In this document: positions 1-42,053 of the stretch, piece by piece
How the letters are laid out: every line of letters starts with the position of its first letter
How positions within the stretch are numbered: the stretch's first letter is position 1
Source: a virus
Strand: one strand, 5' to 3'
Length of the DNA: 42,053 nucleotides
Virus record (IMG/VR): IMGVR_UViG_3300006736_000016
Location: 1-42,053 of that record
Translations under genes and position numbers: made by a program
The notes under the pieces: model-generated
Database searches by the model: none
Told to the model about the DNA's origin: nothing
The model's input: the letters and a program-made list of their open reading frames with translations, nothing else

Positions 1-60
1 AAAATCCGTTGCACCTATTTTTACTTGAACCTTTACATTCTTTCCCTTGTAAAGAAACAC
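1..60 (-). CDS. Possible gene start running off the left edge
   Basis: A leftward frame opens with GTG at 60 and stays open to base 1, giving 20 codons with a plausible composition (start V-F-L-Y-K-G-K, then alternating Val/Lys residues). The only Shine-Dalgarno-like stretch (GGAG) is about 14 nt upstream, which is too far. Another frame starting at the ATG inside the first CATATG site is also open to the edge. Only the sequence left of this window can tell whether either is real. Confidence 0.2.
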   Translation of the reverse strand, partial: MFLYKGKNVKVQVKIGATDF

Positions 61-108
61 TAGCGTTTATAAAGCTCCGGCGTAAAAACATTTTTACATC
101 TATTCTAT

Positions 109-117
109 CCATATGGT
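109..117. repeat. CATATG palindrome copy 1
   Basis: CCATATGGT at 109-117. It is the first of eleven copies of a CATATG-centred palindrome in the left 2.3 kb. It lies just beyond the stop codon of the small minus-strand gene at 128-292. CTATT and AATAG flank it and could enclose it in a short stem. No upstream stem of the type seen at the other copies is clear here. Confidence 0.7.
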
Positions 118-127
118 AATAGTGTAA

Positions 128-292
128 CTATTCTTCAAAAGATGCAATATATAAGGAATATTGGTATTCATCTTCTGCAGATGCTTCATCTGTAGATAAA
201 GTTGAATACCATTCCTGATACTCAGGTATTCCTACTAATTGCATATGTATATAATATACAACAGCAAGAATAAGTATCAACACTAAAATCAT
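128..292 (-). CDS. Small single-pass membrane protein, 54 aa
   Basis: ATG start with GAGGT immediately upstream and a clean frame to TAG at 128-130. Residues 2-16 are almost purely hydrophobic (Ile, Leu, Val, then Tyr-Tyr), a likely N-terminal membrane anchor or signal. The remainder is acidic and rich in Ser, Glu and Tyr. It lies alone among the CATATG elements and points the same way as the gene at 1566-2102. A role in the envelope or host membrane is possible but not shown. I recognise no family. Confidence 0.5.
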   Translation of the reverse strand: MILVLILILAVVYYIHMQLVGIPEYQEWYSTLSTDEASAEDEYQYSLYIASFEE

Positions 293-306
293 TACCTCAA
301 AAATCA

Positions 307-338
307 GGTTCTATTATCTGTCGATGAACCATATGGTT
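307..338 (+). repeat. Hairpin-palindrome element, copy 2
   Basis: Stem GGTTC (307-311) with GAACC (326-330), loop of 14 nt ending CGAT. The 3' arm forms the left half of the perfect 12-bp palindrome AACCATATGGTT (327-338). Confidence 0.7.
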
Positions 339-408
339 TGAACCGAAGGAGAATTTCAAATCCACAGGGAGGATTGCTAAATGTTATATGATGACGAATA
401 ATTATAAA

Positions 409-426
409 TTACTTTACTTAAAGTAA
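409..426. other. AT-rich stem-loop
   Basis: TTACTTT (409-415), loop ACTT, AAAGTAA (420-426): a perfect 7-bp stem in the non-coding stretch between palindrome copies 2 and 3. Its function is unknown. Confidence 0.5.
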
Positions 427-439
427 CATTTCATACGCA

Positions 440-465
440 ACCATATGGTAAGGGATGGGAATACC
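440..465 (-). repeat. Hairpin-palindrome element, copy 3 (inverted)
   Basis: Palindrome ACCATATGGT at 440-449. Read on the minus strand it is preceded by a short 4-bp stem, GGTA/TACC (plus-strand arms 447-450 and 462-465). The outer arm overlaps the strong stem at 457-488, so the two pairings would compete. Confidence 0.5.
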
Positions 466-488
466 GTACAGGGTTCCCCTGGTATTCC
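457..488. other. Strong GC-containing stem-loop
   Basis: GGAATACC (458-465) pairs perfectly with GGTATTCC (481-488). Inside, AGGG (470-473) pairs with CCCT (477-480) around loop TTC. A further ACCC/GGGT pairing lies at about 504-516. In a genome this AT-rich such a stem is conspicuous. It may be part of a folded transcript or a DNA cruciform near an origin. Confidence 0.6.
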
Positions 489-530
489 TCTAACAAGGGG
501 CCCACCCTAATTGGGGTATGCTACCGCCAA

Positions 531-565
531 CCATATGATTCAACATGTAATGTTTTAAGAATCAT
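531..565 (-). repeat. Hairpin-palindrome element, copy 4 (inverted)
   Basis: CATATG at 532-537. On the minus strand it is preceded by a 7-bp stem ATGATTC/GAATCAT (plus-strand arms 559-565 and 535-541). The stem sequence is the same as in copy 8, in the opposite orientation. Confidence 0.7.
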
Positions 566-679
566 GGTTTATATCTACCTAGTTGCTCCTAAAGTACACA
601 CATACGTTTTTTGTTATCATTCATTACATTCATTAATTTCTTTATTTAATTCACTTATTATTCTAACAAAAAACCTCCT
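566..679. other. Non-coding stretch, no gene seen
   Basis: No frame here has a plausible start. On the minus strand a perfect AGGAGG (around 673-678) is followed by a T run but by no usable start codon: TTG gives a stop after three codons. I see only AT-rich sequence with repeated ATTCATTACATTCATTA-like words. Confidence 0.4.
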
Positions 680-719
680 GTGTTAAACTTTAGAATTTTC
701 CCCGATAACACCATATGGT
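680..719 (+). repeat. Hairpin-palindrome element, copy 5
   Basis: Stem GTGTTA (680-685) with TAACAC (706-711), then the palindrome ACCATATGGT (710-719). The arms differ from copies 2, 7, 8 and 9 but still pair and end at the palindrome. Confidence 0.65.
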
Positions 720-962
720 AGTAGTGATTAACTCGTACGAGAGGAGCCATCTCCGTAAAAGAAAACTTGCTAATGGTTAAGTTTTAGAAGAGTAGATGTG
801 CTTAATAAAAAGATAATAGAATTAGCTATTAGTAAATGGCATGATTATATTATCAATTAAATAGCACATAAGCTGGAAGCGATAGGAGGAGAAAACTTGG
901 GCCTTTACATAGGGATTCTTTTACGGAGGATTGGCTAGAACGAGTTAAAGCGTTAAGCTACC
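717..962 (+). ncRNA. Candidate large structured RNA module
   Basis: Nested long-range pairings close this 246-nt segment: GGTAG (717-721) with CTACC (958-962); TTAACTCGT (728-736) with ACGAGTTAA (940-948), 9 bp; AGCC (745-748) with GGCT (933-936); CTCCGTAAAAGAA (751-763) with TTCTTTTACGGAG (916-928), 13 bp. Inside are AAACTT/AAGTTT (763-768, 779-784), ATGTGCT/AGCACAT (796-802, 863-869) and TAATAG/CTATTA (814-819, 826-831). No coding frame fits. The strand is a guess; the folding applies to either strand. I recognise no known RNA family. Confidence 0.5.
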
Positions 963-964
963 AA

Positions 965-990
965 GGTATGTTTACACCATACCATATGGA
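965..990 (+). repeat. Hairpin-palindrome element, copy 6
   Basis: Stem GGTATG (965-970) with CATACC (978-983), 7-nt loop. CATATG follows at 983-988, sharing the last C of the stem. Confidence 0.65.
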
Positions 991-1077
991 AAGAGATGTA
1001 GTCTATGCTTATTGGATCATGTAATGAAAGTATTGAATGTAATGATCTAAGGTAGCATTAAGGAAAATAGATTCCTC

Positions 1078-1108
1078 GGTTCCTACATTGTATGATGAAC
1101 CATATGGT
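1078..1108 (+). repeat. Hairpin-palindrome element, copy 7
   Basis: Stem GGTTC (1078-1082) with GAACC (1097-1101), then ATATGGT. The loop begins CTACAT and ends ATGAT, as in copy 9, where the stem carries an A-T pair in place of this G-C pair. Confidence 0.75.
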
Positions 1109-1122
1109 AGAGGGCGTTAGTC

Positions 1123-1216
1123 GGCGCCAGACTATCGGCGGTTAATTTAATTATTTATAGAATAGAAATAATAGATATAGGATATCGTTAAATTGAACCG
1201 CTAGTGTCTGGCTGCC
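1123..1216 (+). ncRNA. Candidate compact structured RNA
   Basis: GGC+GCCAGAC (1123-1132) pairs with GTCTGGC, bulged T, GCC (1206-1216). Inside, GCGGTTAATTTAA (1138-1150) pairs with TTAAATT, bulged G, AACCGC (1188-1201). The tip TTATTT/AAATAA (1151-1156, 1166-1171) closes the fold. The result is one long, nearly continuous hairpin of about 94 nt between palindrome copies 7 and 8, with no open reading frame. It is not a tRNA: there is no T-arm or anticodon loop. Confidence 0.5.
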
Positions 1217-1235
1217 GCAGAGAAGCCAGTATACC

Positions 1236-1271
1236 ATGATTCGTTTTATGCTGACGCATGAATCATATGGT
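1236..1271 (+). repeat. Hairpin-palindrome element, copy 8
   Basis: Stem ATGATTC (1236-1242) with GAATCAT (1260-1266). A second stem ATGC/GCAT (1248-1251, 1256-1259) with loop TGAC sits on top. CATATG is at 1264-1269, so the lower stem overlaps the left half of the palindrome. Confidence 0.75.
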
Positions 1272-1286
1272 TGTACCGAAAATAAA

Positions 1287-1377
1287 AGTTACGGAATAGT
1301 TTCAGCTTTTTCTGAGGAATATGATAGTATAACTGAATAAATAAAAGACGAAGAATAAGATGAAGACGTCTCCGTAA
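1287..1377 (+). ncRNA. Candidate folded module between copies 8 and 9
   Basis: TTACGGA (1289-1295) pairs with TCCGTAA (1371-1377), enclosing GACG/CGTC (1347-1350, 1367-1370) and a CAG/CTG hairpin near 1303-1314. The closing sequence is related to the TTTTACGGAG/CTCCGTAAAA helix of the 717-962 module, which suggests the modules share ancestry. The inner pairing is weak, so this is the least secure of the modules. Confidence 0.3.
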
Positions 1378-1405
1378 GTTTTCATTGTTGCAAGGTAAAA
1401 ACCAC

Positions 1406-1440
1406 GATTCCTACATACTTGCATGATGAATCATATGGTT
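1406..1440 (+). repeat. Hairpin-palindrome element, copy 9
   Basis: Stem GATTC (1406-1410) with GAATC (1428-1432), loop CTACAT...ATGAT shared with copy 7. CATATG follows at 1432-1437. GCAAG (1390-1394) can also pair with CTTGC (1418-1422) inside the loop, a possible pseudoknot. Confidence 0.75.
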
Positions 1441-1565
1441 GTAAAATAATGCGATCAAGAATTAACTTTGTGTCAATGATTGATCAAATAAAAAAACAAC
1501 CACAAAAGGACAGAGGTTTTTACACCCCTGCCCAATTGTGCATTATTCATCATCAAAAAACATGA

Positions 1566-2102
1566 TTATTCCTCTTCTGTGGAATCATCACTGCCTTTAA
1601 CAGTAAAATCATGATAAATTGCTTCGTCATCTTCATTGATAGTCAATAACTTGTCTTTGAACAGATTTACTGTTGCATTGTACGCGCTTTGACCTGTTGC
1701 TTTCAAATATTGTGTTGCTGTTAGCATTTGTGGTTCTTTTCCTTGTGGTCTATACAATTTTGTGTATATCATGTCAGGATTTGAGTCTAACATTTGTTCT
1801 GCTGCTGAAATGGCTGAATCTCTGTTGTTATTTGCTATTTTTCTGATAACTTCTGGGAGATTTGATTGCCTACCTTGATGTCCACCTACGGGCCAGTTTT
1901 CATGACCTCCGGCTTCACCTTCGTTTAAGCATTGTCGCCAAACCTTCTCCGCACCTGCAGGATTTTTAACTATTCTGCGGTAACTTAGGTTTACAAAATC
2001 TATTGAATCTTGACATTCCTCATTTCCTTCATTCTCTTCGGCCCACTTGAAAAGCGGGGCGAATTGCCGTTCTATTTTATCTGTTGTCCATTTATCTGAC
2101 AC
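1566..2102 (-). CDS. Uncharacterised acidic-tailed protein, 178 aa
   Basis: GTG start at 2102 with AGAGGTG 5-6 nt upstream. The protein is soluble, with aromatic-rich N-terminal helices, a central Gly/His/Asn segment (about residues 65-80) and an acidic tail (D-D-S-T-E-E-E). No membrane segment or recognisable motif is seen. Its base and codon use is clearly richer in G and C than the replication genes and resembles the genes at 6776-7355, which may reflect high expression or a different origin. It faces away from the rightward early block and may belong with late leftward genes beyond the left edge. I do not recognise the family. Confidence 0.8.
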   Translation of the reverse strand: MSDKWTTDKIERQFAPLFKWAEENEGNEECQDSIDFVNLSYRRIVKNPAGAEKVWRQCLNEGEAGGHENWPVGGHQGRQSNLPEVIRKIANNNRDSAISAAEQMLDSNPDMIYTKLYRPQGKEPQMLTATQYLKATGQSAYNATVNLFKDKLLTINEDDEAIYHDFTVKGSDDSTEEE

Positions 2103-2151
2103 TTTTTCACCTCTTTTAGGTAGTTATCTATTCTGCTATCATTAGTTATAA

Positions 2152-2185
2152 GGTAAATTTACACAAAGTTGTATTACCATATGGT
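2152..2185 (+). repeat. Hairpin-palindrome element, copy 10
   Basis: Stem GGTAA (2152-2156) with TTACC (2174-2178), 17-nt loop, then CATATG at 2178-2183. It sits between the start of the 178-aa gene and the structured segment at 2206-2275. Confidence 0.65.
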
Positions 2186-2205
2186 GCAATTTATAGCGGA
2201 CAAAT

Positions 2206-2275
2206 GGTAGAAATTAGCATCCTCACGAGGGCCTAATTTATGCTAGCGCATAACCCCATAAAGGGGAATAGTACC
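2206..2275 (+). ncRNA. Candidate small structured RNA between palindromes 10 and 11
   Basis: Four stems in 70 nt: TGGTA/TACCA as possible closing pairs (from about 2205 to 2276); AAATTAG (2211-2217) with CTAATTT (2233-2239), topped by CCT/AGG around CACG; ATGC/GCAT (2240-2243, 2248-2251); CCCC/GGGG (2254-2257, 2263-2266) with loop ATAAA. Successive hairpins with almost no unpaired sequence suggest a folded transcript or a multi-stem DNA site. No reading frame is present. Confidence 0.45.
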
Positions 2276-2280
2276 ATATG
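2275..2280. repeat. CATATG palindrome copy 11
   Basis: TACCATATGAATC, the last copy. The right half is degenerate. Beyond this point the motif does not recur as an array; single CATATGG words at about 9800 and 24653 fall inside genes. Confidence 0.6.
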
Positions 2281-2310
2281 AATCTTAATAATAGATTAAG
2301 CAAAAATACA

Positions 2311-2382
2311 ATAAAGATACAGCATCTTTATTATGGCGGGGGCCGCCGAGGGGGGTTCCCCTTATAACCGGCCCGACCCGCC
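2311..2382 (+). ncRNA. GC-rich double stem-loop
   Basis: ATAAAGAT (2311-2318) pairs with ATCTTTAT (2324-2331). It is directly followed by GGCGGG+GGCCG (2335-2345), which pairs with CGGCC, bulge CGA, CCCGCC (2369-2382). Inside is AGGGG/CCCCT around GGTT. This is the most GC-rich stretch of the window. It could be a terminator for leftward or rightward transcription, a stable RNA or an origin/packaging structure. No T run follows the GC stem, which argues against a simple terminator. Confidence 0.5.
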
Positions 2383-2399
2383 GTAGTAAGTAGGGCTGA

Positions 2400-2645
2400 A
2401 TTGTTTTCAGCATTTCTCAAGTGTTGTGTGCAACTTTCACTAAGTTTACATATAAATCAAAACTTCAAATTTAACATATTTATTTTACTTTAATACGTGA
2501 TTATTAATTAGTATAAATTTTTTTATTATTTGAAAAAAAGCTATAAAGAGTGTTTTTGTAATGAAATCGCAAGTATTCTCAGTTGTTTCAAGTTGTCTCA
2601 AGAGTCTGGGATTCATTTTGAGCAAGAAAATAAGATTATCTACTA
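2400..2645. other. AT-rich intergenic stretch, no gene seen
   Basis: Apart from a small hairpin (GTTG/CAAC around 2423-2434) and repeated short words of the type TCTCAA/TTTCAA, I see nothing here. The open frame starting TTG at 2530 is judged non-coding because it runs through the microsatellite. Confidence 0.4.
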
Positions 2646-2900
2646 CATTTTGATAGTTATCTCACTATTCTCACTATTCTCATTACTTTACTACTACTAC
2701 TACTACTATTATTGTGTGTGTGTAAGAGGGTGGGGGTTGGGATTAGTGAGAATAGTGGGAAATGAGGCATTTTGTATGAGAAAATGGCAATATGTCGCCC
2801 ATTTTGTTTTGGGACAAGTGGGAATAGTGAAAATAGTAGTCAAAATGTATAAGAAATACAATAAAGTGAAAAGAATGTATTGTAAAGTGGAGGTTTTTTC
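2646..2900 (+). promoter_or_regulatory. Early control region with interleaved repeats
   Basis: The word GTGAGAATAGTG is present at 2746-2757, and a variant GTGGGAATAGTG at 2818-2829. Its complement appears twice, overlapping, at 2660-2682 (TTCTCACTATTCTCAC). Between the orientations lie a CTA trinucleotide run (about 2688-2707) and a TG run (2713-2722). The region precedes the first rightward gene, whose start has GGAGG at 2888-2892. TATAAGAAATA near 2848 could serve as a TATA box. The inverted and direct copies look like operators, but no binding protein is identified. Confidence 0.45.
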
Positions 2901-3170
2901 ATGAAAGCAGAAAAAAGAATAAGAGAAATAATAGAAGAAGTGCAAGAATTGTTGATAGCAAAAAATAGACAGTATGGTAATAGTGCATTGAAGCCTATTG
3001 GTGTATTTGCTAATGGTAGTGCAACGGATTTAATAAAAATTAGAATTGATGATAAGTTAAATAGGTTGATTCAAGGTGATGAAACTATTGAGGCTGATGA
3101 AGATATAGTAAAGGACTTAATAGGATACTTTGTATTACTATTGATAGCGATGAGGGATGAAGATGTATAG
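2901..3170 (+). CDS. MazG/Nmad1-like nucleotide-associated protein, 89 aa
   Basis: First gene of the rightward block. It starts at ATG 2901, after GGAGG. Helices carry E-E-x-x-E-L near residues 12-16, then K-N-R-Q-Y-G-N (about 21-27), a D-x-I-K-I-R-I-D-D-K segment (about 44-53) and a C-terminal E-D-I-V-K-D-L-I-G-Y helix. This pattern is known from phage all-alpha NTP pyrophosphohydrolase-like proteins, including the DUF1599/nucleotide-modification-associated family. I infer a role in nucleotide pools or base modification, along with the reductase and ThyX. The exact substrate cannot be told. Confidence 0.65.
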   Translation: MKAEKRIREIIEEVQELLIAKNRQYGNSALKPIGVFANGSATDLIKIRIDDKLNRLIQGDETIEADEDIVKDLIGYFVLLLIAMRDEDV

Positions 3171-3336
3171 AGATGATAAAGGAAAATTTATTAGTAAAGA
3201 AGAATGGAATAATAGGCAAGGGCCTTATGTAAATGATGTTGAGAATGAAAAAACGAGTACCCGGAATTTGGTAGGTATATTGTTTGGTATTGTGATCACA
3301 GTTACATTTTTAATAGGTATGGTGTATCCAATATGA
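3163..3336 (+). CDS. Small C-terminal-anchored membrane protein, 57 aa
   Basis: ATG at 3163 with GAGGG 7 nt upstream. It overlaps the gene before by 8 nt and the gene after by 4 nt (ATGA). The first 36 residues are charged and polar; the last 20 are hydrophobic (L-V-G-I-L-F-G-I-V-I-T-V onward), forming one membrane segment with the tail outside or buried. The function is unknown. Confidence 0.7.
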   Translation: MYRDDKGKFISKEEWNNRQGPYVNDVENEKTSTRNLVGILFGIVITVTFLIGMVYPI

Positions 3337-3590
3337 CTAATATTGAGAAATTAGATGAAATGGTACAGGATATTAAAAATGAAATAAATGTAATTAATTC
3401 ATGGGAAACCTATAATGAAATAGTTACTGAAGTTATATTAGATAGCAAAATACATAAAGATTTACAAGTTATTGTTGCGAAATTGATTATATTTGGTGAT
3501 GATAATTATAATGAAAGAGGTTATATCATGGAAGCAATTAAAACTATAATAGAAGGTTATGTAGGTGAAAAGATTGACTTTAAAGAATAA
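3333..3590 (+). CDS. Unknown helical acidic protein, 85 aa
   Basis: Starts by ATGA overlap with the preceding gene. It is predicted largely helical, acidic, with no Cys pairs, motif or membrane segment that I can recognise. The chain of overlapping starts supports it as a real gene. Confidence 0.65.
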   Translation: MTNIEKLDEMVQDIKNEINVINSWETYNEIVTEVILDSKIHKDLQVIVAKLIIFGDDNYNERGYIMEAIKTIIEGYVGEKIDFKE

Positions 3591-3591
3591 A

Positions 3592-3771
3592 ATGATTGTA
3601 GAGATTAGAAAGAATTTAAGATTCTTAACCAAAGAACAGTTAATTAATATTATTATTCATGAGCAAGTAAAACCTTTAGATAATGAGGATGTAATGAGAT
3701 ATGCAGAAAGATTGTATGAAGGATTAATAGATGGATGGGTGCGTGATGAGAATGATGAAATTAAAATGTAA
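3592..3771 (+). CDS. Unknown small helical protein, 59 aa
   Basis: ATG at 3592, one base after the previous stop. A GTG at 3565 in the same frame would add nine residues, but it lies inside the previous gene without a better ribosome site. Content is helical: K-N-L-R-F-L-T-K-E-Q-L, then a Tyr/Glu-rich amphipathic stretch. No family is recognised. Confidence 0.55.
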   Translation: MIVEIRKNLRFLTKEQLINIIIHEQVKPLDNEDVMRYAERLYEGLIDGWVRDENDEIKM

Positions 3772-3856
3772 ATGTAGATTATCAATTGGTATGATAATTA
3801 GAATGACTCCTTTTCCAGATAGATTAATTTGTAGGAAGTGTGGATTACATGTATAA
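3746..3856 (+). CDS. Micro-protein with Cys pairs, 36 aa
   Basis: Overlaps the previous gene by 26 nt. It carries C-K-C (residues 8-10) and C-R-K-C (29-32), the four ligands of a minimal zinc ribbon. The start may instead be ATG 3752 or 3755. It is one of several Cys-pair micro-proteins in this virus. Confidence 0.5.
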   Translation: MRMMKLKCKCRLSIGMIIRMTPFPDRLICRKCGLHV

Positions 3857-3923
3857 ATTACTATTAAGAATAAAGACAAAAGAGTACGTATATGAAGAAT
3901 ATGGTGAGATGAATGAGAGATAA
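3849..3923 (+). CDS. Possible 24-aa peptide
   Basis: This small frame links the two Cys-pair genes by overlaps of 8 and 11 nt. It is basic at the N-terminus and Tyr/Glu-rich at the C-terminus. Support is only positional. Confidence 0.3.
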   Translation: MYKLLLRIKTKEYVYEEYGEMNER

Positions 3924-4041
3924 AAAATTAAAAATAAGAGCTGGATTTATTAAACGATTAGGTAAATGTAATTGTCCAAAAGATAATTGTCCTAGACCAA
4001 ATGGATCAGCCTGTAAAAGAAGAATGGAGAGAATGAAATGA
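3913..4041 (+). CDS. Micro-protein with Cys cluster, 42 aa
   Basis: ATG at 3913 with GGTGA 6 nt upstream. It is strongly basic, with four Cys (C-N-C-P-K-D-N-C, then C at residue 34) suitable for binding one zinc. A nucleic-acid-binding role is plausible from charge alone. It ends in ATGA-type overlap with the next gene. Confidence 0.6.
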   Translation: MRDKKLKIRAGFIKRLGKCNCPKDNCPRPNGSACKRRMERMK

Positions 4042-4265
4042 AAAGAAGAATGAGACAAGCAAAAGATAAATATATAAGTTATTGTTGTACTAAATGTGGT
4101 TATAGATGGGCTTTAGATAGACATTGGCTACATCTAACTAATAAGAAACCCAATGTTAAAGTAATTTATACTAAGAAAGGACATAAAATAGTTACAAAAA
4201 GAAGACCAGGGCATTGTTGGTGTGAAACTAGATTTCCACTAACAGTAGCAGAAATAGAGGGATAA
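4038..4265 (+). CDS. Zinc-ribbon-like basic protein, 75 aa
   Basis: C-C-T-K-C-G-Y (residues 16-22) and H-C-W-C (about 59-62) make a likely zinc site separated by a basic, aromatic stretch (W-A-L-D-R-H-W). The protein is very rich in Lys and Arg and so probably binds nucleic acid. Its neighbours are small Cys-rich genes and a winged-helix candidate, suggesting a set of small regulators. Confidence 0.65.
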   Translation: MKRRMRQAKDKYISYCCTKCGYRWALDRHWLHLTNKKPNVKVIYTKKGHKIVTKRRPGHCWCETRFPLTVAEIEG

Positions 4266-4267
4266 AT

Positions 4268-4528
4268 ATGAAACTAAAAAATAGAAATTATAGAAATAGG
4301 TGTGCGGAATTTATTGATTATAATGGCCCTGCTACATCATCTACAATGATTAACAATATTAAAAATTATTTAGGGCAACCATGTGGCAATACTCCTAAAA
4401 ATGCAAAAGCTCTCTCATCTTTATTAAAACGAGATGATAGATTTGAATATGAGATCATTAAAGCTGATGCTTTTATGGGTGGCAAACATGATTTGATGTT
4501 ATGGAAATTAAAAGAGGTGGAAGAATGA
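4268..4528 (+). CDS. Winged-helix-like DNA-binding protein, 86 aa
   Basis: Order and spacing resemble small winged-helix/HARE-HTH domains: a helix with F-I-D-Y-N-G-P-A-T (about 15-23), a second helix S-S-T-M-I-N-N-I-K-N-Y-L, then G-N-T-P-K-N-A-K-A-L-S-S-L-L (recognition helix), and a beta wing F-E-Y-E-I-I. It is probably a virus regulator. It is separated from the previous stop by 2 nt and overlaps the GroES start. Confidence 0.5.
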   Translation: MKLKNRNYRNRCAEFIDYNGPATSSTMINNIKNYLGQPCGNTPKNAKALSSLLKRDDRFEYEIIKADAFMGGKHDLMLWKLKEVEE

Positions 4529-4752
4529 AAGCAGAAGGAACATATATACTGGCAGTAATGATAGAAGAACGAGCAAAGAATGGTATGATCATTGGAGATA
4601 AAAATAAAGCAAAAGTACATAGTATTGGTAGCGGAGTAAGTTTAGATCTTCAAAAAGATGATATTATCTGGATACATAAGAACGCTGGATTAAAATTTGG
4701 TAAGTATTTAGTACTGGATGAACAAGATATAATAGCAAGTGGTGAAGAATAA
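4525..4752 (+). CDS. groES: Compact GroES-like co-chaperonin, 75 aa
   Basis: Starts at ATG 4525 after AGAGGTGG, overlapping the previous stop. The GroES outline is visible: strand Y-I-L-A-V-M-I; a short mobile-loop candidate E-E-R-A-K-N-G-M-I-I (the M-I-I occupying the place of the hydrophobic tripeptide that docks on GroEL); strand A-K-V-H-S-I-G-S-G; D-D-I-I-W-I and K-Y-L-V-L-D-E-Q-D-I-I-A-S-G-E. Typical GroES has about 95 residues; here the mobile loop and the roof hairpin are shortened, as in some phage-encoded caps. It sits two genes before GroEL, which strengthens the call. Confidence 0.75.
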   Translation: MKAEGTYILAVMIEERAKNGMIIGDKNKAKVHSIGSGVSLDLQKDDIIWIHKNAGLKFGKYLVLDEQDIIASGEE

Positions 4753-4922
4753 TGAGTGAATATAAATATAAATTAGTAAAAGCTGTGATGAAGAAAGTGA
4801 AGAAAGAGGACTCTGGGATCTTAAATGGACTACTCAGAAAAAATGCTGATTCAGAATATTGGGATAATATGATGGCATTATGTGTAGAAATGTTAGATGA
4901 AGTAGGTGAAGAAGATGAGTAA
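4752..4922 (+). CDS. Unknown 56-aa protein between GroES and GroEL
   Basis: ATG at 4752 overlaps the GroES stop (TAATG). The gene ends inside the GroEL start (GATGAGTAA). The N-half is basic (V-M-K-K-V-K-K), the C-half acidic and helical. Tight coupling to both chaperonin genes suggests co-expression, not necessarily a shared function. Confidence 0.65.
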   Translation: MSEYKYKLVKAVMKKVKKEDSGILNGLLRKNADSEYWDNMMALCVEMLDEVGEEDE

Positions 4923-6504
4923 AGATATAATATACGGTGAAGAGGCTAGAGATAAATTATTATTAGGAGTTCAAGCAGTAACAAAAACTGTATCTCCTAC
5001 ATTAGGCCCAAAAAGTAAAACAGTTGTATTAGAAAGTCCATATGGTGCTCCAAGTATTATTAATGATGGAGTTACAATAGCGAGAAATATTGACCTACCA
5101 GATTCATTTGAGAACTTAGGAGCTAAACTACTTATTGAAGTTGCTTCTCAAGCACAAATAAATGCAGGTGATGGTACTACTACTGCTTCAGTTTTAGCAA
5201 ATGCTCTTTGTGAAGAGGGGCTAAAGATGGTAAAAGCAGGTGCATTAGTAACAGAAATTAAGGCTCAATATGATTTAAGTATCAAATTAGTATTAGATGA
5301 ATTAGAAAAGATGGCAGTTCCAGTAAAATCAAAAGAGGATATTACTAAGATTGCTACGATAGCATCAAACAATGATGAGGAAATAGGAAAATTAATCTCA
5401 GAAGCAATAGAAGCTGTTGGTGAAACAGGTGTAATTATTGTTGAAGAAAGTAAAGATATGCAAACTAAAGTTGAGTTAGTAGAGGGTATGGAACTTGAGA
5501 ATGGTTTTATATCTAACATAATGGCTACAAATCAAGAAGAAATGGTTACTGAGTATGAAAACCCCCTCATTTTGACAACAAATTTTAGAATCATGAATTT
5601 TCAGGATATTTTACCAGTTCTTGAATTATCTCTACAAGAAAAACGGCCCCTTTTAATATTGTGTGCAGATTTAGAAAATACAGCATTGACTAATATGACT
5701 ATTAATTTAATGCAAAAGACCATACAATGCGTGGTAGTAAAAGTGCCGGATTTTGGTGAAGATCAAATTGAAAGAGCAATAGACATAAAAACTATTGTTG
5801 GTGGTTCAGTATTTACAGAAGAGACAAATGACACATTAGAAAATATCACTCTTAAAGATTTAGGGGGTGCGGATAAGGTTATTATTAATCAAGAAACAAC
5901 TACTATAGTTGGAGGCGCTGGAAATATTGTAGATGTACAAGATCGTAGCACTATTTTAGCTAATCAAATAGATAAAGCTAATAATGAATGGATTGAATCT
6001 AAACTTAGAAATAGATTAGGTAAATTATCTGGTGGTGTAGCTGTGCTACACATTGGATCATTAACTTCTGTAGAAATGAAAGATAAAATGGAAAGAGTAG
6101 ATGATGCATTAAATGCTACTAGAGCAGCAATAGAAGAAGGTATCGTAGTAGGTGGTGGAATAGCATTAATTAAGGCTAGTCAAGTAATTAAGGAACACTT
6201 CAAAGAAAATGAAATAGGAGCAAATATAGTATATGAAGCACTACAGAGACCTGCACTTCAAATAGCTGAAAATGTAGGAGTAAGTTCATATGAATTTGTA
6301 TTAGCTACTGATAATGATAAACCAAATTACGGATTAAATGCTCTAACTGGAGTATTTGTAAATTTATTAGAAGCAGGGATAATTGATCCAGTTAAAGTTA
6401 CTAGGTCAGCATTAGAAGCAGCAGGATCAATTGCTGGAATGATATTAACAACAGAAGTATTAGTAGTAGAAAGAGATATTGAAAATAAAGAAGAAATAGA
6501 ATAA
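4915..6504 (+). CDS. groEL: Chaperonin GroEL (group I), 529 aa
   Basis: ATG 4915 is preferred over GTG 4906 because AGGTG lies 7 nt before it. Group I signatures are clear: K-D-I-x-Y-G-E-E-A-R at the N-terminus, T-L-G-P-K (about 34-38), G-D-G-T-T-T-A nucleotide motif (about 86-92), D-D-A-L-N-A-T-R-A-A-I-E-E-G-I-V with the ATPase Asp, and G-G-G-I-A-L. It is not a thermosome. The apical substrate face differs from E. coli: the G-Y-L-S-P-Y-F region reads G-F-I-S-N-I-M. The Gly-Met tail is replaced by an acidic one. It probably folds virion proteins with the virus GroES. Confidence 0.95.
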   Translation: MSKDIIYGEEARDKLLLGVQAVTKTVSPTLGPKSKTVVLESPYGAPSIINDGVTIARNIDLPDSFENLGAKLLIEVASQAQINAGDGTTTASVLANALCEEGLKMVKAGALVTEIKAQYDLSIKLVLDELEKMAVPVKSKEDITKIATIASNNDEEIGKLISEAIEAVGETGVIIVEESKDMQTKVELVEGMELENGFISNIMATNQEEMVTEYENPLILTTNFRIMNFQDILPVLELSLQEKRPLLILCADLENTALTNMTINLMQKTIQCVVVKVPDFGEDQIERAIDIKTIVGGSVFTEETNDTLENITLKDLGGADKVIINQETTTIVGGAGNIVDVQDRSTILANQIDKANNEWIESKLRNRLGKLSGGVAVLHIGSLTSVEMKDKMERVDDALNATRAAIEEGIVVGGGIALIKASQVIKEHFKENEIGANIVYEALQRPALQIAENVGVSSYEFVLATDNDKPNYGLNALTGVFVNLLEAGIIDPVKVTRSALEAAGSIAGMILTTEVLVVERDIENKEEIE

Positions 6505-6775
6505 ATTAATAAATTAACATACTAAGCATGATACTTCAAGGCTTGGAGTCAAAAACAACATGATTAGTAGCAAAGAATAACTGAGTCATTTTGATTTAGT
6601 TAGTTAAGATAAAGTACTCATTATGAAGGAGAAAACAACAACTAAAACTACACGCCAACCTTTATAGAGTATGTAATACTACATATTATTGCTGAGAAGC
6701 ACGATTTTGTAGCGGATTTAAGTAAAAGATTATGTATAGTTTTTTAGAAAAACAGAAAAAAAAAGAGGAATGAAA
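6505..6775 (+). promoter_or_regulatory. 271-nt leader before a strongly initiated gene pair
   Basis: No convincing gene is present; a 14-codon ATG frame at about 6621 is likely chance. Features are a possible TATA-like ATGTATAG near 6732, a hairpin GTTTTT/AAAAAC (about 6738-6752) and an A run leading to GAGGAATGAAAATG. The length and position suggest an independent promoter/leader for 6776-7355. Confidence 0.4.
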
Positions 6776-7141
6776 ATGGTAGATATAGCAGCATTAGAAA
6801 ATACATTGAATGAGCAATTGGAACAGGGTTTAATTACAGACCACGAGTTCCGAAGAATTATGGGCAGAGCAACAGGTGGCGTTTATCTTGACGCAGACCA
6901 ACAAGAAGCATACAATGCAGCACAGGATTGGGCTGCAGGTGTTTTAAGCACACTAAATAAGCTTCATATTGTAGGCCCTAAAAGAATGGACAGCACTGGT
7001 AGAAAGTTAAACACTAACCTAGTTAAGTTTATTGCAAAGGGCGGAAACATTGGAGAAGATGGTTCTCCAGATCTTTCAGAAGTGAATGCTTGGGTTGTTA
7101 CTGAAGCTGAAACATCAGAATCTGAAGATTCAGAAGAGTGA
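6776..7141 (+). CDS. Unknown acidic-tailed protein, 121 aa
   Basis: GAGGA lies 7 nt before ATG 6776; the ATG at 6770 is too close to it. A soluble helical domain (T-L-N-E-Q-L-E-Q-G onward, then A-Y-N-A-A-Q-D-W-A-A-G-V-L) is followed by a basic stretch and an acidic Ser/Glu tail. Codon use is richer in G and C than in the replication genes, as in the 178-aa gene, which also has an acidic tail. It lies 10 nt before the ubiquitin-like gene, so it may be its partner or target. The family is unrecognised. Confidence 0.75.
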   Translation: MVDIAALENTLNEQLEQGLITDHEFRRIMGRATGGVYLDADQQEAYNAAQDWAAGVLSTLNKLHIVGPKRMDSTGRKLNTNLVKFIAKGGNIGEDGSPDLSEVNAWVVTEAETSESEDSEE

Positions 7142-7151
7142 GGCGGTTAAA

Positions 7152-7355
7152 ATGGTAAAGGTCACAATACTAAACGAAACCGGACACACTGAATTAGAGA
7201 TGAGTGCGTTTGAGACAAAAGAGCAAATTATGGATCACCCTACACATTGGGTATATGTAGATGGTGAACTTGTTAGTAGAACAGAAGTAAACAACATTAA
7301 TTTTGAACAAGTAGATGATGTGACCCTTACACAAGCAATTGTTGGGGGCTACTAA
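7152..7355 (+). CDS. Ubiquitin-like (ThiS/MoaD-type beta-grasp) candidate ending GGY, 67 aa
   Basis: ATG 7152 after GAGGCGG. The predicted order is beta (V-K-V-T-I-L-N), beta (E-L-E-M-S-A), helix (E-T-K-E-Q-I-M-D), beta (H-W-V-Y-V-D-G-E-L-V), then D-D-V-T-L-T-Q-A-I-V-G-G-Y. This matches the ThiS/MoaD layout, including the x-D-x-V-x-L-x-x-x-I-x-G-G ending; lengths agree with that family. One Tyr follows the di-glycine, so a peptidase would be needed to expose it. The same virus encodes an E1-like protein and a JAMM peptidase at 14510-15571. The assignment rests on pattern, not on alignment. Confidence 0.6.
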   Translation: MVKVTILNETGHTELEMSAFETKEQIMDHPTHWVYVDGELVSRTEVNNINFEQVDDVTLTQAIVGGY

Positions 7356-7365
7356 TCCCACCTGG

Positions 7366-7405
7366 TTTTTTTGGCACCGTTTTTCCTAAAAAAGCGGGCG
7401 TTTTA
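7366..7405 (+). terminator. T-rich terminator after the ubiquitin-like gene
   Basis: T7 (7366-7372), T5 (7380-7384) and TTTT (7401-7404) follow within 50 nt of the stop codon, with little stem formation. Archaeal RNA polymerase ends readily at such T tracts. Confidence 0.5.
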
Positions 7406-7426
7406 TATTCACTAAGAGTGATAACC

Positions 7427-7753
7427 ATGGGTTATATTAAAGAATTAGTATTAGATTTCTTGAAGGCTATTCAAGTAGGTTATAATAATTTTAAACGCTC
7501 TTATTCATTAAATAGAGGCATGACTAAAACATTAGCAATACATCATAAATTAGTAAAAGAAAGGGGTCATTGTGGCGCTTTTCTAATAGAGATAGAAACT
7601 TACATTGATGATATTAGTGATGAAGATATATCAATATGTGTTGATGACTTTATTAATTGGGCTGAAACAGTAAATGACGAATTTCCTGATATTGCACCCA
7701 AAAAAGAACCAGAATGGGAAGAAGTTTTGTCTTATCAAAGGCATAAAAGCTAG
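7427..7753 (+). CDS. Unknown 108-aa protein whose stop lies in a tRNA
   Basis: ATG 7427 is preferred (GAGTG 6 nt upstream); GTG 7418 is the alternative. The N-half is basic and aromatic (G-Y-N-N-F-K-R-S-Y), the C-half acidic (D-D-I-S-D-E-D-I), probably helical. It is similar in outline to small phage proteins of unknown role. The TAG stop (7751-7753) is part of the 5' acceptor strand of the tRNA that follows. Confidence 0.65.
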   Translation: MGYIKELVLDFLKAIQVGYNNFKRSYSLNRGMTKTLAIHHKLVKERGHCGAFLIEIETYIDDISDEDISICVDDFINWAETVNDEFPDIAPKKEPEWEEVLSYQRHKS

Positions 7754-7832
7754 GGTTTCCGAGTTTGGTCAAAGGAGCCGGACTTAAGCTCCGGTGTTTA
7801 GTACTTCGTAGGTTCAAATCCTACCTCTAGCA
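7749..7832 (+). tRNA. tRNA-Leu (anticodon UAA)
   Basis: 84 nt. Acceptor GCTAGGG (7749-7755) pairs with CTCTAGC (7825-7831), discriminator A 7832, no encoded CCA. Anticodon stem CCGGA/TCCGG with loop CTTAAGC, giving anticodon TAA at 7785-7787. A long variable arm follows, as required for class II tRNA-Leu, and the T-arm is GTAGG-TTCAAAT-CCTAC. It reads UUA, by far the commonest Leu codon in these AT-rich genes, so it probably supplements the host supply. It overlaps the preceding coding sequence by 5 nt. Confidence 0.93.
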
Positions 7833-7858
7833 TCAAGTTCTAATAAGGAGAAATTAAT

Positions 7859-8011
7859 ATGAAAATAATAAAAAGAATAAAAGCGAGAATTGATAGAAGT
7901 GCATATGTAGATTTATATTATGTGGCATTAAGTATAATTTTTCTCTTTACATCAGTGCTATTTTTACCAATATTGATAGCACTATTACTTAGGGTAGGTA
8001 AATTAATATGA
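7859..8011 (+). CDS. Small membrane protein, 50 aa
   Basis: AAGGAG 8 nt before ATG 7859. A basic N-terminus (K-I-I-K-R-I-K-A-R) is followed by about 25 hydrophobic residues with one Pro, then R-V-G-K at the end: one membrane pass, perhaps with a kink. It overlaps the next gene by 4 nt. The function is unknown. Confidence 0.65.
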   Translation: MKIIKRIKARIDRSAYVDLYYVALSIIFLFTSVLFLPILIALLLRVGKLI

Positions 8012-8160
8012 ATATAGAAATAAAAATAAGAATTGCGTCAGAAGGAATGTCAATTGACGAATTATTAGAATTGATAGAATGGAAATTAAAAAGTCTAAAA
8101 GATCAAATGCCAGGAAACTTTAATTTAGAAATGGCAGGTTATGAAATTTTACCTAACTAA
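8008..8160 (+). CDS. Unknown 50-aa protein
   Basis: Starts by ATGA overlap. A beta strand (N-I-E-I-K-I-R-I-A) is followed by an amphipathic helix (I-D-E-L-L-E-L-I-E-W-K-L-K). No motif is recognised. Confidence 0.6.
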   Translation: MNIEIKIRIASEGMSIDELLELIEWKLKSLKDQMPGNFNLEMAGYEILPN

Positions 8161-8268
8161 AAATAGGAAAATTTTTTGAATTTATGAAAAAAAGGGTTTA
8201 GCTGAAGAAAAAAAGGGTAATCTGAAGCCTCATGTTTTTATAGGTAATATATATGTGGAAGAATTAAA
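8161..8268 (+). promoter_or_regulatory. Short leader before the reductase pair
   Basis: No gene is present. A T6 run at about 8171-8176 may end upstream transcripts. TTTTTATAGG and ATATATATG near 8235-8253 could be TATA-like. GTGGAAG precedes the next start. Confidence 0.3.
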
Positions 8269-8703
8269 ATGAGATTAAAAGAATTTATAGAAAAATATGG
8301 TGAAGAAATGTTAGAGCATTTTATGCCGAGACAGCTTCTTGAAAAAGACCTAGAAACACTAGGTTGGAATTCTGGTGTTTTAGTATATCTGAATATTTAT
8401 GATCCTACTGCGCCAGAAGATATAGTGATTATTAATTCTAATTTCTATACAGAAGGAATAATAATGGCAGTATCTCCCAAAAGCTATATTAAAGCTGATG
8501 GTGAAACTCTATTTGAAATAAATGGAAATGTGTATAATAATACTAGAACAGCAGCACTACAAGAAGGTCGTGATATAGTGTATAATATAAATAATTGGAA
8601 TTGGAAAATAGAAAAAGAGTGGAGAATAACTTCATTGGATGGAAAATTTATTAATGTGTTTAGTAAGTTTGAAAATTGTCCAAATAATAGGTGGTTAAAA
8701 TGA
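8269..8703 (+). CDS. Unknown 144-aa protein before the reductase
   Basis: ATG 8269 with a GTGGAAG ribosome site. The protein is soluble, with several beta strands (V-L-V-Y-L-N-I-Y, I-V-I-I-N-S-N-F-Y) and a Trp-rich C-half (N-N-W-N-W-K-I-E-K-E-W). It overlaps the reductase start by 4 nt (ATGA), so the two are translated together. No family is recognised, and a link to nucleotide metabolism rests only on position. Confidence 0.65.
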   Translation: MRLKEFIEKYGEEMLEHFMPRQLLEKDLETLGWNSGVLVYLNIYDPTAPEDIVIINSNFYTEGIIMAVSPKSYIKADGETLFEINGNVYNNTRTAALQEGRDIVYNINNWNWKIEKEWRITSLDGKFINVFSKFENCPNNRWLK

Positions 8704-10562
8704 GTACATCAATAGACATATTAAGTGATATAACGATACATATGAAATATGCAAGATATTTATCGGAAAAACAGAGAAGAGAAACATGGGAAGAATTATG
8801 TCTAAGAAATATGACAATGCATATAGAAAAATATCCTAAACTTACAACAAACATTTGTGAAGTTTATAGAGATTTTGTAATTCCTAAAAAGGTTCTTCCA
8901 TCAATGAGATCAATGCAATTTGGTGGTAAGCCTATTGAAATAAGTCCTAATAGAGTTTATAATTGTGCGTATATGCCAATAGATAATATCCTAGCTTTTA
9001 GTGAAACAGCGTTTTTATTATTAGGTGGAACAGGTGTGGGGTATTCAGTTCAATTTCATCATGTTGAAGAATTACCAGCTTTAATTAAACCAAATCCTAA
9101 TAGAACTAGAAGGTTCTTAATTGGTGATTCAATAGAAGGATGGGCTGATGCTGTAAAAGTATTATTTAAATCTTATACTGGAGGGTTAACATCAACACCA
9201 GTATTTGATTATTCAGATATTAGACTTAAAGGTGAAACATTAAAAACATCAGGTGGTAAAGCTCCAGGCCCAGGCCCATTAAAAGAAGCTTTAGTTAAAA
9301 TACAAAACATCTTAGATGAAAAAGAGAACGGAGATAAATTAACTTCTCTTGAATGTCACGATATTGTTTGTCATATTGCCGATGCTGTATTAGCAGGTGG
9401 TATTCGTAGAGCAGCATTAATTAGTTTATTTTCTGCTGATGATATGGAAATGATTTCAGCTAAAAGCGGTAATTGGTGGGAAAAGAATCCACAAAGAGGG
9501 AGAGCAAATAATTCTGCTGTGTTACTAAGACATAGAATTAAATACGATTACTTCATGGAGTTATGGGGCAGAATACAATCTTCTGGATCTGGTGAACCTG
9601 GTGTTTATTTATCAAATGATAAAGATTGGGGAACTAATCCTTGTTGTGAAATTGCTTTAAGACCATTTCAGTTCTGTAATTTAACAGAAATTAACGCTAG
9701 CACTATTGAATCTCAAAAAGATCTAGAAAAAAGAGTAAAAGCAGCGGCTTTTATTGGAACACTCCAAGCTGGATATACTGAATTCCACTATTTAAGAGAC
9801 ATATGGAAAAGAAACACAGAAAAAGACGCCCTTTTAGGTGTTAGTTTAACTGGTATCGCTTCAAATAAGCTTAAAAATTTAGATATAGGTGGAGCAGTAC
9901 AGTTAGGAATGGAAGAAAATGCTAGAGTTGCTAATTTAATAGGTATAAATAGAGCCGCAAGAATAACTTGCATTAAACCTGCTGGAACAACCAGTCTAGT
10001 TTTAGGCACAAGTAGCGGTATTCATGCGTGGCACTCTGAATATTATATTAGAAGAATTAGAGTAGGTAAAATAGAAGCAATATATTCTTATCTATCTCTT
10101 AATCATCCAGAATTAATTGAAGATGATGCTACTAGACCACATGATACGGCCATAATATCTATCCCTCAGAAAGCACCTATTGGTTCTATCTATCGCAATG
10201 AGAGCGCAATAGACCTATTAGAGAGGATCAAACATTATTCTCTTCATTGGGTTAGTGCAGGGCATCGTGACGGCATGAACACTCATAATGTATCAGCAAC
10301 AGTTTCTGTAAGAGATAATGAATGGGATGAAGTAGCAAATTGGATGTGGGTAAATAGACATTATTATAATGGTTTAACAGTGCTACCTTATGATGGTGGT
10401 AAATATACTCAAGCTCCATTTGAGGAAGTTGACCATGAAATATATTCAAATTTAGCTACAAGTCTAAGAAAAATAGACTTAACTAAAATTAAAGAAACAT
10501 TCGATGACACAGATCTAACAAATGAACTTGCTTGTGCAGGTGGATTATGTGATATTGAATAA
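8700..10562 (+). CDS. nrdJ: Adenosylcobalamin-dependent ribonucleotide reductase (class II), 620 aa
   Basis: ATG 8700 after AGGTGG. It converts ribonucleotides to deoxyribonucleotides by a B12-derived thiyl radical. Visible residues are N-C-A-Y (Cys89, redox partner), N-P-C-C-E-I (thiyl Cys315, Glu317), F-C-N-L (Cys326), and a C-terminal C-A-G-G-L-C (Cys612/617) that shuttles electrons. G-G-I-R-R-A-A-L-I-S, N-N-S-A-V and G-T-T-S-L-V-L-G-T-S-S-G-I-H are typical of the monomeric class. It lacks the ATP-cone and the Tyr-radical partner, and works regardless of oxygen but needs cobalamin from the host. Confidence 0.93.
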   Translation: MSTSIDILSDITIHMKYARYLSEKQRRETWEELCLRNMTMHIEKYPKLTTNICEVYRDFVIPKKVLPSMRSMQFGGKPIEISPNRVYNCAYMPIDNILAFSETAFLLLGGTGVGYSVQFHHVEELPALIKPNPNRTRRFLIGDSIEGWADAVKVLFKSYTGGLTSTPVFDYSDIRLKGETLKTSGGKAPGPGPLKEALVKIQNILDEKENGDKLTSLECHDIVCHIADAVLAGGIRRAALISLFSADDMEMISAKSGNWWEKNPQRGRANNSAVLLRHRIKYDYFMELWGRIQSSGSGEPGVYLSNDKDWGTNPCCEIALRPFQFCNLTEINASTIESQKDLEKRVKAAAFIGTLQAGYTEFHYLRDIWKRNTEKDALLGVSLTGIASNKLKNLDIGGAVQLGMEENARVANLIGINRAARITCIKPAGTTSLVLGTSSGIHAWHSEYYIRRIRVGKIEAIYSYLSLNHPELIEDDATRPHDTAIISIPQKAPIGSIYRNESAIDLLERIKHYSLHWVSAGHRDGMNTHNVSATVSVRDNEWDEVANWMWVNRHYYNGLTVLPYDGGKYTQAPFEEVDHEIYSNLATSLRKIDLTKIKETFDDTDLTNELACAGGLCDIE

Positions 10563-10566
10563 AAAA

Positions 10567-10627
10567 GCCTAACTATATATAGTTTATAAGTAGTAATCAC
10601 AATGTATAAATTAAAGTTAGGTTTTAT
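10567..10627 (+). terminator. Hairpin after the reductase gene
   Basis: CCTAACT (10566-10572) pairs with AGTTAGG (10614-10621 region) over an AT-rich loop, followed by TTTTATATATT. It could end the reductase transcript. Confidence 0.4.
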
Positions 10628-10654
10628 ATATTATTGAAGAATAAATTATGACTA

Positions 10655-10680
10655 AGGCTGCCTATCAGAGCCTGTTTTTT
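10655..10680 (+). terminator. Intrinsic-type terminator
   Basis: AGGCT (10655-10659) pairs with AGCCT (10669-10673), followed by GTTTTTT to 10680. It is a second stop signal before the next transcription unit starting at 10713. Confidence 0.5.
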
Positions 10681-10712
10681 ACAAATCTGATTAAAAAAGG
10701 AAGTGTAACACA

Positions 10713-10988
10713 ATGAGTGAAAACGATATGAATGAAAATGAAGAAATAGAAGAACCTATGGAAGAAGTAATAGAGGAAGAAAAAGAACAAGAAGTTTGGA
10801 GAGTAACAACAATGAAAGCTAATGGTAGTGTATGGACAAAAACATATACTCAAGTTGAAGATGTTGGGAATGCTCTATATGAATTAGTTTATTCTTATCC
10901 TCATATTATAATCAGTAGACAAACTTTAAAAACATCACCGTCAGAATATAGAAGGAATAATAATGGTGAAGAAAGACAAAAATCCTGA
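10713..10988 (+). CDS. Acidic N-terminal small protein, 91 aa
   Basis: AAGGAAG upstream of ATG 10713. The first 28 residues are almost all Glu/Asn/Asp. Then follows a small beta domain (V-W-R-V-T-T-M-K-A-N-G-S-V-W-T-K-T-Y) and a helix. The acidic arm could mimic DNA or bind a basic partner; this is inference. It overlaps the next gene by 26 nt. Confidence 0.65.
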   Translation: MSENDMNENEEIEEPMEEVIEEEKEQEVWRVTTMKANGSVWTKTYTQVEDVGNALYELVYSYPHIIISRQTLKTSPSEYRRNNNGEERQKS

Positions 10989-11130
10989 ATATGTAAAAGG
11001 TAGAGGTTCAAAGAAAGAAATACCTACTAGATGTAGGATTTGTGGTGGTCAATTGACTGATCCTTTCTTTGAATTTAAACATGGTGCACATAAAGAATGC
11101 GTTGATAATTTTAAGTCAAACGTTTTTTAG
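10963..11130 (+). CDS. Zinc-finger micro-protein, 55 aa
   Basis: AAGGA 6 nt before ATG 10963. It has a basic N-terminus, then C-R-I-C-G-G (Cys24, Cys27), H-G-A-H and E-C: a C-x2-C...H-x3-H/C arrangement typical of a small zinc knuckle. It probably binds nucleic acid or a protein partner. Confidence 0.65.
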   Translation: MVKKDKNPEYVKGRGSKKEIPTRCRICGGQLTDPFFEFKHGAHKECVDNFKSNVF

Positions 11131-11147
11131 AAATAGGAGGAATATAA

Positions 11148-11387
11148 ATGAAATATGTAGATTATAAAATAGTAGAAGATAGAGATTTACCGGCTTTAAT
11201 TATTAAAGATACTGGTGATGGTGGCATTGAAATAGTATTAAATACTTATCACAAAGACTGGTTAGCATTGAATAGAAATACTATACCAGGAATAGTTAAT
11301 AGTTTAACAGAGAAATTACAAGAGATAGCAAATTCTATATTAGAAGAACGATACACAATGGATAAGTGGAATAATGACGAGAATTAA
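11148..11387 (+). CDS. Unknown 79-aa protein
   Basis: AGGAGG 7-8 nt before ATG 11148. A beta-rich half (V-D-Y-K-I-V-E-D, A-L-I-I-K-D, I-E-I-V-L-N) precedes an amphipathic C-terminal helix. It overlaps the next gene by 14 nt. No family is recognised. Confidence 0.65.
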   Translation: MKYVDYKIVEDRDLPALIIKDTGDGGIEIVLNTYHKDWLALNRNTIPGIVNSLTEKLQEIANSILEERYTMDKWNNDEN

Positions 11388-12573
11388 TCCAGGTGCAAGA
11401 GCAGGAGCCTTGCTTAGAGCAGAAGGCGATGAAAATAATAATAAAAAGGCATATACTGCATTATCAACTAGATTGTTAAGGTTATCTAATTCAGATGATT
11501 ATGAAGAAGCTAAACATGAATGGATAGTAACAGGTAATGTATGGTATATACCTTCGCAATATTATAATGAAGTATTGCCAGAAATACATTTAGATAACCA
11601 TAATGGATATTGTGTATGTGGTCATCCTATTCATTGGCATTTTGAAATTCAAAATACTGAGAATAATACTTTAGAAATAGTAGGTTCTGAATGTGTTGAG
11701 AATTGGATGATTATCAGACATTTAAAAGAAGTTAAAGGTTTGAAAGATGATGAAATTACTGAAGAAAAAATAGCTGAATGGATGAAAGCAGCAGTTAAAA
11801 GCATGAAAGCTGAATGGTGGTGGAGAGAGAATGGTGATGATTTTGAAGAAATGTTTAATGCTGTAAAAGAAATAGATGCTAGATTTTCTGTAAGGTTTAG
11901 TAGAACAATATGGTGTTCTGATACTCAACGATATGAAAAGACATATAAACTCGCTAAATCCAGTGCTAATAGTTTAAGTGGTTTTGCTTCTATTGTATGG
12001 AGATGGAATCATCCTAGAAATCCAAAAAGACAAATAGAAACTAGGGGTTATCCCAATAAAAAATTATGGCGTGAAATTCAATTATTATTTGCTAGACTAC
12101 AAAGATATAATAATAAAATGGTTGCTCATGATACAGAAAGATCTGATAGAGTAAAAGAAATACAAAGTGAAAGAATAAGGATGACTTTAGCTCATGAAGA
12201 AAGACAAAGAGTTCTAGAAGAACAAAGAAAGTTAGCAATAAAATTAAGAGAAGAAACTTATACTGCCACTCAACAAAAGAATTTTGAAACATTGTGTGAA
12301 TATTATGATATTCCTACATTTGCAAACACAGATGCTACTTCTAGATGGGAACAAGATTTTCTCCATAATATAAAAGGTAGAATGTGTGATGATAAAGACT
12401 TAACAGATAAACAATTAAATAAATTGATGACAATATTAAAAAATACTGCTTGGTTAAATAAAGCTAGTACACGACAATTAAAATATATCAAAGATTTAGG
12501 AGGATCAATAGATGGTATTGAAACTAAGAAGGATGCCTCCGCTTTAATAAAAGAACTTAAGATGGAAAAATAA
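11374..12573 (+). CDS. Zinc-motif protein with coiled coil and C-terminal repeats, 399 aa
   Basis: Three parts are visible. (a) About 72-105: C-V-C-G-H-P-I-H-W-H ... G-S-E-C-V-E-N-W, a Cys/His motif seen in many phage and giant-virus proteins of unknown role. (b) About 235-300: a highly charged helix (E-R-I-R-M-T-L-A-H-E-E-R-Q-R-V-L-E-E-Q-R-K), probably a coiled coil. (c) About 345-399: two short helical repeats starting L-T-D-K-Q-L-N-K-L and A-S-T-R-Q-L-K-Y-I-K-D-L-G. Such proteins often lie beside virus replication or transcription genes. No enzymatic residues are evident. Confidence 0.7.
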   Translation: MTRINPGARAGALLRAEGDENNNKKAYTALSTRLLRLSNSDDYEEAKHEWIVTGNVWYIPSQYYNEVLPEIHLDNHNGYCVCGHPIHWHFEIQNTENNTLEIVGSECVENWMIIRHLKEVKGLKDDEITEEKIAEWMKAAVKSMKAEWWWRENGDDFEEMFNAVKEIDARFSVRFSRTIWCSDTQRYEKTYKLAKSSANSLSGFASIVWRWNHPRNPKRQIETRGYPNKKLWREIQLLFARLQRYNNKMVAHDTERSDRVKEIQSERIRMTLAHEERQRVLEEQRKLAIKLREETYTATQQKNFETLCEYYDIPTFANTDATSRWEQDFLHNIKGRMCDDKDLTDKQLNKLMTILKNTAWLNKASTRQLKYIKDLGGSIDGIETKKDASALIKELKMEK

Positions 12574-12589
12574 TATAAAGGTGTTAATA

Positions 12590-13837
12590 ATGACAGATGA
12601 TGAAGATATGTGTAAAATAGGGTTTGAAATATCATCTCCTGATGATGAAAGACAATTAAGTGGAACTGATATTTATTGTAAAGAATTTAAAAATATAAAT
12701 CTATATGCGGGGAGAAGATACTATTATCAACAAAGAAGAGTAATAGTTATTTCTCCTAGAAGACAAAATAGAAAAGATGGTCAGGATATTTACATACAAC
12801 AGATTACCTTAGCTTTAAGGCGCAAAATTAATATTAGAGAGCTTATTAAAAATTCAAAAAGAAAATCTATATATATGAGAGTAGGCAAAGCAAAATATTT
12901 AGTTGCTTTTCGTAAGGATGGTATTAGATATGCATGTAATGGTATGGTAGCTAATTTTGATATTTTAATTAGTGCTCTTGCTAAAGTAGTATATAGATCG
13001 TGTTTTATTGATGATGAAGAAGCTTTAGATGATTACTTTGTAAAGTGTGTAGAATTACCAGAAAATATCCAATATGTTATAGAAAATAGGGCTCCATATT
13101 ATTTCTTTGAAGAGGGAATTAAACAAGAAGTAAGAATTAATGTTCGTCAAATAGGCAAAGATAAATTTGCATTAGAAATTAGTAATGGTATATGGGGTGA
13201 AATGAATTTAAGAGATCTAAATACTTTTGTAAACTCCTTCTTAAAAGGTCATAGAAAAGGTAAATGGCATAGAATATCCCCTAAAAGTTTATGGGAAACT
13301 TTATTAGATAAAGAGATTACACCAGCGCAAGAGAAGTTAATGTTAGAATTTTTAAAGCAAAATAGAACTCAAGATATTGTTGACCAAAGAGCAATGGAAT
13401 TATTTGAATCTTTAGATAAAAGATTTAAGAAAATAAAAAGAGTAAAATGGAAGAAAACTGACAAAACTAAAGGAAGTCAAATAGTAGATGGATTGGTGAT
13501 AAGAGGGTTTTATGCTGATTGGTTGCTATTAGATACTGCAATGAAACATGAATTTCAAGAAGTAACTACCTATGTTTTAGTTAAAGAAAGCAATATGGGA
13601 AGAGGTATGCCTAACCCTTATCCATGTGATAAAGAATTAGTTTGGTCTGGCCCTATTTGCATAGACAATATGCAAGGCGGCGCATCAAAAGGAGATCAAT
13701 TTGCTACTAGAGCATTAGCTTGTATGAATGATAAAACTTTAATACAAAGGGTATCTACAGTAAAAAATTATCTTGGTGATTTAGAAGATAATCAAATAAA
13801 AATAAGGTTGGATTGGGATGCCTTGTCTGTTATGTAA
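12590..13837 (+). CDS. Unknown 415-aa protein upstream of TFB
   Basis: ATG 12590 is chosen over GTG 12581 because AAAGGTG lies 6 nt before it. The N-half is beta-rich and basic (A-G-R-R-Y-Y-Y-Q-Q-R-R-V-I-V-I). The middle has a helical segment (I-T-P-A-Q-E-K-L-M-L-E-F-L-K-Q-N). The C-part contains N-P-Y-P-C-D-K-E-L-V-W-S-G-P-I-C-I-D. It overlaps the TFB gene by 20 nt and is in one chain with the E1-like and JAMM genes, so it may belong to that group. I could not match it to PRTRC components or other families with confidence. Confidence 0.7.
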   Translation: MTDDEDMCKIGFEISSPDDERQLSGTDIYCKEFKNINLYAGRRYYYQQRRVIVISPRRQNRKDGQDIYIQQITLALRRKINIRELIKNSKRKSIYMRVGKAKYLVAFRKDGIRYACNGMVANFDILISALAKVVYRSCFIDDEEALDDYFVKCVELPENIQYVIENRAPYYFFEEGIKQEVRINVRQIGKDKFALEISNGIWGEMNLRDLNTFVNSFLKGHRKGKWHRISPKSLWETLLDKEITPAQEKLMLEFLKQNRTQDIVDQRAMELFESLDKRFKKIKRVKWKKTDKTKGSQIVDGLVIRGFYADWLLLDTAMKHEFQEVTTYVLVKESNMGRGMPNPYPCDKELVWSGPICIDNMQGGASKGDQFATRALACMNDKTLIQRVSTVKNYLGDLEDNQIKIRLDWDALSVM

Positions 13838-14513
13838 TTGTAAAGACTTAACCTTTTCTAATGTATATAATTGTAGAGTGTGTGATAATTGTGGATATAT
13901 TATGATAGGGATAATATTTGATAACCCTATGATGTTTACCCCTAGCAAAACCAAAGATCATTATCTAAATGGTAACTTAGAAGCATATGAAAGAACAGAA
14001 GTGTCATTAAATATGTTAGGTTCACAATTTAGTATTGACCAAAAGTTATTAGATAAAACTTATATTAAATTTAAGTCTTGTTTAATGCATGGTTTATTTA
14101 AAGGGTATACAGATGATGAAAGAGCTGTAGCTGCGTTATATATAACAATGCAAGAAAATAATAATAAAGTAATAATTAGGAATTATTGTAAGTTTATGGA
14201 TGTAGATTATAATAGATGTTTACGTTTAGCAAAGAGTATATCTAAAGTAATAATAATCACAGATTATAAAGCTTATATAAGAAGCACTGATATACTAACG
14301 GAATTAATATTAGAAGATTTAGTATTTGGTGTAATTAAGAAATTAGAAGATAAACATATAACAGTAACTAAGAATATAATAGCAGCAGTAATATATAATG
14401 AATTGAAGTTAAATTCATATGAAATAACCCAAGCTAAAGTTTGTGAAGTATTTGGGTTAAGTATCAGTGCTTTAAACAATATGTTAAATAAAATAAAAGA
14501 GGAATTAGAATGA
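13818..14513 (+). CDS. tfb: TFB/TFIIB-like transcription factor, 231 aa
   Basis: N-terminal zinc ribbon with C-L-L-C-N-C (3-8) and C-R-V-C-D-N-C (19-25). Then come two cyclin-type repeats: E-R-A-V-A-A-L-Y-I-T ... R-N-Y-C-K-F-M-D-V-D-Y-N-R-C (about 95-140) and I-T-V-T-K-N-I-I-A-A-V-I-Y ... I-T-Q-A-K-V-C-E-V-F-G-L-S-I-S-A-L (about 178-222), the latter a TFB-type helix-turn-helix. It is shorter than cellular TFB (about 300 aa) because the ribbon-core linker is reduced. It probably directs host RNA polymerase to virus promoters. It shares a 4-nt overlap with the E1-like gene. Confidence 0.8.
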   Translation: MPCLLCNCKDLTFSNVYNCRVCDNCGYIMIGIIFDNPMMFTPSKTKDHYLNGNLEAYERTEVSLNMLGSQFSIDQKLLDKTYIKFKSCLMHGLFKGYTDDERAVAALYITMQENNNKVIIRNYCKFMDVDYNRCLRLAKSISKVIIITDYKAYIRSTDILTELILEDLVFGVIKKLEDKHITVTKNIIAAVIYNELKLNSYEITQAKVCEVFGLSISALNNMLNKIKEELE

Positions 14514-15067
14514 GAAAAGTATTAATAATAGGATGTGGTGGTATAGGAAGTTTCTTAATACCATTATTAAATAAAACAGGATTGTATGAAATAGATGTGT
14601 ATGACCCAGACATTGTGGAAAAGAAAAATATATCGTATCAGAACTTTGAGGTTCCAGATATTAATAAAAATAAAGCAGAAGTATTTGAAGATAAGTATTA
14701 TTCTGTAAAAGGTTATCCGTTCTTGGTATTGACTAATAAACAACTGCAGGGTTATGATTTAGTGGTGTGTTGTGCTGATAACATTAATATTAGGAAAACT
14801 TTATACCTCACCGATGATATAAATTGGTTAGACTTAAGGGCGCAGGGCAGGGCTGGAATAATTTTATCCTTTTTAGAAAAGCCCGAATTGTTTGTTGAGT
14901 TAAGTAACGGGCCAGAAGGATCTTTTTCTTGTCAAGGTGAAGCGTGGGAAGGAGAAAAAGAGGCTCTTCATTATATTCATGTTGCAATAGCAGGTTGTGG
15001 TGCAGAATGGATACAAAGATGGTTTAATAAAGAAAAGGTTTTAACCCATAAATTAATTAACATGTGA
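14510..15067 (+). CDS. Short E1-like (ThiF/MoeB fold) adenylyltransferase, 185 aa
   Basis: The Rossmann start is at once at the N-terminus: I-I-G-C-G-G-I-G-S (6-14), Asp32 in Y-D-P-D, N-I-S-Y-Q (40-44, matching the S-N-L-x-R-Q motif but with the Arg replaced), N-K-N-K-A-E (52-57, ATP lysine), C-A-D-N-I-N-I-R (88-95). Cys141 in F-S-C-Q is a possible thioester residue. Family members activate the C-terminal Gly of ThiS/MoaD/ubiquitin-like proteins. It is shorter than ThiF (about 245 aa), without the N-terminal Arg helix and the Cys4 zinc site. The JAMM gene follows 9 nt later. Confidence 0.8.
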   Translation: MRKVLIIGCGGIGSFLIPLLNKTGLYEIDVYDPDIVEKKNISYQNFEVPDINKNKAEVFEDKYYSVKGYPFLVLTNKQLQGYDLVVCCADNINIRKTLYLTDDINWLDLRAQGRAGIILSFLEKPELFVELSNGPEGSFSCQGEAWEGEKEALHYIHVAIAGCGAEWIQRWFNKEKVLTHKLINM

Positions 15068-15076
15068 GGAATATAA

Positions 15077-15571
15077 ATGACAGAAAATAAAGATTGGAAT
15101 AATTGTGTAAATGCTATAAATCAAACATTTGCAAGAGTAAGAAACGAGTTTAAAAATGAAAAATTCTTGAGTGCTATTTGGAATGCATCAACAGCAGTAC
15201 TTCCTGGATTAGAAGTATCAGTAATTGTCGATAAAGATGATAAACTATTTTGTAGTTATGGTTCTCCTGGATATGTAGATTATAGTATTCCTCCAAAAGG
15301 TATGAAAATACCTATTAAATGTTGGATACATACTCATCCTTTTGGAAAAGCTTATTGGAGCGGTACTGATTGGAATACAATTCATATTTGGAAAAGTATA
15401 ATGGAATATGCTATTGTTTTAGGTGGGGATAATGAAATGCATTGGTTTAAAGAAGGATCGCAAGAATATTGTAAAAGAATAGCAGAACCAGTACCAGTAT
15501 CATCATCAAATCATGTAAGGTGTGGATATAAAACAGATTTAATGGGTGGTGAAGATGATAGAAACGATTGA
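15077..15571 (+). CDS. JAMM/MPN metallopeptidase, 164 aa
   Basis: The exact JAMM signature H-x-H-x7-S-x2-D is present: His85, His87, Ser95, Asp98 in W-I-H-T-H-P-F-G ... W-S-G-T-D-W. Glu46 in G-L-E-V-S is the likely catalytic acid. Known members remove ubiquitin-like proteins after Gly-Gly or mature them. Here the 67-aa protein ending G-G-Y is an obvious candidate substrate. There is no NlpC/P60 partner domain, so it is unlike the lambda tail K protein, and it lies among regulatory rather than tail genes. Confidence 0.85.
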   Translation: MTENKDWNNCVNAINQTFARVRNEFKNEKFLSAIWNASTAVLPGLEVSVIVDKDDKLFCSYGSPGYVDYSIPPKGMKIPIKCWIHTHPFGKAYWSGTDWNTIHIWKSIMEYAIVLGGDNEMHWFKEGSQEYCKRIAEPVPVSSSNHVRCGYKTDLMGGEDDRND

Positions 15572-15923
15572 ATTCCCTGTACCATACCCAACATTAGTTA
15601 GTTGCCCCTTTTGTATAAAGGGGTGTTTAGCTTGTGATGATGGGGTAGTTAAAATTAATAAGAGAGAAGCATGGGCTCAAATTCAGAGACCCCATGTAAT
15701 TAAATTCTTAGCAGATAATATTGATACAGTTAGTAGAGAATTAACAACCTTGTTTAAGATCTCTCCTTCAATAGAAACTATAAAGAATGTAAATAGTAGT
15801 GGGAAATGGAGTATTGTTGAAATAAGAACTACTCAAGGTAGTACATGGATAGCAATACCAATAGAAAAAAGGAAACCTATATATTTTGAATCAAAAGAGG
15901 AGATGGACAGATGGTTAGTATAA
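15555..15923 (+). CDS. Cys-rich protein after the JAMM peptidase, 122 aa
   Basis: ATG 15555 is preferred (GGTGGTG upstream); overlap with the JAMM gene is 17 nt. Residues about 17-27 read C-P-F-C-I-K-G-C-L-A-C, a tight four-Cys zinc site. The rest contains a helix and a beta sheet (W-S-I-V-E-I-R-T-T, T-W-I-A-I-P-I). It lacks an E2-type active-site context, but by position it could be a partner of the E1/JAMM pair. Confidence 0.65.
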   Translation: MIETIEFPVPYPTLVSCPFCIKGCLACDDGVVKINKREAWAQIQRPHVIKFLADNIDTVSRELTTLFKISPSIETIKNVNSSGKWSIVEIRTTQGSTWIAIPIEKRKPIYFESKEEMDRWLV

Positions 15924-16168
15924 GAGAAATAAGAAGAATATTCGGTGCTGTTGCACCAGAAAGACAATTGACGCCAGAAGCAATAGAAGAAATACAAAAG
16001 AGAGCAGAAATGTTAGTGGCACAATTAGCAAAAGTATCTAATGATATTGCTGCTTTAGAAACAAAAAATTGTAGATTAAAAGGACAACATATAGAAAGAG
16101 CATATTTGTCAATTATGGATGATTCATTAAATGAATTATATAATTTTGGAGAGGATATAAATGAGTGA
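15911..16168 (+). CDS. Histone-fold-like protein, 85 aa
   Basis: ATG 15911 after AGAGGAG (8 nt). The layout follows archaeal histones: short helix S-I-R-E-I-R-R-I-F (3-11), loop with A-P-E-R-Q-L (15-20), long helix (21-51), loop N-C-R-L-K-G-Q-H-I (53-61) in place of R-K-T-I-K-A-E-D-I, then helix E-R-A-Y-L-S-I. The long helix appears a few residues longer than in HMfB. A C-terminal acidic extension follows. It may package or shield virus DNA, or modulate host chromatin. Confidence 0.5.
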   Translation: MVSIREIRRIFGAVAPERQLTPEAIEEIQKRAEMLVAQLAKVSNDIAALETKNCRLKGQHIERAYLSIMDDSLNELYNFGEDINE

Positions 16169-16397
16169 AGATAATAATGAAATAGATGTAGAAAAGATAA
16201 TGACTGAATGGGTAGATGGTATCAGAGAAAATAGGCTACCAATTGAATCCATTATAGTTTTAGAAAGATTGTTTAGATTTTTAATTAGTGATTATGGGCC
16301 AGTAATTATTGGTACAATTTGTCGTAATGAAATAGATTTATTCAAAGAACATACTGCTGTACCAGAAATACAAACAGAAGGAGAGGAAGAGGAATGA
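16161..16397 (+). CDS. Acidic helical protein, 78 aa
   Basis: Overlaps the histone-like gene by 8 nt. A helical core (L-P-I-E-S-I-I-V-L-E-R-L-F-R-F-L-I) sits between acidic ends (M-S-E-D-N-N-E ... E-G-E-E-E-E). Its position directly after a histone-like gene and its acidity would suit a chaperone-like partner, but this is only inference. Confidence 0.6.
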   Translation: MSEDNNEIDVEKIMTEWVDGIRENRLPIESIIVLERLFRFLISDYGPVIIGTICRNEIDLFKEHTAVPEIQTEGEEEE

Positions 16398-16624
16398 GTA
16401 AAGTTAAAACAAATAAGGTGTTATTAGAAGAAATAATACAACGATTAGATGTAATGGATCAAAGAATGGGTGTTCTTGAACAACTAATGTTAAAACTTCA
16501 ACCAAGACATTTCCCAGATATTAGTAGGCCAGGCCCATATTATTTTAATACAACTGATATATCAGAAGTTCCTAATTTTTTAAACTTTTTAAATAGTCTT
16601 TTTGAAGATGATGAAGGGTTGTGA
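16394..16624 (+). CDS. Coiled-coil protein, 76 aa
   Basis: ATGA overlap with the preceding gene. Residues about 8-36 have heptad spacing (V-L-L-E-E-I-I-Q-R-L-D-V-M-D-Q-R-M-G-V-L), followed by a Pro-rich turn and a hydrophobic F-L-N-F-L-N-S-L-F segment. The function is unknown. Confidence 0.6.
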   Translation: MSKVKTNKVLLEEIIQRLDVMDQRMGVLEQLMLKLQPRHFPDISRPGPYYFNTTDISEVPNFLNFLNSLFEDDEGL

Positions 16625-18146
16625 TTTTATTAAGTTTAGTGAATTTGCAGAAATAAATGAAGAACTATGTAGTTTGTCATCTAAAAATGATAAGGTAGAT
16701 AGAATAGTTAAACTGTTTAATGAAGTAAATGATTTAGAACATCATGTATTAATAAATTTGTTTACATTAAACTATCCTAATATAGGAGTAGGGGTATCGG
16801 GTTTAGTTAAAAGACTTGAAGAATATTATGCTTATTATGATAATGAATTAGAAGATTTATTAGAACATTATTCTAGTTTATCAGATTTAATAGAAGACAT
16901 AGATGATCGTGGTGAACCAGATGTTGATGAAGATGCTAGTTTAGAATTAGCAGCTGGATTCATATATCATGATAATTATAAAGATTGTTATACAGCATTC
17001 TTTGCAGCATATGGTAAAACTAATATCGTTGGTAAGAAATGGTTAATTAGATTTATATTAAAAGAGCCTCGTAATGGATTGAAGAGGGGTACTATTATCA
17101 AGGTGTTAGCTAAGTATCATAATAAAAAACAAACTCTTATCAAGAAAGCATCAATGAGTAACACATTAAGTGGGATTCATAATGTATTACAAAGGAATGA
17201 AGAATTAGATTTAACAGTTCCACCAGGAATTTTTAGAACCCCCATGTTAGCTAAAGGAGTAAAAGGATTACCAAGGATTAATGTAGCGTCTATTATAGAT
17301 GTAAAATATGATGGTATTAGGGCTCAAATACACAGATTTGATAATGAAGTCTATATATTTAATAGAAAGGGTGACAATATAACTCCTAAGTTTGATGATA
17401 TTAAAGAAGTTCTTATAAACGAAGGGCCTCAATGTGATTATGTTGCTGATGGAGAAATATATCCTGTAGATTCTGAGGGCAAACCTGATGAATTCAAAAA
17501 AATAATGAGTAGAATTCATGGTAAAACACAAGCAGTATTATTTAGAACAGAAGTATATATAAAATTATTCGATTTGCTTTACTATGATGAAACTGATATT
17601 GCTGAGACTCATTATAAGAATAGATTAGATATACTTCAAGAAAACTTTGGTGCTAGTATTGTGGCTACTTCTATAAAAACTAACTCAACAGAAGAAATGT
17701 TAGAGTATTATGATGCTGCAATAACAGATGGTTATGAAGGTGTGATAATTAAACCTCTACTTGGTAAATGGGAAGCAGGTAAAAGATCATCTAATTGGAC
17801 TAAGTATAAACCTGCTAGAGTAGAAGTAGATGCCATTATTACTGGCGCTTCTTATGGTAGTGGTAAAAGATCTAATGTATTAGCATCATATGAAATATCA
17901 CTACAAGGCCCAGGTAATTATATTTCTGTAGGTTCAGTAGGATCTGGTTTTTCTGAAGAAGATTTAGAATTTTTAACTAATTTATATAATAGAAAGGGGC
18001 CAAATAGTATAATAATTGAAGTAGTAGCTGATATTTTAACTAAAGATAAAACGGGTAACTATGGATTAAGATTCCCTAGATTTATTAAATATAGAGATGA
18101 TAAAGTAGTACCAACAAGTATAACAGAAGTGGTGGATTATGCCTAA
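16608..18146 (+). CDS. lig: ATP-dependent DNA ligase, about 512 aa
   Basis: Seals nicks by lysine adenylation. Motif I V-K-Y-D-G-I-R has the nucleophile at about Lys233. R-K-G-D, D-G-E-I-Y, E-G-V-I-I-K-P and W-T-K-Y-K-P are motifs Ia to V in order, followed by an OB-fold domain (Y-G-S-G-K-R-S-N-V). The N-terminal 215 residues are the helical DNA-binding domain of archaeal/eukaryotic replicative ligases. The start is unclear: ATG 16608 or 16611, overlapping the previous gene, without a good ribosome site. Confidence 0.92.
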   Translation: MMKGCDFIKFSEFAEINEELCSLSSKNDKVDRIVKLFNEVNDLEHHVLINLFTLNYPNIGVGVSGLVKRLEEYYAYYDNELEDLLEHYSSLSDLIEDIDDRGEPDVDEDASLELAAGFIYHDNYKDCYTAFFAAYGKTNIVGKKWLIRFILKEPRNGLKRGTIIKVLAKYHNKKQTLIKKASMSNTLSGIHNVLQRNEELDLTVPPGIFRTPMLAKGVKGLPRINVASIIDVKYDGIRAQIHRFDNEVYIFNRKGDNITPKFDDIKEVLINEGPQCDYVADGEIYPVDSEGKPDEFKKIMSRIHGKTQAVLFRTEVYIKLFDLLYYDETDIAETHYKNRLDILQENFGASIVATSIKTNSTEEMLEYYDAAITDGYEGVIIKPLLGKWEAGKRSSNWTKYKPARVEVDAIITGASYGSGKRSNVLASYEISLQGPGNYISVGSVGSGFSEEDLEFLTNLYNRKGPNSIIIEVVADILTKDKTGNYGLRFPRFIKYRDDKVVPTSITEVVDYA

Positions 18147-18237
18147 TACAGCCCTATATACCTGTATTGTTTGTAATTATGGTTTATCTTTAATAAGAGG
18201 CAAATGGAAATGCGTGAGGTGTAGTAAATGTCAATGA
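18139..18237 (+). CDS. Zinc-ribbon micro-protein, 32 aa
   Basis: GGTGG 5 nt before ATG 18139. C-I-V-C (9-12) and C-V-R-C-S-K-C (25-31) form a classic minimal ribbon with almost nothing else. It overlaps both neighbours by 8-10 nt. Confidence 0.6.
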   Translation: MPNTALYTCIVCNYGLSLIRGKWKCVRCSKCQ

Positions 18238-18374
18238 TGAAAGAAACAAATGCCTTGTTAAAAAAGTTAAATGTTTTAATTGAAAAGACAAACAAAATAA
18301 TTATTACAGTAAATGTGGTAAATATAATAACCTTGGTAGTGTTAGTGATAGTGGTGATGAAAAATGTTTACTAA
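18228..18374 (+). CDS. Small membrane-anchored protein, 48 aa
   Basis: GAGGTG 6 nt before ATG 18228. An amphipathic basic helix is followed by a hydrophobic C-terminal segment rich in Val, Ile and Leu (about 24-44). It overlaps the next gene by 11 nt. The function is unknown. Confidence 0.6.
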   Translation: MSMMKETNALLKKLNVLIEKTNKIIITVNVVNIITLVVLVIVVMKNVY

Positions 18375-18771
18375 AGAACAACTACAAGGAATATTGTTAT
18401 CATTAGCAAGACCTGAAGTAACATTCTATAGATCTAATGCAACTGATACAGGAAATACAATTAGATTAAGAGTAAACTTTCGCGCTCAAGAACCCTTTTT
18501 AAGAGCAACTGAAAGAACATTAGATCAATATCAAATTGAATCTGTGTATAGAGAAAGTGAAGGCGCTAATAGAAATAAACCTTTATTATATGTAGGTAAA
18601 AGAGATAGTTTAATTAAGTTAAGTAGATTATTACCAGAAGTTCTACCTTCATCAAATAACCAATGGAAGGGTTTTCTATTAGCTTTAGAAAAAGTGCGTG
18701 ATGGTTTACATCTTACTAACGAAGGTATGATATTAATAAAGGAGGCTGTAAATGAATCAAAGCAGCTTTAA
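18364..18771 (+). CDS. Possible degenerate LAGLIDADG-fold protein, 135 aa
   Basis: One alpha-beta-beta-alpha-beta-beta-alpha unit is suggested: helix (L-Q-G-I-L-L-S-L-A), strands (V-T-F-Y-R-S, I-R-L-R-V-N-F), helix with F-L-R-A-T-E-R-T-L, strands (I-E-S-V-Y, P-L-L-Y-V-G-K), helix (L-I-K-L-S-R-L-L-P). This is the layout of LAGLIDADG endonucleases. The position of the catalytic acid in the first helix is not acidic here, so it would be a binding protein, not a nuclease. The assignment is from pattern only. Confidence 0.4.
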   Translation: MFTKEQLQGILLSLARPEVTFYRSNATDTGNTIRLRVNFRAQEPFLRATERTLDQYQIESVYRESEGANRNKPLLYVGKRDSLIKLSRLLPEVLPSSNNQWKGFLLALEKVRDGLHLTNEGMILIKEAVNESKQL

Positions 18772-19066
18772 TATTGAACAACAAAACGAAGTACCAACTT
18801 ATGAAACAAAGATTAATATGAAAATGAATTTAAACAAAATGATAAAGTATTATTTAAGAGCACCTGATAGAAAACTGGTTTATGAAATTTTTAAATATAA
18901 TAAACCAAATGATTATACATTACTGAAATTAATATATGAAGCTAACCCTTCTAACAAAATAATGTATATAGCAACATCAGTATATAGAAAATATTCTATA
19001 AATTATTTTTATGAATTAGTAGCATATAGTTATGAACCCCCTAATAAAAAGGAGAGATTTAAATGA
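18752..19066 (+). CDS. Unknown basic, Tyr-rich protein, 104 aa
   Basis: AAGGAGG 7 nt before ATG 18752; 20-nt overlap with the gene before. The protein is basic and rich in Tyr, Asn and Lys, with helices in the middle (Y-E-I-F-K-Y-N-K-P-N-D-Y-T-L-L-K-L-I-Y). No motif is recognised. Confidence 0.6.
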   Translation: MNQSSFNIEQQNEVPTYETKINMKMNLNKMIKYYLRAPDRKLVYEIFKYNKPNDYTLLKLIYEANPSNKIMYIATSVYRKYSINYFYELVAYSYEPPNKKERFK

Positions 19067-19278
19067 GTCAATTAGATACATTAAAAGAACATTTTACAAG
19101 AAGAGAAAGTATAACAGGATTAGAAGCACAATTTCTATATAGAATAATGTCGCTTCCTAGAAGAATTAAAGATCTTGAAGATATAGAGTATGAATTTGAT
19201 AGAGAATGGAAAAGAGATTGCACCGGACATAAATATAAAGTTTATACTATCAGGAACGATCCCTTTTCTTCTGATTAG
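19063..19278 (+). CDS. HTH_39-type helix-turn-helix protein, 71 aa
   Basis: The outline L-K-E-H-F-T-R-R-E-S-I-T-G-L-E-A-Q-F-L-Y-R, split here as helix-turn-helix, then M-S-L-P-R-R-I-K-D-L-E and a wing G-H-K-Y-K-V-Y-T-I, matches small phage winged-helix proteins (Pfam HTH_39 type). It is probably a DNA-binding regulator. It starts by ATGA overlap with the preceding gene, and its 3' end is overlapped by a leftward open frame. Confidence 0.65.
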   Translation: MSQLDTLKEHFTRRESITGLEAQFLYRIMSLPRRIKDLEDIEYEFDREWKRDCTGHKYKVYTIRNDPFSSD

Positions 19279-19468
19279 ATTTTTTGAAACGGCGATAAAT
19301 TAAATATAGCCAAAAAAACCAAAAACAAGGTTCTAATATTGCTAAGATTAAAATATCAGTTTGAGAAAAACATAAATCCCAAATACCATGAGCACAAACG
19401 GAATCTTCATTATATGAAAAGAATTCTGGTAGTGATATAAATATCCCTAATAATAGATAACCCTTGTT
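19250..19468 (-). pseudogene. Leftward two-pass membrane-protein-like frame without a start
   Basis: On the minus strand about 72 codons run open from 19468 to TGA 19250. They read G-Y-L-L-L-G-I-F-I-S-L-P-E-F-F, then a polar loop with two Cys, then a second hydrophobic run (D-I-L-I-L-A-I-L-E-P-C-F-W-F-F-W) and a basic tail R-R-F-K-K. This looks like a real membrane protein, but no ATG, GTG or TTG occurs in frame. It may be a remnant, or it may use an unusual start near AACAAGGG. It also fills the only gap in the rightward block here (19279-19490). Confidence 0.35.
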
Positions 19469-19490
19469 AATATTTAAAGGTAGTGAAATA

Positions 19491-20378
19491 ATGAGTTGGA
19501 CAGAAATATATAGACCAAAAAGTTTAGATGACTTTTATATTCAAAAGCATTTTTTAGAAGATGCTTATAAATGGATTAATAAACCAAAAGATATGCCTAA
19601 TTTACTATTATATGGGCCAGCAGGAACAGGCAAAACAACAGCAGCGCATTGTTTGGTAAATGATATAGTAAAAGAAAATATATCTATGAACGTATTAGAG
19701 ATTAATGCGTCTCAAGATAGAAAGTTAGAAACAGTTAGAGAAACAATATTAAGATTTACAAAGACAAAACCATTGGGAAATATTCCATTCAAAATATGTA
19801 TATTAGATGAAATGGATGGTATGACAATTAATTCCCAATTGGCATTAAAAAGAATTATGGAAAAAGCAACAAATGTTAGATTTATTTTAACATGTAATAA
19901 TATCCATGGCATAGACCATGCAGTTAGAAGTAGATGTATGAATTACCATTTTGGTAAAATAGAACATAATAGTATAGTAAAAGTGTTGTCGAGTATACAG
20001 AGATTAATTGAAGATGAGCCTAATGAAGATTGGCAAGAATTGGTAGATTTTAACTCCGGTGATATTCGTGCCGCTATTATAGAAGCACAAGCTTCAAATT
20101 TTGATTGGAGTATAAAAGCAGATAATAGTAGTTTTGAGGTAATTATGGATTTATTATTTAAAGGGGATCCTTTAAAAGCTTTAGGAAAGCTTCATAGTAT
20201 GACTTATGAAGGACATACTGTGACTGAAATTTGTGGATTTATGCATCAATATATTTTGGAATCAGATTATGATTCAAATAGAAAATTTAAGTACCTAGCT
20301 ATTATAGGAGAAGCAGAATGGAGATCTGTTACAGCAAATCCCCAACTACTGTTATCTTGGTTAGTAGCAAAATTATAA
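19491..20378 (+). CDS. rfcS: Clamp-loader small subunit (RFC-S type), 295 aa
   Basis: ATG 19491 starts the usual W-T-E-I-Y-R-P-K sequence; the frame is open further upstream but lacks a better start. Walker A Y-G-P-A-G-T-G-K-T-T (41-50), Walker B I-L-D-E-M-D (about 104-109), sensor N-N-I-H-G-I, and the S-R-C motif (about 147) that gives the arginine finger. It loads the PCNA-like clamp (23253-24023) with ATP. No large subunit is seen, so it may act as a homo-oligomer or use the host one. Confidence 0.92.
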   Translation: MSWTEIYRPKSLDDFYIQKHFLEDAYKWINKPKDMPNLLLYGPAGTGKTTAAHCLVNDIVKENISMNVLEINASQDRKLETVRETILRFTKTKPLGNIPFKICILDEMDGMTINSQLALKRIMEKATNVRFILTCNNIHGIDHAVRSRCMNYHFGKIEHNSIVKVLSSIQRLIEDEPNEDWQELVDFNSGDIRAAIIEAQASNFDWSIKADNSSFEVIMDLLFKGDPLKALGKLHSMTYEGHTVTEICGFMHQYILESDYDSNRKFKYLAIIGEAEWRSVTANPQLLLSWLVAKL

Positions 20379-20394
20379 AAAAGAGGAATGAAAA

Positions 20395-21651
20395 ATGGTT
20401 AATGAAAAAGTAACAGACGAATTGAAAGCATTGGCAGCAAGATTGGAAATTAGCGAGGATGATATGTTAGAAAAATATAATGATATAGCTAAATCAAATA
20501 ACCTAGATACTGCTGTAGAAAGAGAAGCAATGGTAGCATTAACTCTTACTCGTAATTGGGCAAGAGGGATGCTAAGAAGAGATACACAAGGCACAACTGG
20601 ATCTTTAGTAAAGAATGGATTTGGATATTTTGTAGCAATTGAGGATGCTAGAGATGTTCAACAATGGAATAGAAATCAAGTCAAATCAGATTATAATTCT
20701 AACCCAAACTCAGTCTTTAATGAAGAAAGAGTAGCAGAAATAGAATTAATAGAAGCAGGATATCAAAAGAGCCAAATTAAAAATGGTGAAGTAGATACAA
20801 AGATTATTCCTAATCTACCAGATTCAGCTATTGAAGTAGATGAAAATAAATGGATTGTACCATTAGAGAATCGTAAAACATGGCCTTCTGGTGATGTAAA
20901 TACTAATTACGGTATGCCTCAACCTAAAGAACTATATCGCAGAAGAGCACACTTTGTAGCAAAACATAGTGAAAGTGATGAGTTTGTGGCATATGTAGTA
21001 AATATGAAAGATACTTTAGCAAAAGGTTTTGATGTAGAAACATTCCGTTGGGTAAATGTTCAAGGTATCTTTAAGGATGATCAAAATGTAATGTATGGTG
21101 TTGGTAAAAACAATCAAACTTTGAACAGTATTCAATACAATGATGAATTAGATGAAGGTAGTGATAGATATGTTGATGTATCAGATTTAAATATGGAAAA
21201 TATGTTGGCTTCAAACTTAGGAGATCATTTAACTGAATTAACAGACTTAGAAAATTACCATGATAGCGTTAAGCATGAACCTGTATCAGCAAGATTAGTT
21301 ATTACTGATGGTATAGTTTCTAGTATGAATTTAGTGCCTAATGAAAGAACTGGTAATAGAACTTTATATGTTGAACCACTAGATGCAAACTATGGATTTG
21401 AAGAAGGCGATATACCAGAACCAACTCCATGTTGGGTTCCTTCACATATTGATATTAATTTTGGTGTAGGGTCTGATGTTATTATTGTAGGTAGATCAAA
21501 TCAAACTCAAAAGAAAGACGAGAATGGAATACCAATCCCTAATGAATTTAATTCAGTAAGTATTAATTTGTTTGGTGTATTGCCACGAGTAATCGTAGGA
21601 GCAGTTAATACACCTGCAAATGATGAAAGTGATGATATTAATTATTGGTGA
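20395..21651 (+). CDS. RPA-like single-stranded DNA-binding protein, 418 aa
   Basis: GAGGA lies upstream of ATG 20395. The N-terminal helices (E-L-K-A-L-A-A-R-L-E-I-S-E-D-D-M-L-E) resemble the start of archaeal RPA-type proteins. The middle (about 65-250) and the C-terminal half (about 295-400: A-R-L-V-I-T-D-G-I-V ... S-D-V-I-I-V-G-R-S) look like OB-fold strands. No zinc finger is present. Position between clamp loader and a RecA-like ATPase agrees with an SSB role. The OB assignment is by pattern, so confidence is moderate. Confidence 0.6.
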   Translation: MVNEKVTDELKALAARLEISEDDMLEKYNDIAKSNNLDTAVEREAMVALTLTRNWARGMLRRDTQGTTGSLVKNGFGYFVAIEDARDVQQWNRNQVKSDYNSNPNSVFNEERVAEIELIEAGYQKSQIKNGEVDTKIIPNLPDSAIEVDENKWIVPLENRKTWPSGDVNTNYGMPQPKELYRRRAHFVAKHSESDEFVAYVVNMKDTLAKGFDVETFRWVNVQGIFKDDQNVMYGVGKNNQTLNSIQYNDELDEGSDRYVDVSDLNMENMLASNLGDHLTELTDLENYHDSVKHEPVSARLVITDGIVSSMNLVPNERTGNRTLYVEPLDANYGFEEGDIPEPTPCWVPSHIDINFGVGSDVIIVGRSNQTQKKDENGIPIPNEFNSVSINLFGVLPRVIVGAVNTPANDESDDINYW

Positions 21652-21656
21652 TTTTA

Positions 21657-21878
21657 TTGCAAATAGTTAATGGAGCAATTAGACTAAATAAATTAGTAGT
21701 TAAAATAAGTTCTATTGAGGCGATGGAATGGCAAGAAGTTTTTGAAGAAGATGAAGATTATCAAATTAGATTTCATACATCTTCTGGTAAATTATATACT
21801 AGACGTGGCTCAAAAGAAACAGTTAAAGAGCTTATAAAAATATTTCAAAATGATTATTATGAAGAAGAAGAGGAGTGA
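21657..21878 (+). CDS. Unknown small beta-rich protein, 73 aa
   Basis: A start at TTG 21657 is proposed, with GGTGA (overlapping the RPA stop) 5 nt upstream; TTG 21645 and GTG 21648 are alternatives. Several strands (K-L-V-V-K-I-S, Y-Q-I-R-F-H-T, K-L-Y-T-R-R) precede a helix and an acidic E-E-E-E-E end. No family is recognised. Confidence 0.55.
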   Translation: MQIVNGAIRLNKLVVKISSIEAMEWQEVFEEDEDYQIRFHTSSGKLYTRRGSKETVKELIKIFQNDYYEEEEE

Positions 21879-21883
21879 TTAAA

Positions 21884-22810
21884 ATGGGTATAGGAAAAAC
21901 AGCAAATAAAGATGGTAAAGCAATTAGCAAACAAACTAAAGATAAGGTTGATTCAAGGGTATCAGTAGATGTTTATGATCAAATGAAACTAAGAATGAAA
22001 GCACAACGAGATGAAATGTTAGAAAGAGAATCTTCTTTTTATGTGTGTGGAATTAGTGGAGATCCTGGCTGTGGTAAAACAGGAACAGCAATTGATTGTA
22101 GAACAGAAGAACAGAAGAAAACAGATTGGGTATTTATCCTTGATTTTGATGAAGGTGCTGAACCTACATGGCGTCAGCATTGGTCTACAGATGAAAAGGT
22201 ATTTATTTTAAATCCATATATTAGGAAAGAAGATCAGACAATTGACTATATAGCCACTGCTGATTTTGCTTCTGGATTTATTGCCTTAGTTGATGAAGCA
22301 ATTGAAACAGGTAGTATGGATTTTGGAGGACAAATAATTGAAGTTGAGGGTGTAGCTGCCCTTGTTTTAGATGGTTTGGATTCTTGGTTAGATGTGACTA
22401 ATATGATTGCTAGGCACCATCATATTAAAGGTGCTGATGATAGACAAGCTGATAAAATGAAGTTAGTTCCTACACAATGGTTTGCTAGAAATCAAGAATA
22501 TAATAGGTTGTTTGATAAGGTTAAAAGGCTTAAGTGTCATAAGTTCTTCATTACTCATATGAAGGATATTTATGATGGGTTCAATGTATCGGGTCAAAAG
22601 CCAGATTGGGAAAAATCTACTACTGCAAAACTATTTCAATATGTAGAAATGTATGCAGAAGAAAGAGGAAAAACAACCAAATTATTTGCTAAAGTAGTAA
22701 AATCAAAAACCAATTCTAATATAGTAGGTAAGTCTTATTTATTATATGAGAATGATGGCAACAAAGCTACTTGGCATGGGCTAGATCAAATCAAAAACGG
22801 AATGCTATAA
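21884..22810 (+). CDS. RecA-fold ATPase of Sak4/AAA_24 type, 308 aa
   Basis: ATG 21884 after AGGAGTG. Walker A G-D-P-G-C-G-K-T (59-66), strand F-I-L-D-F-D-E-G, Walker B A-L-V-L-D-G-L-D-S (about 163-171), and K-F-F-I-T-H-M-K (sensor strand). Phage Sak4-type proteins assist annealing or strand exchange together with an SSB; the RPA-like gene two positions upstream fits this. Confidence 0.75.
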   Translation: MGIGKTANKDGKAISKQTKDKVDSRVSVDVYDQMKLRMKAQRDEMLERESSFYVCGISGDPGCGKTGTAIDCRTEEQKKTDWVFILDFDEGAEPTWRQHWSTDEKVFILNPYIRKEDQTIDYIATADFASGFIALVDEAIETGSMDFGGQIIEVEGVAALVLDGLDSWLDVTNMIARHHHIKGADDRQADKMKLVPTQWFARNQEYNRLFDKVKRLKCHKFFITHMKDIYDGFNVSGQKPDWEKSTTAKLFQYVEMYAEERGKTTKLFAKVVKSKTNSNIVGKSYLLYENDGNKATWHGLDQIKNGML

Positions 22811-22812
22811 AC

Positions 22813-22855
22813 GGGGGAGGGGGTAATTTATTTTGCCCCTTTCTCCACTTTTTAG
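22813..22855 (+). terminator. G/C hairpin with T run
   Basis: GGAG+GGGG (22816-22823) pairs with CCCC, bulge TTT, CTCC (22836-22846), followed by ACTTTTT. It lies between the ATPase and the nuclease gene and may attenuate rightward transcription. Confidence 0.55.
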
Positions 22856-22864
22856 GTGTTATAT

Positions 22865-23305
22865 ATGGATTATAGTGAAGTTCAAAAAAGTGCTGTTATA
22901 GGAGAATTAAGAGCAATGCAAGTATTTGTAGCATTAGGTTTTGAAGTGTATCAACAATTAACTGGTAAAGAAACTGTTGATTTTGTAGCTGTTAAAGATA
23001 AAAATATATATAGAGTAGAAGTTAAGACAACTAGCGTATATAAGGGTGGTGCTTGGGTATTTAATATTGCGAGAACACGACACAATGCTAGTAAGAAAAG
23101 TAAAAAATATAAATTTAGTGAATATAAAAAAGATTTAGATTTGCTAGTATTATATATAAAACCTAAAGATTGTGTGTTGGTTTATCATAAAGACGAAATA
23201 CATACACAAACTCAAGTAAGAATAAATAACAAAGAAATGGAGGTAAGAAAATATGATGAGTTTCTCAAATACGAAACAATTAATACAGATATTAAAGAAA
23301 AGTAA
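22865..23305 (+). CDS. PD-(D/E)XK nuclease, resolvase-like, 146 aa
   Basis: ATG 22865 with AGGTG 6 nt upstream. A helix with G-E-L-R-A (Glu), then T-V-D-F-V-A-V and Y-R-V-E-V-K-T-T give the D...E-x-K site. It is small, like archaeal Holliday-junction resolvases and intron-type or VSR-like nucleases. Adjacent to the clamp gene, overlapping it by 53 nt, it probably resolves or trims replication intermediates. Confidence 0.7.
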   Translation: MDYSEVQKSAVIGELRAMQVFVALGFEVYQQLTGKETVDFVAVKDKNIYRVEVKTTSVYKGGAWVFNIARTRHNASKKSKKYKFSEYKKDLDLLVLYIKPKDCVLVYHKDEIHTQTQVRINNKEMEVRKYDEFLKYETINTDIKEK

Positions 23306-24023
23306 AGTGGTCGGTAAATATTCATCAGGTGCTGGTAATGTATCTGATTATATGTCACCCGACTGTTTAATTAAAAAACATGATGACAATCAAATAGCTA
23401 TATATAATGCTAATGATCATTCATATATTAGATTACTTGTTGAAGCAGATGATATAAAATTAAAGGATAGTATTGTAGTAGAAATAGATATGTTGATTAA
23501 ATATCTAAATAAATTTGAAGCTGTTACCTTAAAAGTAAAAGATAATATATTAATAGGTACTGAAGATAATAAAAGTTTTTCTATGCCTTTATTAAATAGA
23601 CATTCATTTAGTGATACAATATATACTTTAATGAGCAAGTTAAAAGTTCAAGCAGATGGGGTTATAGTAAATAATACAATGATAAGAACTCAAGTAAAAA
23701 TTCCTATTGACGAATTAAGAGAAGCCTTTTCTAATTGTGAAACAGTAGGATCTTCAATTTATACGTTAAAATGGGATTTAGAAAATTTACACCTTTCATC
23801 AAACAAGGGAAGCGAAAGTATGAAAATTAATATTGACACTTTAGAAGATACAATGGAGTTTAATAAAAAGGAATTTCAAATAACTATATCTAGCCCCATT
23901 CATAATATTTTAACGGATTTAGATAGGGTAGTTTATATTTATGCTAAGAATCATAGTCCATTATTTATAAGAACAAGTAATAATCAAGTATTTTATTTAA
24001 TAGCACCGAGGGTTGAAGAATGA
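23253..24023 (+). CDS. pcn: PCNA-like sliding clamp, 256 aa
   Basis: GGAGG (23239-23243) 9 nt before ATG 23253. The length and two-domain beta-alpha-beta outline match archaeal PCNA. The C-terminus F-Y-L-I-A-P-R-V-E-E corresponds to the typical Y-x-L-A-P-R end. The sequence is otherwise divergent and basic. It should tether PolB (25531) and ligase. The first 53 nt lie within the nuclease gene, an unusually long overlap. Confidence 0.85.
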   Translation: MMSFSNTKQLIQILKKSKVVGKYSSGAGNVSDYMSPDCLIKKHDDNQIAIYNANDHSYIRLLVEADDIKLKDSIVVEIDMLIKYLNKFEAVTLKVKDNILIGTEDNKSFSMPLLNRHSFSDTIYTLMSKLKVQADGVIVNNTMIRTQVKIPIDELREAFSNCETVGSSIYTLKWDLENLHLSSNKGSESMKINIDTLEDTMEFNKKEFQITISSPIHNILTDLDRVVYIYAKNHSPLFIRTSNNQVFYLIAPRVEE

Positions 24024-24232
24024 AGAATAAAGATGACGTAAGATGGATGCTTACCGAAGCAATAAAAAGAAGAAATGAATGGGAAGAATGGTTAATGACT
24101 CTTAAAAAAGATATTCATGTTGACAGAAAACAAGTAGCAGAAGCTGTTAGAAATTATAATGCATTAAGAGGCGTAGTAAAAGCTTTACAATGGACTTTAG
24201 ATTTCCCAGGTGTAGATCACCCATTAGGATAA
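24020..24232 (+). CDS. Unknown helical protein, 70 aa
   Basis: ATGA overlap with the clamp gene. It is a continuous charged helix with spaced Trp residues (E-W-E-E-W-L) and a short Pro-containing tail. It may bind the clamp or polymerase, judged by position only. Confidence 0.6.
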   Translation: MKNKDDVRWMLTEAIKRRNEWEEWLMTLKKDIHVDRKQVAEAVRNYNALRGVVKALQWTLDFPGVDHPLG

Positions 24233-24240
24233 GTGTTAAT

Positions 24241-24378
24241 ATGCAGTGTTCAACATGTAAAGAAGAAAAATATATAACATTAATATATGTAAATAATTAT
24301 CCTGTTTGTGACGATTGTATAACTATAATTATTACTAAGAGAATACAAACTCTAACAAGAAGTGGTTGGTTTGGATGA
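24241..24378 (+). CDS. Zinc-ribbon micro-protein, 45 aa
   Basis: ATG 24241. C-S-T-C (3-6) and C-D-D-C (23-26) with a hydrophobic strand between, then a basic helix ending S-G-W-F-G. It overlaps the next gene by 4 nt. Confidence 0.55.
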   Translation: MQCSTCKEEKYITLIYVNNYPVCDDCITIIITKRIQTLTRSGWFG

Positions 24379-24458
24379 AATGTAAAATTTGTAAAGGATC
24401 TGGATATATGATTGATATGTCTTGTAATGAATGTAAAGGGTTAGGTGTAATAGAATGA
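24375..24458 (+). CDS. DnaJ-type zinc micro-protein, 27 aa
   Basis: Almost the entire protein is two C-x-x-C-x-G-x-G repeats (C-K-I-C-K-G-S-G and C-N-E-C-K-G-L-G), as in the Cys-rich domain of DnaJ. It is the smallest of the Cys-pair proteins. The neighbouring overlaps of 4 nt on both sides support translation. Confidence 0.5.
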   Translation: MKCKICKGSGYMIDMSCNECKGLGVIE

Positions 24459-24628
24459 TAAAGAGTGAAGGGATTGCTTTTACTGTATGGTTAGCAAAAT
24501 ATTATGAAATAGATTTGGGTTCAAATTTATCAATAATTAAATTAACAGAGGCTTGGGATGATAATATGACTCCCGAAGAATTAAAAAAGGAGAGGGTAGA
24601 AAATGTCAGAAATCAACGTATTAGATAA
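24455..24628 (+). CDS. Unknown 57-aa protein overlapping thyX
   Basis: ATG 24455 in an ATGA overlap. Helical, with W-L-A-K-Y-Y-E and a charged C-terminus (T-P-E-E-L-K-K-E-R). The last 26 nt are read in a second frame as the start of thyX, and its AAGGAGAGGG supplies the thyX ribosome site. Confidence 0.6.
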   Translation: MIKSEGIAFTVWLAKYYEIDLGSNLSIIKLTEAWDDNMTPEELKKERVENVRNQRIR

Positions 24629-25295
24629 AGGGTTTGTTAGATTAGTAGATCATATGGGAAATGATATGTCAGTTATTAAAGCGGCAAGAGTGTCATATGG
24701 TAATGAATCTAAAGGAGAAGAGGCAGATAAAAAACTCATTCATTATTTAATGAACAATAAACATGAAACTCCTTTTGAACACATCACATTTACCTTTCAT
24801 GTAAAGTGTCCTATGTATATTGCTAGACAATGGTTTAGGCACAGGATAGGTTCATTTAATGAGATTAGTGGAAGATATACAGAAATGGAAGAGTCATATT
24901 ATCATCCCAGATCTATGAGAAAGAACACAGAAAAAAATAAACAATCAAGTGGTAAAGGTGATTGGTGTGAAGATGAATTTTTAAATATGTGTGATACTTA
25001 TGATGATGCTATTCTTTCTGCTCATGCTGCTTATAATAAATTATTAGAATTTGGTCTTTGCAGGGAACAGGCTAGAGGGGTATTACCTATGGCGATTTAT
25101 ACAGAATTTTATTGGTCTGTAAATGCAAGGTCGTTATTTAATTTTATTGAATTGAGAACTGCTAAAGGTGCTCAATGGGAAATTCAACAATACGGTATAG
25201 CTATATTTAATTTAGTAAAAGATATAGCTCCTTGGACATTTGAAGCATTTAGAATGTGTACTCTTCAAACTAGCTTTGGTGGTGAAAGTATATGA
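24603..25295 (+). CDS. thyX: Flavin-dependent thymidylate synthase ThyX, 230 aa
   Basis: Makes dTMP from dUMP with FAD and methylene-tetrahydrofolate. The signature R-H-R-I-G-S-F-N-E-I-S-G-R-Y at 79-92 is complete. E-H-I-T-F-T-F-H and the C-terminal R-x-x-x-x-A-x-x-E-I region are present. Length is typical. With the reductase and the Nmad1-like protein it forms the nucleotide supply set. Confidence 0.95.
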   Translation: MSEINVLDKGFVRLVDHMGNDMSVIKAARVSYGNESKGEEADKKLIHYLMNNKHETPFEHITFTFHVKCPMYIARQWFRHRIGSFNEISGRYTEMEESYYHPRSMRKNTEKNKQSSGKGDWCEDEFLNMCDTYDDAILSAHAAYNKLLEFGLCREQARGVLPMAIYTEFYWSVNARSLFNFIELRTAKGAQWEIQQYGIAIFNLVKDIAPWTFEAFRMCTLQTSFGGESI

Positions 25296-25534
25296 ATATT
25301 ATATATTATATTAGTGATAGACCATTAATTATGTTACTAATACTTATAGTAGCAATTGTGTTGATTTATCCTATTGAAACATATATACTAATACATTCAC
25401 TATTAGTTGAGGAAGATAATCTTTCTAAACTTGAGGAGAGTGAAAAAATCCTTTACGGCGAAGATAGCGAAAATAGTGAAGTATATAAATTTGATATAGA
25501 AGAATTTAAAAAACAGTTGGAGGAAATGAAATGA
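25292..25534 (+). CDS. Membrane protein with acidic tail, 80 aa
   Basis: ATGA overlap with thyX. Residues 12-36 form one long hydrophobic segment; the remainder (about 40-80) is acidic and helical, presumably cytoplasmic. It overlaps the polymerase gene by 4 nt. It may anchor replication proteins to the membrane, but only position suggests this. Confidence 0.65.
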   Translation: MNIIYYISDRPLIMLLILIVAIVLIYPIETYILIHSLLVEEDNLSKLEESEKILYGEDSENSEVYKFDIEEFKKQLEEMK

Positions 25535-27972
25535 TAATAGTAAACAATAAAAGCAATAACTCTATTCACCTACGATGGAGAGATAAAGGTGAGAGAAGAA
25601 CACAAGAAATAGTAGATTTTAAACCTTATTTTTTCATTGAAGCTACAGAAGCTAGACCACGCTTCTTTACTTACAATAGATATTGGAGAGGAAAATCAAC
25701 TCAAAGAAATGCTCCTTTAAAATATGAAGAAGGTTATTGGAATAATATTGATGGTGATAGATTAACTAAAGTAATTTTACAATCTCCTAATGATATGCGA
25801 AAAGCTAAAGAACAATGGCATAAAACTTATGAGGCTGATATAGGTTTAGCTACAAGATATGCTGTTGATAAATTAAGACAGGTAAAAGAATATAAACTAC
25901 GTAAATGGTATTTTGATATAGAAATGCAAGTAGGTGGAAGATATGATAAACAAATTAATGCTATATCTATATATGATAACTATGATAAACAATATTATAC
26001 TCTAACTTGGTTTCCAAAAGAGCCTCTTCCTAAATATGAAGGGGTTAAAGTATTTGAGGATGAAGAGGATATGTTACTTTACTTTGTGCAACTTATGGAA
26101 AGTAAAGATCCAGATATGCTTATTGGTTGGTATATACTTGGTTTCGATATTCCATATATAATAAAAAGACTTATTGAAAATAAAATTAATCCTAGAAGAA
26201 TGAGCCCTATTAATGATATACAAGGAGCAACTCATAATAAAATGTATGTTGAAAAATATGTTAATGTAGCTCAACCTATTAAGGGTAGAATATGTTACGA
26301 TTTAATGCATCATTTTGAAAGACTATGGTTAGATTCTCAAAGAGGTACATTGGCTTCTTTATCATTAGACTTTTGTTCTAAAAAAGCATTAGGCGATGAT
26401 GCTGGTAAAAAACAATCATCTAAATTTACTAAAGATGAATTTTTCAAAAAGGCGTGGTTAGAAGATACAGAGAATTTTTTAGAGTATAGCAAAATAGATG
26501 TAGAACTTTTAGTGCGTATTGATGAAACGATGAATGTAAGTGAAAACACATTAGCACTACAACGGCTATTAGTATGCCCAATAGAAAATACATTTCATAA
26601 TAGTCAAATGGGAAGTGTGTATTTTATGAGGAATGCTTCATGGAAAGCGCCAACAGGAAAGAAAGGAAATAAAAGAAAATACGATGCGGCATTTGTAATA
26701 GACCCCGAATTAGAAAACACGTTTGGACTTCATAAGAAAGTTGCTGTGTTTGACTTTAAGGGATTGTACCCATCTATGATAGCATCAAGGAACATTTCTT
26801 GGGAAACCAAATGCGATGATTTAGAAGATGGATATATAGTAGATTGGGATACGCCTAAAAATTTAAGAGAGCATACTAAGGATTGTTCAATCAAGTTTAA
26901 GCAAGGAGAACGGGGTCTATTGCCTTCTGCTGTACTGAATCTAAATGCTCTTAGAACTACCTATAAACAGCGTATGAGAGCCGCTATTGACGATAACGAG
27001 GCTACTATGGTTCAACGATGGAACGCCGCTCAAATGGCTGTAAAACGAGTAGTCAATGCCTTTTATGGGATTTTATCAAAGGATGGATATGGATGGTCTG
27101 ACATTGATCTATCTAAGTCAATTACAGCATCAGCGAGGGAAGCAATGCGTGAAGTAGCGTTTAAGGCTATTAGCTTAGGCTATACCGTACATTACGGACA
27201 TACGGATTCTATCTTTGTTCAAGTAGAATCGGTTGATGATGCTGCTGCCCTATGTGACCAATTAAACTCTTTTATTCAAACTGAAATATTTGATGATTAT
27301 GTTGAATTAGAATTTGAAAAGTATGCTGAATCATTTTTCTTAGCTAAGAAAAAGAATAGATATTGTGGATATTTATCATGGATAGATGGTAACTATTTAA
27401 ATGATCCAGAATTCTTTGTGATGGGATTTGAAACTAAGAAAAGTAATGAAACTCCTTATGCTAAAGATTTTCAAGAGACAATTTTAAAAATGGTTGCACA
27501 GGGTTCATCTTCGGTAGAAGTAACGACAAAGGCTAAATCTAAGTATTTTGAATTAAAAGAGGGGTTAGTAGATCCTAATTTGATTATTAAAAGAAGCAGA
27601 CTTAGAAGAAATTTAGAAGAATATAGATCTATAGGTGGCGGTGTAGCAGGAGTTTATTATTATAATAATCATATTGCTAAAAATAAAGAAGAACAAATTT
27701 TAGATGGTGACAGTTTTATATACTATCAAGTAGACAATAGTAGTGTAACTAATTACCCCCGAATCTTTTATGTTAAAGGTAAAAGACGGGATATAAGATA
27801 TATTGCTGCAACTGGTATAGATAAAGTAATTAGTGAATTTAAACCAAATTGGGATAAAATTGCTGATGCAGAAATTATTAAGAAAATATCTTTAATATAT
27901 GATAGTATGAAATGGGATATAAGAGAAGTTATGGATGATGGGAAACAAACAAAATTAATGGATTGGTGGTAA
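25531..27972 (+). CDS. polB: Family B DNA polymerase, 813 aa
   Basis: Proofreading: Exo I F-D-I-E (Asp129, Glu131), Exo II L-G-F-D-I-P-Y, Exo III Y-S-K-I-D. Polymerase: motif A D-F-K-G-L-Y-P-S (Asp408), motif B K-R-V-V-N-A-F-Y-G (Lys505), motif C Y-G-H-T-D-S with catalytic Asp559 but His557 where most family members have Asp. Arg codons in about 26900-27230 are often CGN, while AGA dominates elsewhere. The replicative enzyme of the virus, acting with the clamp and loader above. Confidence 0.95.
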   Translation: MIIVNNKSNNSIHLRWRDKGERRTQEIVDFKPYFFIEATEARPRFFTYNRYWRGKSTQRNAPLKYEEGYWNNIDGDRLTKVILQSPNDMRKAKEQWHKTYEADIGLATRYAVDKLRQVKEYKLRKWYFDIEMQVGGRYDKQINAISIYDNYDKQYYTLTWFPKEPLPKYEGVKVFEDEEDMLLYFVQLMESKDPDMLIGWYILGFDIPYIIKRLIENKINPRRMSPINDIQGATHNKMYVEKYVNVAQPIKGRICYDLMHHFERLWLDSQRGTLASLSLDFCSKKALGDDAGKKQSSKFTKDEFFKKAWLEDTENFLEYSKIDVELLVRIDETMNVSENTLALQRLLVCPIENTFHNSQMGSVYFMRNASWKAPTGKKGNKRKYDAAFVIDPELENTFGLHKKVAVFDFKGLYPSMIASRNISWETKCDDLEDGYIVDWDTPKNLREHTKDCSIKFKQGERGLLPSAVLNLNALRTTYKQRMRAAIDDNEATMVQRWNAAQMAVKRVVNAFYGILSKDGYGWSDIDLSKSITASAREAMREVAFKAISLGYTVHYGHTDSIFVQVESVDDAAALCDQLNSFIQTEIFDDYVELEFEKYAESFFLAKKKNRYCGYLSWIDGNYLNDPEFFVMGFETKKSNETPYAKDFQETILKMVAQGSSSVEVTTKAKSKYFELKEGLVDPNLIIKRSRLRRNLEEYRSIGGGVAGVYYYNNHIAKNKEEQILDGDSFIYYQVDNSSVTNYPRIFYVKGKRRDIRYIAATGIDKVISEFKPNWDKIADAEIIKKISLIYDSMKWDIREVMDDGKQTKLMDWW

Positions 27973-27973
27973 T

Positions 27974-28870
27974 ATGACGGAATATACAAAGAGAGAATTA
28001 GAACTAGGATATACTTATAAATGGAAACCTAAAGTAGAAGATGGAATTGAATTAAAAATAACTAAGTCATCATTGGGTCAGTTTTTATTCTGCCCCGCTG
28101 CTTATAATTATTCTTATAGAGAACAAATTAGAGGAGCAGTTAGTGATGCTATGATAAAGGGTAATAAAGTACACGATTCAGAAGAAGCATTTTGGAATAA
28201 TATGGATATTAAAAAAGGTGTAGAAATTCTTAAAGAGGATGAAGTTACAGCAGAAGATAGTATAAATAAATATATAAGAAGTCTTTATACTCCTACTGAA
28301 CATGAAGGAGCTGAAGAAATTATTGATAATATGGCTACCTTTTATACTCAAGAATTTATATCTGCTTATGAAAATGATGAATTAGGTGATTTTATACCAG
28401 TAGGTAATGAAATAATGATGGATGCAAATGTAGTATTTGAAGGACAAAGTATTCATTTTCAAGGCATTATTGATAGATTATTTCAGATTGAAGATCATTA
28501 TGTATTAATGGAATTAAAAACTGGTCTTTGGAAAGATAGCAAGAAAACTTATATGAGAAAAGAAATGGCTTACTATAAAGTATTATATGAGCAATCTTCA
28601 GAGGAACAAAAAATTAAATTTGGGCTAGATCCAACGATACCTATTAAACAATGGGGTTGGTATTTCCCTGCTAGTAATCATATATATATAGAAAACTGTT
28701 TAACTAGATCAGAGACAGGAGTTTGGCATAGTATTCAAAAACTTATTACTGCTTATTACCAAGATTATTTTGAATATAAATGGTTTTATAAAAAATGTAT
28801 TCATTGTAGTCATATAGATATATGCGAAGCTTCAGCAAAACAAGGAGAGGGTCACTATGATTGGTTTTAA
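27974..28870 (+). CDS. Cas4/RecB-type iron-sulfur exonuclease, 298 aa
   Basis: Cys40 in F-C-P-A-A-Y and the C-terminal C-I-H-C-S-H-I-D-I-C (275, 278, 284) form a Cas4-type 4Fe-4S site. The nuclease residues are K-V-H-D-S-E-E, I-D-R-L and M-E-L-K-T (D...E-x-K). There are no Cas1/Cas2 genes or CRISPR repeats nearby, so it is a replication/recombination nuclease, as is common in archaeal viruses. Confidence 0.85.
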   Translation: MTEYTKRELELGYTYKWKPKVEDGIELKITKSSLGQFLFCPAAYNYSYREQIRGAVSDAMIKGNKVHDSEEAFWNNMDIKKGVEILKEDEVTAEDSINKYIRSLYTPTEHEGAEEIIDNMATFYTQEFISAYENDELGDFIPVGNEIMMDANVVFEGQSIHFQGIIDRLFQIEDHYVLMELKTGLWKDSKKTYMRKEMAYYKVLYEQSSEEQKIKFGLDPTIPIKQWGWYFPASNHIYIENCLTRSETGVWHSIQKLITAYYQDYFEYKWFYKKCIHCSHIDICEASAKQGEGHYDWF

Positions 28871-29324
28871 AGTAAAACAATATTTAAAAGAGGGTAATTT
28901 TTCATTTACTGATGTAATGAATATGGATAATTTTCAAGATATTATATGTGATAAGATATTAAATGATTTAACTAAAGAACAAAAATTAGATATTATTTGG
29001 GATACGGTACATAAGCAAAGCGATTTGCCTTTTAATAAGTTAGTTAATATATATGTTAAAGCTGAAATAGCCAAAATTACTAAAGAGATATTTTTAGAAT
29101 ATTTAGAAAATGCTTCTATATCTTTTAATGAAGATGTTGAAACTATTTCACCAGTAGAGGCACCAGTAGAGAGTGTTGACCTAGATAATAAAGATGAAGA
29201 TATAGAACAAGTAGTTGAAGAACTCACTCCTTTAGAAGAAAAAACAAAAACCATTAAAGAATTAGTTAAAGCAAATAGAGAGCCAATGAGTGTTGATGAG
29301 ATGAAAAAAGAAGGGATCATATGA
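28857..29324 (+). CDS. Unknown protein with acidic linker, 155 aa
   Basis: Overlaps the nuclease gene by 14 nt and the primase gene by 4 nt. An N-terminal helical domain (1-90) is followed by a disordered acidic linker with P-V-E-A-P-V-E, then a short C-terminal helix. The layout suits an adaptor between replication proteins. No family is recognised. Confidence 0.65.
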   Translation: MIGFKVKQYLKEGNFSFTDVMNMDNFQDIICDKILNDLTKEQKLDIIWDTVHKQSDLPFNKLVNIYVKAEIAKITKEIFLEYLENASISFNEDVETISPVEAPVESVDLDNKDEDIEQVVEELTPLEEKTKTIKELVKANREPMSVDEMKKEGII

Positions 29325-30364
29325 AATTTCCTAGAGAAGTTTGGGCTGGGAGCCATATAGAAGGAGCGGCTCAACCAAGAAGGATTGTTATAAATAATCA
29401 AGATGATTTTAAATTATGGGCTAAAACTCATAATGGTAAAATGAATTTATATACTACTGTATATGATTATGAAGAATATTATAATAATAGAGGGATAGAA
29501 AATACGGCTATATTAGATAGAGTGTTTTTAGATATAGATGCACATGAAGGTAATTTAAATGAAGCCTTTAAAGTATGTATAAAACTTCATAAATGGTTAG
29601 AAACTAAAGATTTAACCCATACTATCTTTTTTAGTGGCAGGGGATTTTATATATTTGTAATGGGCGAAGTTTGTTATAGTATAAGAAATGTAAAAGCATT
29701 CTTTAATATTTGTCAAGATGTAGTAAATAATTCAAATTGTTTAGATAAGTCAGTTATTAATATCTCTAGGCTTAGAAGAATAGTAAATACTTATAATTTT
29801 AAAGGAAGAAAATTTTGTATTAGATTATCAGAAAATGATTTAAATGAAGGGTTAGATTTTATATTAAAGGAAGCAAACTTTCCAAGAAAAAACTGTCCAA
29901 ATAAAATATGGGGAACCCAATTAATTAAGTGGCCTAATGTAGCAACAGTTGAAGTTTCAGATATAGAGATAACTCAAATAGATTCAATAGGAAAATTACC
30001 AATATTGCCATGTTTAAAAGAAGCAATAATGATAGAGAACCCTGTTCATAGAACAAGGTATTTACTAGTACAATGGTATAGCGAATTCTTATCAGAAATG
30101 GCTATTGTTGAACTGGGGTTAGATTGTAGGCCAAGAGAAGTTATGGGTGGCGCGTTAAATAATATTAAAAAAATGATAGAAGATGAAATAGAAAAAATTG
30201 CATCATATGATAATGTGTGGATTGATTACGATAGACATGTTACAAGAGATCAAGTTGATTATATTGTAAATAAAAGATATATGGCTGCATCATGTGATAC
30301 TTTGATTTGTGAAGATTATTGTGTAGGTAAATGTTGGAGGTATCCAAATGTTAATGATAGATAA
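29321..30364 (+). CDS. priS: Archaeo-eukaryotic primase, small-subunit type, 347 aa
   Basis: V-F-L-D-I-D-A-H holds the metal-binding Asp71/Asp73. F-F-S-G-R-G-F-Y-I-F corresponds to the S-G-R-G-x-H motif with the His replaced by Tyr. R-L-R-R-I-V-N-T-Y-N ... C-I-R-L is the third region. A C-terminal C-D-T-L-I-C-E-D-Y-C-V-G-K-C may bind zinc or an iron-sulfur cluster. It makes primers for PolB. The His change is notable, as that residue contacts the nucleotide in known enzymes. Confidence 0.8.
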   Translation: MKFPREVWAGSHIEGAAQPRRIVINNQDDFKLWAKTHNGKMNLYTTVYDYEEYYNNRGIENTAILDRVFLDIDAHEGNLNEAFKVCIKLHKWLETKDLTHTIFFSGRGFYIFVMGEVCYSIRNVKAFFNICQDVVNNSNCLDKSVINISRLRRIVNTYNFKGRKFCIRLSENDLNEGLDFILKEANFPRKNCPNKIWGTQLIKWPNVATVEVSDIEITQIDSIGKLPILPCLKEAIMIENPVHRTRYLLVQWYSEFLSEMAIVELGLDCRPREVMGGALNNIKKMIEDEIEKIASYDNVWIDYDRHVTRDQVDYIVNKRYMAASCDTLICEDYCVGKCWRYPNVNDR

Positions 30365-31034
30365 AAGAGAACAATCAGAATTAGCTTCTCTTATAATAAA
30401 AAGAGCTGAATTAATACATATTCCATATGAATTTAAATGGTTAGAAATAGGAGATTATATACTTCAAGTAGAACCAAGTATTTGTTTTGAAGCTAAATCA
30501 ATACAAGACTTTTTAAATTCAATTAGAAATAAGAGAATGTTTAATCAAATTAGTAATATGGAAGATGCGTATGATAAAAACATAATATTAATACATGGGC
30601 CGTTAGAAGATGCAGTTAAATATTTAGAAAATGTAGAGTATAATAATATAAGATGGAAAAATAAACTTAAGGGTATGATATGTGGCGCTATAGCATCTAT
30701 TAATTTACATACTACTTCTAAATGTTTATGGGTTCCATCTGTAGATGAAGCAGCTCATATAGTTATTGCTTCCTGTACGCAAGTAAATAAACCTCTTATT
30801 TTAACAAAACAACTACCAAAGAAAACTAGAAGTGAGGATGTAAGAGTGGATGTCTTAGTAGGTATAGATGGAGTAAGTGAGAAAAAGGCCAGAGCTTTAT
30901 TAAAAATGTTTGGTTCAATAGAAGAAATTTCATCAATATCAATAGAGGATATAATAAAAATAAAAGGGATTGGTAAAGTTACGGCAGGTAATATAATCAA
31001 AACTTTAACTAGCGAAACAAAGGTGAACATATAA
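30348..31034 (+). CDS. XPF/ERCC4-type nuclease with HhH, 228 aa
   Basis: GGAGG 7 nt before ATG 30348. I-D-K-R-E, G-D-Y-I-L and F-E-A-K-S-I-Q-D match the G-D-x(n)-E-R-K-x3-D nuclease site, with Arg replaced by Ala (Glu48, Lys50 kept). S-I-R-N-K-R-M-F-N-Q follows as in Hef/XPF. Residues about 160-225 form a helix-hairpin-helix pair (L-V-G-I-D-G-V-S, I-K-G-I-G-K-V). It cleaves branched DNA. No helicase domain is attached. Confidence 0.85.
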   Translation: MLMIDKREQSELASLIIKRAELIHIPYEFKWLEIGDYILQVEPSICFEAKSIQDFLNSIRNKRMFNQISNMEDAYDKNIILIHGPLEDAVKYLENVEYNNIRWKNKLKGMICGAIASINLHTTSKCLWVPSVDEAAHIVIASCTQVNKPLILTKQLPKKTRSEDVRVDVLVGIDGVSEKKARALLKMFGSIEEISSISIEDIIKIKGIGKVTAGNIIKTLTSETKVNI

Positions 31035-32524
31035 TGGCAAAAGATATAGAAATGGATGAATGGGATTTATATGATGCCTTAGCTCCACTAGGAGAAATAG
31101 AATTTTTAGATATTAAAAAGACTAGTGAAATTGAACTACCTAAGAGAGTGCAAGAGTGGAAAGATATTGTATTAACTTATTCTTTATATAATGATTTTCC
31201 AGCAACCTTGTCTTATTTTTGTGTGTTAGGACAAGTATTAAAGGACTTTATAAGAATACCAATAGGGCCCTTTTCTTTAGATCCTAGAGTTCAAATTTGT
31301 TGGATTCAAACTTCCAGAACTGGTAAATCAGCAATGTTTAAGTTCTTAGAACCGGTATGGTCAAAAACTTTTGAATTGATTAATAACCACCCAACAACAT
31401 TTAACCCACCCCTATCACCATTAACAGGTATTAATGAATTCACATTACATGCTCCAGATTCTTTTACAGATCAAGCTTTATTAGGTACTATGAGAATGAA
31501 TGTACCTAATCCAGAATACAATAGAAGAGAGCCAGATGAAGATGTATTAGAATTTATAGACATACAAATATCAGGATTATTAGAAGGATCTGGATTAATA
31601 TGTTTTGATGAGTTTGAACATTCAGGCTTATTTAAAGAATCACAACATAAACAAGAAACGGTTATGCACTTTCAAAAATTCATGAATTCATTAGATAGTC
31701 CTACTCATATTATTAGAAAAAGATTAACTGAATGGGGTAGAGATTTAGTAGTGGATTCACAAAGAAGTTTATGGGCTACCACTTTACCACCAGAAGGATT
31801 AGAAAGAGTTATATTAACTAAAGGTGTATTTCAAAGAATGTTATTATATGTTAGAGAAGTTCCAGAATCTTTACGGATGCGTATGGAAGAAGAATATTTG
31901 GATATTTTTGGTGAAGAAACAGAAGTTGAATATCCAATAGAGAAATGGTCTGAAGAGTTATATAATACTTACAAATGGGTTGAAGAAAGATTTATAGAAG
32001 TAGACGGTAATCCAAAAAAGGTAATTACTTTTACAGAATCCGGTAAAGCTAAAATTAAATCTGAATGGAGAGCCATGCGTAAATATATGAATAATTTAAG
32101 AGATGATATATTTGAAGCCACTAATACATTCATAATGAATACTATCAATAATATAGGTATCATAGCTGTATTGTGTGCGGTTAGTGAAAGACAAACAGAA
32201 GTAACTGATAGACATGTAAGACAAGCTTCAAAAATAACAGCTTCTAGTTTTACATCAATCATTGATTGGTTTGAAACAAAATTAAGAAAAACTCCTAAAA
32301 GAATAGCTGAAAGAGTTAATGATGGGTCAATAATGAAGGCATATGAAATGAGTAAAAAGAATTCTGAGGGATGGGTTCTTAAGGCAGCGATGTGTAGTAA
32401 TTGGTGTAAGGTAAGCGAAGGGAGTAGATCTGGGTTTTATCGTAAATGGCCTACTATGCAACATTTATTTGAAGAGAAAACTATGAATAGTAAAAAATAT
32501 ATAAGGAGAAATAAAAATGAGTAA
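31034..32524 (+). CDS. AAA+/MCM-like ATPase, probable replicative helicase, 496 aa
   Basis: Walker A is T-S-R-T-G-K-S (Lys98), without the leading Gly of the classical loop; Walker B is I-C-F-D-E-F-E (Asp192, Glu193). Then come S-L-W-A-T-T-L-P and F-Q-R-M-L-L-Y-V-R-E, which resembles the R-F-D-L segment after the MCM arginine finger. A C-terminal helical domain follows. It could also be a DUF3987-type helicase/ATPase. The gene lies between primase/XPF nuclease and an exonuclease; no other helicase is seen, so this is the best candidate. Confidence 0.6.
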   Translation: MAKDIEMDEWDLYDALAPLGEIEFLDIKKTSEIELPKRVQEWKDIVLTYSLYNDFPATLSYFCVLGQVLKDFIRIPIGPFSLDPRVQICWIQTSRTGKSAMFKFLEPVWSKTFELINNHPTTFNPPLSPLTGINEFTLHAPDSFTDQALLGTMRMNVPNPEYNRREPDEDVLEFIDIQISGLLEGSGLICFDEFEHSGLFKESQHKQETVMHFQKFMNSLDSPTHIIRKRLTEWGRDLVVDSQRSLWATTLPPEGLERVILTKGVFQRMLLYVREVPESLRMRMEEEYLDIFGEETEVEYPIEKWSEELYNTYKWVEERFIEVDGNPKKVITFTESGKAKIKSEWRAMRKYMNNLRDDIFEATNTFIMNTINNIGIIAVLCAVSERQTEVTDRHVRQASKITASSFTSIIDWFETKLRKTPKRIAERVNDGSIMKAYEMSKKNSEGWVLKAAMCSNWCKVSEGSRSGFYRKWPTMQHLFEEKTMNSKKYIRRNKNE

Positions 32525-33125
32525 TATATTATCAATTGATATTGAAACAAAAAACTTAAGTCATGAAATTGGAGGATGGGGTAATACCCATATGTTTAAA
32601 GTAGCTTGTGTTGCTACTTATGATGGCACACTTAAAAAGGTATATACAGATGATGTAAATATGGATGATCTAGGAACATTAAGTGATATTGAAATTAAAA
32701 CACTTAGAGAATTAAAATATGATTTAGATGATCATTTTGATAAAGGGGGTAAATTATTAGGACATAATATTAATATTTTTGATTTACCTGTATTAAGAGA
32801 TTCGTTAGATATATTTATAGCAAAAAAATATTTAGATAATAAAGATGACATGTGTATAGATACAAGTGCTTATCTTTCTAAACATTTTGGTAAAAGAATA
32901 CAATTAGACAATTTGACTAAATGTACTTTAGACGCAGGTAAGATAATGGATGGTGTAGAATCTGTGCAAAAATGGAATGACGGTGAATATAATTCTGTTC
33001 TAGAATATTGTTTAAAAGATGTAGAATTAACATATGATTTATGGAAATATGGAAAGGATAAAGGTGTAGTAAAAGCTTTTGATATAGAAGAATCAAAAAT
33101 TATGACTTATCCTTGTTTTTGGTAG
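32517..33125 (+). CDS. DEDDy 3'-5' exonuclease (RNase H fold), 202 aa
   Basis: Exo I S-I-D-I-E-T (Asp8, Glu10), Exo II G-H-N-I-N-I-F-D-L-P, Exo III Y-C-L-K-D (Tyr four before Asp, the DEDDy kind). It resembles the stand-alone PolB-type exonuclease domain. It is the last gene of the rightward block, 8-nt overlap with the helicase gene. Confidence 0.85.
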   Translation: MSNILSIDIETKNLSHEIGGWGNTHMFKVACVATYDGTLKKVYTDDVNMDDLGTLSDIEIKTLRELKYDLDDHFDKGGKLLGHNINIFDLPVLRDSLDIFIAKKYLDNKDDMCIDTSAYLSKHFGKRIQLDNLTKCTLDAGKIMDGVESVQKWNDGEYNSVLEYCLKDVELTYDLWKYGKDKGVVKAFDIEESKIMTYPCFW

Positions 33126-33173
33126 TTGCCTACGGACTTGGAGATAAAATAAAACATAAGAAAATAACGATTA

Positions 33174-33208
33174 GAGTCGGGGGGATTTATCCCCTCGGCC
33201 CTTTTTTT
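33174..33208. terminator. Strong hairpin terminator between converging blocks
   Basis: GGGGA (33181-33185), loop TTTA, TCCCC (33190-33194), with outer G/C pairs, then T7 at 33202-33208. It ends rightward transcription just before the oppositely oriented tail genes. Confidence 0.8.
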
Positions 33209-33225
33209 ATGTCAAAATTCACGAT

Positions 33226-33534
33226 CTATAATAAACCTATTTTCTGAAGGCCAATAATTATACCGGCTATAATCGCTGTACCAGCACTTACTTTTTTAGT
33301 AATTTCCTTACTTAAGTAGTGATGAATATTCATTACAGGAGCTTTTTCAACAGTATGTTGTAAATCTTTAATAGCTCCCATCATTTCTAAATCACGTTTA
33401 GTAGCTCCTGTATGTTCACTATGTAATTTATTGACTTCACTATGTAGTATAGTAACGCTAGTTTCTAAGTTTTCTATGCGAGGCATTATTTCGTCTTTAA
33501 ATTCAGCTACAGTTATTCTTTTCATATCATTCAA
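33226..33534 (-). CDS. Coiled-coil protein with C-terminal membrane segment, holin-like, 102 aa
   Basis: About 15-75 have heptad spacing (I-E-N-L-E-T-S-V-T-I-L-H-S-E-V-N-K-L). Residues about 82-102 are hydrophobic with small residues (A-G-T-A-I-I-A-G-I-I-I-G-L). This layout occurs in haemolysin XhlA-like/holin proteins and in some tail-tape accessory proteins. Position at the end of the tail block fits a lysis or exit role. It overlaps the 699-aa gene by 8 nt. Confidence 0.55.
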   Translation of the reverse strand: MNDMKRITVAEFKDEIMPRIENLETSVTILHSEVNKLHSEHTGATKRDLEMMGAIKDLQHTVEKAPVMNIHHYLSKEITKKVSAGTAIIAGIIIGLQKIGLL

Positions 33535-35626
33535 TCCTTTCTATAAATTTTTCCCATGTTTTATTAACTATAATTTGTCTTATATCATGAACTAGTTTTT
33601 CAATCTCAAATTCATGGAGGCTATGTTTTTCCTCCCATATCCTTGCTAACGGTAACTGATCAAGTGGAAGTATTATTTCTCCTTTATCATCGGTAATATT
33701 TATATGATCAAAATCTATATTTAATCTATCATTTTCTAAATTTCCTGTAGTAAGTAGCACATAACGGCCAGCTTTTTCAGGCTTTCTTAATTCATGAATT
33801 AAATTATCTGGTAAATCTTTTTCGGGTAACGATATACTAGAATATTCGTGTCCATTATCAACTAACGAGAAGTCTTTAATTCTATTAAGGATCACTTTAG
33901 CTATATCCCACAGAAATAGGCGACTACCAAATTGAAGAATGGGATTTATGTAAATCTTTTCCCTATAGTGAGGTAATCTCTTTACTTCTTCTATAATTTC
34001 TAATTTTAATGCTTCTATAGTTGCCTTATTAAATATATTATTTAATACAGGGTTTAGAACATTCTCATCACCCGAATATCCGTAGTCGCCCCGCACTCCT
34101 ACCATAAATATCCAAATACTATGTATTATTTTATTACGAATAACCTGTTTTCCCTTTTTACTAGGTTCGCCTTCAGCCCACCCTTCCTCAATAGCTAATA
34201 ATTTTTCAGTTGTTTCTAATATATCTTCCCATCTTTTTAAAGATTCTTTGCTAGATTTAATTGCATCATATTTTTCTTTTAAATGTTTAAAAATAGATGA
34301 AACCGATGCTGTGTCTGGGTATACATTAATTATAGCACCATTATCATTATCAAATATACTAAGTTTAGTTCCATTATGCTGCCAATATATTACTACTCCT
34401 TTACCACAAGTTATAACCCAATCACCTACCCTTGGTTTTATGAAGTGTGGCAAATTATTATAATGCTGTTTAAAAATATCAACATTAGCTATAAAATATA
34501 ATGGTAAATTATAAGCTTTAGAAGATGAACCTCTACCACTTGTAGTTTGTAATTGTAGTTCCCATGGTTTAAGGGATGTTTCTTCTCCATATGATAATTG
34601 TGCAAATGGTTTTTTAGGACTATCTTGTTTAGGAGTAATTCTCTGGGTTTGAGAATATTGTGTCTCCGGATCAAATCTTGTATATTGTGGAGCGCTCTCT
34701 TGAGTAATTTCTATATTATCATAAAAGAGTTTATGTTCTTTATTGGTTAATTCTTGTAAAACAGCCCATTGAATAAAACCTTTATTTTGACTGAGAATTA
34801 CTTTTTCAAATATTTTTTCTAAATAGCCGGAGCCTGGCATATTCTGATGGTGATCCGGTAATGCATCTTGCAAATATTCTTCAAGATCATTCCAAACATC
34901 GCTTTCTTCTACTAAAGCATCATTTGATAAAGTTTTTTTACCTATTTGATTTGCTACTCTTATTAAAATACTTAAACCATGAGTTGAAACAAATTTATCT
35001 TTATATATATCATTTGCTAAATTAACCATTTCTTCCCAATCTTTTAATAATTCTTTTAAAGTACCTGGATCAAAATCATCTTGTAAAGAACGAGCTTCTC
35101 TTTCTAATTCACTAGGATCAAAAAGATGCTTTAAAGGGCCTTCATCTCCTTTTGCTCCCACTCTATGAACCTCATGCCAATCATTTACAATAGTATCATA
35201 TTTTCTCCAAATTAAACCTTTAGATTGCGCTTTTAATTTTTGTATCATCTCTATAATATTAAGATTCATATTTTGTAAAAGTTTAATTTTTTGTTCTTCT
35301 GAATATTTATCATAGAATTTAAGTAAATCTACAATATTATCTTTATTTATTTCTGTAATTGGTATATCTTCTATTTCTTCTATAGTTTCATCTTTAGATT
35401 CAAACCATTCTGGTTTGGCTTCTTCTTCGGGTTTATTAACTCTATTATATGTTGAAATAAAATCTCCTAAATCTTTACTAGTCATTAATTTAACATCAAA
35501 GATTTGTTCAGGTTGCCAATTATCAATTAATATTTGTTTTTCTTCATTTGATAATCCTTGCCAATCATTAGCAAGACGTCTATCACTATCTATAATTTCT
35601 AAAAATTCATCTTGTACTTGTACCAT
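33527..35626 (-). CDS. Large unknown virion-module protein, 699 aa
   Basis: Helical N-half with acidic clusters; a middle Ser/Gln-rich linker (about 310-370); a small beta section (G-D-W-V-I-T-C-G-K-G-V-V-I-Y-W, about 402-416); helical C-half. No signal peptide or membrane segment is evident and no enzyme motif is recognised. It follows the fibre-like gene by 9 nt in the same transcript. It may be a baseplate, fibre-associated or internal virion protein. Confidence 0.65.
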   Translation of the reverse strand: MVQVQDEFLEIIDSDRRLANDWQGLSNEEKQILIDNWQPEQIFDVKLMTSKDLGDFISTYNRVNKPEEEAKPEWFESKDETIEEIEDIPITEINKDNIVDLLKFYDKYSEEQKIKLLQNMNLNIIEMIQKLKAQSKGLIWRKYDTIVNDWHEVHRVGAKGDEGPLKHLFDPSELEREARSLQDDFDPGTLKELLKDWEEMVNLANDIYKDKFVSTHGLSILIRVANQIGKKTLSNDALVEESDVWNDLEEYLQDALPDHHQNMPGSGYLEKIFEKVILSQNKGFIQWAVLQELTNKEHKLFYDNIEITQESAPQYTRFDPETQYSQTQRITPKQDSPKKPFAQLSYGEETSLKPWELQLQTTSGRGSSSKAYNLPLYFIANVDIFKQHYNNLPHFIKPRVGDWVITCGKGVVIYWQHNGTKLSIFDNDNGAIINVYPDTASVSSIFKHLKEKYDAIKSSKESLKRWEDILETTEKLLAIEEGWAEGEPSKKGKQVIRNKIIHSIWIFMVGVRGDYGYSGDENVLNPVLNNIFNKATIEALKLEIIEEVKRLPHYREKIYINPILQFGSRLFLWDIAKVILNRIKDFSLVDNGHEYSSISLPEKDLPDNLIHELRKPEKAGRYVLLTTGNLENDRLNIDFDHINITDDKGEIILPLDQLPLARIWEEKHSLHEFEIEKLVHDIRQIIVNKTWEKFIERIE

Positions 35627-35635
35627 TTAATCACC

Positions 35636-37153
35636 TCATAATCCATAACCTATTACTAACCAACCTGTTCCAAATGTACCTGCTGGAGCTGCCATAGTTG
35701 CCGAAGGAATAGTACCATCAGTATAAGAAACTAAAGTTACAAAAGCTAACTTAGGTAAAACCATAGTATTAGGAGTAGGTATTAAGTTATGATATGTTGA
35801 TGCAGGGTTAGTAGCTTGACCAGCATTAAATTCTTCTGATGCTGCTGGTGTTATAATAGCATCTCCTGCGCCACCATTAACTAATGTAATTATAAGATTT
35901 ACGTCACCACCAACAGGGGGCATTATAAAAAAATTAGTTGCTGCTGGTGCAGTATCTAAAACTTGTATTGTTGTTGCTGCTAAAGCTCTAGGTGATCCTA
36001 TGACGCCACTTGCAGAGGATACTAATAATTCTCTATTTAATTCTCCACCTGTTGTTAATTTAGTACTAGCAGTTATATTACCTGTTACAGCTAATGTGGT
36101 ACCATCAAATTGCATATTTGCTTCTGCGTTCATTGCATCTGTACCTGTAGCAGTTACAACATAATTATTAGCACCGTTAGTTAAGAAATCAGAAACATCT
36201 ACGGCGAAGTCTATTGTATCAGTACCCGAATTACCTGTAATAGTAATACCCACACCTTCAGTAAGGGCTAAAGTATCAGTAGTAGTATCAGCAGCAGGGT
36301 TAGTACCATTAGGACAAGTAATTGTTTGAAACAAATTTTGATCTACATTTGGAGAAGAATTTGTAACCGTTAAAGTATCTGTTCCAGCAGCAGTGGTTAA
36401 TGTTATTCCTGTTCCAGCAGCTACTGTTAAGGTATCTGTTGCACCATCGGCTACAATATTTGCTTCCCCTGAAACAGCTATTGTCTCAAATAGGTTTTGA
36501 GTAGAACCACTGGCCATCATATCATGTTCAGTTCCTGCACCATCTTGGAAATATAACTTATCATCATTTTTACAATATATTGCGCCCCAATCATCAATAT
36601 TAGTTGGAGTATCTGTCTCTTTTATCCAAAGACTTGTAGGTGCATCGTCTGTATGATATGTTAAGAACTGAAATGGTCTAGTAGCTAAATCAGCAGTAGT
36701 TGATCCATCAACCTTGATAACACCTATAATAACGTCTCCTTGTGTATAATCTGGGATTTGAGGATTAAGTGATCCAGTGAGTATAGTTCCCCCCACTCTA
36801 TTGCGTATAACAACAGTAGAAACTCCAGTAATCACCAATAGACCATACCACGCATATCCACTAGTAGGATGAGGAGAACCCCCACCGGCCACCGAATCTA
36901 AATCAACATAAGGTGATGAAGCCGCCGTAAAATCTGTTAGCGTATGATCCTTTTTATACTTTCCAAGCGATACAGTAAATCTAGTTGTGCCACCAACAGA
37001 TGATTGTGTTACGTCACAACCGCTAACTACATAATTACCTTCAATAGCAGTAGCTAATCCTTGAGCAATACCGCTATGTAAAAAGTCTATGTTATCTTGC
37101 ATTTGTTTTGTTGAGTCACTTAAAGTGCTAAAATGTAATGGATTAGATGTCAT
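35636..37153 (-). CDS. Tail-fibre/receptor-binding-type protein, 505 aa
   Basis: Low-charge, rich in Gly, Thr, Ala and Asn. Two tandem repeats of about 45 residues (about 216-320) begin N-L-F-E-T-I-A-V-S-G and N-L-F-Q-T-I-T-C-P-N and contain T-D-T-L-T-V / T-D-T-L-A-L and G-T-G-I-T-L / G-V-G-I-T-I. Such beta-helix repeats are typical of tail fibres of environmental phages. The C-terminal part is likely the receptor-facing domain. It shares a 1-nt overlap with the next gene upstream. Confidence 0.75.
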   Translation of the reverse strand: MTSNPLHFSTLSDSTKQMQDNIDFLHSGIAQGLATAIEGNYVVSGCDVTQSSVGGTTRFTVSLGKYKKDHTLTDFTAASSPYVDLDSVAGGGSPHPTSGYAWYGLLVITGVSTVVIRNRVGGTILTGSLNPQIPDYTQGDVIIGVIKVDGSTTADLATRPFQFLTYHTDDAPTSLWIKETDTPTNIDDWGAIYCKNDDKLYFQDGAGTEHDMMASGSTQNLFETIAVSGEANIVADGATDTLTVAAGTGITLTTAAGTDTLTVTNSSPNVDQNLFQTITCPNGTNPAADTTTDTLALTEGVGITITGNSGTDTIDFAVDVSDFLTNGANNYVVTATGTDAMNAEANMQFDGTTLAVTGNITASTKLTTGGELNRELLVSSASGVIGSPRALAATTIQVLDTAPAATNFFIMPPVGGDVNLIITLVNGGAGDAIITPAASEEFNAGQATNPASTYHNLIPTPNTMVLPKLAFVTLVSYTDGTIPSATMAAPAGTFGTGWLVIGYGL

Positions 37154-37560
37154 TATGTAACCTCCATAGTAATCATAATATCATACTGTTCATTAGTATT
37201 AATATATAGTGGATCTATTGGTATTCTAAAAAGCATGGTTGCTTCTACAGCATAAGATGCGGTTCCCGTATCAACCATTAATCCTGTCTGTGTTGCATTA
37301 GTAGCTAAATTACCAAAAATTCCTATTTCTTGTATAGTTTGTCCTGCAATACCAGTAGTATTTCCTAATAAAGTATATGTAAAATCTATTGTAGTATCAT
37401 TTGACATTATATTCGTAGTACTCAAACTAGCATGATTTAAAGGAGCATCTAAACTATTAACATAAGGATTGCTAGCATCTCCGCCTGTTCCAAATTGAAT
37501 TGTATTATATATTTGTGAAATAAATAGCGCAGTTTTATTTCTAGCAAATTCAGTCATCAT
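37153..37560 (-). CDS. Small tail/baseplate protein, 135 aa
   Basis: Beta-rich, with I-Q-F-G-T-G-G-D, a central T-I-D-F-T-Y-T-L and I-Q-E-I-G-I-F-G, and a final M-I-T-M-E-V-T. This form is common among phage tail-collar or fibre-attachment proteins. It lies between the hub-like gene (4-nt overlap) and the fibre gene. Confidence 0.55.
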   Translation of the reverse strand: MMTEFARNKTALFISQIYNTIQFGTGGDASNPYVNSLDAPLNHASLSTTNIMSNDTTIDFTYTLLGNTTGIAGQTIQEIGIFGNLATNATQTGLMVDTGTASYAVEATMLFRIPIDPLYINTNEQYDIMITMEVT

Positions 37561-40500
37561 GTTACGAACACTTCCTCATAAACAGTTTCCCAAGGTACGT
37601 TTCCCATTAAAGGGAAGCCACCAGTAGCACTTAAACTTAACGTTGTACCCGCTCTTCTAATTTTTATTTTTAATAATTTTTGATCTACTTTAGTATTCAT
37701 ATCCACTGATTCCCCTGTACTTATATTTTGTTTATCTCTAAGTTCCGTATCTATTTTCTTTGTAGTGGCAAATAATTCAGCCAATCTATCTGCCATATTT
37801 TTATCATAAGTTCCTATCTCTAATTCTGCAGTACCATCAATTGAATTTCTATTTTCTAACACAATATAATTACTTCTAGGTATATTTTCAGATGGTAAAT
37901 TAACGGAAACCACATCACCTGGTTTTAATAAACTAATATTATTAGCTACTAATTTAATTTTATATCTTTGATTTAGAGTAGTATGTATATGTAGTAAATC
38001 TCTAGCTCTTCTAATAGCTTCTTCTTTAGTAGTAATTCTATTATCAAATTCTTCTAAAGTTTTCTTGCCTATTTCCTTTATACTATCGCTTCTTTTCTTA
38101 GTAGCTTTTACGTTTTTTCCATAAACTATAACTTCATTATAAAAATCAAAAGTATTATCGCTTCTTGATGCTTCTATTATATTTATATTAGTATTAGTGT
38201 GCGAAATATCAATATTAGTATAGTCATAAGGGTCTTTTTCTTTAGTTAATTTGACTCCATTTATTGTAGATATAATTCTTCTCTTTTTAATATTAGCTAA
38301 ATAATCTGTAGCAGTATATAAATCTACACCTTTGAATATTGGGGCAACAATATAAGGATAATCTATTGCGCTAGAAGTAAATATTATATTGTGATTTTCA
38401 AATATATCATTAATTAAAGTTTCTGCTTCTTGTCCTATTGTAACAGTAGAACCAATATATGCAGTTTGAGGTTTATTAATATTAATTGGTTTTATTGTTT
38501 TAATACTAAAAACTTTCCCTACTGAGACAATACCATTTAATTTAGGTATATTATCCGAATCACTAAAAGATAAAGAATAAGATGAAGTTGCAGAGTGATC
38601 TAAAGTATGCATATTACATCTAAATTTATTATTACCATCATTAAGATAAACAGAATAACCACCACTTGTTTCACCAATGGCCCCACTACTACTAAATAAA
38701 TAAGTACCCTTTCTATTAACTAAATAAGAAGTGTTCTTTTTGGATGCTGAATCAGTATCATCATAACTTAAAGCATCTGGATCTACTGCAACAATCATTG
38801 ATAATACCCCTTCATTATAATCACCAGATTTAGAAGACGTTCCCTCTTCTCTTTTTCCTAAAGTATTATCTCCCTTGTTATTTTGATAACCATACGAACT
38901 TATTATACCATAACCTTCATTAGAATAGGCTTGTTTAGTATATGCAGAACTTAGTGTGTATAATTTAATATTATCATTACCTAATAATTTAGGCCAAAAA
39001 CAAGTTTCTGCTGGTCTCATTATTCTATAAATATTTTTAACTGAGTCAGCATTATCAATTATTAAATGGTGTATCTTTGTAGAACCACTATATTCTACTT
39101 TATGTGATATAATATAATGTATTATATCTGGTTTAATATTATAAGCAGAATTATGTACTGAATCGGTATTAGATATAGTGGAACCAAATATATCTCCATC
39201 TACAGAAACTAAGTAGCACCCTGTTAAATCAGGACAAAAATTTAACCATTGGTTATTTTGTGTTGTGGTTGTTATTGTAAATTTTAAAGTTTTGCAAACA
39301 AGGTTGCTATTAATTGATGCAGTTGTAGTAGTTGCTGCCACCGAAGTATCTAATACAGGTTTAAAACCTAAATAAGCCCCATCTCCTATTAAATCACCAG
39401 TGGAGGCTGTGTTATCACTAGGTACATCTTTTAAAGTTTTTTCTGCAAAGGTAGTATTATCAGTACCAATAAATATATAAGATTTTGGTGAAGAAGTAGA
39501 ACCGTCTAATTGAGCTAAGTTAGCAACTTTAGAATCTAATTTTCTATAATTATAATTAGTAGTAGTAGTAGACATACCCTTACTAACTCTATAAGTATCC
39601 TTATTTTCAATAGGGTATCTATCTATAAATATACATCTCATTCCTCTCCAAGTAGATCTTGTTGAAGCAGTAGCAGTACCACCAGCAACTAATTCTAAGA
39701 TTTTAGATGGGTGCTTTAATTCATTATAGGTAGTAGCAGAAGGAGTATAAAAATTATCAAAAATGGTATGCATTGTAGAAGTTCCAGGATTTGTAGGTGT
39801 TCCTATAATTGGTAAACATATATTATCTTTATCTGGTTGTAAAGTGCCAGAATATGCGCCTCCATAATCAGTATGACCATATTCCCCGTTAAAATGATTC
39901 CCTATATCTATTGAATATTTACCTTCATTAGACCAGAAATTATTATTATTTGCTATATTATTAGTAAGGCCGTTTTCATTAGTTATTATTAATTTAGGTA
40001 AACATACTAAAGTTACTGTTATACTTTTTGTTCCCGCAGGTTCTCTTATAACGATAGTATCGCCAAGATTATAGCCAGCAGTTGAGCCCCAATTAGTAAT
40101 ATCTGTTACAGTAGGATTACCACTTCCATCTGTAGTAATAGTAAATTCCATATTTGACCCACTACCACTTGTTGAATATTGTGCTACTTCAGTATATTCT
40201 TGATCTGCAGACCAACTACTTGTAGGGCTGGGTGAATAATCAGCAAGACTAGTACCTGCATATTTAACTATTCCAAACTTAGTATCATCATACCAAAAGA
40301 ATGAATCACCTGGATTATAATATTCTCTAGGATCTGCACCATCTACAAGAACACCATATTCTTTAATTTGATAAGTACTGGTAGTAGTAATAGCAGCAGG
40401 ACAAGGCGGGGCAAAAGTGGCCACTCTAGTAGAACCAACATAATCATATATGAAACACCTAAAGCCAGCATTAGGCCCCGTTAAAACTTCAAGTATCATA

Positions 40501-42053
40501 GTATTATAATAGTCGTTAACAGCTGATGCACCAGCGGCTAATATTACTTCATTAACAGTAGCATTAGATTGTGCAGTACCTGTATTAGATCTTCCAGCAG
40601 TATATCCAGAACTATAATTAAGTTCAACTTCTGTATCTTTAGTGCCATAACTATTACCAAAAATAGCTCCTTGTAACATATGAAGTCCTTTAGTAGCACT
40701 GCTATCATTAAAAGTATGATCTACATCTCTTCCTTGTATTGCATAAGTAGTCATATTAGTTTCATTATATAATGTTCTTGCACTTAATGGATCCATGCGT
40801 ACATTATATATACTACCAGTATAATAATCTCCAGATAAAGGATCATATTTAGCAGCAGCAGTTAAAGTAATAGTATCATTAGAATAAGTGGTTGTTGCTA
40901 AACTACTAACCTTACCAATATAATGTCCTTTATCTGTGTATAATCTATCATTAACTACTATCCCTGTATTTACACCTGTAGTAGTAAGAGTTGAACCAGT
41001 TAAAGTATTTACATTTACAGTACTATCACTAATCTCAGTATATTTATGATAATTTAAAGTTGAATTCCTTTTATATTCTGGTAATAACATATCTTTATTA
41101 GGTGGCAATTCAGGATCAAAAGAATTAAAATGCCAATCAAAAGTCATTTCAATTAATCTCATTAAGCCAAATCTTAATATTTCATTAGAAGTTATACTAG
41201 ATTCTGCAATATCTATAGTTTCATAAGATCCATCATTTTCTTTTTGATTTGATAAAGAACCTATATAGTTAGTATGATTTACTGCACTTAACCCTAAAGA
41301 AGGTTCATTTCTAACGAATAAATTATAATCTGTTAGTTTTCTTGTTTGATTTAACAAACTATTTTGTCTAGTTTTACTATCTGGGTATAGGTCGCTCTTA
41401 CTAAATATAAACCATCTAATTGTTTTTGGGTCAATTAATTGCCAATTATCTTTAGCTTCATTAATAATATTAAATTTTTCACCTTTCCAAGGATCAACTG
41501 TGCTAACAACATCTTCATATACCATTCCCCAGCGACTATCTCCTCCATATTTAGGTAGTAAATCCCATGTACTCGTATTATGGTGTTTATTGTCATTAAA
41601 ATTACTACCAGTAGCAGGATATATACCTCTATTTGGTATTGTTTTCTTTTCTAATCTATTTTCAGTATCTGGATAAAAATCTTTATAATACTCTGTATTT
41701 GTTTCACCACCAGTAAAACCAGCCTTTATTTTATAACCAATAGCATATCCATTTGCGTTGCCTCTATTTTCAGCATAATATAATTTAGGTTTAGTATCAT
41801 ATGATCGCTTATCAACATAGGTAATTGATCCAGGCTTACCTAATTGTAAATCATTATATTTCCATGTAAAGCCACCATACCTAGTAATAAAATCTCCATC
41901 AACTCCAGATGCATCATCTGAAAATATGCCAGCAAATTGTATAGGTTTTCCAATATAAGAAAATTGAGAATTCATTAATTGAACTACTCCACCAACATCT
42001 AACCCTTGAGTATTTAAAAAATAAATATGATTAGTATCTTTTCTATACTTAGT
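37557..42053 (-). CDS. Giant tail/baseplate hub-type protein, 5' truncated by window, at least 1498 aa
   Basis: The frame is open to the right edge: 26 codons precede the first ATG (41975), with no ribosome site there, so the true start lies outside. Most of the visible part is Thr/Ser/Asn/Tyr-rich beta structure, probably trimer-forming or adhesive. Near the C-terminus, R-I-T-T-K-E-E-A-I-R-R-A-R-D-L-L, K-P-G-D-V-V-S-V-N-L and L-E-I-G-T-Y-D resemble the gp27/gp44-like hub domain of tail proteins. Hence a fused hub-plus-tip protein is likely. Confidence 0.7.
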   Translation of the reverse strand, partial: TKYRKDTNHIYFLNTQGLDVGGVVQLMNSQFSYIGKPIQFAGIFSDDASGVDGDFITRYGGFTWKYNDLQLGKPGSITYVDKRSYDTKPKLYYAENRGNANGYAIGYKIKAGFTGGETNTEYYKDFYPDTENRLEKKTIPNRGIYPATGSNFNDNKHHNTSTWDLLPKYGGDSRWGMVYEDVVSTVDPWKGEKFNIINEAKDNWQLIDPKTIRWFIFSKSDLYPDSKTRQNSLLNQTRKLTDYNLFVRNEPSLGLSAVNHTNYIGSLSNQKENDGSYETIDIAESSITSNEILRFGLMRLIEMTFDWHFNSFDPELPPNKDMLLPEYKRNSTLNYHKYTEISDSTVNVNTLTGSTLTTTGVNTGIVVNDRLYTDKGHYIGKVSSLATTTYSNDTITLTAAAKYDPLSGDYYTGSIYNVRMDPLSARTLYNETNMTTYAIQGRDVDHTFNDSSATKGLHMLQGAIFGNSYGTKDTEVELNYSSGYTAGRSNTGTAQSNATVNEVILAAGASAVNDYYNTMILEVLTGPNAGFRCFIYDYVGSTRVATFAPPCPAAITTTSTYQIKEYGVLVDGADPREYYNPGDSFFWYDDTKFGIVKYAGTSLADYSPSPTSSWSADQEYTEVAQYSTSGSGSNMEFTITTDGSGNPTVTDITNWGSTAGYNLGDTIVIREPAGTKSITVTLVCLPKLIITNENGLTNNIANNNNFWSNEGKYSIDIGNHFNGEYGHTDYGGAYSGTLQPDKDNICLPIIGTPTNPGTSTMHTIFDNFYTPSATTYNELKHPSKILELVAGGTATASTRSTWRGMRCIFIDRYPIENKDTYRVSKGMSTTTTNYNYRKLDSKVANLAQLDGSTSSPKSYIFIGTDNTTFAEKTLKDVPSDNTASTGDLIGDGAYLGFKPVLDTSVAATTTTASINSNLVCKTLKFTITTTTQNNQWLNFCPDLTGCYLVSVDGDIFGSTISNTDSVHNSAYNIKPDIIHYIISHKVEYSGSTKIHHLIIDNADSVKNIYRIMRPAETCFWPKLLGNDNIKLYTLSSAYTKQAYSNEGYGIISSYGYQNNKGDNTLGKREEGTSSKSGDYNEGVLSMIVAVDPDALSYDDTDSASKKNTSYLVNRKGTYLFSSSGAIGETSGGYSVYLNDGNNKFRCNMHTLDHSATSSYSLSFSDSDNIPKLNGIVSVGKVFSIKTIKPININKPQTAYIGSTVTIGQEAETLINDIFENHNIIFTSSAIDYPYIVAPIFKGVDLYTATDYLANIKKRRIISTINGVKLTKEKDPYDYTNIDISHTNTNINIIEASRSDNTFDFYNEVIVYGKNVKATKKRSDSIKEIGKKTLEEFDNRITTKEEAIRRARDLLHIHTTLNQRYKIKLVANNISLLKPGDVVSVNLPSENIPRSNYIVLENRNSIDGTAELEIGTYDKNMADRLAELFATTKKIDTELRDKQNISTGESVDMNTKVDQKLLKIKIRRAGTTLSLSATGGFPLMGNVPWETVYEEVFVT

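Follow-up and report, generated by a model that had tools for sequence, protein, structure and literature searches.

The closest published idea to the arrays described here is the shuffling of promoter early stem-loops (PeSLs), elements of T4-type phages associated with modular shuffling of small genes (Arbiol 2010 and Comeau 2014, here as cited in PMC4503421 and PMC3950731). PeSL-like elements are also on record for the archaeal tailed virus HGTV-1, in which a conserved TATA-like box and an inverted repeat precede ORFs (PMC3950731). Magroviruses are reported in PMC10160649 to be ubiquitous in the surface ocean, and their published gene profiles include neither integrase nor transposase in one account (PMC10768690) and no integrase in another (PMC12999244). 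The literature searched, which did not reach the key magrovirus and PeSL papers, contained no account of palindromes, cassettes, or repeats in magroviruses.

The DNA analyzed here (hereafter the window) comprises an entire IMG/VR record, 42,053 bp long. Pfam searches showed that it encodes a chaperonin, ribonucleotide reductase, and ATP-dependent ligase, and PolB, clamp loader, sliding clamp, and ThyX were recognized by reading the translations. The magrovirus gene set described in PMC10768690 resembles that of the window, GroEL included, and because of this fit we take the window to come from a marine archaeal virus that is magrovirus-like, an assignment made from the described gene set. The window PolB is 54-58% identical to those of six array-bearing records and ~45-51% identical to those of more distant ones; 58% was the best match in a search for closer relatives through PolB. 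A single tRNA-Leu(TAA) gene is present at positions 7749-7832.

Within its first 2.3 kb, the window contains 11 copies of the palindrome CCATATGG or its one-mismatch form. A pattern scan placed exact copies at 109-116 (the first of the array), 329-336, 441-448, 711-718, 982-989, 1100-1107, and 2177-2184, the variant CCATATGA at 531-538 and 2274-2281 (the last), and the variant TCATATGG at 1263-1270 and 1431-1438. Given one mismatch at 4 of the 11 sites, the array in the window may be partly decayed. The variant half-site ATGATTC occurs at three of these junctions, to the right of one palindrome (531-538) and to the left of two (1263-1270 and 1431-1438), a pattern that would fit half-sites owned by the units and exchange near the dyad. 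The intervals differ in content: folding identified non-coding foldback units at 115-330 (z = -5.8) and 1106-1264 (z = -6.2), the latter carrying at its right end a GCGNNAGCA hairpin that BLAST showed to be common to other viruses, and unit clustering delineated a coding unit at 1437-2178. Downstream of the array, and ahead of the first genes on that side, ACTATTCTCACTATTCTCA-type stretches recur at 2640-2850, inverted copies among them, together with a run of TAC triplets.

The interval of interest lies between the palindromes at 711-718 and 982-989, which the preliminary description noted without recognizing that they belong to this series of 11. That description delimited a structured element at 717-962 that filled the inter-palindrome space exactly. 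The flanking CCATATGG copies are indeed there, but the fit is not exact: an additional 19-nt hairpin, GGTATG-TTTACAC-CATACC, found both by the end-hairpin search and in the fold (965-983, plus strand), separates the rod from the right palindrome, and the true unit spans 717-983 (267 nt), from the GG of one palindrome to the CC of the next. The element is thus structured, non-coding, and palindrome delimited, but it is one unit of an array, not a lone RNA gene.

Folding of 717-962 gave -76.0 kcal/mol on the plus strand (z = -7.5, with 0 of 200 dinucleotide shuffles as good) and -56.9 kcal/mol on the minus strand (z = -6.8, again with no shuffle as good), so that the structure asserted earlier withstood comparison with shuffled sequence on both strands. 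For the complete unit at 717-983, annotated on the plus strand and likewise folding on both, z was -7.3 in the unit-class folding comparison, and the minimum-energy fold had 88 predicted pairs on the plus strand (10 of them G-U) and 80 on the minus strand (1 G-U). The two long-range helices reported previously, one of 9 bp (728-736 with 940-948) and one of 13 bp (751-763 with 916-928; inverted pair I18), are perfect complements on the plus strand and are present in the fold. The multi-branched shape with three internal hairpins was not recovered, the minimum-energy structure being one long unbranched rod with a single apical loop.

The rod contains no long ORF, in agreement with the earlier reading that no frame codes for protein; a 13-codon mini-ORF starting with TTG lies inside the unit, lacks an acidic ending, and could be due to chance. 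Nor does the rod resemble a known RNA, as had also been stated: an Rfam search of the window yielded no match at the gathering score and nothing at E ≤ 1 within 600-1100. Homologs of the rod were not detected when viral contigs were scanned for the exact helix pattern or when a phage collection was searched, and in a BLAST comparison of the window array with 58 related records, essentially only the end motifs matched.

Palindrome arrays are not confined to the window. A scan of viral contigs for two palindromes 80-110 bases apart returned 76 stretches, which must include chance matches at this pattern length, and many of which have 5-25 palindromes within a few kilobases. The same two-palindrome pattern had 17 matches in cellular genomes, none archaeal by title, a number close to chance by a rough estimate. 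In 29 records, selected by the pattern except for the window itself, we counted 5 to 24 sites each, compared with at most one for the reversed control pattern. Among records selected through PolB, all five of at least 80 kb carried arrays (5, 6, 9, 9, and 13 sites; 0-3 for the reversed control), and shorter fragments often had zero sites; the PolB-selected and pattern-selected sets overlap, G057 being the same record as L093. Across 31 array-bearing loci totaling 107 kb, there were 287 exact copies of CCATATGG and 47 one-mismatch variants, the latter approximately the number estimated by chance for 107 kb. The array-bearing records derive from many metagenomes. In one record (G020, 184,733 bp, locus L086), CCATATGG arrays lie at two separate places, PolB is present twice, and the array proteins number six; this may be an unusually large virus or the genomes of two viruses joined together.

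Clustering of the units of all loci by BLAST allowed their order to be compared between related viruses. Locus L053 reads c18 c19 c20 c21 c22 c23 c3 c24 c4 c5 c25 c26, and locus L075 reads c18 c4 c5 c20 c21. -c22 -c3 c19 -c24 c25 c26; the two have 11 units in common, of which three are inverted and several moved. A second comparison, between L114 and the record that carries L065 and L117, revealed 16 common units, among which four are flipped with respect to the others. In these two best pairs, the units are 72-97% identical and collinearity is maintained beyond the array, at 90-96% identity, whereas the 60-base flanks drop to ~0.5 identity where the neighboring unit differs (that is, outside conserved adjacencies). 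Inside the array, both limits of the BLAST segments fall within a few bases of a palindrome, as in L053 5104-5609, which corresponds to L075 10145-9638 in inverted orientation. Because homology stops at the palindromes while order and orientation differ, recombination has cut and rejoined these arrays at or within CCATATGG. Known site-specific recombinases were not detected among the 29 records, many of which are fragments: tyrosine recombinases (PF00589) were found in 0 of 29, compared with all 14 control genomes, and serine recombinases (PF00239) likewise in 0 of 29.

The units fall into two kinds, single genes that have hairpins at their ends and non-coding foldbacks, a subset of which carry acidic mini-ORFs. 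As a class, the non-coding units fold strongly: for those of 80-320 nt, the mean z was -2.2, compared with -0.5 in control windows from the same loci (P = 8e-17), a comparison in which some units are homologous and so not all are independent. The rod unit ranked third of 167 by folding strength. Compensatory evidence for the class, drawn from alignments of homologous units, is modest: 35% of changed pairs were kept in homologous non-coding units and 28% in coding controls, and 59% and 48%, respectively, of doubly changed pairs, differences given without a significance test. RNAalifold pair counts, being biased towards consistency, were rejected as evidence.

A ribosome-binding site followed by a short ORF was found in 43 of 131 non-coding units, compared with 10 in shuffled sequence, and 23 of 44 short ORFs end in three acidic residues (for example, MFFDDDE). 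The window counterpart, MLYDDE, is encoded on the plus strand at 381-401 (ATG...TAA), downstream of GGGAGG at 367-372 in the unit 329-441, and is like the acidic mini-ORFs of related arrays. A recurring unit of ~90 nt combines a GC-GNNA-GC hairpin, a Shine-Dalgarno sequence, and an ORF for a hexa- or heptapeptide (for example, MFFDDDE, VFNDEDE, or MLYDDE); it occurs in the window (381-401), in L045, L055, L064, L066, L079, L095, and others, and several arrays have two or three copies.

An ORF of at least 70 aa is present in 100 units. Many coding-unit ends form hairpins of the type GGTnn-CTTTG-nnACC, with stems that differ between units, and hairpins starting at the palindrome GG were found at 224 of 622 ends, compared with a background of 12% for any GGN across these loci. 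CTTTG was present at 67% of the 5' ends and 52% of the 3' ends of coding units, and over all inward ends, CTTTG accounted for 29% and CAAAG for 0.9%. TATA-like hexamers occur at 33% of coding 5' ends, compared with 17% of 3' ends, and several coding 3' ends have CCTTCGGGG-type hairpins; by these motifs, some coding units have promoter-like starts and terminator-like ends. In the window, the end-hairpin search located the hairpin GGTAA-TACAACTTTGTGTAAAT-TTACC, with TTATAA directly after it, where the coding unit has its 5' end (2152-2178, minus strand), and this hairpin is the window DNA motif most widely common to other viruses. Short hairpins, GC-GNNA-GC loops included, are a feature of many unit ends. 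When all units were considered, pairing of one unit end with the other was weak, with 20% beyond the 5% threshold, and the end-to-end test was therefore replaced by analysis of local end hairpins.

The proteins encoded by the units are mostly unrelated to known families, as judged from searches of 61 coding-unit proteins against Pfam, PHROGs, and NCBIfam, and no transposase was evident among them. Within this set (alignment A2), single proteins gave matches to an ice-binding-like domain (PF11999, E = 7e-14) and, among PHROGs, to an ocr-like anti-restriction entry (E = 2.5e-4). Most arrays are connected by one family of about 20 proteins, which includes a 178-aa protein encoded on the minus strand at 1566-2102 of the window and assigned with a profile built from alignment A3; this profile detected the family in 36 of 39 array-bearing records, with 1-6 copies in each. 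The C-terminus is often acidic. The 178-aa protein is predicted to be helical (pLDDT 85, pTM 0.55), and it had no match in PDB or viral models by sequence or Foldseek and no identity from Pfam, PHROGs, or NCBIfam. A peptide-pattern search for its relatives found none, and the family emerged through the arrays. The start residue alone is invariant, so the protein does not look like a conserved enzyme. By the predicted structure, this is an undescribed helical family.

Taken as a whole, the unit at 717-983 is probably one of the cassettes, in this case non-coding, that palindromes delimit in the array of a magrovirus-like genome. The competing notion that 717-962 is an independent structured RNA gene, incidentally located between palindromes, draws on its strong fold, its G-U strand asymmetry, and its lack of a coding frame; we regard it as very unlikely, considering that the neighboring intervals are likewise palindrome bounded, several of them strongly folded, and that units of like layout move as blocks in relatives. 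Nor are the array and its reshuffling at all likely to be products of assembly: the compared records are metagenome assemblies, but a repeat of 8-12 bp is far below the usual assembly k-mers, the unit ends are unit specific, and arrays recur across many metagenomes with collinear flanks, all of which makes an artefact highly improbable. As to why the rod is retained, most likely its plus strand is transcribed and would fold into a long stem RNA, making it an RNA cassette of the array. It is less probable, and on balance we consider it unlikely, that the fold acts as DNA, either as a cruciform or as a single-stranded hairpin in recombination or replication, as could be argued from the good folding of both strands of 717-962 and from the short hairpins at many unit ends, including those with GC-GNNA-GC loops. 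The G-U pairs, 10 of 88 on the plus strand and 1 on the minus strand, would be G-T mismatches in DNA and are suggestive of RNA, although the count is biased, having been made on minimum-energy folds, which favor G-U by construction.

What the palindromes themselves do admits several readings. Tentatively, and with the balance leaning somewhat against so complete a claim, we propose that magroviruses have an undescribed cassette-shuffling system. It would consist of a self-complementary 8-bp site and a joining activity without a known recombinase, through which cassettes are exchanged irrespective of orientation; the cassettes would be self-contained and carry genes, mini-peptides, or structured RNAs, the rod being one of the last kind, and a protein family would be associated with the system. 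Since CCATATGG is identical on either strand, joining could take place between any pair of sites and in either orientation, and exchange could invert, delete, or move a unit. Each unit would bring along its own half-site and, with its own promoter-like and terminator-like signals, could stay expressible anywhere. Joining might occur by cut-and-religate at the palindrome, through a novel recombinase, or by recombination during replication. Alternatively, the palindromes could be operators for a viral regulator, one per small transcription unit, with shuffling as a by-product when short identical sequences undergo ordinary homologous recombination or template switching. Dimeric regulators bind palindromic sites, and palindromes such as these, found at the promoter-like ends of many units, would suit them; that no site-specific recombinase (PF00589 or PF00239) was found in the 29 records also favors operators. 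Yet palindromes also lie between non-coding units and at gene 3' ends, the breakpoints in the inspected unit pairs fall on them, and 8-12 bp would be short for homologous recombination, which leaves this explanation somewhat unlikely. A further reading takes the units for miniature mobile elements that have hairpin ends and use ATAT as their insertion site, so that arrays grow beside an earlier unit and create ACC-ATAT-GGT junctions. This appears quite unlikely: the inverted GGTnn..CTTTG..nnACC motifs at coding-unit ends are designed like transposon ends, but the stem letters vary between units, simple insertion alone does not account for inversion in place, and the 61 unit proteins offer no evident transposase. 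If the proposed shuffling system is real, a constant site for the reshuffling and flipping of whole cassettes would show how magroviruses vary their accessory genes, and it would offer an exact 8-bp target for experiments, together with a catalog of cassette genes and RNAs to which no function is assigned.

In the literature searched, we found no description of a palindrome-bounded layout of reshuffled and flipped cassettes, but individual features are shared with several known systems. Against DNA transposons and MITEs, which have common terminal inverted repeats and a related transposase, the arrays show inverted end motifs, and no transposase family is represented among the 61 unit proteins. 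Multiple inversions between repeated sites are common to the arrays and to shufflons or invertible segments; unlike in those systems, the array units are also moved and exchanged and are unrelated in sequence, and recombinases of known families (PF00589 and PF00239) were absent from the 29 records, many of them fragments. Integrons likewise consist of rows of small cassettes with joining sites that travel with the cassette, whereas the arrays have a symmetric 8-bp site used in both orientations in place of attC, cassettes equipped with promoter-like and terminator-like signals of their own, and no integrase (PF00589) found in those 29 records. HGTV-1 is similar in that a motif precedes many ORFs and has a proposed role in regulation and shuffling, and differs in that its description mentions no CCATATGG palindrome (PMC3950731). 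PeSLs, as far as the citing descriptions go, are structured elements between genes that have promoter and terminator features and are said to mediate module shuffling in tailed viruses; the arrays share with them the exchange of modules between related genomes at structured boundaries, and carry promoter-like and terminator-like motifs at some unit ends. The arrays are set apart from PeSLs by an exact self-complementary 8-mer as the constant part, by units that are inverted as well as moved (a distinction again drawn from the citing descriptions), by hairpins at both ends of the units, and by the inclusion of non-coding foldback and mini-peptide cassettes along with an associated protein family.

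Follow-up and report, generated by a model that had tools for sequence, protein, structure and literature searches.

Does the virus behind record IMGVR_UViG_3300006736_000016 carry a ubiquitin-like protein system of its own, and if it does, what would that system do during infection? The window analyzed here is the whole stretch of 42,053 nucleotides of that record. Its initial annotation described a ubiquitin-like protein (Ubl), a short E1-like enzyme and a JAMM peptidase, and the positions given for the three genes check out (Table 1).

Table 1. Features of the Ubl/E1/JAMM region, in positions of the window
Feature	Positions	Strand	Basis or remark
123-aa protein directly upstream of Ubl	6770..7141	+	Close relatives only
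Ubl, 67 aa, predicted ThiS-like beta-grasp, ends AIVGG-Y	7152..7355	+	75 relatives, AF2, HHalign
418-aa protein (p418), role not assigned	12581..13837	+	Overlaps TFB from upstream; Cys of GPICIDN invariant
TFB/TFIIB homologue with zinc ribbon	13818..14513	+	PF00382 7.5e-5 (just under cut-off); last 4 bases overlap E1 start (ATGA)
Minimal E1/ThiF-like adenylating enzyme (putative activity), 185 aa	14510..15067	+	PF00899, Foldseek, 75-relative alignment
JAMM/MPN+ metalloprotease (predicted), 164 aa	15077..15571	+	Motif, Prok-JAB, AMSH-LP likeness
Four-Cys protein (CPxC..CxxC)	15555 (or 15546)..15923	+	Overlaps JAMM end

Judged from gene content, GC and size, the window looks like a magrovirus-like tailed virus of Poseidoniales, and its host would by inference belong to one of the ocean's most abundant archaeal lineages. 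The gene content, a GC of 28-35% and relatives of 84-101 kb resemble the Magrovirales profile of 90-110 kb, GC about 31%, TFB, RFC, PCNA, PolB and GroEL (PMC10768690).

We surveyed 75 non-redundant loci from sufficiently long relatives. Ubl, E1, JAMM, TFB and p418 are found in all 75, with identical order and strand. Of the 50 records that bear the Ubl, 49 also have E1, and JAMM is present in each of these 49; the 50th is cut 3.9 kb after the Ubl. In an independent sampling by DNA polymerase B, JAMM is present in 17/17 of the E1-bearing records, and in the 11 records that lack E1 the sequence always stops 12.3 kb or less upstream of PolB, which is about the expected place of E1 or before it. 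No relative has E1 and JAMM without the Ubl, save where the contig ends nearby. This co-occurrence supports the proposal of a dedicated virus-encoded set, and at the sequence level Ubl, E1 and JAMM are a fixed core gene set of the virus group. Conservation within the module is 64% for the Ubl, 58% for E1, 41% for JAMM, 32% for p418 and 25% for TFB, and the Ubl is among the most conserved proteins that we compared. The only cellular homologues come from a single 'Altibacter' MAG, in which the three contigs concerned hold unlike virus copies and were probably mis-binned.

The Ubl starts at the ATG at 7152; an alternative start at 7086, from a mechanical reading of the ORF, is unsupported by the relatives. 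The initial annotation had it as a protein ending in Gly-Gly-Tyr. The Gly-Gly is indeed conserved, as part of a VGG that is invariant in 75/75 sequences, but the Tyr is not: beyond VGG comes a hypervariable tail, absent in 11 of the sequences and 1-9 residues long in the other 64. VGG, not GGY, is the conserved element, and the terminal Tyr of the window is incidental. A hypervariable tail after an invariant VGG is the signature of a trimmed Ubl.

Is it a ubiquitin-like fold? Direct searches with the Ubl in Pfam, PHROGs, NCBIfam, PADLOC and PDB give no meaningful match. When profiles are compared with HHalign, residues 1-66 of the Ubl align full length to positions 3-69 of ThiS (E-value 1.6e-5), in register at the Gly-Gly, with a score of 29.4; in 200 column shuffles the score never exceeds 18.6. 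The AF2 model is a beta-grasp, as had been suggested from the strand order, with elements b-b-a-b-b-h-b and a disordered tail (pLDDT 82.8). The top Foldseek matches of the model in the PDB are almost all ubiquitin, NEDD8, SUMO and ISG15, at weak values (E-value 0.02, TM about 0.4), and on these values we take the model to be of only moderate quality. The predicted fold, the ThiS homology and the conserved Gly-Gly place the Ubl in the ubiquitin-like/ThiS-MoaD beta-grasp superfamily. Its lysine content is 1.2%, versus 6-9% in the neighboring proteins and 3.8% in bacterial ThiS/MoaD.

The E1-like protein matches the ThiF family (PF00899), its closest, with an E-value of 3.2e-16, and by Foldseek its fold is nearest to UBA5, Cap2 and ThiF (TM 0.82). 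The motifs first reported, GCGGIG, the ATP lysine (K55) and ADN (within CADN), are all present, and GxGGIG, D32, D34, K55, D90 and C141 are invariant in 75/75 relatives. The enzyme is also as minimal as it had seemed: the N-terminal Arg helix, or Arg finger, is absent, and so is the structural zinc site, with no CxxC pairs and only Cys88 and Cys141 as invariant cysteines. In addition, the adenylation-site arginine of NLxRQ has become Tyr43 (NLxYQ) in 74 of the 75 sequences. The two arginines without counterpart here serve adenylation in MoeB and ThiF. Three additional invariant arginines, R95, R110 and R114, could replace them.

The JAMM gene begins nine bases after the E1 gene. Its full H-x-H-x7-S-x2-D site reads HTHP-x6-S-x2-D in the window, accompanied by a catalytic Glu46 that had gone unlisted. 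E46 is present in all 75 relatives, and H85, H87, S95 and D98 in 74, with one alignment gap. Prok-JAB matches 21 of 24 family members (best E-value 1.2e-4), the closest solved structure is AMSH-LP (E-value 8e-4), and the nearest type is that of the AMSH deubiquitinases. Would such an enzyme serve to remove the terminal Tyr, as first proposed? As one role this fits the 64 loci in which the Ubl has a tail to trim, but it does not do as the sole role, because in the 11 in which the Ubl ends at GG the JAMM active site is still complete.

Since the three genes are fixed as core genes, these viruses probably use them during infection to tag proteins, or else as a sulfur carrier system. The reading that we prefer, at a probability of roughly 60%, is a virus-encoded, reversible Ubl modification of the archaeal, E2-independent SAMP style, with JAMM as the reverser. 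JAMM would cut off the residues beyond Gly-Gly, where present; E1 would bind ATP and adenylate the C-terminal Gly of the Ubl (Gly66 in the window); the activated end would be handed, perhaps via Cys141, which is invariant, to other proteins at their lysines, with self-tagging held down by the near absence of lysine from the Ubl; and JAMM would strip the tag again, which would explain why it is kept where the Ubl already ends at Gly-Gly. The fixed place beside the TFB homologue suggests host or viral transcription proteins as possible targets.

We count in favor of tagging the co-occurrence of the three genes, the high conservation of Ubl and E1, the invariant VGG with variable tails, the predicted beta-grasp fold with its ThiS homology, the AMSH-like JAMM, the UBA5/Cap2/ThiF-like E1, the lack of rhodanese in the large records and the low lysine content of the Ubl. 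There is also a precedent in Haloferax, where SAMP2/UbaA/JAMM2 mark TBP2 for degradation (PMC4895103). Against it we count the loss of the two adenylation arginines, the closeness of the Ubl to the sulfur carrier ThiS and of E1 to ThiF, the moderate Ubl model, and sulfurtransferases that may come from the host. No E2 or E3 genes were found; an E2 HMM search of 33 records gave no match, but with no match in the control genomes either, that search carries no information.

The nearest known analog is the SAMP/UbaA/HvJAMM1+JAMM2 system of Haloferax volcanii, which likewise has a Gly-Gly beta-grasp modifier, one E1 with neither E2 nor E3 found, and a JAMM that reverses the tag. In contrast, the viral set is virus-encoded and genetically linked; its Ubl would usually need tail removal, and its E1, at 185 aa, lacks a zinc site and an Arg helix. 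The two E1s are not orthologous by the NF047750 model (29.6 bits versus a cut-off of 450). A bolder form of the tagging reading is possible, though we consider it less likely than not: a self-contained conjugation system, universal in a major marine archaeal virus group, in which an E1 of a new, minimal class, without Arg finger or zinc and with Tyr in place of Arg, would transfer a nearly lysine-free modifier directly and aim it at the transcription apparatus.

The main rival is a sulfur carrier, which we consider less likely but a real possibility. Here E1 would activate the Ubl end, a host sulfurtransferase would make the thiocarboxylate, and the sulfur would go to tRNA or a metabolite; JAMM would free the end or release the product, as in the Mec/CysO and quinolobactin pathways. 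The Ubl aligns full length to ThiS, its nearest relative, and E1 to ThiF. QbsE-type carriers have short tails beyond Gly-Gly, and archaeal SAMP2 has both roles, modifier and sulfur carrier. Bacteria have simple sulfur operons of Ubl, E1-rhodanese and JAB (PMC1779556). On the other hand, the viral E1 has no rhodanese domain, and rhodanese is found in 0/33 large records, with the control detected in 13/14 genomes; it is likewise missing from prokaryotic E1s in non-metabolic Ubl operons (PMC1779556). The conserved neighborhood has no identified sulfur-acceptor or metabolic enzyme, and the viral JAMM is AMSH-like, in contrast to ThiS/ThiF and QbsE/CysO-type systems. These missing enzymes are not decisive, because the host could supply them.

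It is quite improbable that the set mainly disturbs a host SAMP/Ubl pathway, with JAMM stripping host tags while Ubl and E1 compete as decoys. Many deSAMPylase-like JAMMs and SAMPs are on Borg elements (PMC12660748), and Ubl conjugation serves bacterial hosts as a defence against phages (PMC10097602). However, a decoy needs neither an E1 ATP site kept in full (75/75) nor a Ubl conserved like a metabolic enzyme, and counter-defence genes are usually patchy, while this set is found throughout the virus group. Least probable of all is an E1 that no longer adenylates and now acts as a binding or redox protein, with a structural Gly-Gly end: the lost Arg helix and NLxYQ agree with it, but the ATP-site residues and the Gly-Gly are invariant and the new arginines could stand in for the old.

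Other systems resemble parts of the set. Membership in PRTRC (ThiF, JAB and Ubl-like protein C), a mobile-element system to which the initial annotation had pointed, is rejected: E1 matches PRTRC_ThiF at 8e-9, but with 35 bits versus a cut-off of 145, the Ubl matches no family searched, including Prok_Ub (protein C), and no other PRTRC genes were identified. A crAss-like phage has adjoining Prok-JAB-like (E-value 3e-4) and ThiF (E-value 3e-15) genes in a tailed-phage replication module; its E1, however, is 337 aa, with about 32% identity over half of the query, and no Gly-Gly Ubl was identified in the phage. The Bil and CBASS Cap2-Cap3 systems share JAMM reversal, and the viral E1 matches Cap2 and E1-E2 models in profile and fold, but it has no E2 domain, and the set is encoded by the virus, not the host.

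Prokaryotic Ubl systems have so far been described in cells and in anti-phage defence, with parts of them in phages. What seems new is the Ubl-E1-JAMM triad of an archaeal virus as a core gene set; such systems themselves were already known. A partial search of the magrovirus literature gave no mention of ubiquitin or ThiF, and prior notice is possible. If the core-gene status of the full set holds, the virus life cycle would depend on the tagging of proteins or on sulfur transfer through a Ubl. Three small proteins are a set testable in the laboratory, the minimal E1 asks what adenylation needs, and the triad bears on the origin of ubiquitin signaling from sulfur carriers.

As for the neighbors, the suggested coupling of E1 and JAMM to transcription or chromatin genes holds for the TFB homologue, upstream of E1 in 75/75 loci, but not for the histone-like gene, which is missing from the gene families that 35% or more of the loci share. 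The 123-aa protein belongs to no family and lies outside the conserved core. GPICIDN of p418 recalls the E2 site GxIC[LI]D, yet p418 has no homologues in PDB or Pfam and we rejected it as an E2; HHalign against a single Prok-E2_B protein, a weak test with one sequence only, gives a probability of 0.4%. In the bolder tagging reading, p418 with its invariant cysteine could be a transfer enzyme or the target. The four-Cys protein, confirmed after JAMM, has no convincing homologue, and a match to PheRS was judged a CxxC coincidence; it is found in 62 of the 75 loci, with all four cysteines invariant.

The initial annotation proposed that this virus carries a ubiquitin-like protein (Ubl) ending in GGY, a short E1 and a JAMM peptidase. 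We find this outline right except for the Tyr and a histone-like gene, all three gene positions are confirmed, and the set is almost certainly real, as co-occurrence in related viruses bears out. A Ubl-profile scan finds 215 Ubl-encoding viral contigs; out of 50 Ubl-bearing records checked, 49 have the E1, the identical 49 have the JAMM, and the contig of the remaining one ends 3.9 kb past the Ubl. The Ubl, a 418-aa protein (p418), a TFIIB homologue (TFB), the E1 and the JAMM are all present in 75/75 non-redundant loci, with the order Ubl, E1, JAMM on a single strand. Because these loci were selected for the presence of Ubl, E1 and JAMM, sampling by PolB is a fairer test. Among 28 records so sampled, 17 have the E1 and all 17 of those the JAMM, among them one with a PolB just 37% identical. 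Judging by contig ranges, the 11 without E1 extend no further than 12.3 kb upstream of PolB, and in relatives the E1 lies ~10.5-14 kb upstream of it. Six records with E1 and without Ubl have 1.5-5.7 kb of sequence upstream of E1, stretches that fall within the Ubl distances of other records (2.5-8.3 kb). No record in these samples contradicts a universal set, yet short contigs do not prove universality.

Features of the window discussed in the text
Feature	Position	Strand	Remark
Chaperonin	4906-6504	+	
Ubl	7152-7355	+	67 aa
tRNA-Leu (TAA)	7749-7832	+	
399-aa protein	11374-12573	+	Cys-rich segment CVCGHPIHWHFEI...VGSECVENW; widespread in relatives
p418	12581-13837	+	no Pfam or PDB homologue found
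TFB	13818-14513	+	
E1	14510-15067	+	185 aa
JAMM	15077-15571	+	164 aa
Small histone-like protein	15911-16168	+	CBFD_NFYB_HMF E 0.008, below cut-off
PolB	25531-27972	+	

The AF2 model of the Ubl is b-b-a-b-b-h-b with residues 65-67 disordered, and its nearest PDB folds, all weak matches, are mostly ubiquitin, NEDD8, SUMO and ISG15. Against 13 ThiS sequences, the Ubl profile aligns over residues 1-66, Gly-Gly on Gly-Gly (E 1.6e-5), with a score of 29.4 versus maxima of 17.7 in 100 full shuffles and 18.6 in 100 shuffles keeping the end. The emphasis on the terminal Tyr was wrong. The conserved body ends [AV][IV]VGG in 73/73 distinct ORFs, and VGG is kept in 75/75 aligned sequences, followed by nothing (11), Y (9), CY (8), NY (5), SC (5) or others, the longest SCTIDDDDY; with so many tails, the Tyr is just one dispensable end among many.

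The JAMM active site stands, with E46 in 75/75 and H85, H87, S95 and D98 in 74/75 (one gap). Its closest solved structures are AMSH-like deubiquitinases (best E 8e-4) and, more weakly, Rpn11-type. The site is complete in 11/11 viruses whose Ubl ends at Gly-Gly, thus removing the tail, the role first assigned to it, is not its sole job; the simplest second job is putative removal of the tag from targets.

The E1 belongs to the ThiF family (Pfam E 3e-16), with Foldseek matches to UBA5, Cap2, AclA, ThiF and MccB and, among viruses, to PRTRC_ThiF and crAss001 ThiF. Compared with E. coli ThiF and MoeB, it lacks the N-terminal Arg-finger segment and both zinc CxxC pairs, as first noticed, and the Arg of NLxRQ is Tyr in 74/75. 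GxGGIG, D32, D34, K55 and D90 are retained in 75/75. R95, D108, R110, Q112 and R114 are also invariant, and could substitute for the lost arginines. The sole invariant crossover-loop Cys, Cys141, aligns, loosely in that region, with ThiF Cys184, where ThiF carries out its acyl-disulfide chemistry.

We give a probability of about 60% to the set serving reversible protein tagging. Lysine makes up 1.2% of the Ubl, versus 6-9% of other proteins from the same loci and 3.8% of bacterial ThiS/MoaD, and 22/75 Ubls have none. In our reading, the scarcity of lysine keeps an activated end from acylating the Ubl itself; it fits conjugation best and is also compatible with a carrier. Mean Ubl pairwise identity is 64%, equal to the RNR level, versus 25-41% for TFB, p418 and JAMM. 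That the set is instead a sulfur carrier system is less likely. Rhodanese is found in 0/33 records, by a search whose control was positive in 13/14 genomes, and sulfur operons often include rhodanese, while E1s of non-metabolic Ubl-JAB operons occur without it (Iyer et al. 2006, PMC1779556). For tagging there are archaeal examples both of JAMM reversal (HvJAMM1 on SAMP1-MoaE, PMC4443979) and of a tagged basal transcription factor (SAMP2 on TBP2, PMC4895103). The crAss-like phage cr126_1 (3382-5648) has adjoining Prok-JAB-like metalloprotease and ThiF genes in its replication module, possibly a second virus Ubl system. The literature searched, which covered key magrovirus work in part, gave no earlier report of a viral Ubl/E1/JAMM set.

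The noted proximity of E1 to TFB is conserved: in roughly half of the 75 loci the two genes abut or overlap, and in the others they lie no more than 1.7 kb apart. The link to the histone-like gene is not conserved, the gene being absent from the families widely conserved in relatives. In most loci p418 overlaps TFB. Its invariant residues (Cys360 in GPICIDN, D372, Q373, R377, N383, D384) look like an enzyme active site. A Pfam search with the 399-aa protein gave no meaningful match.

Pfam matches in the window, an IMG/VR record of 42,053 bases, include TFB, chaperonin, RNR, ATP-dependent DNA ligase, RFC small subunit, ThyX and an ERCC4/HHH nuclease; PolB was identified by reading the sequence and by matches to haloarchaeal virus PolBs, and a PCNA-like protein is supposed. 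With 28-35% GC and relatives of 84-101 kb, the window matches the published description of the Poseidoniales-associated Magrovirales (PMC10768690). The chaperonin of this archaeal-type virus reads as group I (GroEL-like), which agrees with descriptions of magroviruses. PolB is a single gene in the window and its closest relatives; in most other relatives its matches are split over two separate open frames. The tRNA-Leu gene, just 3' of the Ubl, could help match a host. Three contigs of NZTP01, an 'Altibacter' bacterial MAG, encode unlike copies of the viral Ubl; they probably come from viruses and were mis-binned into this reference genome.
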